Source: a virus. Taken from it: a stretch of DNA of 64,000 bases. Positions 1 to 64,000 of this stretch are shown one piece after another. Numbering within the stretch: position 1 is the stretch's first letter; each line of letters opens with the position of its first letter. The stretch spans positions 62,001 through 126,000 of IMG/VR virus record IMGVR_UViG_3300033553_000338, one strand, 5' to 3'. The translations under genes and the position numbers were made by a program. The notes below the pieces were generated by a model that worked only from the letters and a program-made list of their open reading frames with translations, was not told where the DNA came from and did no database searches.

Positions 1-1671
1 CAGTGATCCTGTTGAGGCCCTTTTACCCGCGACAAATGCTGTTGGGTAGTCTTTTCGTTCAAACTGGACATCCCAAATTTCTACATGTACATTTGCTCCT
101 ATAGTAAAGTCCATAAATCGATAAGTATTGTCGTGAGACGAGCGACTTCCTGTAGCATAGCAAAACAGATAATCATCAAACTCTTTAACCCCTGACTTAG
201 AAAATACTGTATCACACCAGTCATTCATGTAGAAAGTACCCTCAGAGATAAACTTCATTTTAAAGGACATAGTGTAAGTGTATCCTCCTACTAGCTTACT
301 GACAGGTATGTAAAACCTCATAGTGCCTCCTGTGGAGCTTCCTAGTATTTTATATCTGGAGTTCTCAATAAGAGTTGTGCAAGTTCCTTGAGATCCTATA
401 GTCCAGTTAATGACCCCGTTATCATATAATAAGTTCTCAGTCGCCTCGTCAACGATAATACCTTCACGGGAATACTCAACATCTTTAATCTCCAGTCTGT
501 GAGTCTTTCCTGCTGGTGTTTCCGGGTAAGTTCCTTCTTGGGCACTATCGAAAATAGTGTACCAGAGAATTCCATCAGCAGACACCTCTGTCTTAGTGCT
601 GTAGTAAGTTCTTCCATCACCATAGTAGTGCCATACCTTGATCTCCTCTAATTTATATAAATGCCCAAGATCAACTTGAACCCAGTCTAATCCATTGCTT
701 GTATCAAAATGAGAGACCATATTACCGTCAGTTAGCATAGGTCTTGATCCTCCCAAGTTATCAGAAGAAGATTTACCTAGTGCAACGTTCTCTCCAGAAT
801 AAGTAATTGCCTGTATCTCTACCCAATGGTTATATATATCAGTAGTACTCCCATTCAAATAGTCCCGAATATACCGAACCCCTAAAGGGTTAAATACGTT
901 CCCTTCTCCATTTAGTAAGTCACTAATACTTGGCTCTGTACCATCAATAAGATCCACACGAGGGTAGCACCAGAGTTGATGTGTTTCAGGTGCTGTGGAG
1001 TAGTACAAGTAAGTCCTGTGACGGGCTGAAGTTGTTTCAGGAATCCATTTATAATCAACACAGGTTGAAATTTTGTTTCCCGATAAGTCGTATGTCCCTG
1101 TATCTGGATGAGTTATATACTCCGTATTGTCATGTTCCCATACATGAGCAACTAATAACACCCACTCATTTAAAGGAAAATACCACCCACCTGACCTGAA
1201 ATAAGGATTAGTGTTTAAAGTTGTACTCCCATTGTTTGCGACAACTCCGCTGACACTTCCATACCCATTGAGCCCAAAGTAAAAGCTACCATTACCTAAA
1301 GTGTTCCTACGAATCCAAGTAGAAAATCTGTACATTTTTGAGTTGTCTATTGGAAAAGTACTTGTAGCCCAGCCACCATCAGCCCCACTCTCTACATCGT
1401 TGTTTAAAGTTTGCCATACAGGAGTTAATTTCCCAAAAGGGTCTTTGTCCAGTATGATTGAGTTTCCATCCCCATTCTGGCCAAATATCCCTTGAGACCC
1501 AGAAGTACCTACTGCCCAGACTCTATAGTCTATTAAGTTCTTGTATGCAACCCCTTTCATGGAATTACTAATAGCAAATTTCAAGTTGTCTTTATTCGTT
1601 GGAAGTTCAGTAAATACTCCCAAAGCTTTTAAATCACCTCCCCCTGATAAACTTGCTACTTTCGTTCCCAT
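1..1671 (-). CDS. Tail fibre/spike-like protein with F5/8C-type domain (partial)
   Basis: A minus-strand frame opens with ATG at 1669-1671 (MGTKVASLSGGG) and stays open to the window edge, so the C-terminus is missing. The middle of the product reads NVALGKSSSDN, then WVQVDLGHLYKLEEIKVW and TEVSADG, which is the pattern of an F5/8 type C (discoidin-like) galactose-binding domain. The N-terminal part is glycine/serine/aromatic rich, like fibre shaft and receptor-binding proteins. It starts 8 nt after the stop of the upstream fibre gene, so they form one late transcription unit. Its probable role is binding host surface glycans at the tail tip; this is inferred from the domain and the neighbourhood. 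Confidence 0.8.
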   Translation of the reverse strand, partial: MGTKVASLSGGGDLKALGVFTELPTNKDNLKFAISNSMKGVAYKNLIDYRVWAVGTSGSQGIFGQNGDGNSIILDKDPFGKLTPVWQTLNNDVESGADGGWATSTFPIDNSKMYRFSTWIRRNTLGNGSFYFGLNGYGSVSGVVANNGSTTLNTNPYFRSGGWYFPLNEWVLLVAHVWEHDNTEYITHPDTGTYDLSGNKISTCVDYKWIPETTSARHRTYLYYSTAPETHQLWCYPRVDLIDGTEPSISDLLNGEGNVFNPLGVRYIRDYLNGSTTDIYNHWVEIQAITYSGENVALGKSSSDNLGGSRPMLTDGNMVSHFDTSNGLDWVQVDLGHLYKLEEIKVWHYYGDGRTYYSTKTEVSADGILWYTIFDSAQEGTYPETPAGKTHRLEIKDVEYSREGIIVDEATENLLYDNGVINWTIGSQGTCTTLIENSRYKILGSSTGGTMRFYIPVSKLVGGYTYTMSFKMKFISEGTFYMNDWCDTVFSKSGVKEFDDYLFCYATGSRSSHDNTYRFMDFTIGANVHVEIWDVQFERKDYPTAFVAGKRASTGSL

Positions 1672-1678
1672 GATTAGG

Positions 1679-4645
1679 TTAGTTAATTATAAAATCAATC
1701 GTTTTGTCTGTGTCATTCCATTCAACCTTAAAGCCTTCCGCACCAGAGTCGTTCTTCACTTCAACATGCTTCCGAACTTCCGTATAACCTGCTACTACTA
1801 AATTAGTATGAATGTCTACTTTAGATCCATCGTGCCACACATCTACAGCTCTCCTTACTGTTCCATTATAAGAAAACCATGAGGAGACTGAAGTTCCAAC
1901 TCCGAAAGCAAATCCACCGGATGCATTATTTACAAATAAGGAATTAGAACTAATAACACTGGAACTCCATGCTTGAGCCATATCTACTTTTGCAGCTTTA
2001 ACTGTTCCACTCGATAAAATATTCCCAGATACATCAAGAACACTATCTGTAGGAACAACGGCATCAGACTCCCCATACCCAACGCGGATACCTCTAGCTA
2101 CTGTGAGAAGCCCGCTAGTCGTAAGTGCCATGGCACCACTACCTTGACCATGTGAGGAGTCGCCCCACCAGAAACCTCTTGTATCCATATTACTCATCTG
2201 GAAGGTCATAGCGTATTCATTAACAAGACCCCCAAATGTGAACCCACCCTGCATACCAATCGTGTACTCATTTGAAGTCCATACTCTAAGATGATCCCGA
2301 GAGGATGTAGCAAATGAGGTAATAGGTGAGCTAAATGTCTTAGCTCCGGAAATCGTTTCAGTTCCTGACTTGTGGACAATATCAGAGTCATTACTTGGGG
2401 TACGTGCGTTTGTTAGCCTAGAGTCATCAGTCTTTACTACAGCCTGTCCACCCACATATAGCGTGTTTGAAACTAATTTCATCCACTCCTGAAATGTTCC
2501 AGTACCTTCCATACCGACATCATAAGCTCTCCACACAAATGGCTCAGTATAGTCGTCTGATGTCCAAAACTCCATTGCCCCATCGTTGTTGGAGTAAGTG
2601 TACCGAATGCCGCCTGCATCATTTGCTGAGGTAGGAAGAAAGCGTATCTCCGGATTTGTGCCTGTTAAAGTTCCCCCGGTTAAAGGTAGATATGGATGAG
2701 AATGTGCAGGTGCTGCCCCTACTTCAGTGTAAGTATAGGAAGGCTTCGTTGCAGCTTTTGCCCATGTAGAAATAGCAGTCGAATCTAATTTAGTTGAGGG
2801 ATCAAAGTTCCCAGCATGCCACAATTTGAGCCAAGCCCCAAAGCTATTTGCAGTAATCCGTCTTATGTATAAATCATCGTTATCCGCAAAAGCAATCTGT
2901 TTCCCGTACGGTCCCGAATGGGATGTCATAGAGATTACCCCGTTTGCATTGTTTCCCGCAGTAGGTTTATTCAGTGCAGTTCCTGAAAAATTCCTATAGT
3001 CCAGACCGCCTACTGTGGATGGTAGCGTATTTAAGTCAGCTAGTCCGCTTCCTCTTATTTCTCCATGATAATGAACCGAGAGAGAGTATAAACCTGAATG
3101 ATCCCCCCAACCGTAGGCTGTATTCCATGCACTAATATTTGATAGGGTAACCCCTCTCCTATCGGCCCAGGAATTTAACCTCCTACCGGTGATCAGTCTC
3201 CCGGTGGCCGAGGTTGTACTGTCCGATTCCGCTTCACTTATTTCGGAATAAGTTGTATTGTTATCCGTACTGGAGATCGTAACCTTTTTAGTCGTAGCAT
3301 CGAAGCTAACACTGGTTGCACCGCTACCTTCAAATCGGATGCTGTCGTTGTTTGACCCCGCGCTAAACTGGGTAGTTCCAGCAGAGTTTGAGATGTTTTT
3401 GAAAATACTTTGCGAAGATCCCTTATCCGCATTGGTTATGGTGATATCCCCGGTACCGTAAAGCCGGCCAGTTAATGTACCGGCTAAGGTAACCCCTGAT
3501 CCCTGGATGATGGACCCCTTATTGAAAATAGGCTCATAAACTCCGGAGTGATTATGTGTAGAGCTGGCATAGCTCCCTGCAATTTGGTTACGGATATCCC
3601 TTGGATGCGCGTCAGATAATAAGGTGTGTGTAGCAAGTCCATGATCTCCATGGGATAAGGCTGCATAAAGCGTACTGTGACTATGGTTGCCCTCAGATAT
3701 AGTGCCAGCAGCAGTCCCAAAATCCTTATTAAACGCTGTGTTTTTTGTGAATGAGATTTCATTCCTAGTATCCCTTGGATGAGCAGTAGAAGATGCTGCA
3801 TGAGTGGCTAATCCATGATCCCCATGATCAACCGCAGCTGCACCTATATCCCCTGCTGTGAGATTTCGGGTGCTCCAATTTATAAGGTGCCCAGAGGCAT
3901 CAATACTAAGATTGGATACTATACTGGCAGCAGAAAGATTAGGCTTATCAACCCACGCCTTAACTGGGTGGAGATAATTATTTGCATACTCCTCAACCCC
4001 ATCTAATTTACCCTTATCCATTGAACTCATAAATCCGGACTGAAGAGGTGTAGCCGAGGAATGGACACTACCCCCGGATCCTACGTGGCTAATAGGGGCA
4101 TATAGTCCCGCGTGATCACCCCATGAAAATGCCTCATCCCACTCTGTTTGCTTTGTAGTTAGTGGGATACGGTACCCAGGAGACTCAGCAAATATACCAG
4201 TAAGTTTATCGTAAGTTATTCCGGTTACAGTTGCGTGCAGAGCAGCTTTGGCCCTGCCCTCGATATCATGGTCGTGATTACCAAAAGCCAATTGATTTGC
4301 CTCTGTACCAACACTCTTATTGGCCTGGAGAACATCAAACTTGATATCGTCCAGTACAGCAAACCCGGAAGGCTTGTTTTTAATGTAAGACTTAGATTCC
4401 GGATCGTACTCCTCAAAATCCGTCTGCACTTGATTGGCCACGTTAATTGTCCCATCTTCCCCAAAGGTGACATTTGTTCCAGGTTTCAGCTGTACAATAT
4501 CACCACCGGCACCCTCAGTGGAACCACCAGATGAAATTAGTCCAAGATCCTTCCAGGAAGATCCGGTCCAATAGTAAAGGTGTCGGTCCGAAGCAACGTA
4601 AGTCAGCCCTACACTTGGGTTATTTGGAAATACAATTTTAGCCAC
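1679..4645 (-). CDS. Long tail fibre protein
   Basis: A 988-aa protein that starts MAKIVFPNNPSVG. The first 35 residues contain LYYWTGSSWKDLG, a short tryptophan-rich head seen in fibre attachment regions. The shaft is low complexity and histidine rich, with two copies of a block containing HGDHGLATH followed by AHPRD, and several HxH motifs (NHDHD, NHSHS, HNHSG, HSHPY), which in phage fibres such as T4 gp37 coordinate metal ions along a trimeric shaft. The last third has beta-rich repeats and ends VEWNDTDKTIDFIIN. No chaperone or peptidase domain is obvious. It lies between the portal gene and the F5/8C fibre gene. A receptor-binding fibre is the best reading; a baseplate-attached appendage protein is the alternative. 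Confidence 0.8.
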   Translation of the reverse strand: MAKIVFPNNPSVGLTYVASDRHLYYWTGSSWKDLGLISSGGSTEGAGGDIVQLKPGTNVTFGEDGTINVANQVQTDFEEYDPESKSYIKNKPSGFAVLDDIKFDVLQANKSVGTEANQLAFGNHDHDIEGRAKAALHATVTGITYDKLTGIFAESPGYRIPLTTKQTEWDEAFSWGDHAGLYAPISHVGSGGSVHSSATPLQSGFMSSMDKGKLDGVEEYANNYLHPVKAWVDKPNLSAASIVSNLSIDASGHLINWSTRNLTAGDIGAAAVDHGDHGLATHAASSTAHPRDTRNEISFTKNTAFNKDFGTAAGTISEGNHSHSTLYAALSHGDHGLATHTLLSDAHPRDIRNQIAGSYASSTHNHSGVYEPIFNKGSIIQGSGVTLAGTLTGRLYGTGDITITNADKGSSQSIFKNISNSAGTTQFSAGSNNDSIRFEGSGATSVSFDATTKKVTISSTDNNTTYSEISEAESDSTTSATGRLITGRRLNSWADRRGVTLSNISAWNTAYGWGDHSGLYSLSVHYHGEIRGSGLADLNTLPSTVGGLDYRNFSGTALNKPTAGNNANGVISMTSHSGPYGKQIAFADNDDLYIRRITANSFGAWLKLWHAGNFDPSTKLDSTAISTWAKAATKPSYTYTEVGAAPAHSHPYLPLTGGTLTGTNPEIRFLPTSANDAGGIRYTYSNNDGAMEFWTSDDYTEPFVWRAYDVGMEGTGTFQEWMKLVSNTLYVGGQAVVKTDDSRLTNARTPSNDSDIVHKSGTETISGAKTFSSPITSFATSSRDHLRVWTSNEYTIGMQGGFTFGGLVNEYAMTFQMSNMDTRGFWWGDSSHGQGSGAMALTTSGLLTVARGIRVGYGESDAVVPTDSVLDVSGNILSSGTVKAAKVDMAQAWSSSVISSNSLFVNNASGGFAFGVGTSVSSWFSYNGTVRRAVDVWHDGSKVDIHTNLVVAGYTEVRKHVEVKNDSGAEGFKVEWNDTDKTIDFIIN

Positions 4646-4649
4646 AGTT

Positions 4650-4676
4650 TTTAATGATTAAGGTCTATTATACGAT
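4650..4676 (-). promoter_or_regulatory. TCGTATAATA-type intergenic motif before the fibre gene
   Basis: On the minus strand this reads ATCGTATAATAGACC followed by TTAATCATTAAAA, nearly the same as the element at 12800-12828 and the reverse-palindromic TTAATGATTAAA at 31360-31372. It overlaps the portal stop codon and precedes the fibre start by a few bases. It belongs to a recurring family that I read as phage promoters; no transcript evidence is available. Confidence 0.45.
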
Positions 4677-6974
4677 GTCTTTCCGAACCAATCGTTGCTG
4701 AGCATTGTCTGACATATACATCTGCTTCTCCTCAAGGTCAAGTGACCGGTCTTTTAGTTCCAGGACCCGGTCATTGTAATCTGTACGGCTGTCAAGATCC
4801 TTCTCTTTCAGCTCCAGATCTTTTTGATGTTTTTCTTTCTGTAACTGAAGCTCGGCCTGTTTAATATCAGACTGTACCTTATTCAAGCGTTCAATTTCTT
4901 TCTTGGCTTTCTCCACAACTTTGGTAAGCTCCTCCATCTCTTTATTCTTTTCTTCCAGAGCCTTGGAAAGATCACCATGTTTTTCTGCAATCTCAGCAGC
5001 GTATTCGATGATTTCGGAAGGATTGTCCATCATGACAATTCTCAGTCCGACCTCAACCGGCACAGCCCCTGTATTCATCGCAGCAGATACAATAGCCTTG
5101 GCCTCTTCCAACTTCGCTTTCTCAGCAGATGAATTGACCACCTTGATGCGGTAATTGGTGAAGCTAAAATATTTTGGAATGATGGAAAAGATAACTTTAC
5201 CCTCATTATATGTTCCTCTGTAATTATCATCCAGCGTAGTTTTCGACAAATTGATAAGATCTGTCAGCAAGTACTTCATCAGAACGTCATGTTCGTCATA
5301 CAAGTGCTTCAACACCAGTGATGAGTTGTTCATCCCTACCCTAACATTTGATACGGCTTCTCTTTGTTGGATCTCCCCGATCATTGCCGGGGTTACACCG
5401 GTGACCTTGGTGGCTTCCCCATCCAGATCCAGGATAGTTTGGTTGATCGCACTCAGCGACTCCCCGTTCACGGTCATATCAAAAGTACCATGAGTAGCCC
5501 CACTAACCGCAGCAGATCCTTCCTGGGTTGTATCCACCAAGTTTAGCCCGTTCTTGAGCATCTTGGAAGCTTTCAAAGCCCGTTCCATCTCGTTAACTCC
5601 ATAGAATTCCGGAATAGCAGAGTACTCTAGGGTCAGCCCACGGACACCGCTGTTAGCCAGCAGGTTGTCACGGTGAAAAACCATGATGTCATGTGTATCC
5701 TGGATATCCTTGCACTTCCAAAGGATGCTGTAGGTGCTGCCCCCACGATCTGAATGACGAACTCCGTTGAATGACAGGTAAACTTTATCAGGATCGGTAT
5801 CATGACGAACAGCGTCCTCAACAAGTCCCATGTCCAGGTAGATGCTGTCATCAACCCTGACGGACCGGAACAGGTGTTCCTTGATACGGGTTTTCCGGAT
5901 CTTCTCCGGGCCAACCACTACCCTACCCTCGCGGACATCATTTGGATCAATTTCGTATTCCGACAATCCGATCCATTCCGTCTCATAGACTTTGATCACT
6001 TCGGAATCATCACCAATCCCGTAGCGGTCCGGAGATGACTTTGCTAATTCAACATCCCGTTCCCCTTGCTGGTTGTATTCAGCTACAGTCATGTTGCTGG
6101 CCCAGGTCTCAGAAAACTTAACGGTACTGCACTGCATCAGCTCCTCACGCTCCTCATCTCCCATGAGATGTCCGTATTTCTGAAGAATGTCCCGTCTGCT
6201 CATGTAGCGGATGTAAACAAACTCCATCGCCTCGTTCATCATCATCTGATCCCTGCGCTTGGTGTAGTAAGCATTTTCCGGGATAAGAGCTTCCGGTTTT
6301 GGTTTCCTTCCTTTCTCAGTAGAGTACACGCGGTAAACCGCTTCCCCTACCACAGTCAGATCCATAAACAGGAGTGAACGAAGCATTGCCAAGTTAGCTA
6401 CCGGGCAATCGCGGTAATCCTCAATCAGGTTCACGGCACTCTCAAGGAACTTGTTACGCCATTTCCTGTTGGTTTCCGTCTTGGCCTGTTCGATTAAACG
6501 ATCAATAGCGGTAGGCTCCTCCCCCTCTTTCTTGGGTTTGACAGACTTTCCAAGACCTGCGTACAGGCTTGAAAGCAATTCAACAGATTGTTCCTGCTCC
6601 GCTAAGAACAGGGATTTATTGTCGGTTACTGTAACTTTGTAATCAAACTCGGTGGCTGACAAAAGGCCTACAAGCACATCAATCCGGTTACGAATAAGTG
6701 GAGTAAACTTGATTGCAGACGGTGACCCTACCCCGTAGTTATCTTCGAGGTATGCGAATTCCTTTTTATCGCGCAAACCGCTATAAAAATCCCGTTGTTT
6801 GAACATCAACTTTCTCCGTCTGGAGTTCTCGTCAACATTCCGATTGATCACCGCATCGGTCATCATCATCAGATAATCAAGGCTATCCCTTTTTTCTTCC
6901 AGGGACAGATTGAATTCATCAAATGCATCCCCTGGTTCGCCCAGGGAATCATTTCCTACGTCTTTGAAAGCCAT
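4668..6974 (-). CDS. Portal protein
   Basis: A 768-aa protein, long for a portal but in the range of the enlarged portals of Bacteroidetes podovirus-like phages. The N-terminal third has the pattern of portals: a helical start, then IKFTPLIRNRIDVLVGLL, a segment resembling the portal wing that anchors to the DNA-binding stem. The C-terminal 120 residues are a long charged coiled coil (KALEEKNKEMEELTKVVEKA onward), typical of the portal barrel/C-terminal region. It forms the dodecameric DNA gate at the capsid vertex and docks the terminase. It shares the minus-strand late block with the terminase, but the terminase gene is 2.2 kb upstream, separated by the partition cassette and the GroES-like gene. 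Assignment rests on size, architecture and context. Confidence 0.75.
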   Translation of the reverse strand: MAFKDVGNDSLGEPGDAFDEFNLSLEEKRDSLDYLMMMTDAVINRNVDENSRRRKLMFKQRDFYSGLRDKKEFAYLEDNYGVGSPSAIKFTPLIRNRIDVLVGLLSATEFDYKVTVTDNKSLFLAEQEQSVELLSSLYAGLGKSVKPKKEGEEPTAIDRLIEQAKTETNRKWRNKFLESAVNLIEDYRDCPVANLAMLRSLLFMDLTVVGEAVYRVYSTEKGRKPKPEALIPENAYYTKRRDQMMMNEAMEFVYIRYMSRRDILQKYGHLMGDEEREELMQCSTVKFSETWASNMTVAEYNQQGERDVELAKSSPDRYGIGDDSEVIKVYETEWIGLSEYEIDPNDVREGRVVVGPEKIRKTRIKEHLFRSVRVDDSIYLDMGLVEDAVRHDTDPDKVYLSFNGVRHSDRGGSTYSILWKCKDIQDTHDIMVFHRDNLLANSGVRGLTLEYSAIPEFYGVNEMERALKASKMLKNGLNLVDTTQEGSAAVSGATHGTFDMTVNGESLSAINQTILDLDGEATKVTGVTPAMIGEIQQREAVSNVRVGMNNSSLVLKHLYDEHDVLMKYLLTDLINLSKTTLDDNYRGTYNEGKVIFSIIPKYFSFTNYRIKVVNSSAEKAKLEEAKAIVSAAMNTGAVPVEVGLRIVMMDNPSEIIEYAAEIAEKHGDLSKALEEKNKEMEELTKVVEKAKKEIERLNKVQSDIKQAELQLQKEKHQKDLELKEKDLDSRTDYNDRVLELKDRSLDLEEKQMYMSDNAQQRLVRKDIV

Positions 6975-6990
6975 ACTATTTCACGTTTAC

Positions 6991-7004
6991 TATAAGATAC
7001 GAAA
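6991..7004 (-). promoter_or_regulatory. TTTCGTATCTTATA motif upstream of portal gene
   Basis: On the minus strand the sequence TTTCGTATCTTATA lies 17 nt upstream of the portal start. It matches the TTCGTATA core found before other gene blocks in this window. Probable promoter element, by recurrence and position only. Confidence 0.4.
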
Positions 7005-7048
7005 AAAATGGAACAGATACTAGCCCCCGAGCTTCGATGAGCTTGTTA

Positions 7049-7245
7049 CTTTATAACAAACTTTTAATGTCAGAAACATTGTAAGTTTCTTTTAAGATTT
7101 CAAACTTTAAAAGTTTCTTTCAATGTAAGTTTCTTTTGTTGTTGCTTTGTAACAAACTTTGCAAGTTTCTTTTATTGTAACAAATATTGTAACAAACTTC
7201 AAAAGTTTCTTTTATTGTTGCTTTATTTGAAAGTTTCTTTTAATA
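7049..7245. repeat. AT-rich iteron array upstream of parA (candidate centromere)
   Basis: AAGTTTCTTT occurs at 7083, 7111, 7127, 7163, 7203 and 7231, and the opposite-type unit AACAAACTT occurs near 7054, 7151 and 7191 with a variant at 7179. The spacing is irregular and the whole segment from 7005 to 7305 is free of genes. Such arrays immediately upstream of a ParA/small DNA-binding-protein operon are the usual parS/parC centromere and operator of type Ib partition systems. They could also be replication iterons. Confidence 0.7.
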
Positions 7246-7305
7246 TTTCTTGCTTTTTTGAAATGCCTCACCTAGATTTGCCTTATCTATCAATTTATCT
7301 ATCAC

Positions 7306-8088
7306 ATGAGAACACTAATTTTCAGCAACAACAAAGGGGGAGTGAGGAAAACTACCCTTGCTTACCACTCTGCCAGAGTATTGTCAGATAGGGGATTTAA
7401 GGTGCTTGGAATTGATTTAGATGAGCAATCCCAGTTTGTAGACCCTTTTGACATTTCCCCGGAGGATCGGGTTACCTTAAAGGATGTAATTGTTCGTCAA
7501 AAGCCCTTAGAGAAATGCCTTACACAGATTAATGAAAACCTATACATGCTCTACTCTAATACGGATATAGGGGAGATAGATGGGTACCTGCACTCCATTA
7601 ATTTCAATTTTCAGAATGTTATTTACAAGCAGTTAGAGGATCTGATCAAGTTATTTGACTTCGTTATCATCGACATGCCCCCAGGAACTACCAAACGATC
7701 TGCCTGTGGGTACGCATTCCCGGATGGCGAAATTATAACTCCTGTATCCACTGAGATTAATAATATCAAATCCCTAAAGCTTCTGATAGATAATGTTGAA
7801 TTTGCTAAGGAAGTGTTTAACCCAAGTCTGGCTATACGTAAAGTCATAATGAACCACACTGGCCCTGCGTTGAGCAAGGACGGGCAGATGGTTATTAAGT
7901 TTGTCAAAGATAAGTTTGATGGGCTTATATGCCCTGTGTGGTTCCGTCATTCTACTGACTATGCAGGATCCGCTGCCCGGGGAAAAACAATTAAGGAGCA
8001 CCTCACAGATGAAAAGAAAATGAATACAAAGGGTGGTGAACTTATTGAGGAATTAGATGCTATTGTAGATTTTATAATTACCAAGTGA
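7306..8088 (+). CDS. parA: ParA-family partition ATPase
   Basis: A 260-aa MinD/ParA ATPase. The deviant Walker A motif is at residues 9-16, reading KGGVRKTT instead of the usual KGGVGKTT; the signature first lysine and catalytic lysine are kept. VLGIDLDEQ (about 34-42) is the switch I region and FVIIDMPPG (about 121-129) is Walker B. Size and the absence of an N-terminal HTH fit type Ib ParA (SegA/Soj-like). Such proteins segregate low-copy DNA together with a centromere-binding partner. The stop overlaps the start of the next gene (TGATG), so the two are translationally coupled. It is on the opposite strand to the surrounding virion genes, as expected of a separately regulated maintenance cassette. 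Confidence 0.9.
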   Translation: MRTLIFSNNKGGVRKTTLAYHSARVLSDRGFKVLGIDLDEQSQFVDPFDISPEDRVTLKDVIVRQKPLEKCLTQINENLYMLYSNTDIGEIDGYLHSINFNFQNVIYKQLEDLIKLFDFVIIDMPPGTTKRSACGYAFPDGEIITPVSTEINNIKSLKLLIDNVEFAKEVFNPSLAIRKVIMNHTGPALSKDGQMVIKFVKDKFDGLICPVWFRHSTDYAGSAARGKTIKEHLTDEKKMNTKGGELIEELDAIVDFIITK

Positions 8089-8387
8089 TGACTGAAAATA
8101 AAAAAGACAACGATTCGTTCGAAGACAGGATTTCAAGAAGTGTAAGCAAAGGAGCTATGTCATCAATCCTCAAATCAGAAGAGGGTAGGGGAGAGATGCC
8201 TGAAACACTTCCAAAAATTGATACCTCTAAACTAAAAAAGCCCACGAACTACCGTAGGCCTGTTTCTATTCGCGCAGATATTGTGGGATTCTATGAGAAC
8301 TATGCCACCAAGAGAGGGTTCAAGTTTACAACCTTGATCAACCTCATCCTGGAGGAGTACATGAAAGAGCTGTCCGGCAAAAAATAA
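8088..8387 (+). CDS. Small partition partner, probable ribbon-helix-helix centromere-binding protein
   Basis: A 99-aa protein. The N-terminal half is charged and probably disordered. The C-terminal half (about 60-99) reads YRRPVSIRADIVGFYENYA then FKFTTLINLILEEYMKEL, which fits a ribbon-helix-helix fold (a short strand followed by two helices) as in ParG/CopG proteins. I chose the ATG at 8088, overlapping the parA stop, over a GTG three bases earlier. The role inferred from context is binding the iteron array upstream of parA and autoregulating the operon. The low-similarity RHH call is the weak point. Confidence 0.7.
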   Translation: MTENKKDNDSFEDRISRSVSKGAMSSILKSEEGRGEMPETLPKIDTSKLKKPTNYRRPVSIRADIVGFYENYATKRGFKFTTLINLILEEYMKELSGKK

Positions 8388-8399
8388 CCGGACAACCTT

Positions 8400-8561
8400 C
8401 TATTCAAACAGGTCTTCCAAGTCGTTTTCTGAAATCTCTTCCGGGGTTATCCCGAGGGATTTCAGCTCTTCAACTTTCTTGTCAATCTGGGTTTCCAGAT
8501 AATCCCTCTCCAGGCAATCCTGGACAAGGTGACTAATTAGCTTCGTTCGTTGCTGGCTCAT
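8400..8561 (-). CDS. Small hypothetical protein, acidic C-terminus
   Basis: Starting at the ATG at 8559-8561 (MSQQRTKLISHLVQ) it encodes 53 aa. An upstream in-frame start is less likely because it would overlap the GroES-like gene more deeply. The product is helical and ends in the acidic run SENDLEDLFE. The start overlaps the end of the GroES-like gene by about 28 nt, which implies coupled translation. Function unknown; a small partner of the co-chaperonin or of the terminase are possibilities. Confidence 0.6.
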   Translation of the reverse strand: MSQQRTKLISHLVQDCLERDYLETQIDKKVEELKSLGITPEEISENDLEDLFE

Positions 8562-9192
8562 TATCAACAATCTTTGCAAGCAACTCATCCACCTGGACCA
8601 TCCGGTAGGTTTCGTCTCCAATCAGTATCTCCGAACCGATGTAAGAATCAAAACGAATCTTGTCACCGGGAACAACCCAATCAACATTTTTGGCCACAGA
8701 AATTACCACACCACCAAGGGTAGGGGCTTCAAACTTAATGTTGTCCTCCATTCCCACGTTGGTAATTACCTCACTGTCTTCCATATCCAGCTCTTCCACC
8801 TTGGTGCTTGTGATACGTACCAATGCCCGGCCTTCACCTGGCACAATTGTTTTTTCGTTGAATACTTTTGTCTTCGAGCTCATTAGCAACATACTTTCAT
8901 GAATCATTTTAATGTACCCTTTCTCGTGTGTAGGGATACCAAAACCGGATAATTGGAACACAATTGCATAGCCACTATCCGGGGTAATGTCCATACATTC
9001 TTTTGATTTCTCAAGGACCTCAACTATATACAGCTTATCCTCTTTGAACCTTACCTGGTGTCCAAAGTCATCGCTTCCTTCGGCCAGTAAAATCCCATCT
9101 TCAGTCTTCTGGCTATCTTCGCGGATAACCATCGTCTTTACATTCTTGTTAAGCGGCCTGATGGAATCACGCCTCTCATTAGTATCAATCAT
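8533..9192 (-). CDS. GroES-like co-chaperonin, enlarged
   Basis: A 219-aa protein about twice GroES size. The start IRPLNKNVKTMVIREDSQK then GILLAEG matches the first strand and loop of GroES, and the C-terminal part VVISVAKNVDWVVPGDKIRF, then GSEILIGDETYRMVQVDELL, matches the conserved GroES end (KVGDKVLF...ILAV). Between them, about residues 40-150 contain a second beta-rich segment with IVPGEGRALVRI, so it may be a tandem or an expanded mobile-loop domain. It would cap the phage GroEL encoded 20 kb away (28672-30282) or host GroEL to fold virion proteins, as T4 gp31 does. It sits next to the terminase in the late block. The assignment is by motif, not by database search. Confidence 0.75.
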   Translation of the reverse strand: MIDTNERRDSIRPLNKNVKTMVIREDSQKTEDGILLAEGSDDFGHQVRFKEDKLYIVEVLEKSKECMDITPDSGYAIVFQLSGFGIPTHEKGYIKMIHESMLLMSSKTKVFNEKTIVPGEGRALVRITSTKVEELDMEDSEVITNVGMEDNIKFEAPTLGGVVISVAKNVDWVVPGDKIRFDSYIGSEILIGDETYRMVQVDELLAKIVDNEPATNEAN

Positions 9193-9220
9193 ACATTAAA
9201 GGTTTTTATTAATAAAGTAC

Positions 9221-9232
9221 TAATATACGAAA
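9221..9232 (-). promoter_or_regulatory. TTTCGTATATTA motif upstream of GroES-like gene
   Basis: The minus strand reads TTTCGTATATTA, 29 nt upstream of the GroES-like start and overlapping nothing. It shares the TTCGTATA core with at least ten other gene-block leaders in this window. Probable promoter; position and recurrence only. Confidence 0.45.
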
Positions 9233-9237
9233 TATTG

Positions 9238-11523
9238 TTATAAATCGAATTCAAGTAGCTTCTCTTTTTCTTCAACAACCCAATTAAAAGGTGTTTTCTC
9301 TACAGATTCCTCAAAACCCGGAGCATCCATTGGGTTAGAGTAAGAGAGGTTTAACTTCTCATGAGCGCTTCGGGCATCTTTGGACTTTTCTGTGATCACC
9401 CCAAACTCCCGATACCCTTCCTCATTGATGAAGTACCCCAGGTATTTTATCTCTTTGGACTTCCGAACTTCCTTCTGTACGTTCACATTTAATGCAGCAT
9501 CGTCCTCGTCCAGCAATTCACACATACCCATGGCCACCACCAAGTCAAATTTTCCCTTCAGCTCATAGCTGAAATTGATCAGGTTCTCGACCATCTCCAG
9601 AAAGAAAATATTCTCTCCGTAGTCGATGATGTAATCCTTGATCAGTCCGATGTAGTGCTGAATTGTTTTGACCTTGATACTGGTACCTTCAATCCGGGCC
9701 ATTTTCTTGGCTTTGGCCGGGTTCACGTTGTTGGTATTGATGGAAACTTCCTTGGCGATGTACCGGAGCATCTTTCTTCTCCGGAAATAGCTGATCACTT
9801 CCTTACGCGTTCTCTCTACGTTCAGTCGTGCATTGTAATACACCGCAAGTTTCAGTGCCCGTTCATAAGCTTCCCGTTCATCGTTGGGCCGGTCCATATA
9901 GTAGGCCACGTAAATGTTGTTGGTCTTTTCCGAAGACAGGTATTTTTTCTTGATGGCTATGGCGAATTTAGATCCTTTCTCTCCAACCAGGGAGTTTGCC
10001 ACACCATAGTCGATACCATCGACTCCACCAATGTATAAATTTGCAGGTACTTTGCCCCCAGGAGCTTTCTCAGGTTCTTCAATGATGTGGACCTTGCCAC
10101 CGGCCATCTCTTCAAACTTAACGCCTGTAATGACCCCCTTTTCGTTTTTTATCCAAAATAAATCCCCAACGCGATCTTCGGGAATTCCTTTTACGGTCCG
10201 GATATTTCGTTTGACTCCCTCCAGCTTAATCTTATCAAAGTCGTTTGTACCTGATTTGCTAAAAGCTTCGCGGGGCCAGAACGGGTATTCGGCAGCATGA
10301 TCCGTTAATCCTTTTACGTTACCAGCATCTTCCTGCTTTTTCCGTTCCCGGACTTCCTCCTCTAATACCTTGGCACAATCAACTACGCCATGCTTATCTA
10401 TGTATTTAAACGAGAACGCATAAGCTGGAAAAAAGAATCCCTGGAATTCCGGTTCCCCGGAGTCTGTGAAAGGAGAGTGGAGTCCCAGCATCCCAGCTGC
10501 CTCGGGCTGATAAAAAGCCTCCATCAAGCCGGCAAGGTTCTCACCATTACTTCCTTCGTCTCCTCCGGTGCCCCAAACGACCATTGTGCCCATTTTGATT
10601 CCACCAGTTTTAATCAACCCCCTTGCGGCAGAGATAACTTTGCCCAGTCCTTTAAAGGATCCGGCCTCTTCCAGGAACACATATCGGCAACGTGATCCCC
10701 TCAACTTGCTGGGTTTGTCGATCACTTTGGCCATGATGGTCGATAACCACCCGGATGCAGTCCCTTCCTTATCTTTGGTACCTGCAGTTTTTACCGCTGC
10801 AGTATCACTGACATGCCTCAGCTTCTTCATCCCACGCTGGGTATTGGAGTTCAGCCAGTCTAGCTGGGTACTGGCCTTATTCATTACACCATCACCTCCC
10901 AGCAGGTAACCCTCAAAGGAAGCACAGAACATGACCTTACTCCCTTTCTGTACCGTATAAGTATTTGTGGCACAGGACGCTGCATACTCAGACATACCAC
11001 ATCCACGGGGCTTAACACAAACAGCATCGTCCTCTTTATGCCAACTCCATTCCAGGTAGTGTGACCATGCGTAGTGGTATTCAATAAATTTGGGGTGTTT
11101 AATTTCCTCGGTAACAACGGAGCCTTCCTTTTCGCGGACCGGTAGGTTGTAATAGTTCAGCCAGTAGTAAAGATCCCCCGGACATCGGAACCCGTTAATT
11201 TCGTATCCTTGTGTACACCTGCGGTATTCTTCATCCCAGTAGGCTTTGTACTTTGCAGTTTTAAACGGGGCTTTTGTGTAATACTTGTTTTTTTCATGGA
11301 AGATTGCCGCAGGACGGAACCAGTTAGAATCAAATCGCTCAGTTAGCTGTTTATACTTCGAGAGTTTCCATAGATCCTTATTCATGTCCATCCAGGTGTT
11401 GATGGACCCATCCATCAAGCCTTCATCGATAGCTCTTTTATTCTTCTGAATATTTGACCGATAACTCTTGGAGTTAAACTTTTCAAGAAGTTCTAACCAT
11501 TCTGTATACGTGTACTTTTGCAT
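9238..11523 (-). CDS. terL: Large terminase subunit
   Basis: A 761-aa packaging motor. The ATPase has a Walker A-like loop near residues 171-182 (KPRGCGMSEYAA) and a Walker B with catalytic glutamate near 281-286 (YVFLEEAG). The nuclease half has GGVDGIDYGV around residue 500, the first acidic cluster of the RNase H fold, and a later acidic site around ELLDEDDAA. It cuts and pumps concatemeric DNA through the portal. The roughly 160-residue N-terminal extension before Walker A is unusual for small TerL but typical for the large Bacteroidetes phage forms. It is followed by a 75-aa gene that could be a small terminase, but I see no HTH to support that. Confidence 0.88.
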   Translation of the reverse strand: MQKYTYTEWLELLEKFNSKSYRSNIQKNKRAIDEGLMDGSINTWMDMNKDLWKLSKYKQLTERFDSNWFRPAAIFHEKNKYYTKAPFKTAKYKAYWDEEYRRCTQGYEINGFRCPGDLYYWLNYYNLPVREKEGSVVTEEIKHPKFIEYHYAWSHYLEWSWHKEDDAVCVKPRGCGMSEYAASCATNTYTVQKGSKVMFCASFEGYLLGGDGVMNKASTQLDWLNSNTQRGMKKLRHVSDTAAVKTAGTKDKEGTASGWLSTIMAKVIDKPSKLRGSRCRYVFLEEAGSFKGLGKVISAARGLIKTGGIKMGTMVVWGTGGDEGSNGENLAGLMEAFYQPEAAGMLGLHSPFTDSGEPEFQGFFFPAYAFSFKYIDKHGVVDCAKVLEEEVRERKKQEDAGNVKGLTDHAAEYPFWPREAFSKSGTNDFDKIKLEGVKRNIRTVKGIPEDRVGDLFWIKNEKGVITGVKFEEMAGGKVHIIEEPEKAPGGKVPANLYIGGVDGIDYGVANSLVGEKGSKFAIAIKKKYLSSEKTNNIYVAYYMDRPNDEREAYERALKLAVYYNARLNVERTRKEVISYFRRRKMLRYIAKEVSINTNNVNPAKAKKMARIEGTSIKVKTIQHYIGLIKDYIIDYGENIFFLEMVENLINFSYELKGKFDLVVAMGMCELLDEDDAALNVNVQKEVRKSKEIKYLGYFINEEGYREFGVITEKSKDARSAHEKLNLSYSNPMDAPGFEESVEKTPFNWVVEEKEKLLEFDL

Positions 11524-11529
11524 CTCACA

Positions 11530-11757
11530 TTACCCTTTAAGCATGTCGTATGCAGCTTGTAGGTGGAGCATTGCTAAGTATTTTTTCATATCCCCCGTTT
11601 TCCGGTGTCCCTGCTGCATACGATCAATCATAATATCTAGGACAACCTCATCTGTTGTGCCGGGGTAATTGCCTTCGGCAAATCTAACTATCTGATCCTT
11701 AACCCCGGTTTCGGAATCTCCTAGACCGTATACCCGGCCAGCTTTAATTATTTCCAT
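11530..11757 (-). CDS. Small hypothetical protein upstream of terL
   Basis: A 75-aa acidic helical protein (MEIIKAGRVYGLGDSETG onward) directly upstream of terL, 6 nt away, and overlapping the amidase stop by one base. The position invites a small-terminase label, but no HTH or DNA-binding pattern is visible and it is shorter than most TerS. I leave it unassigned. Confidence 0.65.
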   Translation of the reverse strand: MEIIKAGRVYGLGDSETGVKDQIVRFAEGNYPGTTDEVVLDIMIDRMQQGHRKTGDMKKYLAMLHLQAAYDMLKG

Positions 11758-12404
11758 TATTTTACTTTATAAGTGTCTGTAATATAATCAACTATGGCAT
11801 CAAAATGCATCGCTGCAACATCACTTTCCCCCTGGGGAGACATAATATATCTGCAGTCGCGCTCCGTGTCCATAAAAAAATTCTCTGTTAAAACTGCAGG
11901 ACATTGGGTATTGGTGAGCATATAGAATCTTGCTTCCTTGTCATGGTCACCATCACTCAAATCAAACCGCATCCTCCAGTCTTTACCCCATTTCTCCTGG
12001 GCATTGTAGCACAGAAAAGAGGCAATGTCGTCACTCCGAGTTTTACCAGGGGAAGTGTAGCATTCCCATCCGGTTCCTCCCCCAGCATTGGCATGGATGG
12101 AGATTAAAAATGAGTCCGGAAATCTTGTGTATAGTGAGTTTGCCCTGCGTACCCGTTCCCCCAGTGAGTTATCCAGGGTAGGGAGGTGGGTGAAATAAAC
12201 CGTTGCACCGGCCATATCCAAAAGATATTTGAGCTTCATGCAGACCGTTCTGTTAAACCCCCATTCAAGAAGTTGTTTCCCATCACTCCAGACAGGGGAT
12301 CTTTTCCCTGGAGTATCCGATCCGTGACCGGCATCCAGCATAATGATTCCTTTAAAGTGTCCCAGTGGGCCATCACCACCTCTGTAGTTTCCTAATAAGT
12401 CCAT
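11757..12404 (-). CDS. N-acetylmuramoyl-L-alanine amidase (Amidase_3 type)
   Basis: A 215-aa peptidoglycan hydrolase. Zinc ligands of the Amidase_3 fold are visible: GIIMLDAGHGSDTPG (His about residue 27), a glutamate in LLEWGFNRTV (about 48), and SIHANAGGG (His about 103); the catalytic glutamate is probably in AVLTENFFM near residue 173. It cleaves the bond between MurNAc and the stem peptide. No signal peptide is seen, so it acts either after lysis membrane disruption or as a virion-associated entry enzyme; its place among packaging genes favours a late protein. A second wall hydrolase, GH24 lysozyme, is encoded at 56737-57300. Confidence 0.88.
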   Translation of the reverse strand: MDLLGNYRGGDGPLGHFKGIIMLDAGHGSDTPGKRSPVWSDGKQLLEWGFNRTVCMKLKYLLDMAGATVYFTHLPTLDNSLGERVRRANSLYTRFPDSFLISIHANAGGGTGWECYTSPGKTRSDDIASFLCYNAQEKWGKDWRMRFDLSDGDHDKEARFYMLTNTQCPAVLTENFFMDTERDCRYIMSPQGESDVAAMHFDAIVDYITDTYKVK

Positions 12405-12727
12405 ACCACCTCCGAATCAAATTCATCTTCATACAGAAACCCGTCATTCGCCAGGACCTCCGGGCTACTATCGTCACTGCTGTCGTAACAAAACCGGCAC
12501 TTAAATTTTTCTTTACCCTTCTCCAGACGATCCCTAAAGAGCCTTCGCATATCCTTTAATTTCCAGTTGTCCGGAAATTTGCTACTCTCTTTGTAAGAGT
12601 ATCCAGCCTCTGCACTCCACACTTCAAATGAGACCCACGTAGTTCCATTGAACTGGTAAATCTTCTCGGTGTATACCGCATCGGCAGCAAGTGTCTTTGC
12701 GAACTTTCTTAAATCATTTTTAAGCAT
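12392..12727 (-). CDS. Hypothetical protein
   Basis: Using the ATG at 12725-12727 (MLKNDLRKFAK) gives 111 aa; an earlier in-frame ATG adds nine residues. The product has a CRFC pair and an aromatic-rich middle (YQFNGTTWVSFEVW), ending VVWTY. It overlaps the amidase start by 13 nt, so the two are coupled. I do not recognise it. Confidence 0.6.
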   Translation of the reverse strand: MLKNDLRKFAKTLAADAVYTEKIYQFNGTTWVSFEVWSAEAGYSYKESSKFPDNWKLKDMRRLFRDRLEKGKEKFKCRFCYDSSDDSSPEVLANDGFLYEDEFDSEVVWTY

Positions 12728-12799
12728 TTTCTTCAATTTTATCAATAATCTCAATTGATCGAATGTATCTTCCTTTCTGCAGATCTTATTCTTACTCTA

Positions 12800-12828
12800 A
12801 TTTAATGATTAAATTCTATTATACGAAA
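12800..12828 (-). promoter_or_regulatory. TTTCGTATAATAG motif with TTAATCATTAAA
   Basis: The minus strand reads TTTCGTATAATAG followed by AATTTAATCATTAAATT, between the stop of the 735-aa gene and the next minus-strand gene. The same two-part element is found at 4650-4676, and in plus orientation at 31347-31372. It is a good candidate for a phage promoter class with an AT-rich inverted repeat. Confidence 0.5.
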
Positions 12829-12839
12829 CTTATCTGTAT

Positions 12840-15047
12840 TTATTCTAGGGGCATAAATTCTAAATCAGAGAAAGGTACAAGGACGAATGCCGGACTTTTC
12901 CCTTGCACGTATCCCCCCGGTAATACAGCTGTGTCAAAGAACCCTGCCATTTTCCGTGTCACTGGGCCTTTGTAGGCTGTCATAGTTACAGAACTCATGT
13001 TATCTCCTTTACGAAGGGATATAAGGAATTCTTCCCTTGAACCATCATTGAGTCGTTTAGTTATAACTGCATGAATAACTATGTTTTGTGGAGCTACACC
13101 GTTAAGAACAGTAGCCCGTAATTCAGTGGTAATTGATGATTCATACTGGCCAGTTGTTACGAATCTTAAATCTACAGTAGGAGATTCCATGCCACTTGGC
13201 GTAAGCTCGCTATCGTAGTAGGTCACTCCGGACGTTTCGTAGATCAGGACAATGGCCCCTGCCGGGGTGATTAGAACATTCCCGAAATAAATGTTGGTTG
13301 CCGGCTTTGGGGTACCTTCAGATAATCCACCTACCGGTTCCTGTCCGTTGGTTCCCCGGGTGGTTGTACCCGATACCAGGTACTTGCCGGTCATGGGCAT
13401 GTACTTAACGGTGAGCCCTATATTGGTCTCTGAAAGAATTGGAAAAGCGTTATCGTATTCAAGTATTTTGATATTTTTCATATCCCCTCCAAACATTGCA
13501 AGCGTTGGAGTCTTAGGGTATGCTGTGGCGGCTCTCAAGTGATACTCAATCGTGTTGGGGATTCCGGGGATTCCAGAGTACCTGACAAAGAGGTAAAATT
13601 GATAGTTATCAGGTACATTCACATCTACCTTATCCTTAACGTACAATACCTGATTCGGGACATTGGCTGGATTGAATAGTTGAACAGTCTTGACCTTGGT
13701 TAACTCGGTATCGTAACGCACGAGTACAGGAGTGATTGTAACAGTGCCACCACCCTGATAGAATGAGGTAGTATCATCGTATCCGAAAAAGAAGGCGGCA
13801 TCTTCCTGAATATCACCACTTATTGATGATCCCTGAATTGAGGTTACCACCACACTACTATCAGTGCCCAGCAGCGGATTCTCTTCAGGGTTAGGTATAA
13901 TTATTTCCTCAGCTATCTCTGAAACAACCAAAGGTGTCAGGGCCGCGAAGTTTACTACATCCTGATTGAACACCAAATCCCCAGAAGGGGTAAAGGTTCG
14001 GTCCCCCTGGCCAAAAATGTTACGGGCATATTGCTTTGTGACGATATCGATCTCCACCACATCTTTGGATAACACCAAGGTCTTCCATTCCAGAATACCC
14101 GAATTACTAGGGATTCCTACGCGAACGCTCACATCATCATCCCAGGAACCTGCGGGGATACTCTTCTGGATCTTCCAGGTTACCGTGATGTCCGTATCCG
14201 AACTTACTGCATTGACCAGATCCGGGAAAACCGAAAAGTCCAGCTTACCCCCGGTGGATCCAATCTGCAGGTAATCGCTATTGCCGGCATACACTCCTTT
14301 ATCTGAGTGCTCCCCAAAGTGCAGGTAGGAAAATGTTCCCTGGCTTCCGGGGCTCTTCCGAAGACATACAATTGTTGAGGCTACTGCTCCGGGGAGTAAT
14401 TCCCCGTTGGCAGCATCAAATGCAAGGATTACTCCTCTGCGTCCTTTGATCTCAGCAAGATCTTCCGCAGCCCGGTCATAGTTCCCAAGGGAATCCAATA
14501 TCCTCAAGGCCGTAGGGATCTGCTCCACATCATCAACCAGAACTTCCATTTCAATACGCTCACCTGCCGGGATTACACCGGTTTCTGTGGTTGCGCTCAC
14601 CAACCATTTCTGGAACTTTGCGCTCTCACCAGCTGCTAGGGCAGGGGGGTTGATCTGGGTTATTACCCAGTAGTTGTACCATGTTACATTAAATGTGTAA
14701 CTGGTTTCCAATCCCGGGAAGTATAAAGAGAAAGTTGCCTCGTTTCCGAAGTTATCGATGCCCGGTGACCCAATGGCCCGGTCCATGACATTTACGGTAA
14801 CGGTGAGTGGCTTGTCCGGCAGGACAGCATCATCACTCAAAACCACATCATACCGGGACTCGGTATCACTCAGCTGCAGATTCACAGCCTGGCCCAGCTC
14901 CCCGGTAATGTTTACCTGGAACTCAATACGGGCAGCACCGGCAATGGTACTACGTCTTCCTTGAAATAAATTTCCGAAATTCAGACTGTAACTTGACTCA
15001 CCTGCTAATGAAAACCTTCCATCCGCAGAACTTACTGATAATACCAT
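12840..15047 (-). CDS. Large beta-rich virion protein (structural, function unknown)
   Basis: A 735-aa protein rich in Val, Thr, Ser and Gly with repeated Ig/FN3-like strand patterns (ITGELGQAVNLQLSD, TVTVNVMDRA, SYTFNVTWYNYW). It starts MVLSVSSADGRFSLAG. No enzymatic motif or transmembrane helix is visible. The composition and its place in the late block suggest a tail, adhesin or head-decoration protein. It lies 6 nt downstream of the next gene in the operon. A tail-needle or stabilisation protein is an alternative. Confidence 0.65.
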   Translation of the reverse strand: MVLSVSSADGRFSLAGESSYSLNFGNLFQGRRSTIAGAARIEFQVNITGELGQAVNLQLSDTESRYDVVLSDDAVLPDKPLTVTVNVMDRAIGSPGIDNFGNEATFSLYFPGLETSYTFNVTWYNYWVITQINPPALAAGESAKFQKWLVSATTETGVIPAGERIEMEVLVDDVEQIPTALRILDSLGNYDRAAEDLAEIKGRRGVILAFDAANGELLPGAVASTIVCLRKSPGSQGTFSYLHFGEHSDKGVYAGNSDYLQIGSTGGKLDFSVFPDLVNAVSSDTDITVTWKIQKSIPAGSWDDDVSVRVGIPSNSGILEWKTLVLSKDVVEIDIVTKQYARNIFGQGDRTFTPSGDLVFNQDVVNFAALTPLVVSEIAEEIIIPNPEENPLLGTDSSVVVTSIQGSSISGDIQEDAAFFFGYDDTTSFYQGGGTVTITPVLVRYDTELTKVKTVQLFNPANVPNQVLYVKDKVDVNVPDNYQFYLFVRYSGIPGIPNTIEYHLRAATAYPKTPTLAMFGGDMKNIKILEYDNAFPILSETNIGLTVKYMPMTGKYLVSGTTTRGTNGQEPVGGLSEGTPKPATNIYFGNVLITPAGAIVLIYETSGVTYYDSELTPSGMESPTVDLRFVTTGQYESSITTELRATVLNGVAPQNIVIHAVITKRLNDGSREEFLISLRKGDNMSSVTMTAYKGPVTRKMAGFFDTAVLPGGYVQGKSPAFVLVPFSDLEFMPLE

Positions 15048-15053
15048 ATATTT

Positions 15054-15602
15054 TTAGTTGTTATATCCTTCTTCGTTATCCCCTCGAATTCCGCGATCCA
15101 ATCCCATCTCCATCTGAACCTTACGCTCAAGCTCGGAGATGCCATCGTCCAGGAATCCCAGGTCTTTAATCTGTTTGATTGCATCCCCAACCTTATACTT
15201 TTGCCGTCCATGATCGTCTGTTGCCATAAAATCAATCGCATCGTAGTGCTCTCGAATCTTATGCACAACATTACGGGCAGACATCAAAAGCAATGATAGG
15301 GATGTATGTAGCAATGACTTGTACTTGTACGCGGCCATGGCCATGATTGGAAAATCTACATCCTCAATAGTGAACCCACAATCCGATAAAGAGGCCATCA
15401 CTGCTTCGATCTCTGAAATATCCCGGTAAGGACCTCCATAGTTATAGGCCAGGTAGAGGAACTTGAAATACTTAAAAGGCATATCATCATTGATCGCCTT
15501 CCCATATTTAAAAAGATTCTCAAACTCTGTAACCAGCAGGATCTCGGGTACGTTGAGCTTAAACTCATCACCGGTCCACTCAAAGAATTGTACTTTTGCC
15601 AT
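15054..15602 (-). CDS. Hypothetical late protein (182 aa)
   Basis: Begins MAKVQFFEWTGDEFKLNVPEIL and is largely helical in the middle (FPIMAMAAYKYKSLLHTSLS). It ends in an acidic, Asn-rich tail. It abuts the upstream gene (stop and start share 15602) and lies directly before the 735-aa protein. It could be a head-tail connector or assembly protein by position; there is no motif to confirm this. Confidence 0.65.
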   Translation of the reverse strand: MAKVQFFEWTGDEFKLNVPEILLVTEFENLFKYGKAINDDMPFKYFKFLYLAYNYGGPYRDISEIEAVMASLSDCGFTIEDVDFPIMAMAAYKYKSLLHTSLSLLLMSARNVVHKIREHYDAIDFMATDDHGRQKYKVGDAIKQIKDLGFLDDGISELERKVQMEMGLDRGIRGDNEEGYNN

Positions 15603-16075
15603 TATTCTAAATTTCGTGCATACGTAGCGATTCCGATGCTCAACACGTCCAGCTGGCCTTCAGGGTACAAGTACTCTTCCATCCACAGCAAAGAAGTGTT
15701 CAATGTTGACAGATCCGTTCTCGGAGCCACATACGCTTTCTTTGATTTAATATTCCGGATCACTTGCCTGGACTCCGTATTCTCCAGGTTGATAAACACA
15801 TCCACATAAGTAGGGGTACCTTCTCCGGGTACTTCGAAATAAAAAACTACCCCCCGGGCACCTGGATGAGCCGTACCAGCTAACAGCAGATTTACTTCCA
15901 ACTGTAGTTTGGCCAGTACGTCAACAAAGAGCAGGTCAACTAAGACTTCCTTGGTCCACACGTAGTAGACAATTCCGGAGCCCCGTAAGGTACCGGCCTC
16001 ATCAGCTACCAGTTGCAGCTCATTGAAGTTAGTTGTTGCTATCGGATTTAGAAGCTCGGGTCTTTGTAATTTCAT
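15602..16075 (-). CDS. Hypothetical late protein (157 aa), beta-rich
   Basis: Starts MKLQRPELLNPIATTNF and contains GVVFYFEVPGEGTPTYVDVF, an alternating hydrophobic pattern of beta strands. It overlaps the following gene's start by one base and the preceding gene's end by about 47 nt. Function unknown; a head-tail joining or tail-completion protein would fit the position. Confidence 0.62.
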   Translation of the reverse strand: MKLQRPELLNPIATTNFNELQLVADEAGTLRGSGIVYYVWTKEVLVDLLFVDVLAKLQLEVNLLLAGTAHPGARGVVFYFEVPGEGTPTYVDVFINLENTESRQVIRNIKSKKAYVAPRTDLSTLNTSLLWMEEYLYPEGQLDVLSIGIATYARNLE

Positions 16076-16346
16076 TTTTCAGTCGTGTGTATTCGTAGTT
16101 ATTCTCACTCAGATCTTCCTGCTCTACCAGGTCAAGATCTTTAAAGTTGAAGCGCATCTTTTGGATGGCCTCCGTGGGGGTGAACCAGATACAGTCAATC
16201 CCAATCAGCAATTTACTAAAAGGGGATTTGCCAGCCTCATCCTTTGGGTCTTCCCGCACAATCTCGTACACCATCATCAGTGGACGGTTGGGCAGTTCTT
16301 TGTTCAGCTGAACTATGTCTCCTTCTTTTAGGTACGTTGTGGCCAT
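16029..16346 (-). CDS. Hypothetical late protein (105 aa)
   Basis: Starts MATTYLKEGDIVQLNKELPNR, with a beta-rich N-terminal half that resembles a small SH3/KOW-like barrel, and a charged helical C-terminus. It overlaps both neighbours by tens of bases, typical of this compact operon. Unassigned. Confidence 0.6.
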   Translation of the reverse strand: MATTYLKEGDIVQLNKELPNRPLMMVYEIVREDPKDEAGKSPFSKLLIGIDCIWFTPTEAIQKMRFNFKDLDLVEQEDLSENNYEYTRLKNEITKTRASKSDSNN

Positions 16347-16672
16347 AGCTCTACAGGTTCAAAGGTGAATACTAAACTTGCTGGTTCCTTGGGTACAGTG
16401 ACGTTCGACCGGTAAGTCCGGGCATACACATCATGGAGAATCAACCTCTTCTTTTTTAAAGCCGAAAGCACATTATTAAATGAGTAGGTTGACAACCCCA
16501 GTTTATTGCGTATTTCTTTACGCTCTTCACACCCAATTAAATCGTGCTTGACTATTTCACTAAGTACCATGTATTGAGTCTCCGAGAGGATATTGAAAGT
16601 TCGCAACTTCAAATACCTTAAGATGTACTCCTGCCTTGTAGCTACTGGTACTTTCACTACGTCATTAAGCAT
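16328..16672 (-). CDS. Putative winged-helix DNA-binding protein
   Basis: A 114-aa protein. Residues about 25-80 read LRTFNILSETQYMVLSEIVK, then IRNKLGLSTYSFNNVLSALK and KKRLILHDVYARTYR, the helix-turn-helix and wing pattern of small winged-helix regulators or head-tail adaptors. It overlaps the next gene by 19 nt. It could regulate the late operon, but a structural role cannot be excluded. Confidence 0.6.
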   Translation of the reverse strand: MLNDVVKVPVATRQEYILRYLKLRTFNILSETQYMVLSEIVKHDLIGCEERKEIRNKLGLSTYSFNNVLSALKKKRLILHDVYARTYRSNVTVPKEPASLVFTFEPVELWPQRT

Positions 16673-16706
16673 CGTTTTATTTTTAATCGTTTATATTAAT
16701 ATAACG

Positions 16707-16720
16707 ATTATATACGAAAA
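16707..16720 (-). promoter_or_regulatory. TTTTCGTATATAAT motif
   Basis: The minus strand reads TTTTCGTATATAAT in the gap between the HTH genes (16673-16731), 35 nt upstream of the 16672 start. A nearby AT-rich palindrome (TTATATTAATATAA) lies at 16691-16704. Member of the recurrent TTCGTATA family. Confidence 0.45.
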
Positions 16721-16731
16721 CCCAATGGTCC

Positions 16732-17478
16732 CTACCAATATTTCCTTACAGTACGCTCGGATATCATTAAAAGCTCTGCAATATCACTCTTCCCCTTGTT
16801 CGGAAATTCAATCCTGGCCCTCTTGATGCGCTCGAAGTTGTTGAGCTTCGTGCCTACATACAGCCCCTTACCATGCTTGATGATTGTGTTCTTGGTCATG
16901 GTGCCAATCTCCCGGTCCAGGTACCCAATAGTGGGCAGCACATCGTAGTTGTGGATCCGGTAATCAAAGGAGCTCTCAGCAATCTCTTCCCTCTTCTCCG
17001 TAGAGTCCCTTAAACTCCTTGCCGCAGCCTTGGCCTTACTACGCTCGACTCCCACAAGACGCTCGATTTCATCGCTGTACCAAGTCTTCCTGAATTCACA
17101 GATAGGCTCGACTAAACGTTCACCTTCCTCAACCCACCAGATAGCAGTGTCCAGTAGACCGGGGTTATTGATCAGGGCACGTTGTACCAGGTTGTTACCC
17201 CTCCAGTTGATGATCCTCTGTCTGATTACCATGGACAGCATGAATGAATCCGCTTCCGGGTTGTTCAGCTTGAGGATCTTGAACTGCTCGGCTAGGTACA
17301 GGGTGATCGCTTCCTGGTTAATCTTGGACTCCCAACGCAGGTATGGGTAGTTCTCATAGTAGGGTAAGCCTCTCCCAATAATGGTGGTCACAGGTTCTGT
17401 AGGGTAGGGGCTCCGTGTTTTGAACCATACCGATTCTATAGATGTCTGAAGGTCTTTGTACTTAGCGGTTAAACTCAT
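16732..17478 (-). CDS. HTH-containing protein at the head of the late operon
   Basis: I take the ATG at 17476-17478 (MSLTAKYKDLQTSIESVW), giving 248 aa; an upstream in-frame ATG at 17511 sits inside the promoter-like motif. The last 30 residues, GKSDIAELLMISERTVRKYW, are a clear helix-turn-helix of the AraC/resolvase-like recognition type. The body is helical with many aromatic residues. First gene of the minus-strand block, so it may act as a late regulator or as a small-terminase-like DNA-binding protein. The latter is attractive because no TerS is otherwise identified. Confidence 0.68.
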   Translation of the reverse strand: MSLTAKYKDLQTSIESVWFKTRSPYPTEPVTTIIGRGLPYYENYPYLRWESKINQEAITLYLAEQFKILKLNNPEADSFMLSMVIRQRIINWRGNNLVQRALINNPGLLDTAIWWVEEGERLVEPICEFRKTWYSDEIERLVGVERSKAKAAARSLRDSTEKREEIAESSFDYRIHNYDVLPTIGYLDREIGTMTKNTIIKHGKGLYVGTKLNNFERIKRARIEFPNKGKSDIAELLMISERTVRKYW

Positions 17479-17922
17479 GTAGAGGGTTGTTTTAAAGTAG
17501 ATTACATGCAAATATACGAAGGAATTTCATCACTACAAAACACCTTTTGGAAAATTTGTGCAAGGTTCCCTATTAGTAATATAAATAGAGACGATTGCAC
17601 AAGTTTTCCGGAGCCTGTTTCGGAGCATCTACCACCGTCATACCTGTCCCTTGGTTAAGTCGATAGGAGGTTAGGAGTTGGTCCATTCCGAAGCCATTTT
17701 AAAAAATGTGTGTGTTACGGCTGTGAGGAGCCCATATACCTGTAAAAACTGATTTTCGAAAATGGGAAAACACCCCCCGGGGTCTTCCCAAATAATATAC
17801 GAACGTCAACGAAAAAAAAAAACAAAGAACATAAACCCTCATGACAGGCAAGATCGCTACGCTCATAAACCCAACTCACCTTCGGTAAATAAATTTATTA
17901 ATAACCTTAAAATTAGCATGTT
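17479..17922. other. Divergent intergenic region between the two gene blocks
   Basis: This 440-nt gene-free stretch separates the minus-strand virion block from the plus-strand block. It holds TTCGTATATT (minus strand, 17511-17519), another TTCGTATATT (minus strand, 17795-17804), a 15-bp inverted repeat (17549-17609), a GGGGT/ACCCC-rich hairpin around 17771-17786, and an AT-rich leader before the plus-strand start at 17923. It is probably a bidirectional control region and possibly an origin; neither is proven. Confidence 0.55.
17549..17609. repeat. 15-bp inverted repeat with 31-nt spacer
   Basis: GGAAAATTTGTGCAA at 17549-17563 pairs with TTGCACAAGTTTTCC at 17595-17609; only one position is a wobble. 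The spacer contains AATATAAATAGAG. It could be an operator, a long RNA hairpin, or a site for an initiator or recombinase. Confidence 0.75.
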
Positions 17923-18540
17923 ATGAAAAAGCAAATGGAGTTTATTGCAGCGTACAACACAAGAGTTGAAGAACGTTCTTTCTCAGAAAAACTGAACGGC
18001 CTTATGCCGGGTGCAGAGTATCCGATGAAAGAGTTCTTGAGCTTTCCTGTTTCAGATGACGGGACAACAGTCCTGGACACGATGCCTTCGGGTGGTAAGG
18101 AACGGGAGTATGTGGAGTACGCTGGCAGCAAAATCTTTCTGGAATGGTTCGCAAAGAATCTCACGGAGAAGCCTGGTCAAATCATCAATGCAGACAAGGG
18201 CATCATCCATCGATGTGTACTGACTGCAGCACAAGACCTGACTGCACTTCCCGTTGGAGAGTACGTTGCAGAATTAGCAAAAGGGCCTGTGAAGGACTAC
18301 CCTACCAAGTTCATCGTATCTACTAAGCTACCGGCAGCAATCACTTGTGGTCAAGTCCTTACGGGGGGTTCACCACACTCTATTGTTGAGAGGTATAAGG
18401 AGTACTTCGGAGATGGCACAGACATCAGTCTGTTACCTCCCGAGACTTACATACCTCACGTAGTAAAGCGGGTCAATGGAGTGACGGGCAAATCATTCTT
18501 CGCTCCGGTCAACAGAGTTGCGATCATCAAATTTCAGTAG
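17923..18540 (+). CDS. Hypothetical protein (205 aa), first gene of plus-strand block
   Basis: Starts MKKQMEFIAAYNTRVEE after an AT-rich leader (ATTAATAACC) with no Shine-Dalgarno. It has no transmembrane or signal sequence. The region KYFVEYAGSKIF-like and GQVLTGGSPHSIVERYKEYF suggests a compact alpha/beta protein. It is closed by a strong terminator at 18553-18578, so it is transcribed largely on its own. Its separate control suggests an early or highly expressed phage protein. Not recognised. Confidence 0.7.
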   Translation: MKKQMEFIAAYNTRVEERSFSEKLNGLMPGAEYPMKEFLSFPVSDDGTTVLDTMPSGGKEREYVEYAGSKIFLEWFAKNLTEKPGQIINADKGIIHRCVLTAAQDLTALPVGEYVAELAKGPVKDYPTKFIVSTKLPAAITCGQVLTGGSPHSIVERYKEYFGDGTDISLLPPETYIPHVVKRVNGVTGKSFFAPVNRVAIIKFQ

Positions 18541-18552
18541 ACTCTAAATAGG

Positions 18553-18578
18553 ACTCTCACCTTCGGGTGGGAGTTTTA
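18553..18578 (+). terminator. Rho-independent terminator
   Basis: ACTCTCACC, a TTCG tetraloop, then GGTGGGAGT form a 9-bp stem (one G-T pair) followed by TTTTATTTTT. It lies 12 nt after the stop of the 205-aa gene. Confidence 0.9.
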
Positions 18579-18704
18579 TTTTTAGTGCAAGAACATACCT
18601 AAACCCGAACCTATCTAAACCCCTACATTCCACACAAGAACACACCCAAACCCAGCTCAACTCCGCAAGCTCCGTTGGGTACTTTATATAACCAACAGTT
18701 GTGA

Positions 18705-18995
18705 TAGCCGATAGGCCCTACTTGCAAGGGTTTAGCCGATAGGCGTTAGGCATTAGTTATTAATCTTTAATCTGGAGGACATCAATATGTTTTACCAATT
18801 CAGACTTTCATTCTTCGTACTCTTAACAGTAGTCTTTTGTGTCGCTGCTGTAGTCCTTATGGATATCTCAGACACATTGTTTTACAGGCCTTGGGTCTCA
18901 ATCTTTCTGTTTTTGTTTGCAGTGATATTGCCCTTAGTCCCGGGAGTTATTTACGCTCTCACTTGTTCTAAAACCTTTGGAGTTAGCCGATAGGC
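18705..18995 (+). repeat. TAGCCGATAGGC direct repeats (three copies)
   Basis: Exact copies at 18705-18716, 18733-18744 and 18984-18995. The first two lie in the leader of a small membrane-protein gene; the third overlaps its stop codon (AGC CGA TAG). The arrangement brackets the gene. Possible protein- or RNA-binding site, or a recombination footprint. Confidence 0.7.
18787..18993 (+). CDS. Small membrane protein, two TM helices
   Basis: A 68-aa protein with two hydrophobic helices, about residues 8-26 (FFVLLTVVFCVAAVVLM) and 37-58 (VSIFLFLFAVILPLVPGVIYA), joined by a short loop. The size and topology fit a class II holin or an inner-membrane accessory protein. No lysis enzyme is adjacent, so holin is only a possibility. 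A purine-rich GGAGGAC sits 8 nt before the ATG, one of the few Shine-Dalgarno-like leaders here. Confidence 0.6.
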   Translation: MFYQFRLSFFVLLTVVFCVAAVVLMDISDTLFYRPWVSIFLFLFAVILPLVPGVIYALTCSKTFGVSR

Positions 18996-19036
18996 TGCTC
19001 CTTTTTTATAATTATTTATTAAATAAATTTTTCAAG

Positions 19037-19699
19037 ATGAACAAAAATCCTTTTAGTGCATTAGCACTCGGTACTGAATTTGATCCTACAGCGGCTGGAA
19101 CTGGTTCTTATTCAAACACATTTCTTCCAGGAAGTTCTTACAAATTTTATGAGTCGAACTTGGAGGATGCTCCTTGGGGTAGAACAACGACTCCGATCAT
19201 GTTGCTGGATAACGGTGACATTTCTCATGCACGGTATGTAGCTGAGTGTATGGTTGAAGGACCTGGTGTTGTGATCAATGGTGATCATGATAATGCAAAG
19301 ATGAAGTGTTTACGCACTCCTTCATTGGCCGTTAAAGACGGTATCCCTTTCCAGTGTATGTGGGACTTTGTGTCTGCTGACATTGACAACGGAGCTTTTC
19401 CGGAAGTCATTTGTGTTGAGACCCTTCCTGTAGCTCGTCCGGTGGCTTCTATCCGTACTACCGAAGACGGTAATGCTGATTGGAATAACCTGCGTGAATT
19501 CACTGGTTTGTCTAAGGAGGAGATCCTTGCATCTGGTGTTGAGTATGTACCTGCAGTTTTACGCGCAAAGACTGGCTCGAACCCTGACAGCGTGTTTGCG
19601 AGAACTCGTACAACTTTCAAAATTGCTGATGCCAAACGTCTGCCCGTCATCGAACGTGGTGCTGATGGTAAAGCGATTGAGGTTGCAAAAGTTGAATAG
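19037..19699 (+). CDS. Hypothetical protein (220 aa)
   Basis: The ATG at 19037 (MNKNPFSALALGTEFDP) is preferred over an upstream start inside the previous gene because it follows an A-rich leader (TTTTTCAAG). The product has a Gly/Ser/Phe-rich N-terminus, and the C-terminal half contains LREFTGLSKEEILASGVEYV. Followed by a terminator. Its organisation (separate unit, own terminator) is like the 205-aa gene at 17923 and the two may be functionally similar. Not recognised. Confidence 0.68.
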   Translation: MNKNPFSALALGTEFDPTAAGTGSYSNTFLPGSSYKFYESNLEDAPWGRTTTPIMLLDNGDISHARYVAECMVEGPGVVINGDHDNAKMKCLRTPSLAVKDGIPFQCMWDFVSADIDNGAFPEVICVETLPVARPVASIRTTEDGNADWNNLREFTGLSKEEILASGVEYVPAVLRAKTGSNPDSVFARTRTTFKIADAKRLPVIERGADGKAIEVAKVE

Positions 19700-19739
19700 A
19701 CTTACCTCATAATGTGTTAATTCTTTATTTACCACTGAT

Positions 19740-19772
19740 AGGAGATCCTTTATTGGGTCTCCTTTCTTTTTT
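19740..19772 (+). terminator. Rho-independent terminator
   Basis: AGGAGATCC and GGGTCTCCT form a 9-bp stem with one T-G pair, loop TTTATT, followed by TTCTTTTTT. Confidence 0.85.
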
Positions 19773-19860
19773 AACTCAGATGATGTTCCTTTGGCCTGAG
19801 TATAAATTAGCCATAAATACAAGGAGTGCATGGTATCTTAAACTCAAAAACTTATTTGTT

Positions 19861-20052
19861 ATGGAGAAATTCAGGTTTCATTTAGACGTAGAGGATCCCA
19901 AAGATTTAGAATTGATATCCTCTGTGTACCTTCACCCTGATGTGAAAAAGGGATTTTCGGATAGGGATTGTGCCAACATCTTTATATCTAAGAGAAAACC
20001 CTACCTATATGGATTTAACGAGAGTGGTTGTGTACGATGTGACCACAAGTAA
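19861..20052 (+). CDS. Small hypothetical protein (63 aa)
   Basis: ATG at 19861 (MEKFRFHLDVEDPKDLEL) after the leader AAACTTATTTGTT. Two cysteines near the C-terminus (SGCVRCDHK) could bind metal. A longer in-frame reading upstream runs through the terminator and is unlikely. Unassigned. Confidence 0.6.
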   Translation: MEKFRFHLDVEDPKDLELISSVYLHPDVKKGFSDRDCANIFISKRKPYLYGFNESGCVRCDHK

Positions 20053-20115
20053 AAACTTTTGAGTTTCCCCGGAGATAGTATCAATGGGTGGATTCTCTTT
20101 AATACCTTTGCAGAT

Positions 20116-20349
20116 ATGGAAAATAAAAAACGTTTAGGTTTCACCAGCTTCATCCCTGAGGCCTTTTTAGGTGAGGATGGAAAGGTGTGGAATAAGGTAC
20201 AAGGTGGTAACTGGTTACTCAAAGATAATTGGATTCGTGGTGTTATTAAGATCGAACCCTTGGCCGATAGCACCATTAAGGTATGGTGGTTGAATGAAGG
20301 TGAACCAGATTGGGAACCGTTCACCATTTACCGTGGCATTCTGGAGTAA
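20116..20349 (+). CDS. Hypothetical protein (77 aa)
   Basis: ATG at 20116 (MENKKRLGFTSFIPEAFL) chosen over a TTG 57 nt upstream because its leader is A-rich. The product has a Trp-rich, beta-strand pattern (TIKVWWLNEGEPDWEPFTIY), like small nucleic acid or anti-host inhibitor proteins. No specific family recognised. Confidence 0.62.
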   Translation: MENKKRLGFTSFIPEAFLGEDGKVWNKVQGGNWLLKDNWIRGVIKIEPLADSTIKVWWLNEGEPDWEPFTIYRGILE

Positions 20350-20350
20350 T

Positions 20351-20370
20351 TTTGTATAAAACTTCTTAAT
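20351..20370 (+). promoter_or_regulatory. TTTGTATAAAACTTCTTAAT motif
   Basis: Nearly identical to the elements at 21168 and 62139 (TTCGTATAACACTTCTTAAT). It follows a stop codon at once and precedes a 120-nt leader containing CAACATCGA (20373-20381) and its complement TCGATGTTG (20431-20439). Confidence 0.5.
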
Positions 20371-20492
20371 CTACAACATCGATAGAGATATTTTTATATC
20401 TTCGCAACCATCAATCAAAATGGTGTGTTTTCGATGTTGTTGATTATGAAGTAATTGACGAAACACAGTTTTTACACACTAAGACGTATCGT

Positions 20493-20675
20493 ATGGAATC
20501 GAATGATAAGAAGTTTCAAGAATCCGTTATGGAGGACATTCTGGAGTTGCAAGATTACCCAGACCACCCAATGTGGGATCATCTGTTACTCCGAAACGCT
20601 TTTTGGGCTAAGTCATATAGAGCCAATGCGTTAGACGGTGGTAGAGAGAAGTTAATTTGTGTGAGTGTGAATTGA
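20493..20675 (+). CDS. Small hypothetical protein (60 aa)
   Basis: Starts MESNDKKFQESVMEDILEL, acidic then basic, and ends VSVN. Leader contains an inverted repeat (20373-20439). Coding status rests on a good start context and the operon-like position. Unassigned. Confidence 0.55.
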   Translation: MESNDKKFQESVMEDILELQDYPDHPMWDHLLLRNAFWAKSYRANALDGGREKLICVSVN

Positions 20676-20814
20676 ATGTGTGGTGACGGTGCTTACACGG
20701 GCTCCCAACACCCCTAATTCACCAATTCCGAAACAACCCTCAAAATAGCTGTAAGGCTGTAATACAACCTTGCATAGGCCATTAAAGTGGGTAGTTATTC
20801 TGGGCACAATATTC

Positions 20815-20885
20815 AGGTGTGTGTACACAAAAGTCAAACGGGTTCGCGGGCTTTTGACGAGTTTTCGACTGTTTTTGACACACCT
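20815..20885 (+). other. Structured intergenic element
   Basis: The gap 20676-20941 has no convincing gene. Within it AGGTGTGT (20815-20822) pairs with ACACACCT (20878-20885), and inside this GTCAAA (20833-20838) pairs with TTTGAC (20853-20858). It may be a leader RNA or an attenuator; there is no T tract. Confidence 0.4.
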
Positions 20886-20941
20886 ATAATGGAGCGTAAT
20901 TATACCAGTATTAATAAGCAAACTTCCCTTAATAGGGTAGA

Positions 20942-21151
20942 ATGCTCAACCAATCGACTATGAAACAATTGAACACTTGCACTGACGTTAATCGTAACAA
21001 GTCTTTGACGGAGATCGAGGATGAAAGTCGTACTCATATTATCCATGCACCTTACATGCAGGAGGATCAGTATTACTCTCTTAAGCAAAAGCGGACCAAC
21101 CACGAGAGGCAACCTTCAAGGTTTGGTAAACGCAACAACAGGAAGAAATAG
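20942..21151 (+). CDS. Small basic hypothetical protein (69 aa)
   Basis: MLNQSTMKQLNTCTDVN, with a strongly basic tail (RQPSRFGKRNNRKK) that could bind nucleic acid. The downstream ATG at 20960 is equally possible and would give 63 aa. Followed at once by a TTTGTATAACACTTCTTAAT motif at 21168. Confidence 0.5.
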   Translation: MLNQSTMKQLNTCTDVNRNKSLTEIEDESRTHIIHAPYMQEDQYYSLKQKRTNHERQPSRFGKRNNRKK

Positions 21152-21167
21152 TTTTACATCAATCACA

Positions 21168-21187
21168 TTTGTATAACACTTCTTAAT
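21168..21187 (+). promoter_or_regulatory. TTTGTATAACACTTCTTAAT motif
   Basis: Element of the same family as 20351 and 62139; precedes the four-gene operon starting at 21230 by 43 nt. Confidence 0.5.
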
Positions 21188-21229
21188 GCCTAAAACTTTT
21201 TGGTGTTTCGGAGTTAAATCCATCACATT

Positions 21230-21670
21230 ATGGAATCAATCGTACAGTTAGAAAGCGTAGTCTCAAGGACTGAACTTTCAAATGCTTTGGCATATTTAAT
21301 TGCGGCCAATCGGAAGGTCGAAGTTTCCGATGAGTTAATTAATGACATTGCTGATTTTACTGACTTGCTTTGTGAGGGTAAGATCGTAGAGGTTAAACCT
21401 AACGAAGGACGTGCTAAGCGTAGCCTTTCAGATACCAAGGATTATTGGCTGTTTAGTTTGAAACGGGATAATGGGCAACCCCTCATTATTCGTGGCAAAG
21501 ATTCTCTAGGTAACCCAATAGCCTATCTTGCATTTGGGCTTGCGTTGGATACTGGTGGTCCTCACCTTAGGGATATTGTCCGGATGATTCGATTTGTCAT
21601 CAACGGACGGACCAACAAGCTGAAAAGAGAATTCTTTAACGAATCCTCACCACTGATAATATGGGAATAG
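21230..21670 (+). CDS. Hypothetical protein (146 aa)
   Basis: First of four tightly packed genes (21230-22680). N-terminal half helical (LESVVSRTELSNALAYLIA), C-terminal half with KDYWLFSLKRDNG and IAYLAFGLALDTGG. The stop overlaps the next start by 10 nt. No recognised family; operon of unknown function. Confidence 0.62.
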   Translation: MESIVQLESVVSRTELSNALAYLIAANRKVEVSDELINDIADFTDLLCEGKIVEVKPNEGRAKRSLSDTKDYWLFSLKRDNGQPLIIRGKDSLGNPIAYLAFGLALDTGGPHLRDIVRMIRFVINGRTNKLKREFFNESSPLIIWE

Positions 21671-21990
21671 ACGAAATACAATATGGCAAGGGCTCTTATG
21701 CTCTTGCCCTTACCATTCACGGGTCTCTGGGTCAATCAGCTACACAGTTTTATGCAATTGTAGAGGACAAGATGTTATTCTTTAGGCATAACAAATCAAT
21801 CCGCATTACTCAGAATCCTACAAAGGAAAAGTTTACGGAGTTCATTGACAGTCTTCGTGATATTACCTCGACTGAAGGTATTAATACTGAACTGCTCATT
21901 GAGGAAATTGAGGATGGTCGTGAAATTGTTCGGAAGCTCAAGAAGCTAACGAGAGTATTAACCCTTGATCTGGTAAACCATGGTAGCTGA
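21661..21990 (+). CDS. Hypothetical protein (109 aa)
   Basis: MGIDEIQYGKGSYALALTIH, compact alpha/beta pattern. Overlaps upstream and downstream genes by about 10 nt each. Not recognised. Confidence 0.6.
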   Translation: MGIDEIQYGKGSYALALTIHGSLGQSATQFYAIVEDKMLFFRHNKSIRITQNPTKEKFTEFIDSLRDITSTEGINTELLIEEIEDGREIVRKLKKLTRVLTLDLVNHGS

Positions 21991-22273
21991 GTTCATCAAG
22001 GATGCCACAGGCATTCTGGTATCGGAAGATATCGCAAAGTTCTGTTCTGATGAGTTGGTATGTGAGGTTTGTGATATTTTACAGTCTCGTGACCTTTCAG
22101 ACGCAGGGGAGTTGGACATCAAGATCGTGTGTTTGTCTACCTCGTTACATCTGCTAATAAAGGATGAATCGTGCAAGGTTGTATTAGATGAGGAGATCCC
22201 TTATGCTGATATGAGACATTCAAGGGTACATCTTCAGTTTTCAGATAATTGCTTAACCTTAAAATCAAAGTGA
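21980..22273 (+). CDS. Hypothetical protein (97 aa)
   Basis: MVAEFIKDATGILVSEDIAKF, acidic and helical, with a CDILQSRDLSD segment. Overlaps the next gene by one base (TGATG). Not recognised. Confidence 0.58.
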   Translation: MVAEFIKDATGILVSEDIAKFCSDELVCEVCDILQSRDLSDAGELDIKIVCLSTSLHLLIKDESCKVVLDEEIPYADMRHSRVHLQFSDNCLTLKSK

Positions 22274-22680
22274 TGGGACACATAGCTTACTCTAAACGAA
22301 ACAAGCAAGTTTTAACCAACTGTATAGTACCTTACCCACTAGAGCCCGGAGATGTTGAGTTCGAGGTGAATGAGCGTGGCTTCATAAAAGTGGCTGTTGA
22401 TGGTACTTCTTTCAAAGGAACCGTTGAACAGTTCAAAGACTTGATAAGCAAACCTTCAGCCAGTCAACCTTCAAACACTGTATATTTCCTGCTGGGTGAA
22501 ATCGCTGTACGAACTTATCGTATGGGTGGTGCCGGGCAGGTGATCTCTCAAAACATCCCTTACAAAGTCTCTGCATTTACGGAGAAGGTGACGGATGTTG
22601 CCCAGTTACTCAACCTGGTGTTTTCGTATCGTTTTTACGTGAACATTACCGAGAGTGAGTTTAACCTTCTTAGTGAATAA
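22273..22680 (+). CDS. Hypothetical protein (135 aa)
   Basis: ATG at 22273 (MGHIAYSKRNKQVLTN) sits in the stop of the previous gene, favouring it over an in-frame start 24 nt upstream. Beta-rich with GDVEFEVNERGFIKVAVDG. Last gene of the 21230-22680 operon. Not recognised. Confidence 0.6.
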   Translation: MGHIAYSKRNKQVLTNCIVPYPLEPGDVEFEVNERGFIKVAVDGTSFKGTVEQFKDLISKPSASQPSNTVYFLLGEIAVRTYRMGGAGQVISQNIPYKVSAFTEKVTDVAQLLNLVFSYRFYVNITESEFNLLSE

Positions 22681-22737
22681 CTCTGACATAATACCCCTGG
22701 AGCCTTTAAGGTGAAGGGGGCTATAAATTAGCTGGTT

Positions 22738-23460
22738 ATGGAATACAATGACTTAATATTTTTTGATGGGAAAGTTTTCCCACGTTTTCGAGCACCTTCT
22801 GGTAAATTAGGGGGTACTTGTATGTTACGGCTTCATAAGGAGGTCTGGTATTTGTGCAATTATGGTGAAGGTATTAAAGATCACTTCCCCGATATGTTGG
22901 GATTTACTCATGCCCTTCACGTAGCACCCTACCTGAATCTGATGGACTTCCTCCATAAGTTTGCACTTGACACTGACGATGCCCGTCAATTATCTGTCAT
23001 CACACGCGCAGTCTTGATGAATAATCGTCAGATTATCCTGGATTTTTTCGGGGAAAACAATGAGTTTGACGGGAAACCTTTGACTGTTTCTCAAATATTT
23101 ACCCGGTACATGAATGGGAATGTTCACCAGTGTATGGCGCACTTAGATGGTCGATACTGCGATAACGAGTTTATGGACATTGAGCTTAATGGAGTTTATC
23201 CGCTTAAGGGATTTAAAGTCAATAAGATTGATATAGATGTCCCTTGCAGTGCATGTCCATTTTTTTCCAAAGATAATTTTGCGGACTTTTTTGGAATTAC
23301 CCAGGAGCAAACATACCTGTCCTTAAAGGCACTGAATGCCCCGGGAACAGTCACTGTGGAAACCTTCAATGAGATTCTGGGTATAGATCTTCCTGGAAAG
23401 CCAGAGTTCGATTCTCATTTATCTTCATCAAGTATGCTTTTTAACGTCCCTAAAATTTAA
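22738..23460 (+). CDS. Hypothetical protein with Cys cluster, paralogous to the next gene
   Basis: 240 aa, starting MEYNDLIFFDGKVFPRF. It has a CSACPFF motif (about residue 172) preceded by CMAHLDGRYC, suggesting metal binding, and it ends MLFNVPKI. The next gene ends KLFNVPKL and has a comparable Cys motif, so they are probably diverged tandem duplicates. Function unknown. Confidence 0.65.
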   Translation: MEYNDLIFFDGKVFPRFRAPSGKLGGTCMLRLHKEVWYLCNYGEGIKDHFPDMLGFTHALHVAPYLNLMDFLHKFALDTDDARQLSVITRAVLMNNRQIILDFFGENNEFDGKPLTVSQIFTRYMNGNVHQCMAHLDGRYCDNEFMDIELNGVYPLKGFKVNKIDIDVPCSACPFFSKDNFADFFGITQEQTYLSLKALNAPGTVTVETFNEILGIDLPGKPEFDSHLSSSSMLFNVPKI

Positions 23461-23464
23461 ACCT

Positions 23465-24247
23465 ATGATAACAACTCCCAAGGAAATCTTAAAATTGGAC
23501 GGGTCTCATGTTACATTTGATTTTGCAGAAGCTAAAGATATTCCAGGTATACTGATCTTTGGAGAAGGTGAAATTGTAATTGCAAATAATCAATTTCAAT
23601 CTGGCTTCACTTCAAATGACCTTGGTGGATATAAGTACACTGTACTTGTGTTTAGTTATCTTCACCCTGATATAGAACGTGCTAATACCGCTGAGAAATT
23701 CAAGGATGTCTTGAGTAATGCTTACAATATTAAATTTGTTGACCGTCCCCGGATGGCTGCAGTTGAACGGGCACATGCTACCAGAAGGTTATGGGAATTG
23801 ACATCCTATGATGCCTTTCTTGCAAATGAGGACTATTCAGATTCAGAGTACTACATGGCTGAGTTCTTTATAGGACATCTGGATCTTAAGCCAGTAGGTA
23901 AATGTTCATTGAAGGATACTGAATTGATCTGTGATAAGTCTTTCTGCCATAAGTGTGTATTTCAGGGAAGCATAGATACCTTGTGTAACAAGTTTCTTCT
24001 GAATCCATCAATTTTACTGGAGCTGGATGATATGGCCGTAATGACCAGGGGAGGAGCTTCTTACCTTGAGGATATGCATAACTTGATGATAGGCTCAGAC
24101 TTTTTTGACTGGGCTGTACCTCTGCCCGTGGACCCTTCAGGAATTGGAGATCCTGTAATAATGCACAGCTCTCCTGAGTGTGATCTGATCACATCCCCAG
24201 GATCTGAACAACCAGAAATTAAACTATTTAATGTCCCAAAATTATAA
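23465..24247 (+). CDS. Hypothetical protein with Cys cluster, paralogous to the previous gene
   Basis: 260 aa, MITTPKEILKLDGSHVTF. Metal-ligand-like cysteines lie in CSLKDTELICDKSFCHKC and CNKF (about residues 150-180). C-terminal KLFNVPKL repeats the ending of the upstream gene. Starts 4 nt after its stop. No known family identified. Confidence 0.65.
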   Translation: MITTPKEILKLDGSHVTFDFAEAKDIPGILIFGEGEIVIANNQFQSGFTSNDLGGYKYTVLVFSYLHPDIERANTAEKFKDVLSNAYNIKFVDRPRMAAVERAHATRRLWELTSYDAFLANEDYSDSEYYMAEFFIGHLDLKPVGKCSLKDTELICDKSFCHKCVFQGSIDTLCNKFLLNPSILLELDDMAVMTRGGASYLEDMHNLMIGSDFFDWAVPLPVDPSGIGDPVIMHSSPECDLITSPGSEQPEIKLFNVPKL

Positions 24248-24253
24248 TTTGTT

Positions 24254-24691
24254 ATGGAAAATTTAAAATTAGTAGATGCCGTATGTACTCAGCTTGAGGA
24301 CATCTCAACCAAAGCATTGGTTAACAAGTTTTTTGAAATTCAGATTCAGGAGTTTGATCGTGGTTTAGTCATGCTGGAGGCAAACCTGAAGTCCATGAAG
24401 ATCCTTCACACTACCCAGCTTGCAAGTACTGAGTATGATATCGAGGATGCTGAGAAAGCCCTCACACAATCGTACCTGCATGTGGATCTAGACAGAATTG
24501 GTACAAACGCTGATGCCAAAAAGTACATGAGTGCTTACTGGGCAAGTGTCAACGCTGCGAAGGATTCCTTGAAAGCCTTGAAATTAGCGAAAAAGGAAGC
24601 TATCGCTACCTACGAACAGGAGGTCAAGGAAGTTGAGGAAAACATTAAAAATCACAAGGAACGTATCCTGATTATCAAATCTTGGAAATAA
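24254..24691 (+). CDS. Coiled-coil protein (145 aa)
   Basis: MENLKLVDAVCTQLEDISTK, then long alpha-helical, heptad-like segments (DRGLVMLEANLKSMKILH; LKALKLAKKEAIATYEQEVK). Could be an adaptor or scaffold; not recognised. Sits 6 nt after the Cys-protein pair. Confidence 0.6.
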   Translation: MENLKLVDAVCTQLEDISTKALVNKFFEIQIQEFDRGLVMLEANLKSMKILHTTQLASTEYDIEDAEKALTQSYLHVDLDRIGTNADAKKYMSAYWASVNAAKDSLKALKLAKKEAIATYEQEVKEVEENIKNHKERILIIKSWK

Positions 24692-24754
24692 AACTTAGAG
24701 AGTCCACCGGCTGTATGGTTGGTGGTCTCACTTAGTAACCCCAATTAGACTGAT

Positions 24755-24928
24755 ATGAACTACCTAGATATTGCAATTAATGTGGCTAAGCTGTACGGGG
24801 ATTTACATCCTGGTAAAACTCAGTATACCTACATAAGGGAAGGTAAGAAGGCAGATCGTAATGGGCCATGCCCCTGTGGGAGTGGAAAGAAGTATAAAAG
24901 ATGCTGTAGGGGCAGCAACAAAAAATAA
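24755..24928 (+). CDS. SEC-C motif miniprotein (57 aa)
   Basis: MNYLDIAINVAKLYGDLH, ending RNGPCPCGSGKKYKRCCRG. CPCGSGKKYKRCC is the SEC-C zinc-binding motif found at the end of SecA and in many small proteins. In SecA it binds SecB/zinc; in phages its role is unknown. The start is preceded by TTAGACTGAT with no Shine-Dalgarno. The clear motif makes this short gene credible. Confidence 0.8.
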   Translation: MNYLDIAINVAKLYGDLHPGKTQYTYIREGKKADRNGPCPCGSGKKYKRCCRGSNKK

Positions 24929-24933
24929 CAATT

Positions 24934-25305
24934 ATGGAACTATCTGAAAGAGATGAAAATAGGGGGATAACAAGGGTAATGGTTGTTGGGAGCCCTACAT
25001 GCGGGTCACACTTAGCACATTTGGGTAGAGTTTTGGAAACTGAGGGAATGTTACTTGTTGGTTGTTGTTTAGACCCCGATGATATGAGGATGAAATCATT
25101 ACATTACACAGAACCTCAAGTTGCTCCTGGTGATTTACAAACAGCTTTAATTGACTTAGGATTAAGGGACGTTCCTATCGAATCTGCACCTCCTGCTAGT
25201 GGGTCATTGGAACCCCTGATGCCAAAGATGATTACCCTGAATCCGTACCCATTAACCCGTGCCCAGCGCAGAAAAAATGCAAGGAGTACCAAGAAAAGAA
25301 AATAA
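24934..25305 (+). CDS. Hypothetical protein (123 aa)
   Basis: MELSERDENRGITRVMVV, with GSPTCGSHLAHLGRVLE and a very basic tail (RAQRRKNARSTKKRK) that suggests nucleic acid binding. It starts 5 nt after the SEC-C gene. Not recognised. Confidence 0.55.
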   Translation: MELSERDENRGITRVMVVGSPTCGSHLAHLGRVLETEGMLLVGCCLDPDDMRMKSLHYTEPQVAPGDLQTALIDLGLRDVPIESAPPASGSLEPLMPKMITLNPYPLTRAQRRKNARSTKKRK

Positions 25306-25329
25306 CACATCACAAAAATAACCAACACA

Positions 25330-26322
25330 ATGGAAAACGATAAATTAAAGCAATTGTGCGACATCGCATTAGTACTTAACCCGGTTAAATCCCTTGAAAG
25401 GAATGATGTCCGGCTTACCGTCCTGGAAATTCTAGTAGCTGAGAAGCTGGGAATTTCTGGATTTGAGCTTCTTGGAACTGCCCGTCTCCACGATGGGGGT
25501 ATTCTTTTTGACAACCTTCGTTATTGGGAAATTTTGATGGAACGTACCGGGTTCAAGTACACCTACATTCATGACTTTGAGAAGAAAGTTCACAATCCTA
25601 GAACACGCTACACTGTTATGAAAGTGATCAATGACTGTTATGACTTAGTGAGTACCCATTCTCATTTGGTGACCAGCGAGTTGATTGAAAATACAACAAT
25701 GGATGTTGCCAGGTATTTAAGAAGAGTATGCCTTCAGGACTTTATTGACTCCAATGTCAAGCTCCATGAATTTCATACTAACCTAGTCAGCCCGATCATT
25801 GAGATGGTTTTTGCAACTAATCTCACCGAACCCAACCCTGTTGACAAGGTAAGTATTGACGAATTGTCCAAACTCCCGGGAACTAAAGTTACAGAGCCGG
25901 TAGCTGTGGAGAAGGAAGTAAAAGGCAAGCGGAAGTATACCCCTAGAAAATCTAAAGGTGGCCAGCTGGACCCTATTACCTCAGATATAGTACCCGGTAT
26001 ACCCGGTGATACCAAACCTGCTAATGAAGGTCCACCGATATTCTGCACTACGTCATTGGTGAATAAGCCCAAAGCAACCCCTGCAGAACCTCCGGCACCT
26101 GTACGTGGGATCCCAGGTGAGCGTAATGAAGTCATTACAGAAGTTGATGTGTCTTCCCCAGACGCTGAACTCCCTCAACCCCCAACAATAGGGACTGCAC
26201 AGGAACTACATGAGGAAACGGTAGGATTTGGTAGAGCATCTGGTAGGATTAACAGCCGGGCCAATCGTATAAAACAACTTAGCAAGCACCCATCGGTGTT
26301 TCTCTCTTTAAACCCACAGTAA
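25330..26322 (+). CDS. Hypothetical protein with disordered Pro-rich C-terminus
   Basis: 330 aa. Residues 1-165 are a globular helical part (MENDKLKQLCDIALVLNP; FKYTYIHDFEKKVHN). After that a long charged then Pro/Gly-rich region (KGKRKYTPRKSKG, VPGIPGDTKPANEGPP). The second half is likely unstructured and could be a scaffold or interaction tail. The stop TAATG overlaps the next start. Unassigned. Confidence 0.6.
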   Translation: MENDKLKQLCDIALVLNPVKSLERNDVRLTVLEILVAEKLGISGFELLGTARLHDGGILFDNLRYWEILMERTGFKYTYIHDFEKKVHNPRTRYTVMKVINDCYDLVSTHSHLVTSELIENTTMDVARYLRRVCLQDFIDSNVKLHEFHTNLVSPIIEMVFATNLTEPNPVDKVSIDELSKLPGTKVTEPVAVEKEVKGKRKYTPRKSKGGQLDPITSDIVPGIPGDTKPANEGPPIFCTTSLVNKPKATPAEPPAPVRGIPGERNEVITEVDVSSPDAELPQPPTIGTAQELHEETVGFGRASGRINSRANRIKQLSKHPSVFLSLNPQ

Positions 26323-26507
26323 TGACCGACTACGGAGTACAAAGACTGGCTTTGGTACTTGCTGTTCAAGCAGAGGTAGAAGGTATGAAGGCTGAAAATT
26401 TAATCCGGGAGCAGCAGAATCTCTCACCTGCCTACGGAAGAGATAATTTTGAAGAAATGTCTGGAAGATTAACCAATTTAGCTTATTCAAATGATGACCA
26501 ACTTTAA
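26322..26507 (+). CDS. Small hypothetical protein (61 aa)
   Basis: MTDYGVQRLALVLAVQAEVEG, acidic helical. Overlaps the previous stop by one base and the next start by 17 nt. Unassigned. Confidence 0.52.
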   Translation: MTDYGVQRLALVLAVQAEVEGMKAENLIREQQNLSPAYGRDNFEEMSGRLTNLAYSNDDQL

Positions 26508-27483
26508 TGCATTTGATTACGACCGCTATATTGTAGCATTTTCCGGAGGTAAAGACAGTGTAGCGTGTTTTTTACATTTGATTCAACTCGGTATCCCTTT
26601 GGAAAAAGTTGAACTTTGGCACCATCGGATCGATGGGCATGAGGGATCCAACTTAATGGATTGGCCGGTGACCGATGACTACTGCCGAAAGTTTGCAAAA
26701 GCTTTTGGGGTACCTATCTACTATTCTTGGAAAACTGAAGGATTTGAAGGGGAGTTACTTCGGGAAAACCGGAAGACTCTGCCCAATCGATTTGAGTATC
26801 CTGCGGAAGATTCCATTGTTGAGTGTGGATTGGTTGGAGGTGTTCGGGGAAAGGACTCCACCAGGAGATTGTTTCCCCAAGTTACCGCGAACCTGTCACA
26901 ACGTTGGTGCAGTGCCTATCTGAAAATCGATGTTGCTTCAGCTGCGCTGAATAACCAGAAACGATTCCACAACAAGCGGACCCTATTTATTACCGGGGAA
27001 CGTGCTGAGGAATCAACTGCCCGGGCACATTATGCAGTGTTTGAACCACATCGATGTGATGCCCGTAATGGAGTGAAGAAACGATGGGTTGACCATTGGA
27101 GACCGGTACATTCCTGGGGTGAGCCTCAGGTTTGGGATATTATAGAACGTGCCAATGTTTTACCACATCCGGCTTACCGGCTAGGGTGGGGGAGACTATC
27201 TTGTATGTTCTGTATCTTCGGATCTGATAACCAGTGGAAGTCTGCTCACGAGGTTGACCCTCAACGAGTGCAACGGATTATCCAGTATGAACAAGAATTC
27301 GGTAAAACCATTCATCGCAAGCTGAGTGTTATCGAACGAATATCTAAAGGAGTAGCCCACTGTAAAGATTGGGATCGAGAGCTTATCGCTCTGGCCTTGT
27401 CGGATACTTACACTGAAAGCATCTTTGCTGAAGAGTGGGAACTTCCCATTGGAGCCTATGGTGAGAACGCTGGACCTACTTAG
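26491..27483 (+). CDS. PP-loop ATPase / PAPS reductase-like protein
   Basis: 330 aa. Residues about 12-23 contain AFSGGKDSVACF, the PP-loop SGGxDS that binds ATP and adenylates or hands on sulfate/sulfur. A C-terminal CMFCIFGS (about residue 230) adds a metal- or substrate-binding Cys pair. The family (PAPS reductase, pfam01507) includes sulfonucleotide reductases, DndC-like DNA sulfur-modification proteins and tRNA thiolases. The start could be 26491 or 26494. A second relative lies at 34901-35785. Its substrate cannot be told from sequence. Confidence 0.75.
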   Translation: MMTNFNAFDYDRYIVAFSGGKDSVACFLHLIQLGIPLEKVELWHHRIDGHEGSNLMDWPVTDDYCRKFAKAFGVPIYYSWKTEGFEGELLRENRKTLPNRFEYPAEDSIVECGLVGGVRGKDSTRRLFPQVTANLSQRWCSAYLKIDVASAALNNQKRFHNKRTLFITGERAEESTARAHYAVFEPHRCDARNGVKKRWVDHWRPVHSWGEPQVWDIIERANVLPHPAYRLGWGRLSCMFCIFGSDNQWKSAHEVDPQRVQRIIQYEQEFGKTIHRKLSVIERISKGVAHCKDWDRELIALALSDTYTESIFAEEWELPIGAYGENAGPT

Positions 27484-27516
27484 TTATCAGGTATAACCTC
27501 TAATATTACAGAATTC

Positions 27517-27798
27517 ATGATCTTTCGATACGCATTAAGGAATCAGCAGAAGATTGCTCAGAAGCTGGGAAACCACGTTCTTTTGGACCTTCGTAAGTCC
27601 CTTGACGGGTACTTTTCCAAGGATCAGGAATTGGTGGTTAAGGAGTTCCCTGACATTAAACCTGGGGTAGCTATGAAAGGACTTCTGGTAAAGTCATCTA
27701 AAGATGAACCAGTTACCCATACTTTTCTGATTACACGAATTACTTTTAACGTATATAATTTAGCCTATTATGGTACAAACAGCAATATTGGCGGGTAA
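27517..27798 (+). CDS. Hypothetical protein (93 aa)
   Basis: MIFRYALRNQQKIAQKLG, beta-rich with helical start. The end overlaps the next gene by 28 nt. Unassigned. Confidence 0.5.
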   Translation: MIFRYALRNQQKIAQKLGNHVLLDLRKSLDGYFSKDQELVVKEFPDIKPGVAMKGLLVKSSKDEPVTHTFLITRITFNVYNLAYYGTNSNIGG

Positions 27799-28453
27799 AA
27801 CAGTTGCCCTGAAGATCGTCCCTGATAATGACTGCAGAAGCCCTCGGGAAGATGATGAGGGTATTTTGGGGACAATGGTGTACACTTCCTCAGACTATGT
27901 GCTTGGAGATAAGAGGATATCTGATCCCATTGAATTTCTCATCGATATCTTAGGGTACAGCTATGACACGTATAGTGAGTACCTTTCCTCAAAGTTTGAG
28001 AGGGCTAGTGATATACTGGCATATCTGGAGGATAAGTTTGAAAAGAAATTTGTTGTTCATAAGTTGTATCTGTATGATCATTCAGGGATAACCATGAGTA
28101 CAAGTCCTTTCTCCTGCCGCTGGGACTCTGGCCAGGTAGGTTACATTTATGCTTCTCTGGAACGATACAATGAGTTGACCTGCAATAAGCATAAACGATT
28201 GACCAAAACTTTACGCAATAAAATCCTTGAGGAATTGAAGGGGGAGGTAAAAACTTTTGACGACCACCTCACAGGTAGCGTCTATGGATTTGAAATCAAT
28301 GAGGTTGATGAGGATGGGGATGAATTAAACTTCATCGATTCCTGTTACGGCTTCTACGGAGATGAGTGGTTTAAAAATGGGATGTCTGATTATGTCCCGG
28401 ACGAGCTTCACCAACTTCTGAAAGATGTTGAAATAACTTATAGCAATAGCTAA
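27770..28453 (+). CDS. Hypothetical protein (227 aa)
   Basis: MVQTAILAGKTVALKIVPDN, with two CYS-rich stretches (TSPFSCRWDSGQVGYIYA; SCYGFYGDEWFKNGM). Possible compact enzyme-like fold with WDSGQVGY and CYGFYG; resembles uncharacterised phage proteins with a conserved CR-GDEWF pattern. Overlaps the preceding and following genes by 28 nt and 1 nt. Unassigned. Confidence 0.62.
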   Translation: MVQTAILAGKTVALKIVPDNDCRSPREDDEGILGTMVYTSSDYVLGDKRISDPIEFLIDILGYSYDTYSEYLSSKFERASDILAYLEDKFEKKFVVHKLYLYDHSGITMSTSPFSCRWDSGQVGYIYASLERYNELTCNKHKRLTKTLRNKILEELKGEVKTFDDHLTGSVYGFEINEVDEDGDELNFIDSCYGFYGDEWFKNGMSDYVPDELHQLLKDVEITYSNS

Positions 28454-28635
28454 TGACAGTCAATGAATTGATTACAGCCCTGCAACTCCTTAAGCCCAGC
28501 TTACGGGATAAACCGGTGTTTATCGTTGCTCCTAATGGACTGAAGTTTGAGCCAAAGCCAAAATGTCTTTTAGGTAAAGGTAAAAACTACTGGGATGAAG
28601 ATGCAGTTGAAAGTGTTCTACTAACTTACGAATAA
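28453..28635 (+). CDS. Small hypothetical protein (60 aa)
   Basis: MTVNELITALQLLKPSLRD, then KPVFIVAPNGLKFEPKP. A similar N-terminal motif (MKLRDYIKSLENF... LQVVTSSD) occurs in the gene at 36622, suggesting a small conserved phage fold. Overlaps the upstream stop by one base. Confidence 0.58.
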   Translation: MTVNELITALQLLKPSLRDKPVFIVAPNGLKFEPKPKCLLGKGKNYWDEDAVESVLLTYE

Positions 28636-28639
28636 TGGA

Positions 28640-28659
28640 GAGGGGTATAATTTCCCCTC
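28640..28659. terminator. Probable bidirectional terminator between convergent genes
   Basis: GAGGGG and CCCCTC flank an 8-nt loop, in the 36-nt gap between the plus-strand stop at 28635 and the minus-strand GroEL stop at 28672. The T tracts on either side are short (ACTTATTTTCT on the plus strand), so efficiency is uncertain. Confidence 0.5.
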
Positions 28660-28671
28660 CCCACTTATTTT

Positions 28672-30282
28672 CTATAGGTCACTGAAGGCATCATCGCTGG
28701 TCTCCATTTCCTCCTTACCGGTGATCATACACTCTGTAGTGAGGATCATCCCTGCAACTGAGGAAGCATTGAGTAAAGCATTCTTTGCAACCAATGAAGG
28801 GTCAATTACTTTGGTGATTAGCATATCTCCAAAGTCACCAGTCCGTAGGTTCAGGCAAGAATGTATATCTCCCTTAAGAATCATTTCAGCAGCAGAGCCG
28901 ATGGCGTTCTTTTTGCCGGCATTTGTAAGAATGCACTGAAAGGGAGCATGTAATGCTTGCTTCATGATTTCCCAGGCGATAACGTCATGGGTGTTTGAGC
29001 TATTGTAGCTTAATACTGAAGCAGCTCTCAGGTAAGTGGCACCACCACCGGGCACAACTCCGTCTTGGATAGCCGAACGACAGGCCGCGAGAGCATCGTC
29101 AATCCGGTCAATCTTTTCGCGGATCTCAAATTCGGAGTATGCTCCAACATTGATTGTTGCAATACCCCCGGTGAACTTCGCGTAACGCTGACGGTTTTTC
29201 TTCAAGTCAAACTCATCATCTGATGAGGCTACTTGTTTTTCGATAATCTCTTTACGCAGAGCCTTAAGCTCATTGCTACCATGTCCACCAATAATGGTGG
29301 TTGAGTTTTCGGTAACGATTACTTTCTCAGCTGATCCCAGGTACACAGATTTAAAGGATCCCAACAGATAACCTCTGTCCGGGGCAAATACAGTTGCACC
29401 GGTCATAGCTGCTATGTCATCCAAAGTCTCAACGCGGTAGGAACCGTGTTCCGGTGTATGAGTAGCACAAATTTCTACAGCTCCTTTCATCCGGTTTAGG
29501 ATAAGGTTGTTTAATACTTTCTGATCGTACTCATTGGCAATGATCAGTATAGGTCTTTTTTGCTCTTTGGCATAAGTAAGTACCTGGACAATTTCAGCTA
29601 CCTTTTCAATCTTTGCCTGGCACACTAAGATCAATGGGTCTTTAAGGATACACTGTTTTTTGTCCGGAGTATTGGAAAACTGACTGTTAAGGAATCCTTT
29701 CATGTACTCCAGACCATCGGTGAAGGTCACAGTTGTTTCAAAAGATGAGGATTCACCCAGTTCAATGACCCCCTGGTATCCAATACGGGAATAGGCCTGG
29801 TAGATTAGGTTTCCGATCTCTGTATCATTGTTCGCGGATATTGTGGCCACTTCACGCAGGATGTCCAGGTCTACCGGACGTTTTACACGGTCGATAAACT
29901 CTACAATCTCCTGAACTCGCAGGTCGATGCAACGCTTAAGCTCGACAGGATTGACATCTTTTTTCAGTGCCTCCATGCCCAGCTTGGTGATTGCATGTGC
30001 TAAAACCGTAGCAGTGGTTGTACCGTCACCGGCATCATCGGAAGTCCTGGAAGCTACCTCCTTTACAATGTTAGCTCCAAGGTTCTCAAAGGGATCCTCA
30101 AGGGTAATACTTCGGGCCACAGTCACACCGTCTTTGGTAATGTGGGCTTTTCCGGAGTTTCTTTCAATAATCACATTTCGTCCCATAGGCCCTAAGGTGA
30201 CTGAGACTGCCTTTGCAAGGATGGTCAATCCACGAAGGATTGCTTCCCTTGACTCATCGTTGAATTTAATTTGTTTTGCCAT
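28672..30282 (-). CDS. groEL: Chaperonin GroEL
   Basis: 536 aa when started at MAKQIKFNDESR (ATG 30280-30282); an upstream in-frame extension of 19 residues is not conserved. Family motifs are clear: TLGPMGRNVIIE, KDGVTVA, DDAGDGTTTATVLAH (ATP phosphate loop, catalytic Asp after GTTT) and VPGGGATYLR. The apical domain is shortened and diverged, and the usual GGM-rich C-terminal tail is replaced by EEMETSDDAFSDL. It assists folding, probably of virion proteins, with the GroES-like product from 8533-9192 or the host GroES. It is a single minus-strand gene between plus-strand blocks and so has its own promoter, probably around 30325-30350, where plus and minus starts diverge. Confidence 0.95.
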   Translation of the reverse strand: MAKQIKFNDESREAILRGLTILAKAVSVTLGPMGRNVIIERNSGKAHITKDGVTVARSITLEDPFENLGANIVKEVASRTSDDAGDGTTTATVLAHAITKLGMEALKKDVNPVELKRCIDLRVQEIVEFIDRVKRPVDLDILREVATISANNDTEIGNLIYQAYSRIGYQGVIELGESSSFETTVTFTDGLEYMKGFLNSQFSNTPDKKQCILKDPLILVCQAKIEKVAEIVQVLTYAKEQKRPILIIANEYDQKVLNNLILNRMKGAVEICATHTPEHGSYRVETLDDIAAMTGATVFAPDRGYLLGSFKSVYLGSAEKVIVTENSTTIIGGHGSNELKALRKEIIEKQVASSDDEFDLKKNRQRYAKFTGGIATINVGAYSEFEIREKIDRIDDALAACRSAIQDGVVPGGGATYLRAASVLSYNSSNTHDVIAWEIMKQALHAPFQCILTNAGKKNAIGSAAEMILKGDIHSCLNLRTGDFGDMLITKVIDPSLVAKNALLNASSVAGMILTTECMITGKEEMETSDDAFSDL

Positions 30283-30324
30283 ATTATAACTAGAATTATT
30301 ATCTAGTAAGAATATAATCAAAAA

Positions 30325-30350
30325 TTGTCGTATAATCAATCTTAATTATT
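30325..30350 (+). promoter_or_regulatory. TTGTCGTATAATCAATCTTAATT motif in divergent gap
   Basis: The 87-nt gap between groEL and the next plus-strand gene contains TCGTATAATCAATC, a family member of TTCGTATAA, in plus orientation. A minus-strand AT-rich stretch (AGAATTATTATCTAG) next to groEL could hold its own promoter. Confidence 0.45.
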
Positions 30351-30369
30351 ACTTTTGAAGCATTTTATC

Positions 30370-31014
30370 ATGGAATATAAAGAACTCGAAGAACTTGTAA
30401 AAGCCGAAAAGGTTGAGTATATCATCATGGCTGATGGGACTAAAGCCAGGTTATTCATTTCAAACATGGATCGCCTTTGCAGATTTAAACCCAAATCTTC
30501 CAGAAGAGGGTATGTCCTATCCGAAGTTGATGTTAACACACTTCAGGCAATTGTGTACCTGAAAGAAAAAACCCAGGAGGATCTGGATAAAGATGAATTC
30601 AAGCTCATCTCAAAATACCGGAAGCTTGCGGAGAAATCCAGCTTCACAAATCCCTTTATTGAGGATTGTCGGTTTCTTCCTGCCACTTTGGAAGAGTGGG
30701 TTAAGCAAGGTAAGAAGAGCCTGTATGACTATCGTATCACCACTGGAAACCGGATTGATGGGAAGGTTATTACGCTTGACAAAATTTTCAGACTGTACCC
30801 AGAGGCAGTAAACTCCTTCAGGGATGCCATTAGAAAGAAAAGGGAAAGTAGGCATTCAGGTCCTATGGATGGGTATGATATGACAATCAGTACCCAGAAG
30901 AGGGGAGATGGTACCTTTGTAGGGTACCTTGCTATGGAGTTCAAGGGATGTGCCAATGGTTATTACTATGCCCTAATCAATGACAATACTTTTATAGGTG
31001 TTGATGTTGATTAA
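30370..31014 (+). CDS. Hypothetical protein (214 aa)
   Basis: ATG 30370 (MEYKELEELVKAEKVEYI); a TTG 15 nt earlier is less likely. The N-terminal part is beta/alpha mixed, the rest helical with strongly basic patches (RKKRESRHSGPMDGYDM). It precedes the tmRNA/tRNA cluster by 350 nt. Unassigned. Confidence 0.6.
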   Translation: MEYKELEELVKAEKVEYIIMADGTKARLFISNMDRLCRFKPKSSRRGYVLSEVDVNTLQAIVYLKEKTQEDLDKDEFKLISKYRKLAEKSSFTNPFIEDCRFLPATLEEWVKQGKKSLYDYRITTGNRIDGKVITLDKIFRLYPEAVNSFRDAIRKKRESRHSGPMDGYDMTISTQKRGDGTFVGYLAMEFKGCANGYYYALINDNTFIGVDVD

Positions 31015-31023
31015 TTTTAGGGT

Positions 31024-31326
31024 ATGGATAGGATAAAAGAGTTAGTAGAACTTATAGCTATTTCAATTTTTCTTAGCCCTTGTACAGATGAAGAATTATG
31101 TGATAGGGAATTTCTAAATAATATATGCCTGGGCAATGTGCAAAGGCTTATTATGAGGTTAGAAAAAGAGAAAGCAATTTATTATAAAGGGGAAACTATG
31201 CACATTTACAGATCCTGGGCCAAGAAAAACTTAAAAGGACATGATCTTGATTTCCGCACAGAGAAGGAAAAATACTTGGATGGTATGACTACTTTTGCAC
31301 GTGAAGTTTATAAGGGTAACTTTTGA
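31024..31326 (+). CDS. Hypothetical protein (100 aa)
   Basis: MDRIKELVELIAISIFLSPC, helical with a Cys-rich start (CTDEELCDREFLNNICLG). It ends 20 nt before the promoter-like element of the RNA cluster. Could be a small regulator (winged-helix-like). Unassigned. Confidence 0.58.
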   Translation: MDRIKELVELIAISIFLSPCTDEELCDREFLNNICLGNVQRLIMRLEKEKAIYYKGETMHIYRSWAKKNLKGHDLDFRTEKEKYLDGMTTFAREVYKGNF

Positions 31327-31346
31327 GAAACTATTGCAAATTTTTA

Positions 31347-31372
31347 TTTGTATAATAGTTTTTAATGATTAA
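31347..31372 (+). promoter_or_regulatory. TTTGTATAATAG motif with TTAATGATTAAA upstream of the RNA cluster
   Basis: TTTGTATAATAGTTTTTAATGATTAAATT is the same two-part element found inverted at 4650 and 12800. It is placed 44 nt upstream of the acceptor half of the tmRNA, as a promoter for the stable RNA operon would be. The basis is recurrence and position. Confidence 0.5.
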
Positions 31373-31399
31373 ATTCGTGTATTGTATGGCGTAAGCTAT

Positions 31400-31464
31400 T
31401 CGATATAGTTCAATGCTACATTAAGTCGCATGTTTGGACCCGGGTTCGATTCCCGGCATCTCCA
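31400..31464 (+). ncRNA. ssrA: tmRNA acceptor half (3' tRNA-like part), permuted two-piece tmRNA
   Basis: This segment holds the 3' side of a tmRNA tRNA-like domain. The P2 3' strand is CTACAT (31416-31421), then a T-arm with stem CCGGG/CCCGG around the TTCGATT loop (31440-31456), then the acceptor strand CATCTCC (31457-31463) and a discriminator A (31464). No CCA is encoded. The 5' side, GGGGATG, is not here but 140 nt downstream at 31604, where it pairs with CATCTCC at six of seven Watson-Crick positions plus one G-U. The order acceptor half first, coding half second is that of the circularly permuted tmRNAs of alphaproteobacteria and some cyanobacteria. A short hairpin AGCTAT/ATAGTT sits just upstream at about 31393. 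The 5' end of the acceptor RNA is not determined. Confidence 0.85.
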
Positions 31465-31603
31465 CTCGTAGTCCAATTAAAAGAAGAAGTTGTCCGGGTA
31501 ATTCCCGGCTGATCTTAGGAGATTTTTGGGGTAGCCTAAGAAAGAATGACAAAAACATTTTCGGAAGTACTATAGGTACGTTATACCGGATTTGCCCATC
31601 CAC

Positions 31604-31750
31604 GGGGATGACTGGTTTTGACAGGTGTGTAGAAGTGATGTAGGGAACACAAGCAGTTTTTTAAACGGCAAAACAATTCCATTATTTAGCAACGCGCAGG
31701 TCAGACTTGCAGCGTAGTTAACGGTTTCTCCTGGCTCCGTAATGCCGGGA
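31604..31750 (+). ncRNA. ssrA: tmRNA coding half with proteolysis tag, permuted two-piece tmRNA
   Basis: The 5' end GGGGATG (31604-31610) is followed by ACTGGTTTTGACAGG, the tmRNA D-loop signature. ATGTAG (31638-31643) is the P2 5' strand, complementary to CTACAT in the acceptor half; GTGTGT/GCATGT adds wobble pairs. The resume codon is probably GGC at 31667, after TTTTTTAAAC. The tag reads GKTIPLFSNAQVRLAA followed by TAG at 31715-31717, preceded by the charged alanine. The LAA ending is the ClpXP degron. A hairpin TCCTGG/CCGGGA (31729-31734 and 31745-31750) follows the tag and marks the likely end of this piece. Trans-translation would tag proteins on stalled ribosomes. No SmpB gene is in the window. 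Confidence 0.87.
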
Positions 31751-31753
31751 AAT

Positions 31754-31893
31754 GGGAAAGTAGCTCAGTTGGTAGAGCTGGAGGCTGAACGCCTCTGGAG
31801 AGCCTCGGAAACACGGATGCGTGTTTTGTCAGTAAAGGCCAACGAATCGGGGGACATCCCGAAAGTGCGTAGGTTCGAGTCCTACCTATCCCA
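31754..31893 (+). tRNA. tRNA-like element 1 (Phe-type anticodon GAA) with 70-nt insert
   Basis: Acceptor GGGAAAG/CTATCCC (one A-A mismatch), canonical D-arm GCTC...GAGC, and an anticodon arm at 31780-31796 with loop CTGAACG, hence GAA (position 37 is C, normally a purine). The T-arm is GTAGG/CCTAC around TTCGAGT (31869-31885). Between the anticodon arm and T-arm there are 72 nt instead of about 5. This insert holds a perfect 7-bp hairpin AAACACG-GATG-CGTGTTT (31809-31826) and a CGGG/CCCG hairpin at 31848-31861. It begins 3 nt after the tmRNA coding half, so both come from one precursor. No CCA encoded. Function as a normal tRNA is doubtful without removal of the insert. Confidence 0.65.
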
Positions 31894-31932
31894 CAACTAA
31901 AATCAGCTATTATGGTAGTTTACCCTTTAGTA

Positions 31933-32076
31933 GCGGATGTGCCGAATGTGACAATCTTTGCGAAATGCATTGAGATCCGGTGGTTCTATAAAATCGAAAA
32001 ACCACTGGGTAAATTAACCAAGAACACTTGCCTTAGGCCGAATTTGGGGTTCGGTAACTAAGCAAAGCACATTCGT
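31933..32076 (+). ncRNA. Structured RNA of unknown class
   Basis: Ends pair: CGGATGTG (31934-31941) with CACATTCG (32068-32075). Next inside, CTTTGC (31956-31961) pairs with GCAAAG (32062-32067). A strong internal hairpin CCGGTGGTT/AACCACTGG (31977-31985 and 32000-32008, one G-U) and a small one CCGAA/TTCGG (32038-32042 and 32050-32054) complete the fold. It has no T-arm or anticodon and matches no class that I can name. It lies between tRNA-like elements and could be processed together with them. Confidence 0.6.
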
Positions 32077-32079
32077 AAT

Positions 32080-32100
32080 CCCGGGATGGTTTATCCCGGG
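32080..32100 (+). other. Perfect hairpin between structured RNA and tRNA-Ser
   Basis: CCCGGGAT at 32080-32087 pairs with ATCCCGGG at 32093-32100 around GGTTT. It lacks a T tract, so an RNA processing signal or stabiliser is more likely than a terminator. Confidence 0.6.
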
Positions 32101-32105
32101 TACAA

Positions 32106-32194
32106 GGAGAGTTGGGTAAGAGGCTTAAGCCACCGGTTTGCTAAACCGGCGTACAGATTAAACTGTACCGGGGGTTCGAATCCCTCACTCTCCG
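32106..32194 (+). tRNA. tRNA-Ser (GCT)
   Basis: A well-formed class II tRNA: acceptor GGAGAGT/ACTCTCC, D-arm GGGTAAGAGGCTTAAGCC-type, anticodon stem ACCGG/CCGG.. with loop TTGCTAA (anticodon GCT, reading AGC and AGT), long variable arm GTACAG/CTGTAC, T-arm GGGGG/TCCC.. with TTCGAAT, discriminator G. No CCA encoded. The only element of the cluster that is entirely canonical. Confidence 0.92.
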
Positions 32195-32205
32195 CTGAAA
32201 TGTAT

Positions 32206-32333
32206 AGGGATATGACGGAATTGGTAGACGCTAAAGATGGAGGTATGAAACAATCAAGCTGCATTGTGCATGATGTGTAGAGCATGTTAGTAATATCTGT
32301 GAAGTCGTGCAGGTTCGAATCCTGCTATCTCTT
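32206..32333 (+). tRNA. tRNA-like element 2 (Leu-type D-arm) with insert
   Basis: Acceptor AGGGATA/TATCTCT (7 bp, one G-T) and T-arm GCAGG/CCTGC around TTCGAAT. The D-arm ACGGAATTGGTAGACGC is the Leu class II form. No normal anticodon arm follows: AAGAT and ATATCT flank about 50 nt containing ACAAT/ATTGT and GCATG repeats. Total 128 nt against 85-88 for tRNA-Leu. Possible anticodons (GGA, CAA) cannot be settled. Confidence 0.6.
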
Positions 32334-32345
32334 AAAATTAAACAT

Positions 32346-32519
32346 GTATGTCTGTCCCAGTTGGGGGAGCATCTGGAGCACAAGGAAAGGGAGTCATGCC
32401 CCGGAACTTGTGTTCATGTACAATACCTGGAGTTTTTGTAAAAGTGTACATATTACACAAACTCCAATCATTGTCTTATGGAAACAAAAGGATGTAGGGT
32501 TCGAATCCCTGGATATACT
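32346..32519 (+). tRNA. tRNA-like element 3 with ~100-nt structured insert
   Basis: Acceptor GTATGTC/GATATAC (one G-T) and T-arm TAGGG/CCCTG around TTCGAAT. D-arm TCCC-AGTTGG-GGGA. Directly after it, CATCT pairs with GGATG just before the T-stem, leaving no variable loop, which resembles the P2 junction of tmRNA more than a tRNA. Inside lie hairpin CACAAG/CTTGTG (32379-32384 and 32407-32412) and hairpin TGGAGTTT/AAACTCCA (32428-32435 and 32459-32466) with an inner GTGTA/TACAC. ATGTACA and TGTACAT could form a further pseudoknot. No standard anticodon arm is visible. Confidence 0.6.
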
Positions 32520-32620
32520 CTGATACAAAAGACGGAAACAGGCATCGGTCCGGATTTGAATGGAGATACCATAGGCTTTCAGCGTAGGCTGATGATGCGG
32601 AAAACTAAGTCTTTTTATCT

Positions 32621-32687
32621 GGACCTCTATCACTTTAGAATGGTTGCCCTTGGCTCAAGGGTTCAGGTTCGATTCCTGAGAGGTCCG
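32621..32687 (+). tRNA. Short atypical tRNA (67 nt)
   Basis: Acceptor GGACCTC/GAGGTCC, perfect 7 bp. D-stem ATCA/TGGT with loop CTTTAGAA, anticodon hairpin CCCTT/AAGGG with only GGCTC between (GGC would be Ala), T-arm TCAGG/CCTGA around TTCGATT, discriminator G. It has a one-base variable region, so it is minimal. Upstream, 32520-32620 holds about 100 nt that folds (GCATCG/TGATGC) and where GGTCCGG could compete with the acceptor strand. Confidence 0.6.
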
Positions 32688-32724
32688 CTTAGTTGGTTGG
32701 TTAGTTTTTTAGTGTTGGTTTTTT

Positions 32725-32796
32725 AGGTCTTTAGCTCAGTTGGAAGAGCGTTAGGTTCACCCCTAAAGGTCCCGGGTTCGAGTCCCGGAAGGCCCC
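32725..32796 (+). tRNA. tRNA (Val-type CAC suggested), six-nt anticodon loop
   Basis: Acceptor AGGTCTT/AAGGCCC (first pair A-C), D-arm GCTC-AGTTGGAA-GAGC, anticodon stem TTAGG/CCTAA perfect, loop TTCACC with six instead of seven bases, T-arm CCGGG/CCCGG around TTCGAGT. If base 37 is missing, the anticodon is CAC (Val). Alternatively a sequencing deletion. No CCA encoded. Confidence 0.7.
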
Positions 32797-32810
32797 CAAA
32801 TTTAGTAACA

Positions 32811-33026
32811 ATGTTCACAGATAAAGTAAAGACAATGACACTCTTATCAGTAATTGCAGTAATAGTTCTATACTTAACCGTCTTCTACAGTTTCATACTG
32901 CCTAAGATGATCTACAGTGAGTCTAATTTTATTGCATCAATGGGGAGTTTCCTATTCTTTACCAGTCTGATAGCACTCTTGATTTTAATTAACATTTTTA
33001 AATATTTTCTTTTTATTAATCCTTAA
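32811..33026 (+). CDS. Small membrane protein (71 aa, two TM)
   Basis: Two hydrophobic segments (about residues 11-30 SVIAVIVLYLTVFYSFILP and 44-66 GSFLFFTSLIALLILINIFKYF). No signal peptide cleavage site. Could be a holin-like or accessory membrane protein; starts 14 nt after the last tRNA of the first cluster and 12 nt before a lipoprotein gene. Function unknown. Confidence 0.6.
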   Translation: MFTDKVKTMTLLSVIAVIVLYLTVFYSFILPKMIYSESNFIASMGSFLFFTSLIALLILINIFKYFLFINP

Positions 33027-33038
33027 ATTTTATCAAAA

Positions 33039-33443
33039 ATGAAGAAGTACATTGTTGTTTTATTGCTAGTACTTAGCGCGTGTTTGATCCCGCAGATTGA
33101 CTGGGATCCTGGAGAAGGCTTGGATAAGCCTATTGTAGAAAATTGTATTGATTGCCCTGCCAGCATGGTTCAGGGGGTTACCGCGTATCAGATGATCCAC
33201 CAGGACATCAATCAGGTAGTGTATGCTCCTTTGGAGTATCAACCTTTGTCAGTGGAATCCACCGGTTTAAATCCAAAGCAAGCGACTCTACCAGAGAGTT
33301 TTCAGCGATTTCGACCCCAGAATAGTCTACAGGCGAAGTACCATCTATACAATACCATAAGCAAATTGAATCCCGAGTACATGGACCAGCATATTGATGC
33401 AACGGTCTTACGACACATTACAACTCAGGAATACCAGGTTTAG
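33039..33443 (+). CDS. Putative lipoprotein (134 aa)
   Basis: MKKYIVVLLLVLSACLIPQ is a type II signal peptide with lipobox LSAC and Cys at about position 15. The rest is soluble with two or three more cysteines (CIDCPA). Exported lipoproteins of phages are often superinfection-exclusion proteins or spanin-like lysis factors; the pairing with an upstream small membrane protein makes an outer/inner spanin-like pair possible. The strong terminator at 33471 closes this unit. Confidence 0.68.
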   Translation: MKKYIVVLLLVLSACLIPQIDWDPGEGLDKPIVENCIDCPASMVQGVTAYQMIHQDINQVVYAPLEYQPLSVESTGLNPKQATLPESFQRFRPQNSLQAKYHLYNTISKLNPEYMDQHIDATVLRHITTQEYQV

Positions 33444-33470
33444 CCTACAAAAGAAAGTACAATAAATAAT

Positions 33471-33503
33471 AAAAATCAGGTAGGGTTTTCTCTACCTGAT
33501 TTT
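33471..33503 (+). terminator. Strong rho-independent terminator before tRNA-like element 4
   Basis: AAAATCAGGTAG (33472-33483) pairs perfectly with CTACCTGATTTT (33492-33503) over 12 bp with an 8-nt loop. It lies 5 nt upstream of tRNA-like element 4, whose transcription therefore needs read-through or its own start. Confidence 0.85.
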
Positions 33504-33508
33504 CACAA

Positions 33509-33671
33509 GGGGATTAAGCTGTTGGACCAGCCCGGGGAGAATGTACCTGGAGAGTGTTTGTGGAGCGTGAAGCATATCCGAGGATTTAAGATAGCCTAAG
33601 GTAACACATAACGGTGTGTGAAATACAGAATCCTAAAAGTAGCCACTGAGGTTCGAGTCCTCAAATCCCCA
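33509..33671 (+). tRNA. tRNA-like element 4 with ~90-nt structured insert
   Basis: Acceptor GGGGATT/AATCCCC is perfect, T-arm TGAGG/CCTCA around TTCGAGT is perfect, D-stem GCTG-TTGGAC-CAGC is short but good. The middle (33530-33644) has no standard anticodon arm; it has AGGATT/AATCCT (33581-33586 and 33629-33634) enclosing ACACA/TGTGT (33604-33608 and 33615-33619). It shares TACCTGGAG (33544-33552) with element 3 (32424-32432). Same architecture as elements 1-3, 0.8 kb away. Confidence 0.62.
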
Positions 33672-33713
33672 CAATAATTCAGTATTTAAAATCAATCTAT
33701 TAAATAAATACTC

Positions 33714-34469
33714 ATGGAAAATCAAATTACTTTAGAATTCCCAGAAAGCACTCACTTCTTAGGCAGGAATGGAATCTCAAAATGTTCCGGCCTATGCCTA
33801 CAAAAGGCAGAGGCTGGAAAGTACCTGGCTATTTTTCCGATTAATTTAAAAAATCTCACGGGAAGCTCTCGTGTGGATATCCCTGAATCAAGTATCTCTG
33901 AATTGAAAGTTGCCTTACACAGGCTGTATCCTGAAATTTCAAATAAACCAGTCCTACCCATTAAGATCTCCCCAGAAAAACTTGAGGAGATGATCAAGCA
34001 AAATCAAGAAGAGCTTCAGAATGAGGGCATTGAGACCCCTGAGTATGACCACAGTTATTTTTGTGAAACTTGCGAAAGTACCTCTGGGGCATGTCATCCT
34101 GTAACTGGGATGTGCTTTATTTGTGGTGCAGATGATTGGGCTCCAGTTACCAGTCCTCCTGAGGTATTGGAATTACATCCTAGTCCACCAGGGCAGGAAA
34201 AAGTTGAGGGGACAATTAAGTGTGCTATTGCTGATCTCGAAGGCATCATGCCAGTACATGACCCTGATGGAGACCGTACTCACCCAGGATGGGGGACTTT
34301 GGCTGACTTGAAGAGGGTCCTTGCCAATCTTACCGGGGACTTCAAGGAACTATTCCAGGAGCTTGAAGATGTCGAATGCGATCATGATAAGATTGCTGAA
34401 GACTTCTATCACTTCAAACCTGGGACTCCCCGCGCAGAAATACACACCTGGATTTGCTCGCCACTTTAA
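33714..34469 (+). CDS. Hypothetical protein with Cys-rich zinc-ribbon-like region
   Basis: 251 aa, MENQITLEFPESTHFLG. A Cys-rich motif CETCESTSGACHPVTGMCFICG (about residues 118-140) looks like a zinc ribbon. Elsewhere acidic and Pro-rich. No known family. Confidence 0.6.
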   Translation: MENQITLEFPESTHFLGRNGISKCSGLCLQKAEAGKYLAIFPINLKNLTGSSRVDIPESSISELKVALHRLYPEISNKPVLPIKISPEKLEEMIKQNQEELQNEGIETPEYDHSYFCETCESTSGACHPVTGMCFICGADDWAPVTSPPEVLELHPSPPGQEKVEGTIKCAIADLEGIMPVHDPDGDRTHPGWGTLADLKRVLANLTGDFKELFQELEDVECDHDKIAEDFYHFKPGTPRAEIHTWICSPL

Positions 34470-34479
34470 ATCAATCAAA

Positions 34480-34908
34480 ATGGAAAAATACCTATTAATT
34501 ACACTTTCTTGTCAAGAGGGGGAAAGAGCCTACACCCAGTATTGTCCCGTCATAACTATGGAAACTGACTTTAGAAAGGTAGCTGAGCAGCATGCCTCAA
34601 CTTTCTGGGGAGAAAGTGGGGTAGAGGAAAACGGCTATTGGTGGTTCTTTGGTGAGACTACAGTTTGTGTTGTGGACGTAATTGAAATCACCAAATCAGA
34701 GTATGAGATCTTCACAACGGTAAAATCCGGACGGTCCAAGCTAGGAAATGCATTGGATGTGTTAATTGAAGCCAGAAGCCTGTTTGAAGAATGGATGCCC
34801 GAGGATGAGACCTCCGCTGCAGAGTTCCAGGCAATCATAGAGAAGATCAATGTTTTAGAAACATCCCTTCCTAAGTATACAGAAATAGACTTTGGTGAAG
34901 ATGAGTAA
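34480..34908 (+). CDS. Hypothetical protein (142 aa)
   Basis: ATG at 34480 (MEKYLLITLSCQEGERAYT) preceded by AATCAATCAAA. Trp-rich middle (GYWWFFGETTV), acidic C-terminus. Overlaps the PAPS-reductase-like gene start by 8 nt. Unassigned. Confidence 0.58.
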   Translation: MEKYLLITLSCQEGERAYTQYCPVITMETDFRKVAEQHASTFWGESGVEENGYWWFFGETTVCVVDVIEITKSEYEIFTTVKSGRSKLGNALDVLIEARSLFEEWMPEDETSAAEFQAIIEKINVLETSLPKYTEIDFGEDE

Positions 34909-35785
34909 ACTAACAGTACTCAGCTACGGAGCCGGTCAGGATAGTACTGCTATCCTGTACAAAATGATCTACGATAGGGAATTTCGGAATAAGTATGTCC
35001 CGGAAGATCTGATTGTCGTGATGGCCGAGACCGGAAATGAGCATCCAGAAACTGAGGATCATGTTGAATTTACACGAGGTCTTTGTAAAACGAATAACAT
35101 CCCTTTCTACCATCTGGGGTATAACTATACTCCGGACGGGTGGAAAGGAGGTTTGATAAAGTTCTATGAACGTACCTCAACAGTAGGATCCAAAGCCTTT
35201 CCCAAAACATGCACGGATAAGCTCAAAATACAGGCCATCTACAGCTTCCTTGAGCAGTATGTCCATAAGACCTATAAAACGGTTGCATTTGGACGGAAAC
35301 GTGCCCTGAAGGAGTTTGCTAACAAGTATGGGAAGATCGATGTATTGATTGGAATCGCAGCAGGGGAGGAGAAGCGGATAGCAGTTGATGGTAGCAGCCC
35401 AAATAAGTGGATGAATCTTGCTATTCGCAGGATCTACCCATTGGTTGACCTGGGTATGGACCGGGGGGCTTGTCAGAAATACATGTCTATGATAGGCATG
35501 CCAATTCCAATCCCATCAAACTGTATCCTCTGCCCATTTATGAGCAAACAGGAACTGTTGTACCTATCGTTAGCTTACCCGGAATGGTATCTGAAATGGG
35601 TAGACCTGGAGCAAACAAAGATCGATGCCAATAAACACATGGGAGCTAAGAATCTGGGAGTATGGGGTAAGAAATTACTACCTGAGATCCTGAAAGAAGC
35701 CCAGGAAAAGTTTGCTGATATGAGCTTTGAGGATCTGAAAGAGTATAAGATGTCCCATGGACATTGTGTTATGTCAAAGTATTAA
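34901..35785 (+). CDS. PP-loop ATPase / PAPS reductase-like protein (second copy)
   Basis: 294 aa from MSKLTVLSYGAGQDSTAIL; the ATG at 34901 is preferred over a TTG 9 nt upstream. SYGAGQDST is the PP-loop (usually SGGxDS; G-Q replaces G-K). A C-terminal NCILCPFMSKQE matches the Cys-x2-Cys end of the paralog at 26491 (SCMFCIFGS). AGNEHPETEDH near residue 48 is close to the substrate site. The two proteins are paralogs with probable roles in sulfur or nucleoside chemistry, for example DNA phosphorothioation (DndC-like) or tRNA thiolation, not distinguishable here. Confidence 0.75.
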   Translation: MSKLTVLSYGAGQDSTAILYKMIYDREFRNKYVPEDLIVVMAETGNEHPETEDHVEFTRGLCKTNNIPFYHLGYNYTPDGWKGGLIKFYERTSTVGSKAFPKTCTDKLKIQAIYSFLEQYVHKTYKTVAFGRKRALKEFANKYGKIDVLIGIAAGEEKRIAVDGSSPNKWMNLAIRRIYPLVDLGMDRGACQKYMSMIGMPIPIPSNCILCPFMSKQELLYLSLAYPEWYLKWVDLEQTKIDANKHMGAKNLGVWGKKLLPEILKEAQEKFADMSFEDLKEYKMSHGHCVMSKY

Positions 35786-35798
35786 CAATTAGAATATT

Positions 35799-36308
35799 AT
35801 GAACGAATTTACACTTGAAGAGCTGTATGCTGCCATTGCACAATTTATGGGGTATTACCAGCCAGAGGAATTTTCTGAAAATAGACTATTCTCATTCCAG
35901 GTTTACTTCTCAAAAGCGGAATGTCAGGAAGATTTCCCGGATGAGGTTATAAAGACCTATTACGGGAATGATATCGAGGAATTTACCTTTATGGACTCTC
36001 CCTGGGACAAGAAGTCATTAGATGATCTGCTCCCTTGCCTTACTAAATTGATGCAAGAGACAGCTAATGCTTCCGGGATTGGTGCGTCACATGATTTTTC
36101 AATTGGGGCCAGTTCAATGTACCCACCCGGAGTTATTATATCCCGGGCAAGTGCCCGTAATGGTGCCCCAATTGCATTCTCTGTGAAGCCTGTAGACGGG
36201 GAAAATGCCTTCTACAATTCAGTTTTTGAATTATGTGCCGGTTTTGCCTTATCCAAGGTAAGTCCCGATAGTTTTAAACCTTATTTAATAATCAAAAAAG
36301 ATGACTGA
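35799..36308 (+). CDS. Hypothetical protein (169 aa)
   Basis: MNEFTLEELYAAIAQFMGYY, then acidic alpha/beta. Next gene overlaps its stop (36301). No motif. Confidence 0.58.
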   Translation: MNEFTLEELYAAIAQFMGYYQPEEFSENRLFSFQVYFSKAECQEDFPDEVIKTYYGNDIEEFTFMDSPWDKKSLDDLLPCLTKLMQETANASGIGASHDFSIGASSMYPPGVIISRASARNGAPIAFSVKPVDGENAFYNSVFELCAGFALSKVSPDSFKPYLIIKKDD

Positions 36309-36618
36309 GAAAAAATACAGAAACGAAAAAGGTAAGGAAAGCTACATAGGATCCTACCAGTTTGATGACTTTCTGGTTTCCAATACTAAGGAGCATGGTC
36401 ACTGGGCTTTTAGAAAAGCTTTAGAGAGTCCCGGAGAGAAAGTCTTCATTGAATTTGAGGATACTCCGCGCAACAGTGGTAATTGGTATGCCGGATACAT
36501 CAAATTTGACCCTGACACAAAGATTATGACTATGTGGGGAAATGTGCCGATAAAGTGCCCATCATCTTGCCAACATCATCGTGGATCAATCTGTCCGGTG
36601 TGTGGCCTAAACGGATAA
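36301..36618 (+). CDS. Small zinc-finger-like protein (105 aa)
   Basis: MTEKKYRNEKGKESYIGSY; the last 20 residues (CPSSCQHHRGSICPVCG) contain five Cys/His-rich positions typical of a small zinc ribbon. Overlaps the 35799 gene by 8 nt. Unassigned. Confidence 0.58.
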   Translation: MTEKKYRNEKGKESYIGSYQFDDFLVSNTKEHGHWAFRKALESPGEKVFIEFEDTPRNSGNWYAGYIKFDPDTKIMTMWGNVPIKCPSSCQHHRGSICPVCGLNG

Positions 36619-36621
36619 ACT

Positions 36622-36822
36622 ATGAAATTACGAGATTACATTAAATCGCTGGAAAATTTTGCAAGTAAGCACCCCGGATCCCTGGATCTCCAAGTAGTAA
36701 CCAGCTCGGATGATGAGGGAAACAACTTCAACCCTGTAATTTGTGGTCCCAGTAATGGGCTGTTGGAAGGGAATGACTTTAGCACGAATACTACCAGGTT
36801 CAACGCAGTTTGCGTGAACTAA
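36622..36822 (+). CDS. Small hypothetical protein (66 aa)
   Basis: MKLRDYIKSLENFASKHPGSL, then LQVVTSSDDEGNNFNPV, similar in layout to the 60-aa gene at 28453. Followed by a 26-bp repeat element at 36836. Unassigned. Confidence 0.55.
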   Translation: MKLRDYIKSLENFASKHPGSLDLQVVTSSDDEGNNFNPVICGPSNGLLEGNDFSTNTTRFNAVCVN

Positions 36823-36835
36823 ACCTACTGAAACC

Positions 36836-37130
36836 AACACCGGCCACAGGTCGAGTATAGAAGACGCATTAACTATACGCACTGTTAATTTTAAACTAAA
36901 ATATTATGAAAATCAAATTGATTTATGTGACGACAAAACAAGTTTCTGATTTCATTAATAGGGAAACTGAACGATTGAAAATTAACAAAGGCGAATTATT
37001 AAAAGAGGTTAAATATGTATTGTTGGACTTAAAGCAGTACCCTAACGATAATCGTAATCAGATAAAATACTACACAAGAATTTACAAAGCACTTAATCGT
37101 GCATAACACCGGCCACAGGCCGAGTATAGA
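36836..37130 (+). repeat. 26-bp direct repeat flanking the 66-aa gene
   Basis: AACACCGGCCACAGG[T/C]CGAGTATAGA at 36836-36861 and 37105-37130, one mismatch. Each copy can form a small CGGCC-ACA-GGCCG hairpin (37110-37122) without a T tract. They bracket the gene at 36906-37106. Possible regulatory hairpin, recombination scar or cassette boundary. Confidence 0.75.
36906..37106 (+). CDS. Small hypothetical protein (66 aa)
   Basis: MKIKLIYVTTKQVSDFINRE, basic and helical (RNQIKYYTRIYKALNRA). It lies between two copies of a 26-bp repeat. Possible DNA-binding protein; not recognised. Confidence 0.55.
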   Translation: MKIKLIYVTTKQVSDFINRETERLKINKGELLKEVKYVLLDLKQYPNDNRNQIKYYTRIYKALNRA

Positions 37131-37159
37131 GATATTGTTACACATTTAATTATATACCT

Positions 37160-39424
37160 ATGATTTTAAAAGACACCATCCTCCGTGAAGTATCGGGGGA
37201 TATCACCAACACAGTTACAGAGAGTAAAATCAACGCCTCTAAATTCTCAAAGTTATTTGGGATCCTGTCAGGTATGTATGCAGACATCAAGGGGGCAATC
37301 ATTCAGGAGTATGTTTCAAATGCCTGGGATGCCCATAAAGCTAAGGGCAACATGGAAGATCCTATTCTGATCACTTTTGATCTGGAGGATGACATGACTG
37401 AAACGTACTCCCTCACCATTACAGACATGGGAATTGGCATGTCAGATGAGACCATGAACAAGGTGTACTTCAACTACCTGGAAACTACCAAGGAGGATTC
37501 AAATGAGTTCATTGGAGCTTTTGGATTGGGCTGCAAGTGTGCCTTGGCCTATACGGAATCTTTCGAGATTACCACGACTCAGGATGGGGTGAAGAACCAT
37601 TACATTTTTTTCAAGAATGGGTTTGGTATCCCTTCGCATACCCGGGTTTACTCGGAGATCACCGATGAAGGTTCCGGAACATCCATTAAAATCCCTGTAA
37701 AGGGCGCTGATTACATGAGTTTTAAGAGTTTGCTGGAGACTAAGCTGTACTTCTTCCCGAATGTGGTTCTTGAGTCCAATTTCTATACGCCCAGTGTAAA
37801 ATTACCTGTATTTATGGGAAAGAACTTCATGTTCTCGCCAGACTACGTTAAAAGGCCCTATCAGTATAAGAATCACTCTTCTCCGGGTTGCGTAGTTGTA
37901 GGAAATGTAGCTTATCCACGTTTCCCAGGTGACAACATCCACATGGAGATTGCGGTCAAGCTTGCTATTGGGGATGTGACGCTGACTCCTTCACGGGAAA
38001 GCATTGAGGATTCCACGGAAAACCGGGAAATCATCAATACCCGGATTAAGGAGGCCTATGCAGAAATACTGGGACTTAAAAATGCTACGATCCAGGATGC
38101 TTCTACATTTACGGAGTTGGTAGAAATGTACAGAACGATAAGTTTTAGTCAACTTGAATTTAAAGATGTTGTAGGTAATGTAACGTATCTTTTATCAATG
38201 CGGGATGTAAGTAATGGGGTTAAAAGGCCCACCCTTATTGGGGGAGATTCGCGTATTAAGTTTGAGGAACTTGCAGGACGGTATCGGGAATTGCTAAGGC
38301 CTGTACCTCGGGTAATTAACAGTGAAACCCTCCGGGTTAAGAATGCTGACTCCTGTTTAGGCATAAATTCTTGTTTAAGTAACGTTGAACGAACTTACCT
38401 GGTAGATTCTGAAGACTGTGTTGAGGAGATTCCTTTAATCAAGCGAAAATACTTATGTAGAAATGCCTATAATGACATTATGTTTATTACACCGTGTCAT
38501 TACGATTATTTTCTGAAAGGGGAAGTTGGGGGGATAATGAGCATTGCCCAGAAAGCCAGAGTGTTCAAGCCCTACATAGACTACATAAAGGCAGCGTATG
38601 AAGTCAAGCACCTTGATGAGGTGATGGTACCTGAAAAATTTGAGAAGGCTGTCATTGAGGAGGAGATCGAGGACAAGGAAGCACGGGCTGCAAAGTCCCG
38701 AGAACTGAGGAAGGCACGAAAATTCGTGGCCTATAAAGTAGTTAATTGGAATGGCTCTCGGAATAACTACACTACCTTGAGATTATCTGCGGATGAACTG
38801 GTAAGAGAAAATAGGGGAAGAAGGGTTATCTACATCTGTGAAGATGAAAAGTCACAGGGGTTATTGGATGCGTATCAGATAAGCTATTCTATTCCAAGCA
38901 GCTGGCGTAATAAATACGACTTTATCTTTCTTGCAGCTCCCTCCAAACTCTTCCAAAAGGATATCGAAGGACTGGATCACGTAATGTCTATTCAGGAGTT
39001 CTATAACTCCAGATTCGTTCCTCTGAAAGGGTGGGCCAAAAATTATTACTACAGTCAGATTGAGTTTCATAGTGTATCCTACAACTTTAGGAACATCATT
39101 GGCACTCAGTATGATGCATTTGATGCATTGAAGCCAAAGGAGCCAAATTTAAGGCACCCTGATAGTAACTACATCATTAATGCTATGATTAGGGCTGAGT
39201 ATAAGATGGAGGATTTCTATGATCTGAAAGCGTATGACGAAGCTTTCGCTCAAATATCCAAGGTGATTGACAACCTTTGGAGTGTAGCTTCAGTGTTAGG
39301 GGTAGGATCTTTTAACTATCAGAGCTCAAAGGGGATTTACTTAATTGCAAAGCTCCTTATCCGTTTAGGAATTCGAATTGACAATAAACTATACACATTT
39401 TACAACGAAGAAAGGTTTAAATAA
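37160..39424 (+). CDS. rIIA: rIIA-like protein (GHKL ATPase domain)
   Basis: 754 aa. The N-terminal part has the GHKL (histidine-kinase/Hsp90/MutL) ATP-binding pattern: VSNAWDAH with the catalytic-site Asn (about residue 53), ITDMGIGMS (about 90-98), and GAFGLGCKCAL (about 118-128). This domain order and the tight link to an rIIB-like gene downstream match T4 rIIA, a membrane-associated protein that controls lysis and superinfection exclusion. Its stop overlaps the rIIB start by one base (TAATG), so the two are translationally coupled. Apart from the ATPase domain the similarity cannot be judged without search. Confidence 0.78.
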   Translation: MILKDTILREVSGDITNTVTESKINASKFSKLFGILSGMYADIKGAIIQEYVSNAWDAHKAKGNMEDPILITFDLEDDMTETYSLTITDMGIGMSDETMNKVYFNYLETTKEDSNEFIGAFGLGCKCALAYTESFEITTTQDGVKNHYIFFKNGFGIPSHTRVYSEITDEGSGTSIKIPVKGADYMSFKSLLETKLYFFPNVVLESNFYTPSVKLPVFMGKNFMFSPDYVKRPYQYKNHSSPGCVVVGNVAYPRFPGDNIHMEIAVKLAIGDVTLTPSRESIEDSTENREIINTRIKEAYAEILGLKNATIQDASTFTELVEMYRTISFSQLEFKDVVGNVTYLLSMRDVSNGVKRPTLIGGDSRIKFEELAGRYRELLRPVPRVINSETLRVKNADSCLGINSCLSNVERTYLVDSEDCVEEIPLIKRKYLCRNAYNDIMFITPCHYDYFLKGEVGGIMSIAQKARVFKPYIDYIKAAYEVKHLDEVMVPEKFEKAVIEEEIEDKEARAAKSRELRKARKFVAYKVVNWNGSRNNYTTLRLSADELVRENRGRRVIYICEDEKSQGLLDAYQISYSIPSSWRNKYDFIFLAAPSKLFQKDIEGLDHVMSIQEFYNSRFVPLKGWAKNYYYSQIEFHSVSYNFRNIIGTQYDAFDALKPKEPNLRHPDSNYIINAMIRAEYKMEDFYDLKAYDEAFAQISKVIDNLWSVASVLGVGSFNYQSSKGIYLIAKLLIRLGIRIDNKLYTFYNEERFK

Positions 39425-40659
39425 TGAAAGTATCATTAGTACGTATTGGAAGTAACGCCATTGTCTCTTTGGACAAAAAGAGTGTTACCTTACCGATTTC
39501 CAGTGAACTATTTTATAAGGTTCTGGAGGATAAGGTAAGAGAGTATCAACGTGATCTGGATAAGATCCTAAACGTTGGCAGTATTTCAAGATTCCTGGAC
39601 AAGGTATTCCCGGATCGGGTTTCAGAACGGGTTGCGAAAGCATCTTCCCTGATGGTCAATTACCTGGTGGAGCCGGATGTAATCCTGAAAGCTGCCAATG
39701 CACAGATCCTGAAAAATTACTCAAGTGATTTCATAGTGGACTCTTCGGATAATGTGTATTACAAAAATCTTCAAGAGCCATTCCCAAAGATTTTGGTGGA
39801 TACATTGGTCGGTGTGGCTTCAGGAGATGACACTGCTTACACCATTGAGTCTCTGGTGATGTTCTGGCAAGTTCTGTCCCTGAACCCCGATAAACATATC
39901 CGGAATGGACTGTTTACCTGGCTTCTGGATAATGGATTTAGTATTACCCACGAAGGGAACATCATCTCTTACAGGGATGTAGATGAGAAATCTGCTGATG
40001 AAAATCCATTACATCAATTTCTGTTTGAGTACTTCTTAAATGCAAAGCGATGGAAAAAAAATCCAAAAAAATGCCTGATCTACAAAAAACCCGATGAAAG
40101 TTATTACTTTCGCGACATCTCCAAGCCCTCAAACAGGTATAAAAGTTTTGAGCTGTTAGGCACACTGGAGGAATTGTATGAAAAAGCCATTAAGGAATCC
40201 AAAACAATTTACACAGATCAGCGAACTGGATCCATGGATATTCTGATTGGTTCACCAGTGAAGATGAAACGTTCTAATTGTGACAACAACCAGGATAATT
40301 CGTGTTCTGCCGGCTTACACCAGAAGAGCCATAAGTACACTTACAGCTTTGGGGAAATCACGCTGACTTGTTTGGTAAGTCCTTTTCATGTTGTCGCTAT
40401 CCCTATTGGGGAGCCTCAGAAGTTTAGATGTTGCCAGTACCTCCCAGTGGGCCTGACCAAAAAGATAAATGGTTCAGTTGTTCCATTCAAGTCAGGTACC
40501 TTTGAGATCAGCTACAATGGGATTGAGGATATCCAAGAGGAGCTGGAGCATGCAAAAGCTTTAGGAGTAATCTCAGAAGAGCATACCAAAGAGTCTGCCA
40601 TTTCTGTACTGAATCAATACCGGGAGTACATCAAACGTTCTTCTATCGAAGTTCAGTAA
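39424..40659 (+). CDS. rIIB: rIIB-like protein
   Basis: 411 aa. A CSAGLHQKSHKYT segment (about residues 297-309) followed by CLVSPFHVVAIPIGEPQKFRCCQYLPV matches the C-terminal signature of T4 rIIB (C-GLH, then VVSIP, then CRYEV). The N-terminal part is helical. Coupled to rIIA by overlapping stop/start. The rII pair is typically required under lambda-lysogen-like exclusion conditions; here the partner suppressors are not known. Two CCs (FRCCQY) suggest metal binding. Confidence 0.75.
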   Translation: MKVSLVRIGSNAIVSLDKKSVTLPISSELFYKVLEDKVREYQRDLDKILNVGSISRFLDKVFPDRVSERVAKASSLMVNYLVEPDVILKAANAQILKNYSSDFIVDSSDNVYYKNLQEPFPKILVDTLVGVASGDDTAYTIESLVMFWQVLSLNPDKHIRNGLFTWLLDNGFSITHEGNIISYRDVDEKSADENPLHQFLFEYFLNAKRWKKNPKKCLIYKKPDESYYFRDISKPSNRYKSFELLGTLEELYEKAIKESKTIYTDQRTGSMDILIGSPVKMKRSNCDNNQDNSCSAGLHQKSHKYTYSFGEITLTCLVSPFHVVAIPIGEPQKFRCCQYLPVGLTKKINGSVVPFKSGTFEISYNGIEDIQEELEHAKALGVISEEHTKESAISVLNQYREYIKRSSIEVQ

Positions 40660-40670
40660 TTCGTATAATA
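40660..40670 (+). promoter_or_regulatory. TTCGTATAATA motif
   Basis: Directly after the rIIB stop, 59 nt before the next start. Family of TTCGTATAA elements. Confidence 0.4.
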
Positions 40671-40728
40671 AAACTGTATCAGCTAATCTTAACATGGATT
40701 GGCTGGTACTTTAAACACTAAAATACCG

Positions 40729-41079
40729 ATGAGTAGTAAAGAGAAAAATTCAAAAGAGGATATTATCAAGGGTAATGTTCAGATGGGCAGGTACCTGACG
40801 GGAGGGACTGGGTTATTCTGGTTACCTCAGTTCACAGAATCTTCAGGCAATGACCAATTCCTGCCCTATGAATTGAAATTCCATGAGGACATCCGGTGGA
40901 TCTGGGCCGTACTGACCAAAGCATCGAATGAGGGGGTTTCTTTCCAGATCCAGAAGCACTTCTGTAAGCTGGATAGACCAGGATTTACAGTCATCTCTCG
41001 GGATGATACGAGTACTGTATTGGCCATGTGGTCCGCTTTAAAGGATTACCTGGCTTATATTGAAGTTAATAATAGATAA
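40729..41079 (+). CDS. Hypothetical protein (116 aa)
   Basis: ATG at 40729 (MSSKEKNSKEDIIKGN) preferred over an upstream in-frame start. Contains Trp-rich FHEDIRWIWAVLTKASNEGV. Start of a run of small genes (40729-41936) before the ligase. Unassigned. Confidence 0.58.
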   Translation: MSSKEKNSKEDIIKGNVQMGRYLTGGTGLFWLPQFTESSGNDQFLPYELKFHEDIRWIWAVLTKASNEGVSFQIQKHFCKLDRPGFTVISRDDTSTVLAMWSALKDYLAYIEVNNR

Positions 41080-41089
41080 AATCAAATAT

Positions 41090-41326
41090 ATGCCTAACCC
41101 AGTAACAGACCTTCCGCTGCTTAAAAGAATGGAAGCAGACGGCCACATTGAACTCCATGCTCATACCGGAAAGAAAGTAGAAACCCTTTACGGTGCCAAG
41201 ATCACTTGTTGGTACATTCAAGGCATCAAAGATGGAGGCTGGCGATTTACGTATAATCGTAAATCATACGAAGAAAAATATGTAGATGGGAGCTTTTACC
41301 CATATCTAGTTGAATCTAAAAATTAA
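41090..41326 (+). CDS. Hypothetical protein (78 aa)
   Basis: ATG at 41090 (MPNPVTDLPLLKRMEADG), Trp-Gly rich (CWYIQGIKDGGWRFTYNRK). Unassigned. Confidence 0.55.
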   Translation: MPNPVTDLPLLKRMEADGHIELHAHTGKKVETLYGAKITCWYIQGIKDGGWRFTYNRKSYEEKYVDGSFYPYLVESKN

Positions 41327-41331
41327 TTGCT

Positions 41332-41547
41332 ATGAGTTTATCCAAAGTAGTGTGGGAAGGTTGGACAGTTCAGCATTTCGTGGATGACCTGCAACCGACA
41401 CTTGAAATGATCCAGCATAACCGTAGTTGCCACAGGCCACTAAAAACAAAAGCGGAGCTTAAAGAGTGGTGTATGGAGAACCAGCCCTACTATAAAAAGC
41501 ACATTCCAGCTGTGGTTAATCACTTTGCTAAAAAATACAATCTTTAA
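41332..41547 (+). CDS. Hypothetical protein (71 aa)
   Basis: MSLSKVVWEGWTVQHFVDDL; a similar length and acidic-aromatic composition to its neighbours. Unassigned. Confidence 0.55.
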   Translation: MSLSKVVWEGWTVQHFVDDLQPTLEMIQHNRSCHRPLKTKAELKEWCMENQPYYKKHIPAVVNHFAKKYNL

Positions 41548-41551
41548 GAGT

Positions 41552-41758
41552 ATGACAAAAGAATTAAAAATAGCATTTGAAAAAATCAGGGAATACCATC
41601 CGGAAGTAACCATGGTGGTATTCAATGTGATGGGACAATGGTTCTACTCTAACGATAGTTTTGAGGCACCATCGTTTGATGGCATGATAGATCAGGCGAT
41701 ACTGGAAGACGCAGCAGATTCGATTGACACACTTCCAAGCGTATACCGCTATGAATAA
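41552..41758 (+). CDS. Hypothetical protein (68 aa)
   Basis: MTKELKIAFEKIREYHPEVT, VVFNVMGQWFYSNDSFE; starts 4 nt after the previous stop and overlaps the next gene by 7 nt. Unassigned. Confidence 0.52.
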   Translation: MTKELKIAFEKIREYHPEVTMVVFNVMGQWFYSNDSFEAPSFDGMIDQAILEDAADSIDTLPSVYRYE

Positions 41759-41936
41759 TAACTCAAGACCCTCCTCTGCCGGCAGATGTCGATGCGGTCG
41801 GTACATGACGCTTGGTGAGGAGGCAATGGGAATTCGCGGGATTGGTTATGAATGTCCTAATTGCTTTCACCATAGGCATACAACACCATTAACCAGTGAG
41901 GAATACTATGAACAGATCCGGCGTGTATTTAGGTAA
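41751..41936 (+). CDS. Small zinc-ribbon protein (61 aa)
   Basis: MNNNSRPSSAGRCRCGRYM, then GYECPNCFHHRHTTP. C-x-C and C-x2-C pairs with adjacent His make a clear zinc-ribbon. Short nucleic-acid-binding protein likely. The next start codon is 71 nt downstream. Confidence 0.6.
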   Translation: MNNNSRPSSAGRCRCGRYMTLGEEAMGIRGIGYECPNCFHHRHTTPLTSEEYYEQIRRVFR

Positions 41937-42007
41937 TTTAAAACTAAGCACAACAGCATCTATTGAATACTTTTCGAAAATTAATTTAATCAGTAAAATC
42001 AAATACT

Positions 42008-43165
42008 TTGGAAACTTTACAACAAACAAAACAAGTATCAATCTACGGCCTGGACACAAAAGGCAACGTAAAAGTAAAAACCTTTCATGCAGAGGATGAT
42101 AAGTTTATCACTCGTTATGGCCGGTTAAGTGGTAAAATGACACCTTCGATCAAGCAGTGCCATGATAAAAACATTGGTAAAGCCAATGAGTCCCTGGCAA
42201 ATGATCAGGCCATTCAAATGGTGGGTCGCGGAGTAAAGAAGGACACTGAGCAGAATGGCTATTCCATCGTTCCGGAACACATTGTTTTGGAAGGGGAGGG
42301 TGCTATTGCTGAGTTCTTGTTGACCAGTGTGGTTGATGATACTCCAATGCTGGCCTATCCTTACAAAAAGGAAAAGGCTGATTACAAAAGAGGGATCCTT
42401 GCTTCCAGAAAACTGGACGGGATCCGGTGTGTTGCTATTTTCCGTAACGGAAAGCTTAAACTGCAATCACGTAAGCAAAAGCCTATTGATACCATGCCCC
42501 ATATCGTAAAGGAGCTGGAACCTGTAATGAGGGCTGTTTGCGTTGCTGGTGGAATCGATGAGCTGCGGTTGGACGGTGAGTTATACAATCACGACTACCG
42601 GGATGATTTTGAGGAACTGGTAAGTGCCGTTAAGAAATACCAGCCCGGAGTCTCTGAACTTCTGCAGTACAACATATATGGCATCATTGACTTTGAGTTA
42701 TGTGCCTTGGACCGTTACGGAGTTCAGAAAATGTTCTTCAACGACCTGGACACCTGTAAGGTTGTTGAGCAAATTGAAGTATCCTCTTATGAGGAACTGA
42801 TGGTACTGCATAAGCAGTGGACATCTGAGGGCTATGAAGGTGCTATGGCACTGGATGCCATGAGCTTGTATGAGCAAAAACGATCATACAACCTGATGAA
42901 GGTTAAAGAATTCATTACCGAGGAATTTAAAATCGTTGATGTCGTTGGAATGGATGCAAGACCTGATCTGGCCATGATGGTTCTGGAAGTTCCTGAGAAA
43001 GGTACTTTCCGTGCAACTCCTAAGTGTGATGAAACCAAGAAAGCCTGGTATTTACAAAACCGAGATCAAATCATTGGTAAGCAAGGAACTGTTCAGTATT
43101 TCAGTTACACCAAATCAGGTATGCCAAGGTTGCCGGTCTTTTTGACTGTCCGTGACTACGAATAG
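42008..43165 (+). CDS. ATP-dependent DNA ligase with N-terminal WGR-like domain
   Basis: 385 aa from a TTG start (MET-equivalent, METLQQTKQVSIYG); an A-rich leader, CAGTAAAATCAAATAC, precedes it and no ATG lies in frame upstream. Residues about 10-95 resemble a WGR domain (KTFHAEDDKFITRYGRLSGK). The ligase core has the lysine-adenylation motif LASRKLDGIRCVA (Lys about 137), LDGELYNHD (motif III, about 193), EGYEGAMALD (motif IV, about 277) and KVKEFITEEFKIVDV (motif V, about 297). It seals nicks during replication and repair. Not accompanied by an NAD ligase in this window. Confidence 0.88.
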   Translation: METLQQTKQVSIYGLDTKGNVKVKTFHAEDDKFITRYGRLSGKMTPSIKQCHDKNIGKANESLANDQAIQMVGRGVKKDTEQNGYSIVPEHIVLEGEGAIAEFLLTSVVDDTPMLAYPYKKEKADYKRGILASRKLDGIRCVAIFRNGKLKLQSRKQKPIDTMPHIVKELEPVMRAVCVAGGIDELRLDGELYNHDYRDDFEELVSAVKKYQPGVSELLQYNIYGIIDFELCALDRYGVQKMFFNDLDTCKVVEQIEVSSYEELMVLHKQWTSEGYEGAMALDAMSLYEQKRSYNLMKVKEFITEEFKIVDVVGMDARPDLAMMVLEVPEKGTFRATPKCDETKKAWYLQNRDQIIGKQGTVQYFSYTKSGMPRLPVFLTVRDYE

Positions 43166-43175
43166 AAAACCAGAG

Positions 43176-43210
43176 ATAAAGCACCATCATTCAGGTGGTT
43201 GCTTTATTCT
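43176..43210 (+). terminator. Possible terminator after the ligase gene
   Basis: ATAAAGC (43176-43182) pairs with GCTTTAT (43201-43207), extended by ACC/GGT, with TTCTTTACTT after it. Moderate strength and interrupted T tract. Confidence 0.55.
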
Positions 43211-43228
43211 TTACTTAAAACCAACCAA

Positions 43229-43546
43229 ATGGAAATTGAAAAAACTCTTGTCCTGTCTACTGGACATTTAAGGGACGATGAATACAACTTACTTGAGTAC
43301 TATGCATCAAAGGATTGTCTGGATATACCTTTCCGGATAATGTCGCATGAGTACGGGATTTTGATCTGCATTCTATCTTTTCAAAAAGACGATCCCACGG
43401 ATATGTTGGAGGATCTTCAAACAGTGAAGGAAAACTTCCCTTCGCTTTACCCTATATTCGAATATATGCAGAGTAATGAGATTCGGTATGTAGACTTTGA
43501 TCAGGATGGCCCTGAAGAAAAAGAATTTGAATTTTTTAATTGGTAG
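43229..43546 (+). CDS. Hypothetical protein (105 aa)
   Basis: ATG 43229 (MEIEKTLVLSTGHLRDDEY), very acidic at both ends and ends EFFNW. Unassigned. Confidence 0.56.
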   Translation: MEIEKTLVLSTGHLRDDEYNLLEYYASKDCLDIPFRIMSHEYGILICILSFQKDDPTDMLEDLQTVKENFPSLYPIFEYMQSNEIRYVDFDQDGPEEKEFEFFNW

Positions 43547-43548
43547 TT

Positions 43549-43791
43549 ATGAGTAAGAATAAACTAAAATATACCACTGCATCCGGTTCGGAAGACTTTG
43601 GCTTAGAGTTCGAAAGTGATGAAGATCTTAGCTACTTCGATCTTGGTCTGGCGTACATCACGCTGCTTCACAAAGATAAATTTGCTGCAAAGCTGTATGT
43701 GTGGTTAGACGCAGAGATGAAAGACCGCCAATATATATTATCATTAATCACACCATCACTTACCTTGATATGCTTACTAAGTTTAAAGTGA
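43549..43791 (+). CDS. Hypothetical protein (80 aa)
   Basis: ATG 43549 (MSKNKLKYTTASGSEDFG). Ends with a hydrophobic stretch (SLITPSLTLICLLSLK) that lies in the overlap with the next gene and may be accidental reading. Unassigned. Confidence 0.45.
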   Translation: MSKNKLKYTTASGSEDFGLEFESDEDLSYFDLGLAYITLLHKDKFAAKLYVWLDAEMKDRQYILSLITPSLTLICLLSLK

Positions 43792-44243
43792 CAGATTACA
43801 AGTCTTTGTCAGAGGCGTATAAAGGATGGAAGTATACTCCGGAAAATACTGGAGAGTCTTTAAATATTTGGGACATCCTTGACTTATGTGATGGTAACTT
43901 CAAATATGCTGATTTGGTGGCCTCTCGCGTGGAGTGGCAGCATCCGGCTACTTTGATTGATGAGGATCAATGCGAAGGAGAGGAAATTCCAGGAGCACCT
44001 ACTATTGTAGTTTATATAATTGGAGGTTGCTTGCAGTGGGTATCTAATAATATTCCTGGACTGCGTATTGGAGTTTTGGATGGGGATACCGAAAATTCTG
44101 ATGGTAGTGATGGAGTTCACACTATCGTATTCTCGGATGGTCCGGAAGAAGTGTATTGCTATCACGGGGACGTTAACGAATTCAATCCTGAATATGCAGA
44201 AGACCTATTTAATCAAATTTTTAAAGCTAAAGAAAATGGGTAA
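43770..44243 (+). CDS. Hypothetical protein (157 aa)
   Basis: ATG 43770 (MLTKFKVTDYKSLSEAYKG), acidic, with GGCLQWVSNNIPGLRIGVLDG. Overlaps the 43549 gene by 22 nt and the next by 8 nt. Unassigned. Confidence 0.58.
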   Translation: MLTKFKVTDYKSLSEAYKGWKYTPENTGESLNIWDILDLCDGNFKYADLVASRVEWQHPATLIDEDQCEGEEIPGAPTIVVYIIGGCLQWVSNNIPGLRIGVLDGDTENSDGSDGVHTIVFSDGPEEVYCYHGDVNEFNPEYAEDLFNQIFKAKENG

Positions 44244-44589
44244 CCCAAACATTGCAGATTTTTTAGTACAAAACTGGGAATCTGCTGTAATAGAAGCGCG
44301 TAAATACCTTGCTACAGTTGACGTTGATTTGGAAGCTATAGTAAGAAACGAATTTGATCCTGAGATTGATACTGATTACGGTGATGCAGAAGAGTACTTG
44401 GAAGATAGTTTGCTTGATATGCCAAGAATTACACTCTTTAATCAGTTCAATTATGAGTCCTACACCATCACAAAAATCAAGGATGGTCAAGTTTCTGGAA
44501 TTGGTATCCTTGAAACTGATGGATTGGTAACACAGAAAGTAGAAGAACTGTCCGGGGATACCATTCTTGAAATTCTTAAATACTTATAA
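44236..44589 (+). CDS. Hypothetical protein (117 aa)
   Basis: ATG 44236 (MGNPNIADFLVQNWESAV), acidic alpha-helical (EAIVRNEFDPEIDTDYGD). Unassigned. Confidence 0.58.
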   Translation: MGNPNIADFLVQNWESAVIEARKYLATVDVDLEAIVRNEFDPEIDTDYGDAEEYLEDSLLDMPRITLFNQFNYESYTITKIKDGQVSGIGILETDGLVTQKVEELSGDTILEILKYL

Positions 44590-44591
44590 AG

Positions 44592-45110
44592 ATGGAGAGC
44601 ATTGTAACTGTAGACCAAGTAAAGGAAGTTTTAATATTTCTAGGGATCTATAAGGAATCTGTGGAAGAGTACGAATTGTACCAGGTCCCTGAGTTTGAGT
44701 TTATTGAGGATACCCCAGAAGCTCAGCATTTCTATACACTGGAAGATATGAAATTTGATTCTTCCTGGGACTGGTTGATGGTACTTATTCAAAAGATTAA
44801 AGGAACAGGAGTCTATGAAGGAGTACTTGGTGATCTTAAAGATTCTTTATGGGATGGAAATTTTGATGCAACCTACCAAGAAGCAATCAAGTTCATTAAA
44901 TGGTATGGGGATACCCGAATAAAAGTTGAAGACCCTAAAGAACGTCTGACTTACTCGGTAGACTACTATAATTCTGAAAATGAGATTATCCATAAGGAGG
45001 AGATTAGTGAAGATTCAGAAGATTTGGCCAAGGAACTTTTTTTAAACTCTGGGTTTGATATTGATGATTTGGAACGGTTGGAGATATTCAGATGTAAAAT
45101 ATACGAATAG
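44592..45110 (+). CDS. Paralog-family protein with SSWDWLM-type motif
   Basis: 172 aa. Contains FDSSWDWLMVLIQKIKGTGVYE and later EAIKFIKWYGD. The same pattern (SW-W/L-(I/M)-P-x3-I ... (F)-x-KWYN) occurs in the genes at 45375 and 45735, so this is a family of small paralogs. They probably belong to the uncharacterised phage hypothetical-protein group common in Bacteroidetes phages. Function unknown. Confidence 0.65.
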   Translation: MESIVTVDQVKEVLIFLGIYKESVEEYELYQVPEFEFIEDTPEAQHFYTLEDMKFDSSWDWLMVLIQKIKGTGVYEGVLGDLKDSLWDGNFDATYQEAIKFIKWYGDTRIKVEDPKERLTYSVDYYNSENEIIHKEEISEDSEDLAKELFLNSGFDIDDLERLEIFRCKIYE

Positions 45111-45112
45111 CT

Positions 45113-45378
45113 ATGACAATAAGAGAAATTTTTGAACATCGGCTGGAAGAAGCTGGTGTTAAATATAAGCTGACTGATCTTGAAGACGGTTGGGTGCAGA
45201 CTCAGGTAGTTTATGAAGAGAAAGAAAGCACTAAACAATGGAACCGTGACATCTTAGCAGTTCAAGGCCTTATTTACCACTTCAGTAACCGGAAGTGGAT
45301 TATGGGGATAAATACATGTTTATTGGGCAGAATTTGCATACCTTTCGATTTAATGAAGATAAATCAACTCACGTATGA
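45113..45378 (+). pseudogene. Small gene with apparent frameshift
   Basis: The first frame (MTIREIFEHRLEEAGVKY ... HFSNRKW) loses its sense after about 45295. From there another frame gives VDYGDKYMFIGQNLHTFRFN and stops at TGA 45376-45378, overlapping the ATG of the next gene exactly as normal coupled genes here do. A one-base deletion near 45289-45300 (ACCGGAAGTGG) would explain it. Without the correction the first frame overruns into the next gene. Sequencing error, natural mutation or programmed shift cannot be told apart. Confidence 0.65.
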
Positions 45379-45731
45379 CACTCAGAGAAAGCACAAAACA
45401 CAAGGATGTAATCAAAGAAGGGAACAATCTGATAGCTGTATTCCTAGAATGGAAAATAGAAAAACTCCCTGCCTCATTAGGGGGTAATGATGGGTGGTTT
45501 TGTGATGGGGCTTATATGTGTGAGCTAGGTTTAGAGATGTTTAATACCTCTTGGGATTTGCTAATTCCTGTCATTGACGAAATCACATCGATGAAGGAGT
45601 ATTTTGAGTATAAGGATTACTCGACCGGAGTATTTTCAGAAGGTGGCATCCACATAAATACGAAGCACATCATTGAGACCTGGAAAGATGTTGTAAACTT
45701 CCTGAAATGGTATAATAAAAGAAAGGAGTAA
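45375..45731 (+). CDS. Paralog-family protein (118 aa)
   Basis: MTLRESTKHKDVIKEGNNLI, with MFNTSWDLLIPVIDEITS and VVNFLKWYNKRKE, the family motif shared with 44592 and 45735. Start ATG overlaps the frameshifted gene's corrected stop by four bases. Function unknown. Confidence 0.68.
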   Translation: MTLRESTKHKDVIKEGNNLIAVFLEWKIEKLPASLGGNDGWFCDGAYMCELGLEMFNTSWDLLIPVIDEITSMKEYFEYKDYSTGVFSEGGIHINTKHIIETWKDVVNFLKWYNKRKE

Positions 45732-45734
45732 ACT

Positions 45735-46082
45735 ATGGAAAAGTCAAAAATAATTGAAGGAAACTGCCTGATTGCCAGGCACGGGGATGTACCCGAGAAA
45801 GATGGGATGTTTTACGTGCTGGAGGGTGAGTTACCCTTTGAAGAAGATGCATTGGAATACCACATGTCCTGGTGCTGGTTAATTCCCGAGGTAAGAAGGT
45901 TTCTCAATGATCTGGACTACTACAAAGTATTGACAAGACCTGCCCGTGACCTGATTTTTTCAAAGATACACAGAGCTCTGGGGGCATTGGATATTGTCCC
46001 CTTATGGAAAGAGCTGGTGGATGGTATTGAGCAATTCAATAAAGGTAAAACACAGGTTGGGACAGTATGGGATACTTTATAG
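45735..46082 (+). CDS. Paralog-family protein (115 aa)
   Basis: MEKSKIIEGNCLIARHGDV, then YHMSWCWLIPEVRRFLND and LVDGIEQFNKGK, a third copy of the family. Overlaps the next gene by 16 nt. Function unknown. Confidence 0.66.
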   Translation: MEKSKIIEGNCLIARHGDVPEKDGMFYVLEGELPFEEDALEYHMSWCWLIPEVRRFLNDLDYYKVLTRPARDLIFSKIHRALGALDIVPLWKELVDGIEQFNKGKTQVGTVWDTL

Positions 46083-46267
46083 TGAAGAACAAGAAAGGAA
46101 AGCACAGTTCCCGGTCAGACTACAGAGGTAAGTTTACCTTGGAAGCTGAGGGGCTGGAAGTCCATACCCACTTTGGAAGAGAAGACTACGCAAATGCATG
46201 GGCAGGGTATTATAACAATGAATTTGGACAAGCTGAATTACGCAAACGTTTAGGATTAACACCATGA
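46067..46267 (+). CDS. Small hypothetical protein (66 aa)
   Basis: MGYFIVKNKKGKHSSRSDYR; basic, aromatic N-terminus. Overlaps the 46264 start by 4 nt. Unassigned. Confidence 0.56.
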   Translation: MGYFIVKNKKGKHSSRSDYRGKFTLEAEGLEVHTHFGREDYANAWAGYYNNEFGQAELRKRLGLTP

Positions 46268-46857
46268 AATCAATAAAAAATTATACTGTACAAGCACAGA
46301 ATTGTCATGAGTTTCCTTTAGATCATGGCACGTTGCTGCACAAGGCAATGGAGCATATCCTAAAGAAGGAATATCAAGGCCTATTTGATAATACCCTACG
46401 AGAGACAAAAGGAACCGTGGAATCCACTCAGGGAGATCTGGATACGGTTTATTCCGTTGCATCATTGTATGCTAATTTTGCGGAGGATCCCAAAAAGGCA
46501 GAAGCATTTCTGTTAAAGTGTTTTGAAAGTGTTTACCCTGATCACTTTGATATCAATTGGAAATGTACCGATCCTGACTCAAAACAATATCTACTTGAAG
46601 TCTCCCCGAAAGTTTTCAAGTTCCAGGAATGGAGACTTGTAAATCCTGACACTGAGGAGTGTGCTTTCTACTCTACTGAGATTGACCTCAACGATTATGA
46701 AATTGAGGAGATGTGGGAAGCTGTCCGAACATTTGGGTATCCTAAAGATACTTTCAATCAATGGATGCAGGATGGATCTCAAAATGCTCTTATTGCAGAG
46801 TGTATCTTTGAATTGGATGAAGATCAAGATTATAATGAACCCTATTTAAAATTTTAA
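46264..46857 (+). CDS. Hypothetical protein (197 aa)
   Basis: MKSIKNYTVQAQNCHEFPLDHG, largely helical (GTLLHKAMEHILKKEYQ), acidic C-terminus. No motif recognised. Confidence 0.6.
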   Translation: MKSIKNYTVQAQNCHEFPLDHGTLLHKAMEHILKKEYQGLFDNTLRETKGTVESTQGDLDTVYSVASLYANFAEDPKKAEAFLLKCFESVYPDHFDINWKCTDPDSKQYLLEVSPKVFKFQEWRLVNPDTEECAFYSTEIDLNDYEIEEMWEAVRTFGYPKDTFNQWMQDGSQNALIAECIFELDEDQDYNEPYLKF

Positions 46858-46862
46858 ATTTC

Positions 46863-47243
46863 ATGAAAAAAGCTATCGACAAATTGGATGACCCTAAGCT
46901 GTACAAAGGGTTACACACCAGCACATTAATCAAGTCTTGTCAGGATTATAAGGATGCCCAGGGAGAGGCTGATCGTTGCTTCCTAATTACCACAAAGTAT
47001 CTGAGATCCCTTAACATTGACTTCATTGAAGCCTTTGGGAGTAATTACTCTAAGCTGGTTCAGGTGAAGGATCCGATGGGTACCGAAAGTGAAGAAACTT
47101 ATTACGTCACCGGGATCTCCGGGGGTGCGTTTCAACTTCAGTCAAAGGAAGATCCCAGTGATACCCCTACCAGAAGGATCCTTATGGATGAAGGCTTACT
47201 TCTTGAGGTTTTTGAGTTGGTAATCCAAACACGGTCAAAGTAA
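46863..47243 (+). CDS. Hypothetical protein (126 aa)
   Basis: MKKAIDKLDDPKLYKGLHTS; its last base overlaps the ATG of the exonuclease, indicating coupled expression. Helical start, beta C-terminus (YYVTGISGGAFQLQS). Unassigned. Confidence 0.6.
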   Translation: MKKAIDKLDDPKLYKGLHTSTLIKSCQDYKDAQGEADRCFLITTKYLRSLNIDFIEAFGSNYSKLVQVKDPMGTESEETYYVTGISGGAFQLQSKEDPSDTPTRRILMDEGLLLEVFELVIQTRSK

Positions 47244-48010
47244 TGGAAAGACCATTAGTTATATTTGACTTGGAAACCACAGGTACGGATATCTCTGAGG
47301 ACCGGATTGTCCAGATTGGGGTGATTAAGGTTAACACCGATGGTACAACAATCTCCAAGAAAAGCCTGGTCAATCCAGGAAGAGCAATTCCCAAGGAAGC
47401 CACGGAAGTTCATAAAATCACTGATGCTATGGTGTATGAAGCTCCAAAGTTTAAGCAGATTTCCAGTAGTTTTCATGCCTTTATCCAAGACTGTGATGTT
47501 GCTGGGTACAACTCCAACCAATTTGACGTTCCCCTGCTGATGGAGGAGTTTGAACGGGTGGGCATTACCTGGGATCTTTCAAAGGTTTCTCTGGTAGATG
47601 TTCTGGAGATTGAGCGCAAACTGAACAGCCATAAGCTTGGGGAAACCTATAAGCGGTACACAGGTAAGGAGTTGGAAGGAGCACACGATGCTTTAGCTGA
47701 TGTTGCAGCTACCCGGGATATCCTGGTACACCAGATCCTTGAAATTCGGAAACTTCTTAAAAAGAATAGTCTCTCCCTGGTAGAACTTACTAATTTTATC
47801 CAAGCAGATGGTCCCAGGAAATTCGACCTGGCCGGTAAGATGATTATTGATGAAGGGGGAGTTGTCCGATGGACATTCGGAAAATACAAAGGAAAGAATA
47901 TCAAGACTTACCCGGACTACGCAAAATGGTTCTTGTCAGGAAGTTTTCCAACAGAATCTAAAGCGAAGCTTAAAGAACATTTTTCTACGGGTGCTCTAAA
48001 GTTGATTTAA
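47243..48010 (+). CDS. DnaQ-like 3'-5' exonuclease with C-terminal extension
   Basis: 255 aa. DEDDh motifs: IFDLETTGTDI (about 6-16, first D and E), VAGYNSNQFDV (D near 94), HDALADVAATR (H and D near 150). Residues about 200-250 (VVRWTFGKYKGKNIKTYPDYAKW) match the DUF3820-like module often found behind such exonucleases. It could proofread the phage polymerase or degrade host DNA. Coupled to the 126-aa gene upstream. Confidence 0.85.
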   Translation: MERPLVIFDLETTGTDISEDRIVQIGVIKVNTDGTTISKKSLVNPGRAIPKEATEVHKITDAMVYEAPKFKQISSSFHAFIQDCDVAGYNSNQFDVPLLMEEFERVGITWDLSKVSLVDVLEIERKLNSHKLGETYKRYTGKELEGAHDALADVAATRDILVHQILEIRKLLKKNSLSLVELTNFIQADGPRKFDLAGKMIIDEGGVVRWTFGKYKGKNIKTYPDYAKWFLSGSFPTESKAKLKEHFSTGALKLI

Positions 48011-48030
48011 TTCGTATAACACTTTTGAAT
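48011..48030 (+). promoter_or_regulatory. TTCGTATAACACTTTTGAAT motif
   Basis: Directly after the exonuclease stop; a TACCTTTAG box (TAnnTTTG-like) lies at 48046-48054. It probably starts the transcript for the methyltransferase at 48136. Confidence 0.5.
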
Positions 48031-48135
48031 ATACAAATTAGTTACTACCTTTAGACTCGCTTTTCAATCGAGTTATGTGTCTATTTTTAAACTGGTAAGT
48101 GTCGTTAACCCGGCACTTACTTTAAAACTCCAACT

Positions 48136-49641
48136 ATGGAAGATTCATTCAATCCCGATGATATACAATTCATCGTTGTTGATTTATTTGCCGGTGCCGG
48201 TGGTGTTACCACGGGTATTGAACGGGCAAGTTTTCTTGACAAAAAAGTCGCGGTGGTGATTGCTGCCGTAAATCATGACATACTGGCCATTGAAAGTCAT
48301 AAGGCCAATCATCCTCATGCCCATCATTTTATCGAGGATGTACGGACGCTGGAAATGTGCAAATTAATCCCCATTATTGATACATATCGAAAGGTATATA
48401 AGAATGCCAAGCTAATCCTATGGGCCTCTGCTGAGTGTACTCATTTTAGCGTAGCCAAAGCCGGGCCGAAGGATGAGGGTAGCAGGACACTTCCGGAAGC
48501 TTTGTACAAGTACATTGATGCCATTAACCCCAGCTATGTTCTGGTAGAGAACGTAAAGGAATTCAAAGATTGGGGCCCCTGTGATGATAACCTCTGCCCA
48601 ATTAAGGATAGGAAAGGGGAATACTTTAAGGCCTGGAAGAATGAGATCCGATCACGCGGCTACAAATACTCCAGCACGATTGACAACGCTGCGGATTTTG
48701 GTGGATACACCAGTCGTATTCGATACTTTGGAGGTTTTTACAGACCGTTTGAGAAGATGGTTCACCCCAAGCGAACCCACAGTAATAAAGCTGATGAAGG
48801 TTTAAAACCACATCTTCCTGTTAAGGATGTTCTGGACTTGGAAGATCACGGGAACTGTATTTTTGCAAAGCAGAAGAGTGACAACACGTATCGAAGGATC
48901 TACGAGGGACTGCAGAAGCATACCCCACAGGAGTCAACCTTCTTAACCCAGTACAACGGGGCCAGCGGAAGTCACAACATCCTGAAGCCTTGCGGGACCT
49001 TGACCACCAAAGACCGGTTTGGGAAAATTGCCGTGAGTTTTTTGGATAAGCAGTATGGTACCGGAGTTGCACAAAGCTTGGACAGACCGTCACCAACGCT
49101 GACCACCAATCCAAAAGTTCGGTTGGTGACAGCTCAGTTCATGGACCAGCAGTATGGTAATAGTAAGCCAAGGAGCTTGGACGTACCCAGTGGATCACTG
49201 ACTACAACACCCAAGCAAAACCTGGTGACAGCTCAATTCCTGGATAACCCTCAATGGGGAGGAAACTCCTGGTCCATTGACCGGCCATGTTTCACACTGA
49301 TTGCCCGGATGGATAAAGCTCCTGCGGGAATGGTTACAGTAGAGCAGCAGGAAAGTAGGCCTGACATTCCATTTTTGGATAATGACACCCCTTATCAACG
49401 GAAGATCAAGGAGTTCATGATCCTCAACTATATTGCCAAGATTTCAATGAGAATGCTGAATATTCCTGAAATGCTGCGGATCATGGGGTTTGGTGCAGAT
49501 TATATCCTGAAAGGGGGAGTTACCGCACAGAAGCGATTTATCGGAAATGCCGTGCATTGTGATTACGCTGAGGCTTGGTTTGAAGCATTGGCTGAGGTGA
49601 ATACCCCGGTCAAAGTTGAAGAATTACAGTTAGCAAGCTAA
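48136..49641 (+). CDS. C5-cytosine DNA methyltransferase
   Basis: 501 aa. Motif I (VDLFAGAGGV, about 14-24), motif IV with the catalytic Cys in WASAECTHFSVAK (about 97-109, where PC is replaced by EC), VLVENVKEF (motif VI, about 135-143). The C-terminal part has a tandem repeat-like set of LDKQYG/LDxPSxSL-type blocks, probably the target-recognition region. It methylates cytosine at C5, protecting phage DNA against host restriction. No restriction endonuclease partner is adjacent, so orphan. Confidence 0.88.
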   Translation: MEDSFNPDDIQFIVVDLFAGAGGVTTGIERASFLDKKVAVVIAAVNHDILAIESHKANHPHAHHFIEDVRTLEMCKLIPIIDTYRKVYKNAKLILWASAECTHFSVAKAGPKDEGSRTLPEALYKYIDAINPSYVLVENVKEFKDWGPCDDNLCPIKDRKGEYFKAWKNEIRSRGYKYSSTIDNAADFGGYTSRIRYFGGFYRPFEKMVHPKRTHSNKADEGLKPHLPVKDVLDLEDHGNCIFAKQKSDNTYRRIYEGLQKHTPQESTFLTQYNGASGSHNILKPCGTLTTKDRFGKIAVSFLDKQYGTGVAQSLDRPSPTLTTNPKVRLVTAQFMDQQYGNSKPRSLDVPSGSLTTTPKQNLVTAQFLDNPQWGGNSWSIDRPCFTLIARMDKAPAGMVTVEQQESRPDIPFLDNDTPYQRKIKEFMILNYIAKISMRMLNIPEMLRIMGFGADYILKGGVTAQKRFIGNAVHCDYAEAWFEALAEVNTPVKVEELQLAS

Positions 49642-49651
49642 ATATTTAATA

Positions 49652-49822
49652 ATGAACTACAAAGAGAATGTTTCTTATGTATCAATATGGGTGATTATCA
49701 TTTTGGTAACCCTAAGTTGGTCCGCATTTATCACGGTGTCCTTGTTGGACTTCTTCAATGTAATCAATGTGGCTAAAGCCCTTGAAAGTCTGAAGTGCTT
49801 ATCTATATTTTTAAATAAATAA
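49652..49822 (+). CDS. Small single-TM protein (56 aa)
   Basis: MNYKENVSYVSIWVIIIL..., with one hydrophobic helix about residues 12-33. It starts 10 nt after the methyltransferase stop and ends 9 nt before the next ATG. Unassigned. Confidence 0.55.
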   Translation: MNYKENVSYVSIWVIIILVTLSWSAFITVSLLDFFNVINVAKALESLKCLSIFLNK

Positions 49823-49831
49823 ATAAAAAGA

Positions 49832-50257
49832 ATGAACAAATTTGAAGTGAAGATATCCTATTTAGGGATAGATGAAAAAGGTAATGCAAAACAACAGGCA
49901 GTTGTTATGTTGGTTGATGCAGTGAGTTTCGGGGAAGCCGAAGAAAAGGCTTATAAAAAGTATGATGGTTTTGATCTTCTTTCGGTGAAGGCTATCAAGT
50001 TTTCAAAAATTTACGAGGTCTCTGCCGTTGAGGAGAGTGAGGATGAAGAAACATCAAGCTTTTTCGAGTGTACAGTTCAATTTGTAAGCATTGATGAGAA
50101 TGGTAAAAAACCAAAGGTTATCAAGCAAATCATTCTTGTCCCTGCATTGACCAATGATGATGCCAGCATCAAGCTGAAAGAGCACTTATCAGGTATGATG
50201 GTTGACTACGATGTAGTCCGGGTTTCTTTCTCCCAGATTAAAGAGATTGTCGCTTAG
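49832..50257 (+). CDS. Hypothetical protein (141 aa), two-repeat pattern
   Basis: MNKFEVKISYLGIDEKGNAK and later CTVQFVSIDENGKKPKVIKQ: two similar beta units (x-V-x-V-x-x-I-D-E-x-G-x-x). Internal duplication likely. Followed by a strong terminator. Unassigned. Confidence 0.6.
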   Translation: MNKFEVKISYLGIDEKGNAKQQAVVMLVDAVSFGEAEEKAYKKYDGFDLLSVKAIKFSKIYEVSAVEESEDEETSSFFECTVQFVSIDENGKKPKVIKQIILVPALTNDDASIKLKEHLSGMMVDYDVVRVSFSQIKEIVA

Positions 50258-50274
50258 TTTTTATTTTGAAGAAT

Positions 50275-50305
50275 AGGAAGGCCATGTCATGTGGCCTTCC
50301 TTTTT
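50275..50305 (+). terminator. Rho-independent terminator
   Basis: AGGAAGGCCA and TGGCCTTCCT form a perfect 10-bp stem with loop TGTCATG (50275-50301), followed by TTTTT. Confidence 0.9.
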
Positions 50306-50333
50306 AATGGTCATTGTTAACAATAACATAATC

Positions 50334-50840
50334 ATGAAAGAATTTAATATTGGTGTAACCCGAATTGGGTACGCTTCAAAAACCATTTCAGTCTATACTG
50401 ACACGGAAGCAGAGGCTGTAAATACGGCCATGGAGATTGCCGGCAACCTTGAATTTTCAGAACAGACAGCGGAGTACTCAGCTCCTGGAAACCTCTCTGG
50501 GGAAGACCAGAGACATGAGCAGTTTATCCGGATGTTGGATCATAACCGGGAGCTGTCCAGCTTTCTACGCGAGACCGTTAAAGCTATCCAAAGTGGTAAC
50601 CTGAGAGAACTACTCAAATCCGTGAAGGGTGAAGAGTATGGCAGTAGGGTAGATACCGCAAAACCTCAGGAATGGGTCCACACAATGAGGGATGAGTGCA
50701 ATTACTCCCCGGAATACTTTGTCTGGGATTACAACGGTAATTCCATAGGTGGAGAGCCTTTCAATGTTGCTGCCGCAGTAATACGAAGAGCCTTCAACAT
50801 TTGCAATAACGTTAAAATCGAAGAGCATGAGCAAAACTAG
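50334..50840 (+). CDS. Hypothetical protein (168 aa)
   Basis: ATG 50334 (MKEFNIGVTRIGYASKTI) chosen over an upstream in-frame start inside the terminator. Residues 1-45 resemble the repeat unit of the preceding gene (beta, TDTEAEAV). The rest is helical with conserved Trp. Overlaps the ArdC-like start by 14 nt. Confidence 0.6.
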   Translation: MKEFNIGVTRIGYASKTISVYTDTEAEAVNTAMEIAGNLEFSEQTAEYSAPGNLSGEDQRHEQFIRMLDHNRELSSFLRETVKAIQSGNLRELLKSVKGEEYGSRVDTAKPQEWVHTMRDECNYSPEYFVWDYNGNSIGGEPFNVAAAVIRRAFNICNNVKIEEHEQN

Positions 50841-51765
50841 AAAGTTGGTTGATGTCTACCAAATGATTACGGACATGATCATTGAACAGCTCGAAAAAGG
50901 AACTGTGCCTTGGGCTCGTCCGTGGAATGGCCCGGGAGGATTTCCCAAAAACCTGATTTCGGGAAGAGGGTATCGTGGGATCAACCTGTTTGTACTGGGG
51001 CATTTTGCCTCTGTGTACGGGAGTCCTTATTTCTTAACCTTCAACCAGGCCAAGCGTCTGGGTGGGAATGTAAAGAAAGGATCCAAAGGAATTCCGGTGG
51101 TCTACTGGAAATTTCTCATCTATAAAGATAAGAATGGGGATGATGATGCTGATGGCAAAACGATTCCCATGCTGAAACACTTTACGGTGTTTAACCTGAA
51201 CCAGGTGGAGAATATGCCTGAGAAGTACCTACCCAAGGAAGAGGAAGAAAGCACCATTGTATTCAATCCAATCGCAGTAGCAGAGGATTTTGTCAATGGA
51301 TGGACGGACTGCCCCGAGATCCGGCACGGAGGCAATAGAGCGTATTACTCCGCTGCCAATTATGTGCAGATGCCTGACCAGGAATCTTTTAAAGCTTCCG
51401 AAAGGTACTACAGCACACTTTTTCACGAGCTGGTCCATGCTACCGGGCATTCTGACCATCTGGGCAGACATGCTATGCAAGCCAGTCACCAATTTGGCTC
51501 CAAGGATTATTCATTCGAAGAGCTTGTGGCCGAGATGGGATCAGGTTATGTAGCTGGCTTGTTGGGGATTGACAATGATATTGAGCAGTCTGCTTCTTAT
51601 ATCAATGGATGGTTAAAAACATTCAAAGCGGATAAGAAAGTCTTGATGAAAGCAGCTACCCAGTCCCAAAAGGCTGTGGAGTATATGGTGGATCACCAGA
51701 AAAACCCGGAGCTGTTTAAGGAATTGTTTAACATGGACATTGAAGAAATGGAGGAAGTAAAGTGA
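50827..51765 (+). CDS. ArdC-like antirestriction protein
   Basis: 312 aa. The N-terminal domain (about 8-140) reads YQMITDMIIEQLEKGTVPWA, then KNLISGRGYRGINLF, the ArdC N-terminal (DUF1738) pattern that binds single-stranded DNA. The C-terminal domain has the zinc metalloprotease signature STLFHELVHATGHSDH (HExxH about 203-211) with EELVAEMGSG downstream. ArdC proteins protect incoming DNA from restriction. The C-terminal catalytic domain suggests proteolysis of a host target. It sits between an unknown gene and the helicase operon. Confidence 0.85.
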   Translation: MSKTRKLVDVYQMITDMIIEQLEKGTVPWARPWNGPGGFPKNLISGRGYRGINLFVLGHFASVYGSPYFLTFNQAKRLGGNVKKGSKGIPVVYWKFLIYKDKNGDDDADGKTIPMLKHFTVFNLNQVENMPEKYLPKEEEESTIVFNPIAVAEDFVNGWTDCPEIRHGGNRAYYSAANYVQMPDQESFKASERYYSTLFHELVHATGHSDHLGRHAMQASHQFGSKDYSFEELVAEMGSGYVAGLLGIDNDIEQSASYINGWLKTFKADKKVLMKAATQSQKAVEYMVDHQKNPELFKELFNMDIEEMEEVK

Positions 51766-52190
51766 ATGTAATATCATTAAATAAAGACCCGGAACGGGAA
51801 GAGGAAAGTTTATTGAACTCACTGGTTCCAATAGACCTGGTGGTTGTCAGAGACTGTAGTCTGATTTCAATTACCCCGATGTATAAACGCAAAAAACAAG
51901 GAGATCCTATCGTGATTCCTGTGGAGAATGCCAGAGCATTGGCCAGAGCACTGGAGCTTGCCGTGGATCCTAACCAAAGGATGTATGAAAAAGCGGGTAT
52001 GTTTCTCTGTGAACCAGACGATCCGGATAACCCTGACTTTACACTTCGGGATGTTGTGGACCGTATCATTGATTTCGATGGGGACGGGGAAACCCCAATT
52101 GAAAATATCGATGGGGTGGTTCTATGGGAAAAAATGTCCAGTAATATTACAGTTGATGAATTTCTGGAGATGATTGAGTATGGAAGTTAA
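51762..52190 (+). CDS. Hypothetical protein (142 aa) with GTG start
   Basis: GTG at 51762 overlaps the ArdC stop (GTGA), encoding MNVISLNKDPEREEES. Acidic C-terminus (NVDGVVLWEK). The stop lies inside the helicase start. Unassigned. Confidence 0.55.
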   Translation: MNVISLNKDPEREEESLLNSLVPIDLVVVRDCSLISITPMYKRKKQGDPIVIPVENARALARALELAVDPNQRMYEKAGMFLCEPDDPDNPDFTLRDVVDRIIDFDGDGETPIENIDGVVLWEKMSSNITVDEFLEMIEYGS

Positions 52191-53553
52191 ACTAACCAAT
52201 GACCAGGCAGTAGCCAAAAAGGAAGTTGTTAACTTCCTGAGGAGTAAGGATATCAATAAGATTGAACGTACTCTGATTGGATATGCCGGTACCGGAAAGA
52301 CTTTCCTGATCAATGATATCCTTAAAGAGTTCAATCACCTGCGGGTAGCAGCAGCTACGATCAGTCACTCTGCAAAGAACATTCTCAAAGAGCATGTCGG
52401 ACCCCATGTGGATTGTTATACGATTGCTCAGCTACTGGGCCTTCGTCAGACATACCGATATGGGAAGGAGGTATTTGTGCAGCAGCAGGGGATTGATATG
52501 ACACGGCTCCCCATTTACAACGCAAACATCCTGATCATCGATGAGTGTTCCATGATTGATGAGGAGTTCCATCAAATGATCCTAAATGCGATTCCCCCGG
52601 ATGGGGAGATGAAAATTCTTTACTCCGGGGATTCTGCCCAGTTGCCTCCCGTGAATGAAGACCGGTCTGGGAAAATTGAGATATCCCCAACATTTAAAAT
52701 AGCGGATGTCTCAGAACTTCGTGAGATTGTCCGGTATGGGGAAATTATTGGAACGGTTGCTAAATTTTACAGGGAGCTGATTGAATACCTGGATAAACGG
52801 GGTAATCCCCAGCTGGCCCTTCAGCAGATACACTCCTTCTACCCCAATTGGAATAATGGATCGGAGAGTATTGTGTACACCAATAATTCCAGGTGGTTTT
52901 TGGAACAGGCTATCCACGATTTTTCAGAGGATACACTAGGTACCCGGATCATCACGTATCGGAATGAGACCATCGATGTGAACAACAAGGTCATCCGGGA
53001 ATACTTTTATGCTGAGGATATCCCCTATGCTGTAGGTGAAGTTCTGATCCTCAATAGGCCTTTCAAACTGGCCGGAAGAGGGATGCCCAATGGTACGGTA
53101 TTTCAGATTAGCCAGGTGCATGAGAATTTTACGATCATCCCCAATATTGAGCCTTTACGTGGAGAGAAGAATGAAAAAGTTATCATTCCATCTTACCATG
53201 TCTGGGGGAACATCGTCAACCTGACAACCTTGGAAGCTGGGGAACCTTTTGAGTTCAACGCCATGCATCCAAATGGCAGGGAGTACTATGATGCCTTGAT
53301 GGATGAGTACAAACACCGGGCAAAAATCAGTGGCTCCTACTACAATGATATTTCGACATTGAGGGGAGCATTTATTGATGCCAATCGCTTTTACTGTGTG
53401 TCAGCCTATAAATCCCAGGGGCAGAGTATTCGAAACACCTATGTGATGTTATCAGACATCATGGACGTTCACAATCTGGATGTTGCAACCAAGCTGCGAA
53501 GCCTATATGTTGCAGTCACCAGGGCTAAGAAAAAATGTATCGTACTAATCTAA
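52180..53553 (+). CDS. SF1B helicase (Dda/RecD-like)
   Basis: 457 aa from ATG 52180 (MEVKLTNDQAVAKKEV). Walker A GYAGTGKTFLI (about 33-43), Walker B with LIIDECSMID (about 115-124), SGDSAQLPPV (motif III, about 146-155), SAYKSQGQSI (motif V) and YVAVTRAKKK (motif VI) near the end. Dda-type helicases unwind DNA 5' to 3' at forks and in recombination. Overlaps the preceding gene by 11 nt. Confidence 0.9.
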   Translation: MEVKLTNDQAVAKKEVVNFLRSKDINKIERTLIGYAGTGKTFLINDILKEFNHLRVAAATISHSAKNILKEHVGPHVDCYTIAQLLGLRQTYRYGKEVFVQQQGIDMTRLPIYNANILIIDECSMIDEEFHQMILNAIPPDGEMKILYSGDSAQLPPVNEDRSGKIEISPTFKIADVSELREIVRYGEIIGTVAKFYRELIEYLDKRGNPQLALQQIHSFYPNWNNGSESIVYTNNSRWFLEQAIHDFSEDTLGTRIITYRNETIDVNNKVIREYFYAEDIPYAVGEVLILNRPFKLAGRGMPNGTVFQISQVHENFTIIPNIEPLRGEKNEKVIIPSYHVWGNIVNLTTLEAGEPFEFNAMHPNGREYYDALMDEYKHRAKISGSYYNDISTLRGAFIDANRFYCVSAYKSQGQSIRNTYVMLSDIMDVHNLDVATKLRSLYVAVTRAKKKCIVLI

Positions 53554-53557
53554 AACT

Positions 53558-55771
53558 ATGATCTATTTAATTTCAAACCGGACGTATCCGGTATCTTCAA
53601 AGTATCAAATGTGTGCCTTCAGCGACTTTAAGCAGTGGGTATTGCAACAGCAAGGTTATGAACTGGACATTGAGACCAACCTGGAGGAAGACATCCTTTT
53701 AAAGGAAATTCATGTTATCCAGTTTGGTTCCCTCTGTGGCCAATACCAGTTTGTGCTGGATGTTGAGGGGCTTACCCCGGAACAACTTGAAGAGCTGAAG
53801 GAAGTTCTTAGGAACGACAATCAAACCAAGGTAGGTTTCTATCTCCTGTTTGAGTATTCTGTCATCCTTCAGTGCTGGGGTGTCCGTATCAACAACCTGT
53901 TTGATGTGATGATCATGTTCAAGCTCTTGCTAAATGGGAGAGATCTGGAAGAGAACAATGATTTGAAGTTGGTAGACTGTTTACGCGAATACCTGGGGAT
54001 TGAAATCTCTAAGGATGAGCAAACAACATTTACCAAGTTACCCATGTCCGAACGTCAGATTATCTATGCAGCAACGGATGTGATGCACCTGACCAAGTTG
54101 ATAAATCTCGCGTATTCCTGGGAGTTGGAAGAGCCTTACTTTGAATGGGACCCCATGCGGAAAGCCTATCAGAATATGGGCACCCGGAGGTTTAAGCCTG
54201 CAGAGGAGATCCATGAATCCATTAAGCTTCGGATGAGGGCCTTACCTGCAATGGGTGAGATTCTGGTTAATCCGTTCAAGTTCAATAAGGAGACCTGGGA
54301 TCGAAACATCGTGTGGGCACAAGGAGAAGCTGACAAGGAGTATGCTATTATGGCCGGATACATCCGCGAAAACCTTTGGGATGAGTCAGTTGCGCTGGGA
54401 TTCCTTGTTCCAGAAGATCAGATCACCATCAAGTGGACCTCAACCAAGCAACGAGCTGAGGTCTTGAAGCTCCTTTATCCGGACCTGAACAACTTCAAAA
54501 TGCCGGCACTGCGGATCTACGAGAAAACCCTGGGTGAAAAGAACTACCTGAAGTATGTTCTGGACAAACAGTTTTCCGCGCTGAATGCCAGGCTGATTAG
54601 TGAGGTTCCTAACCTTTTCGAAGGTACTCCTTACTTTCAGAAGAAAGGGGAATTACTAATCAACTTCGGCTCACCTCCGCAACGATTAAAGTTGTTGCAA
54701 GTTGAGAACCCGGAATTAACATTCACCAATAAGGAAGCCTTGGAAAAAGTTGAGGGTCCTTTGGTGAATGCCTACAAAAACTGGGTTAAGAAAACCAAGC
54801 TGGTGTCCAGCTACGGAGAGAATTTCTACAAGTACATCTGTGTGGATGGTAACATCCGTGCCCGTAGCATTGACCCTGTACTGGTAACCGGACGAATAGC
54901 CATTAAGAAACCTGGGATGCAGACCATTCCAGCAGATGAAGGGTATTACATTGGTGACCGGTACCGGGAAGCTTTTGAAGCTCCAATTGATGACGAAGGG
55001 TACCAGTGGTGGGTGTCTGCCGTGGACTTTGGCTCACAGGAGTTAAATATTATTGCGGACATCTCGGAATGTAATGCCTGGATCTATGCCAACCAGAATG
55101 ACCTGGACATCCACTCCATATCTTCGGGACTTATTTTCAAAGATAAGTGGGTAGCCGCTGGGGGAGACCCGGGTGGAGACAAGGCCAAGGTAAAGCAGTA
55201 CAGCATGGATGCCAAGGAAATGCGTGGTAAGTCCAAGACCTGCTCTTTTGGGCTGGCCTTTGGACTGGGAGCTACGGGAGCTTCAAAAAAGATGGATGTT
55301 CCAATCCCTGAGGCTAAGCAGATTATCCATAGTTTCTTCACAGGTTTACCTGAGTTGGACGTTTATTTTGATAAAGCTGCTAAATTTGGACAGGCTAACG
55401 GATGGATCGCAACCATGCCTCCGTTTAATTTCAGAAGGTATTTTCCGGAATGGAATGAGTACCGGATGAGCAACAAGGCCTTTGGCAGTATTTCCAGGGA
55501 GAGTAAAAACTTCCGAATTCAGTCCATGGGTGGGGAACAGAGCTTACAAGCTTTGTACCTGATTTACCAAGCCATCAAAGAGAGGAATGAATGGGGAAGA
55601 GTTAAGATTGTATTCTCACTCCATGATGCCACTCAATGTTTGGTGAGGGATGATTACAAAGAAGAATGGGGGCAGCTCCATGTCAAAGCGATGGAAGAAG
55701 GGGCAATGATTAACATGAAGCATGTTAAAATCCCCGGGGACCTGACTATGACAAAAACCTGGACTAAGTAG
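53558..55771 (+). CDS. polA: Family A DNA polymerase
   Basis: 737 aa. A DnaQ-type exonuclease domain at the start (ELDIETN about 37-43, ...VMIMFKLL..., ATDVMHL about 178-184). Polymerase motif A WVSAVDFGSQELNIIAD (about 489-505), motif B KSKTCSFGLAFGLG, motif C SLHDATQCLV (about 687-696). Motif C reads HDA where HDE is usual: the metal-binding Asp is kept, but the adjacent Glu is Ala. It is the replicative polymerase. Four bases separate it from the SF1 helicase. Confidence 0.92.
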   Translation: MIYLISNRTYPVSSKYQMCAFSDFKQWVLQQQGYELDIETNLEEDILLKEIHVIQFGSLCGQYQFVLDVEGLTPEQLEELKEVLRNDNQTKVGFYLLFEYSVILQCWGVRINNLFDVMIMFKLLLNGRDLEENNDLKLVDCLREYLGIEISKDEQTTFTKLPMSERQIIYAATDVMHLTKLINLAYSWELEEPYFEWDPMRKAYQNMGTRRFKPAEEIHESIKLRMRALPAMGEILVNPFKFNKETWDRNIVWAQGEADKEYAIMAGYIRENLWDESVALGFLVPEDQITIKWTSTKQRAEVLKLLYPDLNNFKMPALRIYEKTLGEKNYLKYVLDKQFSALNARLISEVPNLFEGTPYFQKKGELLINFGSPPQRLKLLQVENPELTFTNKEALEKVEGPLVNAYKNWVKKTKLVSSYGENFYKYICVDGNIRARSIDPVLVTGRIAIKKPGMQTIPADEGYYIGDRYREAFEAPIDDEGYQWWVSAVDFGSQELNIIADISECNAWIYANQNDLDIHSISSGLIFKDKWVAAGGDPGGDKAKVKQYSMDAKEMRGKSKTCSFGLAFGLGATGASKKMDVPIPEAKQIIHSFFTGLPELDVYFDKAAKFGQANGWIATMPPFNFRRYFPEWNEYRMSNKAFGSISRESKNFRIQSMGGEQSLQALYLIYQAIKERNEWGRVKIVFSLHDATQCLVRDDYKEEWGQLHVKAMEEGAMINMKHVKIPGDLTMTKTWTK

Positions 55772-55804
55772 TTTACATTAACTCACTTTAATACCATTAA
55801 ACAC

Positions 55805-56722
55805 ATGTCACGATCAATTAAATTCAAGATTACTCAAGTAGAACCATTCACTAAGGCACAGCTAAGGAGACTGTATAATATTTCAGAATTTTTCTCCAGC
55901 AGCTTTGAGTGGTCTATTGATAAGTTTTGGGTCGGGCCGGGACCTATTGAACCTGTCCCTATACCTGGGAAGGACCCTAAGGAAGTAGCATTGACTATTT
56001 CCAAATCCATTGAAGCCTTAATGATAACAGGGTCTCACATGATTGATGCCATTGAATCATTGGAGCAGCAGGGAGTTCTAAAAAGTATTGTTCCGCTTCG
56101 ATCCAATACCTACATAGGAATATGTAGGGTAGGGGGCAATGAATCCAATGCCCGTCAAGTTGTCAAAGCACTCTCAGAAGTATCCATCATGTTGAGGGAT
56201 TCTTGTGTGTTTGTAGAGGATGAGGGGCATTACCTCAAAACGGATATCATCCTGAGGGAGGGTTCGGCTTTGCCAAATCCTCAATGGATCCGTAAATTAA
56301 TGAACGAGGTAGGAATATTCCTAACATCTTTTAATCAGGATGTTAGGGTGATGTCCTACTCAAAAACCTTAATGAAATATTTTATCCAGGATTGTGAAGT
56401 TCGGTTTAAAACTTACCAGCAAGTTCTCGCTTTATTGAATAGAGAGTACGGTATCAGCTTAAAGGCCATGGATGACTACAAAAACGTGGACACCATTCTT
56501 TGGCCAAGCTTCAACATGTTCACCCGATCAATCAAGGTAACTGACTTTGCTGAGTACACACCATCAATGGAAAACCTTATCGGGGGATATCTGGGGGAAT
56601 ACTGGGATCTTATTCCTGGGTATGACCCGGAAACCGAAAGCTACAGACTGTTGACGGAGATTCATCAAAAGCTGAAAAACCACAATCCTAAGATCAACGT
56701 GTTTCGTAGGGTGAGTGATTAA
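55805..56722 (+). CDS. Hypothetical protein (305 aa)
   Basis: MSRSIKFKITQVEPFTKAQL, alpha/beta, no motif I recognise. It follows the polymerase by 33 nt, so a replication accessory role is possible. Unassigned. Confidence 0.6.
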   Translation: MSRSIKFKITQVEPFTKAQLRRLYNISEFFSSSFEWSIDKFWVGPGPIEPVPIPGKDPKEVALTISKSIEALMITGSHMIDAIESLEQQGVLKSIVPLRSNTYIGICRVGGNESNARQVVKALSEVSIMLRDSCVFVEDEGHYLKTDIILREGSALPNPQWIRKLMNEVGIFLTSFNQDVRVMSYSKTLMKYFIQDCEVRFKTYQQVLALLNREYGISLKAMDDYKNVDTILWPSFNMFTRSIKVTDFAEYTPSMENLIGGYLGEYWDLIPGYDPETESYRLLTEIHQKLKNHNPKINVFRRVSD

Positions 56723-56736
56723 CCAAAAATCTTACA

Positions 56737-57300
56737 ATGCAAATAATTAAAGGATTGGCAATCTTATGCCTGGTGTTATCCACCATAACTGTAAACTCCG
56801 GAACTATTGACCGGGATTATAAGTATGAACGGTACCATGAGGCTCAGGAGTATTGTCAAATTGAAGCGTTCCATGACCTTTTTATCAGTTCAATAGCATA
56901 CTTAAAGGAGGCCGAAGGTTTTTCTTCAGAGCTTTACCTGTGCCCAGCTGGGCATCTTACTATTGGATACGGTAAAAGTGTTCAGGACAGCAGTATCAAC
57001 CATGTCACAGAGGAAGTGGCAGAGGTTATGTTATACCTCCACTTTGAGGATGAAATTCAATACATCGAAAGGGATCTTCAAATGTCAAGGTATGACTCAC
57101 CAGGTAAGGTACTCGCATGTGCTTTATTTATTTACAACGTAGGGAGAGGTTCGTGGACAAAGAGTGCTATCAGAAAAAGTGTAAAACATGATTTGGATAT
57201 CTCAGGTGAGATTATGAAATGGGTACATATTAAGAAGAAAAAATCAAAAAGTCTTTTGAAAAGAAGGCAATTTGAACTAAATTTGTATATCGGTTCTTAA
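56737..57300 (+). CDS. GH24 endolysin with N-terminal signal peptide
   Basis: 187 aa. Residues 1-22 form a signal peptide (MQIIKGLAILCLVLSTITVN). The GH24 active-site pattern is EAEGFSSELYLCPAGHLTIGYGK (E near 53, Cys in the usual D position, T near 68), and later ALFIYNVGRGSW matches the C-terminal substrate groove. It hydrolyses the MurNAc-GlcNAc bond. Signal-carrying phage lysozymes reach the periplasm via Sec and cause lysis when the holin collapses the potential. The lysozyme lies among replication genes rather than in the late block. Confidence 0.85.
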   Translation: MQIIKGLAILCLVLSTITVNSGTIDRDYKYERYHEAQEYCQIEAFHDLFISSIAYLKEAEGFSSELYLCPAGHLTIGYGKSVQDSSINHVTEEVAEVMLYLHFEDEIQYIERDLQMSRYDSPGKVLACALFIYNVGRGSWTKSAIRKSVKHDLDISGEIMKWVHIKKKKSKSLLKRRQFELNLYIGS

Positions 57301-57335
57301 TTTACAGGTATCCAATATTTAAGAGGAAGGATTAT

Positions 57336-57857
57336 ATGAGCAACGTTGTTTATTCGTACAAATTTAATATCCCTCTGGGGATCACAGAATTTCTGGGGTA
57401 CCGGAGTAAGGATCAAATTAAATTTTACACCCTATACTTGGAATCGTTAAGAGATGACCGGCTGGAAGTCGTAATTTTCAAAAAGCTGTTAAGACGATTA
57501 GGTAGTCTGGGGATTATTCAGTTTCGGAAGGTGTCCAGGATCCTAAATATCCTGGAAGAGTATGAAGAGGAGAATATCCCAATGACCAATGGGTTCCGTA
57601 CTGTGACGTACAATGACACAACACCGGTAGTTTCTACCAATTTAGTGACTAAAGCCAGAAGGCTTGGGTTACAAGGGGCAAATTGTCAGTCTTCTTTCCA
57701 CCACCGTCTCATCAAGCTAATTACTTATCCTGCTGTGCTGATTGACATCAGCCGTACTGTGATGCTGAAATTAGTGACTATGGGGGCAATGGATCAAGAG
57801 ACTTTTAATGAGCTTGATCATGACTTTGTTAATTATCAATTAGAGGAGTTGATATAA
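57336..57857 (+). CDS. Hypothetical protein (173 aa), putative winged-helix
   Basis: MSNVVYSYKFNIPLGITEF, then helices of a DNA-binding appearance (EVVIFKKLLRRLGSLGIIQF). It abuts the SF2 helicase by one base; could be an accessory loader. Unassigned. Confidence 0.58.
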   Translation: MSNVVYSYKFNIPLGITEFLGYRSKDQIKFYTLYLESLRDDRLEVVIFKKLLRRLGSLGIIQFRKVSRILNILEEYEEENIPMTNGFRTVTYNDTTPVVSTNLVTKARRLGLQGANCQSSFHHRLIKLITYPAVLIDISRTVMLKLVTMGAMDQETFNELDHDFVNYQLEELI

Positions 57858-57858
57858 C

Positions 57859-59139
57859 ATGGAAAGAGATGAGCTGAGAAATTACGTACAGAATTACACC
57901 TTGGACCAATGGGTTCTGAACGGTTATCGTGGGTTCGGACTGATTAGTATGGGGGTAGGGAAGTCTCGCATTATGGCGATGGCCATTGTCCGCTACCTTC
58001 AGGATCATCCGGAATTCGATTATCTGGCCTATGACCATCCTATTGTGATTGTGGTAAACTCTTCGGACCTTCGGGACCGGGAAATACCTAAAGAGCTTAA
58101 GAAGTGGAAGGTTCGGATCAAGGTGAAGATGGTATGTTATCAAACAGCTTATCGATGGAAAAAGAAAATTGGGTTACTCCTTGCGGATGAAGTTGACTTT
58201 GCCTTATCGGAAGGTCAGCGGTACCTTCAAGTCTTTACAAAGTGTACCTATGATGCGTATTTGGCCCTCACAGGCACATTGGTAGAGAAAAAACAAGACA
58301 TTCTCACCAGTGTATTTGGCTTACAGCCGTTCGTGCATTTTCCTTTAAGTGAAGCACAGCGGTATGGCCTGATCAATCAAACATCAATATGGGTTCATGA
58401 AGTTCCTTTAACTCATGAGAAATATCCGGGGGCACCCTACGGAGAAGTAAGTAAGTACAAATGGATCTCTCAAAAGATCCAGGAGATGAAAGATAATCTT
58501 TCAGCCTTCTACGATTACTTGCGTGGCAGTAAATTATCCTATGAGCAGCGGGCCGCTGTCTCGGACAAACTTCAGATCCTCCGAAATCAAAAGGAGTATT
58601 GGGAATCCCGTAAAAGCAATCCGAATAATCGGATGTCAATGATGCACACGGCAAGGTCATTGTCTGACTATGCAAAACTTTTGAAAGATATGATCCTTGC
58701 AAGTTCAATTAACTGTAAGGTGATCGTTTTTGGGGAGCTGACTTCAGAGATTGACAAGATTACCGGGTACGCGTACCATGGTAAGAAAAGTGACGGAGAC
58801 ATCATTGAGCTATTTAATTCCGGGGAAGTCCGGGAAGTGGGAGTCGTTAGGAAAGTGAACAGGGGAGTTAACTTCGAAGACCTAAACAATGCCATCATTC
58901 ATTCCTACACCTCATCGGTGACGAATGCAGCACAGGCATACATTGGCCGGTTAGTCCGGTTGGATCCTTCAGAAGTTGCATCCATTCATTTTTTAGTGAG
59001 CTACTACCTGGATGAAGATGGGGAGAAAATTTATTGCCAAAATCATGAGTGGGTTACAGGGATCTTTAACAGTAAAGAACTGGAACACCTAACACTTAAT
59101 TACTTTGATGGAGCAAGCCTCCAGAAAAATTTATCTTAA
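57859..59139 (+). CDS. SF2 DEAD/DEAH-type helicase
   Basis: 426 aa. Walker A LISMGVGKSRIM (about 31-42), motif II LLADEVDF (about 108-115), SAT-like LALTGTLVE (about 136-144), motif VI AQAYIGRLVRLDP (about 356-368). Probably DNA unwinding or remodelling in replication or recombination; DNA versus RNA specificity is not visible. Confidence 0.88.
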   Translation: MERDELRNYVQNYTLDQWVLNGYRGFGLISMGVGKSRIMAMAIVRYLQDHPEFDYLAYDHPIVIVVNSSDLRDREIPKELKKWKVRIKVKMVCYQTAYRWKKKIGLLLADEVDFALSEGQRYLQVFTKCTYDAYLALTGTLVEKKQDILTSVFGLQPFVHFPLSEAQRYGLINQTSIWVHEVPLTHEKYPGAPYGEVSKYKWISQKIQEMKDNLSAFYDYLRGSKLSYEQRAAVSDKLQILRNQKEYWESRKSNPNNRMSMMHTARSLSDYAKLLKDMILASSINCKVIVFGELTSEIDKITGYAYHGKKSDGDIIELFNSGEVREVGVVRKVNRGVNFEDLNNAIIHSYTSSVTNAAQAYIGRLVRLDPSEVASIHFLVSYYLDEDGEKIYCQNHEWVTGIFNSKELEHLTLNYFDGASLQKNLS

Positions 59140-59143
59140 AAGT

Positions 59144-59974
59144 ATGGTTTTAGAAGAATTTGTCAAGACTTGTAAGAAGCTTGGCATCACATTAGACACT
59201 GGTTACGTGCTTTATCGCAACTACCAGAATGGCTACGGGCATATTGCTTCACTGGACACCTCGGTATATAATCAATTGATTGTTGCTGAGATTATTGTGA
59301 ATAGCAAATTGTCACGGAACGCCAAGGAGCTTTTTGAGACTGCGGAGAAAGCTTCCGGTGGCGATACCTTTGATAAGTCAAAAGCAAAGAAGCAAGCCAC
59401 CGCAAAGATCATTAACCCCATAAAAATCAAGGAGATGAAGCCAAGTCCGTTGCTTGATACTATCGTTGAGGCCTTGTACGGGATTTTGATTACAGAGGAT
59501 ATCGCGAAATCTGCAGAGCATAAGAAGCTTCAGGACCGACTACATAAAGGGTTCAACAACTGTGGGGAGATCATTAAATTTTACACCATCTGGCATTATT
59601 TATGGCCGGCTCAGAAGGAGTCGTATAACCAGTCGTGGGCAGACCTGTACCAGGTACGTTATGATAATGTTCCCTTACGGATTGACACTGAAGGAAAACG
59701 GGCAGATTTCAAATACATGGTTGCAAAGCTGGATGCGAGGATCTACCTGTTAACGACCTTCCTCTTCATTAAGAGTGGGGTTAAGTACGCGGAGAAGAAA
59801 ACCTTCATCAAAAAGTATGAACGTTTCAAAACAGAACGGGACCATTGGGTTGAGTATACCCTGGGTCTGATCACAGATCAGGGGGATTCAATCATTAACG
59901 TGTTTGACCCTAACTTTAATCTGGCAAACAGCTCTAACGCACAGGAGAGCTACATCTCCGGAATTACAGTTTAA
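59144..59974 (+). CDS. Hypothetical protein (276 aa)
   Basis: ATG 59144 (MVLEEFVKTCKKLGITLD) chosen over an in-frame start overlapping the helicase. Helical, rich in Lys. Between the SF2 helicase and the RecA-fold ATPase; perhaps a replisome component. Unassigned. Confidence 0.6.
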   Translation: MVLEEFVKTCKKLGITLDTGYVLYRNYQNGYGHIASLDTSVYNQLIVAEIIVNSKLSRNAKELFETAEKASGGDTFDKSKAKKQATAKIINPIKIKEMKPSPLLDTIVEALYGILITEDIAKSAEHKKLQDRLHKGFNNCGEIIKFYTIWHYLWPAQKESYNQSWADLYQVRYDNVPLRIDTEGKRADFKYMVAKLDARIYLLTTFLFIKSGVKYAEKKTFIKKYERFKTERDHWVEYTLGLITDQGDSIINVFDPNFNLANSSNAQESYISGITV

Positions 59975-59976
59975 CT

Positions 59977-61104
59977 ATGGTACAATCGCTATTCAAGAAA
60001 AATGTAATTGACTGGATCAATCATGCAAAGAACAACCCCGGGATCCCCTTATCCAGGTCCCCCAAGTTACAGAAGTATATCAATGCTTTACAACAAGGGA
60101 AATCATACCTGGTAGGTGGGAGAGAGTCCGGGGGCAAGCGGTCCTTTGCAGATATGTTCTTTGTGCTGGATGCGTACATCAATTGGCTGGCCCTGCCTGA
60201 AGCAACCCGTCCACCGCTGAAAATCATTTACTTTAACATGGATAAGCCGTTGCACATCAAGATGCAAAAATGGGTTTGCACCTGTATGTGGTTCTTCTAT
60301 GCGGAATTTATTGATATCAATACCTTAACTGGAGGTGCAGGAAGGATTTATGATCTTGATGCAGACACGATCACCAAGATTGAGTCTATCCAGTCCATGT
60401 TTGATACCATGATCAGCTCCGGTATTCTGAGCATTGTGGACGGACGGAAGCGGCCCATCAGTATTTATTCTGAAATTGTGGAAACTGTCAAGCCGTATGG
60501 AGTCCTGGAACAGACCGATTATGCAGAAGCCAAGTTTGTTTACTCGCAGGGGTATGAGAATATGATTACCCTGGCCATCATTGAAAACGTGGATAAACTA
60601 AGTAATGAAACAAAGTCCGGAGAAGCAGGAAATGATTTCCAGCTCCACACTTTGATGAGTAGTTACATGGAATCTGTGAAACGAGTCTACAAGGTGAGTC
60701 CGGTCATTATCATTCCGTCCTTCAAGTTTACAGGAGCAACCCTGAAGAAGGATATGGTACCTGATTACCGGGAGTTTCAGAATTACTACAGGGATGCGGA
60801 TGTTGCAATCAATTGCTTCAACCCCTCCATGTACCGAGACATTGGCTCTGACTGGCATGGGTACTCTATTGTGGACCTGATCACCAAGCCGGATAACATC
60901 GGCAGGTTCCGGACCATCCACATTCTTCGCAACACCAACGGGGTGGATAACATTGTTATCCCTTATCTGTTCTACCCGGAGAATGGAGTCTTTGAAGAGC
61001 TTATTTCTCCCAACGATCCCAGGTACCCAGAGTTCCAGCAAAACTTATCGAAGTTCAAAGTCGATTACATTAATTACAAAAATTCATTAACCGTAAATTC
61101 ATAA
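59977..61104 (+). CDS. RecA-fold ATPase, DnaB-like
   Basis: 375 aa. A P-loop-like element YLVGGRESGGKRSFAD (about 40-55), where the residue after GK is Arg, not Ser/Thr. Walker B-like IIYFNMD follows near residue 80. Overall fold resembles the C-terminal domain of SF4 replicative helicases of large phages, but the primase-linker region is missing. Possibly the replicative helicase or a recombination ATPase; the degenerate Walker A lowers confidence in catalysis. Confidence 0.65.
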   Translation: MVQSLFKKNVIDWINHAKNNPGIPLSRSPKLQKYINALQQGKSYLVGGRESGGKRSFADMFFVLDAYINWLALPEATRPPLKIIYFNMDKPLHIKMQKWVCTCMWFFYAEFIDINTLTGGAGRIYDLDADTITKIESIQSMFDTMISSGILSIVDGRKRPISIYSEIVETVKPYGVLEQTDYAEAKFVYSQGYENMITLAIIENVDKLSNETKSGEAGNDFQLHTLMSSYMESVKRVYKVSPVIIIPSFKFTGATLKKDMVPDYREFQNYYRDADVAINCFNPSMYRDIGSDWHGYSIVDLITKPDNIGRFRTIHILRNTNGVDNIVIPYLFYPENGVFEELISPNDPRYPEFQQNLSKFKVDYINYKNSLTVNS

Positions 61105-61108
61105 TTGA

Positions 61109-62137
61109 ATGGATCTAAAATTAAATGGAACAGTTAATTCTGTTCAAGAAACCCCTCAGAAACCTGCAGGTGGTTTAAAGTTATTGTTGGAGACAGCTCC
61201 TCAAACCACTCAGGCTACCGAAGAAGTACCTGTTAAGGAAGAGGCACCTGTTAAGGAAGAAACACCCGTTCAAGTAGAAGCACCGGTACAGGAGAAGGCC
61301 CCTGAGCCCCAGGTGGAGACTGTGGTGAAAGAGCCGTTAACGATGACTGGAAATCTATCTGCAAAGAAGATCTCAGCAATCCCACCGGCCCAGACATTTC
61401 AGCAGGAACAGAACAAGGAGCTTGCCGTGAGGGAAACCTCCAATGAGCTTGTCGAGCTGAAGCCGGATGATATCAGCAACATTGAGTTTGACCCGGGCAT
61501 GGGACTGGGCAAGCTGACCTTTGTGGCCAGACAAATGTTGGACAGTGGGTTACTGCCTAAAAACATCACAGAGCCTGGTCAGGTGATTGCTATTGGCCAG
61601 ATGGGACATGACTTGAAGATTAGCTGGATGTCTGCCCTACAGCATATTGATAACATCCAGGGGAAGCCTACACTATCGTATCGCCTGGTCATCGCCCTGC
61701 TGAACCGTGCAGGGTATCGTGTCAAGTTGCTGAAGAATTATGCGACTGAGAAGTATGATGATGGTAATTGGGACATCGTTACAGAAATGGAGCTGATCGA
61801 TATGAACCTCTTTGAGAAGATGAAGAAGGAAGCCACAGAGATCGCGAAGCTTCCCGAGGATGTACGCACCTTCATGGCCCCGATGCTTGCAAACATGGCC
61901 ACCGTATTTAGTCGGAAGTTTGAGTTCCGGTATACCGATGCCATTTCTGCAAAGCTAATGGATAAGAAGAATTACCAGGAGCGTCCCCGTGACATGTTTC
62001 GGGCAAGATGTGTGACAGGGATGGTTAGGATGTATATTCCTGAGGTAACCATGGCCTTTTACGAAACTTCGGAGATCCATCCCGATGTTTACCCTGAAGG
62101 ATCCGCTGAGGATACTTTATACGAAGAGGTGAATTAA
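61109..62137 (+). CDS. RecT-like single-strand annealing protein
   Basis: 342 aa. Residues 1-100 are a disordered Pro/Glu/Val-rich linker (KEEAPVKEETPVQVEAP). From about residue 130 a RecT signature: LTFVARQMLDSGLLPKNI, AIGQMGHDLKISWMSALQHI, GKPTLSYRLVIALLNRAGY, then FRARCVTGMVRMYIPEV. Anneals complementary ssDNA in recombination; often partnered with an exonuclease (DnaQ-type at 47243 or another). The disordered N-terminus is unusual. Confidence 0.85.
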   Translation: MDLKLNGTVNSVQETPQKPAGGLKLLLETAPQTTQATEEVPVKEEAPVKEETPVQVEAPVQEKAPEPQVETVVKEPLTMTGNLSAKKISAIPPAQTFQQEQNKELAVRETSNELVELKPDDISNIEFDPGMGLGKLTFVARQMLDSGLLPKNITEPGQVIAIGQMGHDLKISWMSALQHIDNIQGKPTLSYRLVIALLNRAGYRVKLLKNYATEKYDDGNWDIVTEMELIDMNLFEKMKKEATEIAKLPEDVRTFMAPMLANMATVFSRKFEFRYTDAISAKLMDKKNYQERPRDMFRARCVTGMVRMYIPEVTMAFYETSEIHPDVYPEGSAEDTLYEEVN

Positions 62138-62180
62138 ATTCGTATAACACTTCTTAATCACCATTATTTTCTTAAATTTG
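62138..62180 (+). promoter_or_regulatory. TTCGTATAACACTTCTTAAT with TAAATTTG box
   Basis: Motif at 62139-62158; TAAATTTG (62173-62180) is a perfect TAnnTTTG, the Bacteroidetes -7 promoter element, 15 nt after the motif. The best single promoter candidate in the window, upstream of the 62249 gene. Confidence 0.65.
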
Positions 62181-62248
62181 TATCCCCCTCATGAGAGTAT
62201 GAGTGGGGATACCTTTTGTATTTAAAACCAATTTTAAATTTTTATAGT

Positions 62249-63169
62249 ATGTCAAATTTATTTAGGAACTGGAAAGACACCAACACTTCAAATCGTTTAG
62301 AGTATGGAATTCACGAGAACGTAGCAATCAAAGATATTGATACAAAGGCTCGTAAAAAGAATGACGGTTCTGTCATGCGCGTTGCAATGTTTATCACGTA
62401 CACCAAGGTGGACGAGCAACGTAGACCTCTCGCGGAGATTGAGGAATTTTTGTTCTGGCCAAAGTTTGATTCGAAGCTTGGAGCTTTGAAATCGCTGTTC
62501 TTGTACATCAATCACCTGTCAATGATCCTGTCATGTTATTATAACCCTGACGAGGTTACCGATGCTTTTGATAAGCTAATCTCAGATGAGGGCTTCAAAA
62601 CACCGGAGGATGTTGAAAAGAAGTTGAACTCAGAGAAGGCAATGAAAGCGATTGTACTGAAGATCAACGAAGCATTTGAATCTTTTGGAACACCATTGAC
62701 TGGCCTTACATCGGAGTATTTGTTCCGTCTGAAGGTAACGTGTCAGGACAACGGTCTGGGAGTGGAGATCCCAAATAGTGGCTTCATTGAAGCTATGAAA
62801 GTCCCGGTTGCACAGTCTACCCTGCAGATGACTCAGCGGGACGTTCGTGCGAAACAGGAAGCGGACAAGCCAAAGGTTAATAATAACCTTGCCCAAGGTT
62901 CGATGCCGGGTATGCCAGGAATGCCGGGTATGCCTAATATTCCAGGATCGGCTCCCGGGGTTGTTCCCGGAGCAGTACCCGCTGCCCCACCAGCAGCAAC
63001 AGTACCTCCAGCAGGAGTGCCTACAGCAATCCCCGGAGCAGTAGCTCCATCGATTCCACAGGCCACGCCAGCAGCACCGGTACAGGCTACCATGCCTATG
63101 CCTGATACTGTGACACCGGTAGCCCAAGTAGCACCACCGACACAGCCTTTTCTGAACGCAGGAGCTTAA
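62249..63169 (+). CDS. Putative ssDNA-binding protein with Pro/Met-rich tail
   Basis: 306 aa from ATG 62249 (MSNLFRNWKDTNTSNRLEY), chosen over a start 33 nt upstream. Residues 1-215 contain a beta-rich OB-fold-like domain (VMRVAMFITYTKV, EEFLFWPKF) and a helical part. Residues 225-306 are a low-complexity tail of repeated GMPGMP, PGSAPG and AVPAAPP units. Phage SSBs have such tails for partner contacts. Position next to RecT and primase supports a ssDNA role; inferred, not confirmed. Confidence 0.62.
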   Translation: MSNLFRNWKDTNTSNRLEYGIHENVAIKDIDTKARKKNDGSVMRVAMFITYTKVDEQRRPLAEIEEFLFWPKFDSKLGALKSLFLYINHLSMILSCYYNPDEVTDAFDKLISDEGFKTPEDVEKKLNSEKAMKAIVLKINEAFESFGTPLTGLTSEYLFRLKVTCQDNGLGVEIPNSGFIEAMKVPVAQSTLQMTQRDVRAKQEADKPKVNNNLAQGSMPGMPGMPGMPNIPGSAPGVVPGAVPAAPPAATVPPAGVPTAIPGAVAPSIPQATPAAPVQATMPMPDTVTPVAQVAPPTQPFLNAGA

Positions 63170-63183
63170 TCACTTAAAACAAT

Positions 63184-63215
63184 GCCCCTCAGTGCAATTA
63201 CTGAGGGGCTTTTTT
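63184..63215 (+). terminator. Rho-independent terminator
   Basis: GCCCCTCAGT (63184-63193) and ACTGAGGGGC (63200-63209) are a perfect 10-bp stem, loop GCAATT, followed by TTTTTT. Confidence 0.92.
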
Positions 63216-63219
63216 ACCT

Positions 63220-64000
63220 ATGCTTACTCTAAAAGACATACAACAATACGTTTACGAGTCAAGCGATGTAAGGCTTTCCCTGTTACAGGACACCAATGAT
63301 TATACCATTTTCTGTCATTTCATCGGCAGGAACATATTGCCCGGAGAGTTTATTCATTCCCCTATCAGGCATGACAATACTCCCTCTTTTAACATCTATT
63401 ATTCAAGAGATCCTAAATGGGATGATCAGATGATGTTTAAAGATTATAGTGGGCCATCTGGAAATGTTTTTCAGTTTGTTCAACATTGGGCCATGTACCA
63501 TGAGGGGATTCCACTGGGATCCAATCAGGAGATTGTAATGTATATCAAAGGGAAACTTGGGATATCTACTGGCGTAATTTCCAGAAAGATAACAACACCT
63601 GAAAAACCGGAGTCTTCCGAGTATTTGATCTCTGTGTATCCAAAGTATCAGACACAGCATTTGGAATACTTGAATGATCTTGGGATTGATCTTGAGCTTG
63701 CAGAACATGTGTATTTCACGAAAGCCTGTGAATCCCTTATGGATGAATACCAAAGGGTTATACAGCAATTCCGTGGAACAACAACGTTTGCTTACATTAT
63801 TTACAATAAATTTAAACTGTACCAACCTTACGAAGAGAACTTCAAGAAGTTCTTTAACCATTGCCCTGCAAACTATGTACAGGGGTTTCCCCAGTGCAGA
63901 GTTATTGGCCAGGACACTTTGATGATCACCAAATCCTTTAAGGATATTCTGGTAGTCCAAAGCCATATAGAGGAATGGTTAGACATCATTGCCCCACACG
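63220..64000 (+). CDS. DnaG-like primase (partial, N-terminal part)
   Basis: Starts ATG 63220 (MLTLKDIQQYVYESSDVRL), just after the terminator T tract, and runs off the window. SPIRHDNTPSFNIYYS and FKDYSGPSGNVFQFVQ match the primase CHC2/TOPRIM-proximal pattern; the last visible part, TLMITKSFKDILVVQS, is the TOPRIM start. It makes RNA primers for the polymerase. The zinc ligands of CHC2 appear to be missing or diverged. Confidence 0.82.
   Translation, partial: MLTLKDIQQYVYESSDVRLSLLQDTNDYTIFCHFIGRNILPGEFIHSPIRHDNTPSFNIYYSRDPKWDDQMMFKDYSGPSGNVFQFVQHWAMYHEGIPLGSNQEIVMYIKGKLGISTGVISRKITTPEKPESSEYLISVYPKYQTQHLEYLNDLGIDLELAEHVYFTKACESLMDEYQRVIQQFRGTTTFAYIIYNKFKLYQPYEENFKKFFNHCPANYVQGFPQCRVIGQDTLMITKSFKDILVVQSHIEEWLDIIAPH

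What the first reader, a model, noticed from the sequence alone, without database searches (positions are those of the whole stretch)
31400..31750. Phage-encoded circularly permuted (two-piece) tmRNA
Acceptor half (T-arm with TTCGATT, CATCTCC at 31457-31463) precedes the coding half (GGGGATG at 31604-31610, then GGTTTTGACAGG). Acceptor stem and P2 (CTACAT 31416-31421 with ATGTAG 31638-31643) pair between the halves only in the permuted order. The tag frame GKTIPLFSNAQVRLAA then TAG ends in the ClpXP-type LAA. Permuted tmRNAs are known from some bacterial groups; one in a Bacteroidetes phage genome would be unusual and would give the virus its own trans-translation tag.
Basis: partly seen in the sequence, partly recalled or inferred. 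Interest (0 to 1): 0.93.

Follow-up and report, generated by a model that had tools for sequence, protein, structure and literature searches.

The report
Two-piece tmRNA in crAss-like phage
This gut-type bacterial virus carries its own back-to-front (circularly permuted) gene for the ribosome-rescue RNA called tmRNA; the same unusual form recurs in several unrelated viruses of Bacteroidota, whose hosts use the ordinary one-piece gene, so it is probably an unrecognised viral lineage of two-piece tmRNA.

Summary
Window 31416-31717 is a circularly permuted tmRNA: ARAGORN calls it (0 calls in 150 shuffles) and Rfam tmRNA_permuted scores 67.5 bits (cut-off 47), against 22.8 for the one-piece model. 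The acceptor stem closes only in permuted order, has the alanine signature G3:U70, and the tag is GKTIPLFSNAQVRLAA-stop. The genome (157,880 bp) is a deep-branching crAss-like phage without smpB.

Beyond the finding: the permuted form recurs in all six Oafivirinae RefSeq genomes retrieved by similarity (annotated only as 'tmRNA'), Bohxovirus, Dulem virus 42, another large crAss-like phage, a crAss-like prophage inside a Bacteroidota genome, a B40-8-like phage and an immuto-like phage. Compensatory changes support acceptor, T and P2 helices (15 of 19 pairs). Other crAss-like phages carry standard tmRNAs, one with a group I intron and a window-like tag. Sixteen of 16 checked Bacteroidota chromosomes have the standard form.

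So phage-borne permuted tmRNA is known in kind, but this looks like a separate Bacteroidota-phage lineage, moving horizontally and probably permuted independently of the alpha, beta and cyanobacterial lineages. Independent origin is inferred. Processing, charging and tagging are untested.

The parts
31416..31464 (+). Acceptor half (3' part of the tRNA-like domain, placed first): possible distal P2 strand CTACAT 31416-31421, P2 3' strand GCATGTTT 31428-31435, GGAC, T-arm 31440-31456, acceptor 3' strand CATCTCC 31457-31463, discriminator A31464; CCA is not encoded
   Evidence: Sequence, ARAGORN tmRNA*, RF04321 67.5 bits, covariation
31465..31603 (+). Intervening sequence of 139 nt between the halves, expected to be removed from the precursor; not unusually stable as RNA (z 0.24)
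   Evidence: Position between the halves; fold of 31464-31603. IVS length varies from about 16 to 231 nt in relatives
31604..31643 (+). Start of coding half: acceptor 5' strand GGGGATG 31604-31610 (expected RNase P cut 5' of 31604), D-loop region ACTGGTTTTGAC 31611-31622, P2 5' strand AGGTGTGT 31623-31630, possible distal strand ATGTAG 31638-31643
31667..31717 (+). Tag reading frame GKTIPLFSNAQVRLAA then TAG, preceded by UAAAC before the resume codon GGC
   Evidence: ARAGORN coding part; tags alike in L316 (GKVIQMNNAPVRLAA) and L064 (GKTINLFERTQLKAVA)
31730..31749 (+). Hairpin CCTGGC-TCCGTAAT-GCCGGG after the tag stop, probable 3' end region of the coding RNA
   Evidence: Fold; hairpins also follow the stop in L316 and L180 (sequences)
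31327..31363 (+). Terminator-like hairpin AAACTATT...AATAGTTTTT between the upstream gene and the tmRNA
   Evidence: Sequence and fold

Best explanation
A complete, circularly permuted tmRNA gene of a crAss-like phage of Bacteroidota. One precursor would carry the acceptor half first. Host tRNA-processing enzymes would cut 5' of G31604 and near A31464 and remove the 139-nt spacer, leaving two RNAs held together by the acceptor stem and P2. Host CCA-adding enzyme and AlaRS (through G3:U70) would mature and charge it. Host SmpB would carry it into ribosomes stalled during infection, where it would add Ala-GKTIPLFSNAQVRLAA and release the ribosome at TAG. It belongs to a lineage of permuted tmRNA carried by Bacteroidota phages of several unrelated families. 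Gene structure, base pairing and distribution are shown; processing, charging, tagging and benefit to the phage are inferred.
For: ARAGORN permuted call and 0 calls in 150 shuffles. RF04321 67.5 bits versus cut-off 47 (3); RF00023 22.8 bits. Acceptor 7/7 pairs with G3:U70 in permuted order. Ten related permuted tmRNAs: 94.2% of cells paired, 15 of 19 pairs with changes on both sides, covariation score 0.732 against 0.177 +/- 0.038 in shuffles and at most 0.157 when slid. crAss-like TerL and MCP (26, 27). Sister tmRNA in a crAss-like prophage of a Bacteroidota genome. Tag similarity to L316 and L064 in 0 of 2,000-5,000 shuffles. No SmpB in the record; 16 of 16 checked Bacteroidota genomes have a standard tmRNA over the cut-off.
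Against: No expression or processing data. P2 next to the D-loop in the window is rich in G-U pairs (5 of 8). Pseudoknots were not examined. The nearest named crAss-like genomes checked (MT835470, cr4_1, crAss001, crAss002) have no permuted hit (47, 119), so the gene is dispensable.
Confidence: 0.9

Rival explanations
1. It is a permuted tmRNA gene taken by horizontal transfer from the known alpha, beta or cyanobacterial permuted lineages or their phages; no independent permutation took place.
For: In the 48-nt tRNA-like core the window is about 90% identical to two ordinary permuted phage tmRNAs (L023, L036) and 88% to the best Bacteroidota host, so the core does not separate the origins. Beta_tmRNA gives a sub-threshold 38-bit match.
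Against: crAss-like permuted tmRNAs have U before GA in the D-loop in every case examined, like 15 of 16 Bacteroidota hosts, while the ordinary permuted phage ones have C (14 C to 2 U, the two U being Bacteroidota-phage-like contigs L063 and L064). RF04321 gives 108-140 bits to three ordinary phage ones but 35-71 to this set. Window and L316 tags resemble the tag of a standard-order, intron-bearing crAss-like tmRNA, G014. The prophage tmRNA L316 is closest to Bacteroidota hosts (96%).
Confidence: 0.3
2. A tmRNA-like decoy or decaying copy that does not tag proteins, in the manner of the tag-less phage DS6A form that inhibits host tmRNA.
For: The host supplies its own tmRNA; P2 is weak; the gene is patchy among relatives.
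Against: Intact tag frame with resume context and stop; similar tags in relatives; perfect acceptor and T stems; compensatory changes.
Confidence: 0.08
3. Contig chimera: a bacterial tmRNA joined to phage DNA.
For: The record comes from metagenomic assembly.
Against: The tmRNA lies inside a continuous phage gene and tRNA cluster; the same gene form occurs in complete crAss-like RefSeq genomes and in a prophage within a 1.6-Mb contig; no Bacteroidota chromosome searched has such a gene except in that prophage.
Confidence: 0.02

Closest known systems
Rfam RF04321 tmRNA_permuted (two-piece tmRNA; RF01849 alpha, RF01850 beta, RF01851 cyano)
   Same: Order acceptor half - IVS - coding half, tRNA-like core, G3:U70, tag frame ending in AA
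   Different: Scores well below typical members; beta model 38 bits against cut-off 84; U instead of C in the D-loop; 16-residue tag; Bacteroidota phage
Phage-borne permuted tmRNA of Methylophilales phage Melnitz and pelagimyophages (PMC9004378)
   Same: Permuted tmRNA in a tailed-phage genome
   Different: Those are SAR11/alpha-like by that paper's tree; this one is in crAss-like and other Bacteroidota phages; no glutamine riboswitch family matched here
tmRNA (ssrA) features of crAss-like RefSeq genomes cr7_1, cr124_1, cr130_1, cr131_1, cr272_1, cr273_1 (Oafivirinae)
   Same: Permuted order, G3:U70, U in D-loop, covarying P2
   Different: Tags GNxN..VDYT.VA without the LAA end in most; hairpin with a GATC loop at the 5' end; not described as permuted in any paper found here
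Bacteroidota chromosomal tmRNA (RF00023)
   Same: D-loop TGGNTTTGAC and T-arm/acceptor, nearly identical in the prophage case
   Different: Standard order, about 400 nt, tag GENNYALAA-type
crAss-like phage standard tmRNAs (e.g. G005, G009, G016, G022, G038, G047) and intron form G014
   Same: Phage-borne, often long tags; G014 tag GKVVNFTSRMTRLAA resembles the window's
   Different: Standard order; G014 has a group I intron in the T-loop

Membership tests
Permuted (two-piece) tmRNA, RF04321 | Model score above the curated cut-off, full length, no truncation | tested here: met
   67.5 bits against 47, positions 1-213 of 213
Permuted (two-piece) tmRNA, RF04321 | Acceptor stem formed between 3'-half-first and 5'-half-second | tested here: met
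   7/7 pairs; four of seven pairs covary in relatives and three never vary
Permuted (two-piece) tmRNA, RF04321 | P2 between the halves | tested here: met
   All 7 pairs tested show changes on both sides, 85.7% of cells paired
Permuted (two-piece) tmRNA, RF04321 | Alanine identity pair G3:U70 | tested here: met
   Invariant in all 10 sequences
Permuted (two-piece) tmRNA, RF04321 | Tag reading frame with resume context and stop | tested here: met
   GKTIPLFSNAQVRLAA-TAG; similar tags in relatives
Permuted (two-piece) tmRNA, RF04321 | Precursor cleaved into two RNAs; charged with alanine; SmpB-dependent tagging | not testable with these tools
   Needs RNA and biochemistry
Alpha, beta or cyanobacterial permuted lineages (RF01849-RF01851) | Match above the lineage model's cut-off | tested here: not met
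   Only beta_tmRNA appears, 38 bits against 84; none over cut-off in the window
One-piece tmRNA (RF00023) | Standard order above cut-off | tested here: not met
   Best 22.8 bits against 47 in the whole record
Crassvirales | crAss-like large terminase and major capsid protein | tested here: met
   TerL matches crAss-like TerLs, 34% identity over 87% in MT835470 and 30% in cr130_1; phrog_11589 major head protein; MCP 36.5% in MT835470
Crassvirales | Placement within a named family | tested here: inconclusive
   Long branch, no starred set holds the window's TerL

The most novel reading that the evidence does not exclude
Bacteroidota phages hold a fourth lineage of two-piece tmRNA that arose by permutation of a Bacteroidota-type one-piece tmRNA carried by phages, possibly more than once. 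It spreads horizontally among crAss-like, B40-8-like and immuto-like phages, and standard, intron-bearing and permuted forms coexist within Crassvirales.
Probability: 0.55. Interest if true: 0.75.

Novelty: new variant of a known kind. Interest (0 to 1): 0.62.

Why it matters
Gene permutation of tmRNA is thought to have happened a handful of times in bacteria (alpha, beta and cyanobacterial lineages). A phage lineage in which all three tmRNA gene forms occur side by side, with traceable tags, would make the route from one-piece to two-piece tmRNA directly testable. It would also show that human-gut phages of the crAss-like group (Oafivirinae) bring their own ribosome-rescue RNA, with degradation tags unlike the host's, into hosts that keep only the one-piece form. 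No paper found here describes tmRNA in crAss-like phages.

Tried and rejected
One-piece reading: rejected (22.8 bits). Chance: rejected (Rfam E 7.5e-11). Origin from the tRNA-like core alone: not decisive; group mean identities are 0.75-0.76 to hosts and to other permuted phages alike. The D-loop U alone is not Bacteroidota-specific, since 39 of 40 non-permuted-labelled phage hits caught by the same pattern also have it; it only argues against the known permuted lineages. Close relatives of GroEL in IMG/VR: 1 locus, 41% identical, no tmRNA. TerL single-sequence scan: none; alignment scans gave about 100 loci. Pattern of the window and prophage 5' half in viral contigs: 0. Cultured phages immuto, Mel-JY01, BF486P1, TCUEAP2, B40-8, crAss001 and crAss002: no permuted hit. 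Pattern check of 18 'negative' crAss-like records for a missed T-arm/acceptor: two 1-mismatch hits; the G025 one (L347) shows no tmRNA by the motif scan, the G046 one (L348) was not examined. The TerL tree shows the permuted label needing at least 3 changes, but with long branches, so the number of origins is left open. IVS as a structured element: no excess stability. A search of the phages collection with the L064 tmRNA found no closely related cultured Bacteroidota phage.

Full report
WHAT IS THERE. The sequence 31416-31717 reads, in this order: T-arm and acceptor 3' strand (31440-31463), a 139-nt spacer (31465-31603), acceptor 5' strand and D-loop (31604-31622), then a tag frame GKTIPLFSNAQVRLAA-TAG (31667-31717). 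ARAGORN calls a permuted tmRNA with this tag. Rfam tmRNA_permuted (RF04321) matches end to end at 67.5 bits, cut-off 47. The standard model reaches only 22.8 bits in the 157,880-bp record. ARAGORN gave no tmRNA in 150 dinucleotide-preserving shuffles, and a separate motif scan gave 1 site in the window and 0 in the shuffles. The acceptor stem is GGGGATG with CATCTCC, with G3:U70, the alanine identity pair; CCA is not encoded.

WHOSE GENOME. The window is 62001-126000 of a virus record. Its large terminase and major capsid protein are crAss-like, and rIIA/rIIB, a GroEL-like protein, ATP-dependent ligase, a DNA polymerase, a Dda-like helicase and primase were identified. In a terminase tree it is a long, deep branch. 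Crassvirales infect Bacteroidota (established knowledge; PMC7886860). No SmpB family protein was found, so the host's SmpB would have to be used.

IT IS NOT ALONE. Searching 54 crAss-like records with RF04321 found permuted tmRNAs in cr124_1, cr130_1, cr273_1 and the 108-kb record G017. ARAGORN or direct reading confirms them. RefSeq already annotates the three named ones, and cr7_1, cr131_1 and cr272_1, as 'transfer-messenger RNA, SsrA'; these six are Oafivirinae. Bohxovirus (PV686213, 70.6 bits) and Dulem virus 42 also have it, unannotated. All have 7-bp acceptor stems in permuted order with G3:U70 (one mismatch in cr272_1).

COVARIATION. On ten distinct sequences, the acceptor, T and P2 helices are 94.2% paired; 15 of 19 pairs show changes on both sides, the other 4 never vary, and the covariation score is 0.732 against 0.177 +/- 0.038 in shuffles and at most 0.157 with slid partners. 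P2 runs between the bases just before the T-arm and just after the D-loop, for example TTTGGTA/TACCAAA in cr130_1, ACCAGCA/TGTTGGT in cr273_1 and TCTGTCT/AGACAGA in cr124_1; in the window it is GCATGTTT/AGGTGTGT with five G-U pairs. The rows were cut by hand around motifs, and the prophage and Bohxovirus helices need a bulge.

HOSTS AND THE PROPHAGE. Fifteen of 15 Bacteroidota genomes have a standard tmRNA at 127-163 bits with tags of the GENNYALAA kind in nearly all of them. Among 396 Bacteroidota genomes only one, G297, has a permuted match over the cut-off (63.1 bits). That genome also has its own standard tmRNA (160 bits, tag GEDNYALAA). The permuted copy, tag GKVIQMNNAPVRLAA, lies at 986 kb of a 1.61-Mb contig, between a crAss-like terminase at 910 kb (E 2.7e-74) and a tyrosine integrase at 997-998 kb, among ligase, rIIA, helicase and PolA genes. 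So a crAss-like prophage carries a sister of the window's tmRNA inside a Bacteroidota chromosome.

STANDARD AND INTRON FORMS IN THE SAME PHAGE GROUP. Other crAss-like records carry standard tmRNAs over the cut-off: G005, G007, G009, G016, G022, G038 and G047. Two weaker ones, MT835492 and G004, look standard by eye. G014 has a standard-order tmRNA whose T-loop is interrupted by a group I intron (RF00028, 84.2 bits; 3' exon seen). Its tag, GKVVNFTSRMTRLAA, resembles the window's (shuffle fraction 0.003, last three residues held) and the prophage's (0 of 2,000).

UNRELATED BACTEROIDOTA PHAGES. Of 16 permuted tmRNAs caught by a D-loop pattern in IMG/VR, 14 have C before GAC and 2 have U. I infer that the two with U are L063 and L064, since both read TTTTGACAGG. 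L063 has a tRNA-like core identical to the window's and belongs to a contig whose baseplate protein is about 43% identical to that of Flavobacterium phage immuto and 46% to that of Microcystis phage Mel-JY01, so its host is less sure. L064's true tag, read by eye, is GKTINLFERTQLKAVA, and it lies on a contig whose portal matches Bacteroides phage B40-8 and Flavobacterium, Parabacteroides and Croceibacter phages. The same kind of tmRNA is therefore in at least three unrelated sorts of phage linked to Bacteroidota. Horizontal transfer is the simplest account, and it fits the patchy terminase tree.

ORIGIN. For an origin within Bacteroidota phages: D-loop U as in hosts; low RF04321 scores (35-71 bits) against 108-140 for three ordinary permuted phage tmRNAs; failure against the lineage models (beta 38 bits, cut-off 84); tags shared with the standard-order G014; and the prophage copy 96% identical in the core to a Bacteroidota host tmRNA. 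Against: the core is short and conserved, and the window's core is about 90% identical to two ordinary permuted phage tmRNAs. I give an independent permutation about 0.55.

HOW IT WOULD WORK. From established tmRNA biology: the precursor is cut by tRNA-processing enzymes, CCA is added, AlaRS charges it through G3:U70, SmpB brings it to stalled ribosomes, the resume codon GGC starts the tag, and release occurs at TAG. The LAA end in the window suits ClpXP-type proteolysis; the Oafivirinae tags mostly end in VA. None of these steps is shown here. The likely benefit is keeping ribosomes in use when mRNAs are broken during infection; PMC9004378 proposes similar roles.

NOVELTY. Phage-borne permuted tmRNAs are known: ARAGORN suggested 53 among 133 unique phage tmRNA structures, 50 of them marine or aquatic (PMC9004378). 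[quoted passage not shown] its supplements, which may include the crAss-like ones, could not be read. No paper found here mentions tmRNA of crAss-like phages. The gene is thus a known kind; the Bacteroidota-phage lineage, its horizontal spread and the coexistence of three gene forms in one phage order appear not to have been described.

Noticed in passing
window 31754-31893, 32206-32335, 32346-32519, 32621-32687, 32725-32797: A row of odd tRNA-like genes follows the tmRNA: tRNA-Pro(GGG)-like with a 63-nt insert in the anticodon loop, two T-arm/acceptor pairs spanning 127 and 173 nt, one of 66 nt that lacks a clear D-arm, and one with a 6-nt anticodon loop. Short tRNA inserts of this kind deserve a study of their own.
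   Followed up: partly
G297:C1 about 910-998 kb (L328-L331, L341): A crAss-like prophage with a tyrosine integrase in a Bacteroidota genome: crAss-like terminase, rIIA, PolA, DnaB-like helicase, ligase and giant proteins. Temperate crAss-like phages are little described.
   Followed up: partly
L200 (G014:C1 about 35.7 kb): A crAss-like phage tmRNA interrupted in the T-loop by a group I intron; the 3' exon lies about 0.85 kb downstream, so the insert is long and may hold a homing endonuclease gene.
   Followed up: partly
L178 IVS (cr130_1): The intervening sequence of the permuted tmRNA contains a tRNA-like stretch (GACTATTCC...GGATAGTCG), seen by eye in the sequence.
   Followed up: no
window 28672-30339: A GroEL-like gene (phrog_5725, E 3e-142); closest full-length phage matches are only about 42% identical.
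   Followed up: no
G062:C1:56683-57014 (Chryseobacterium genome): A second, weaker tmRNA-like match (48.6 bits) beside the host's own, possibly in a prophage.
   Followed up: no
L177-L179, L342-L346: Oafivirinae tmRNAs share a 5' hairpin with a GATC loop before the acceptor half and a recurring CCTAC-AAAGTGG-like motif after the tag; both look like structured parts of the two RNAs.
   Followed up: no
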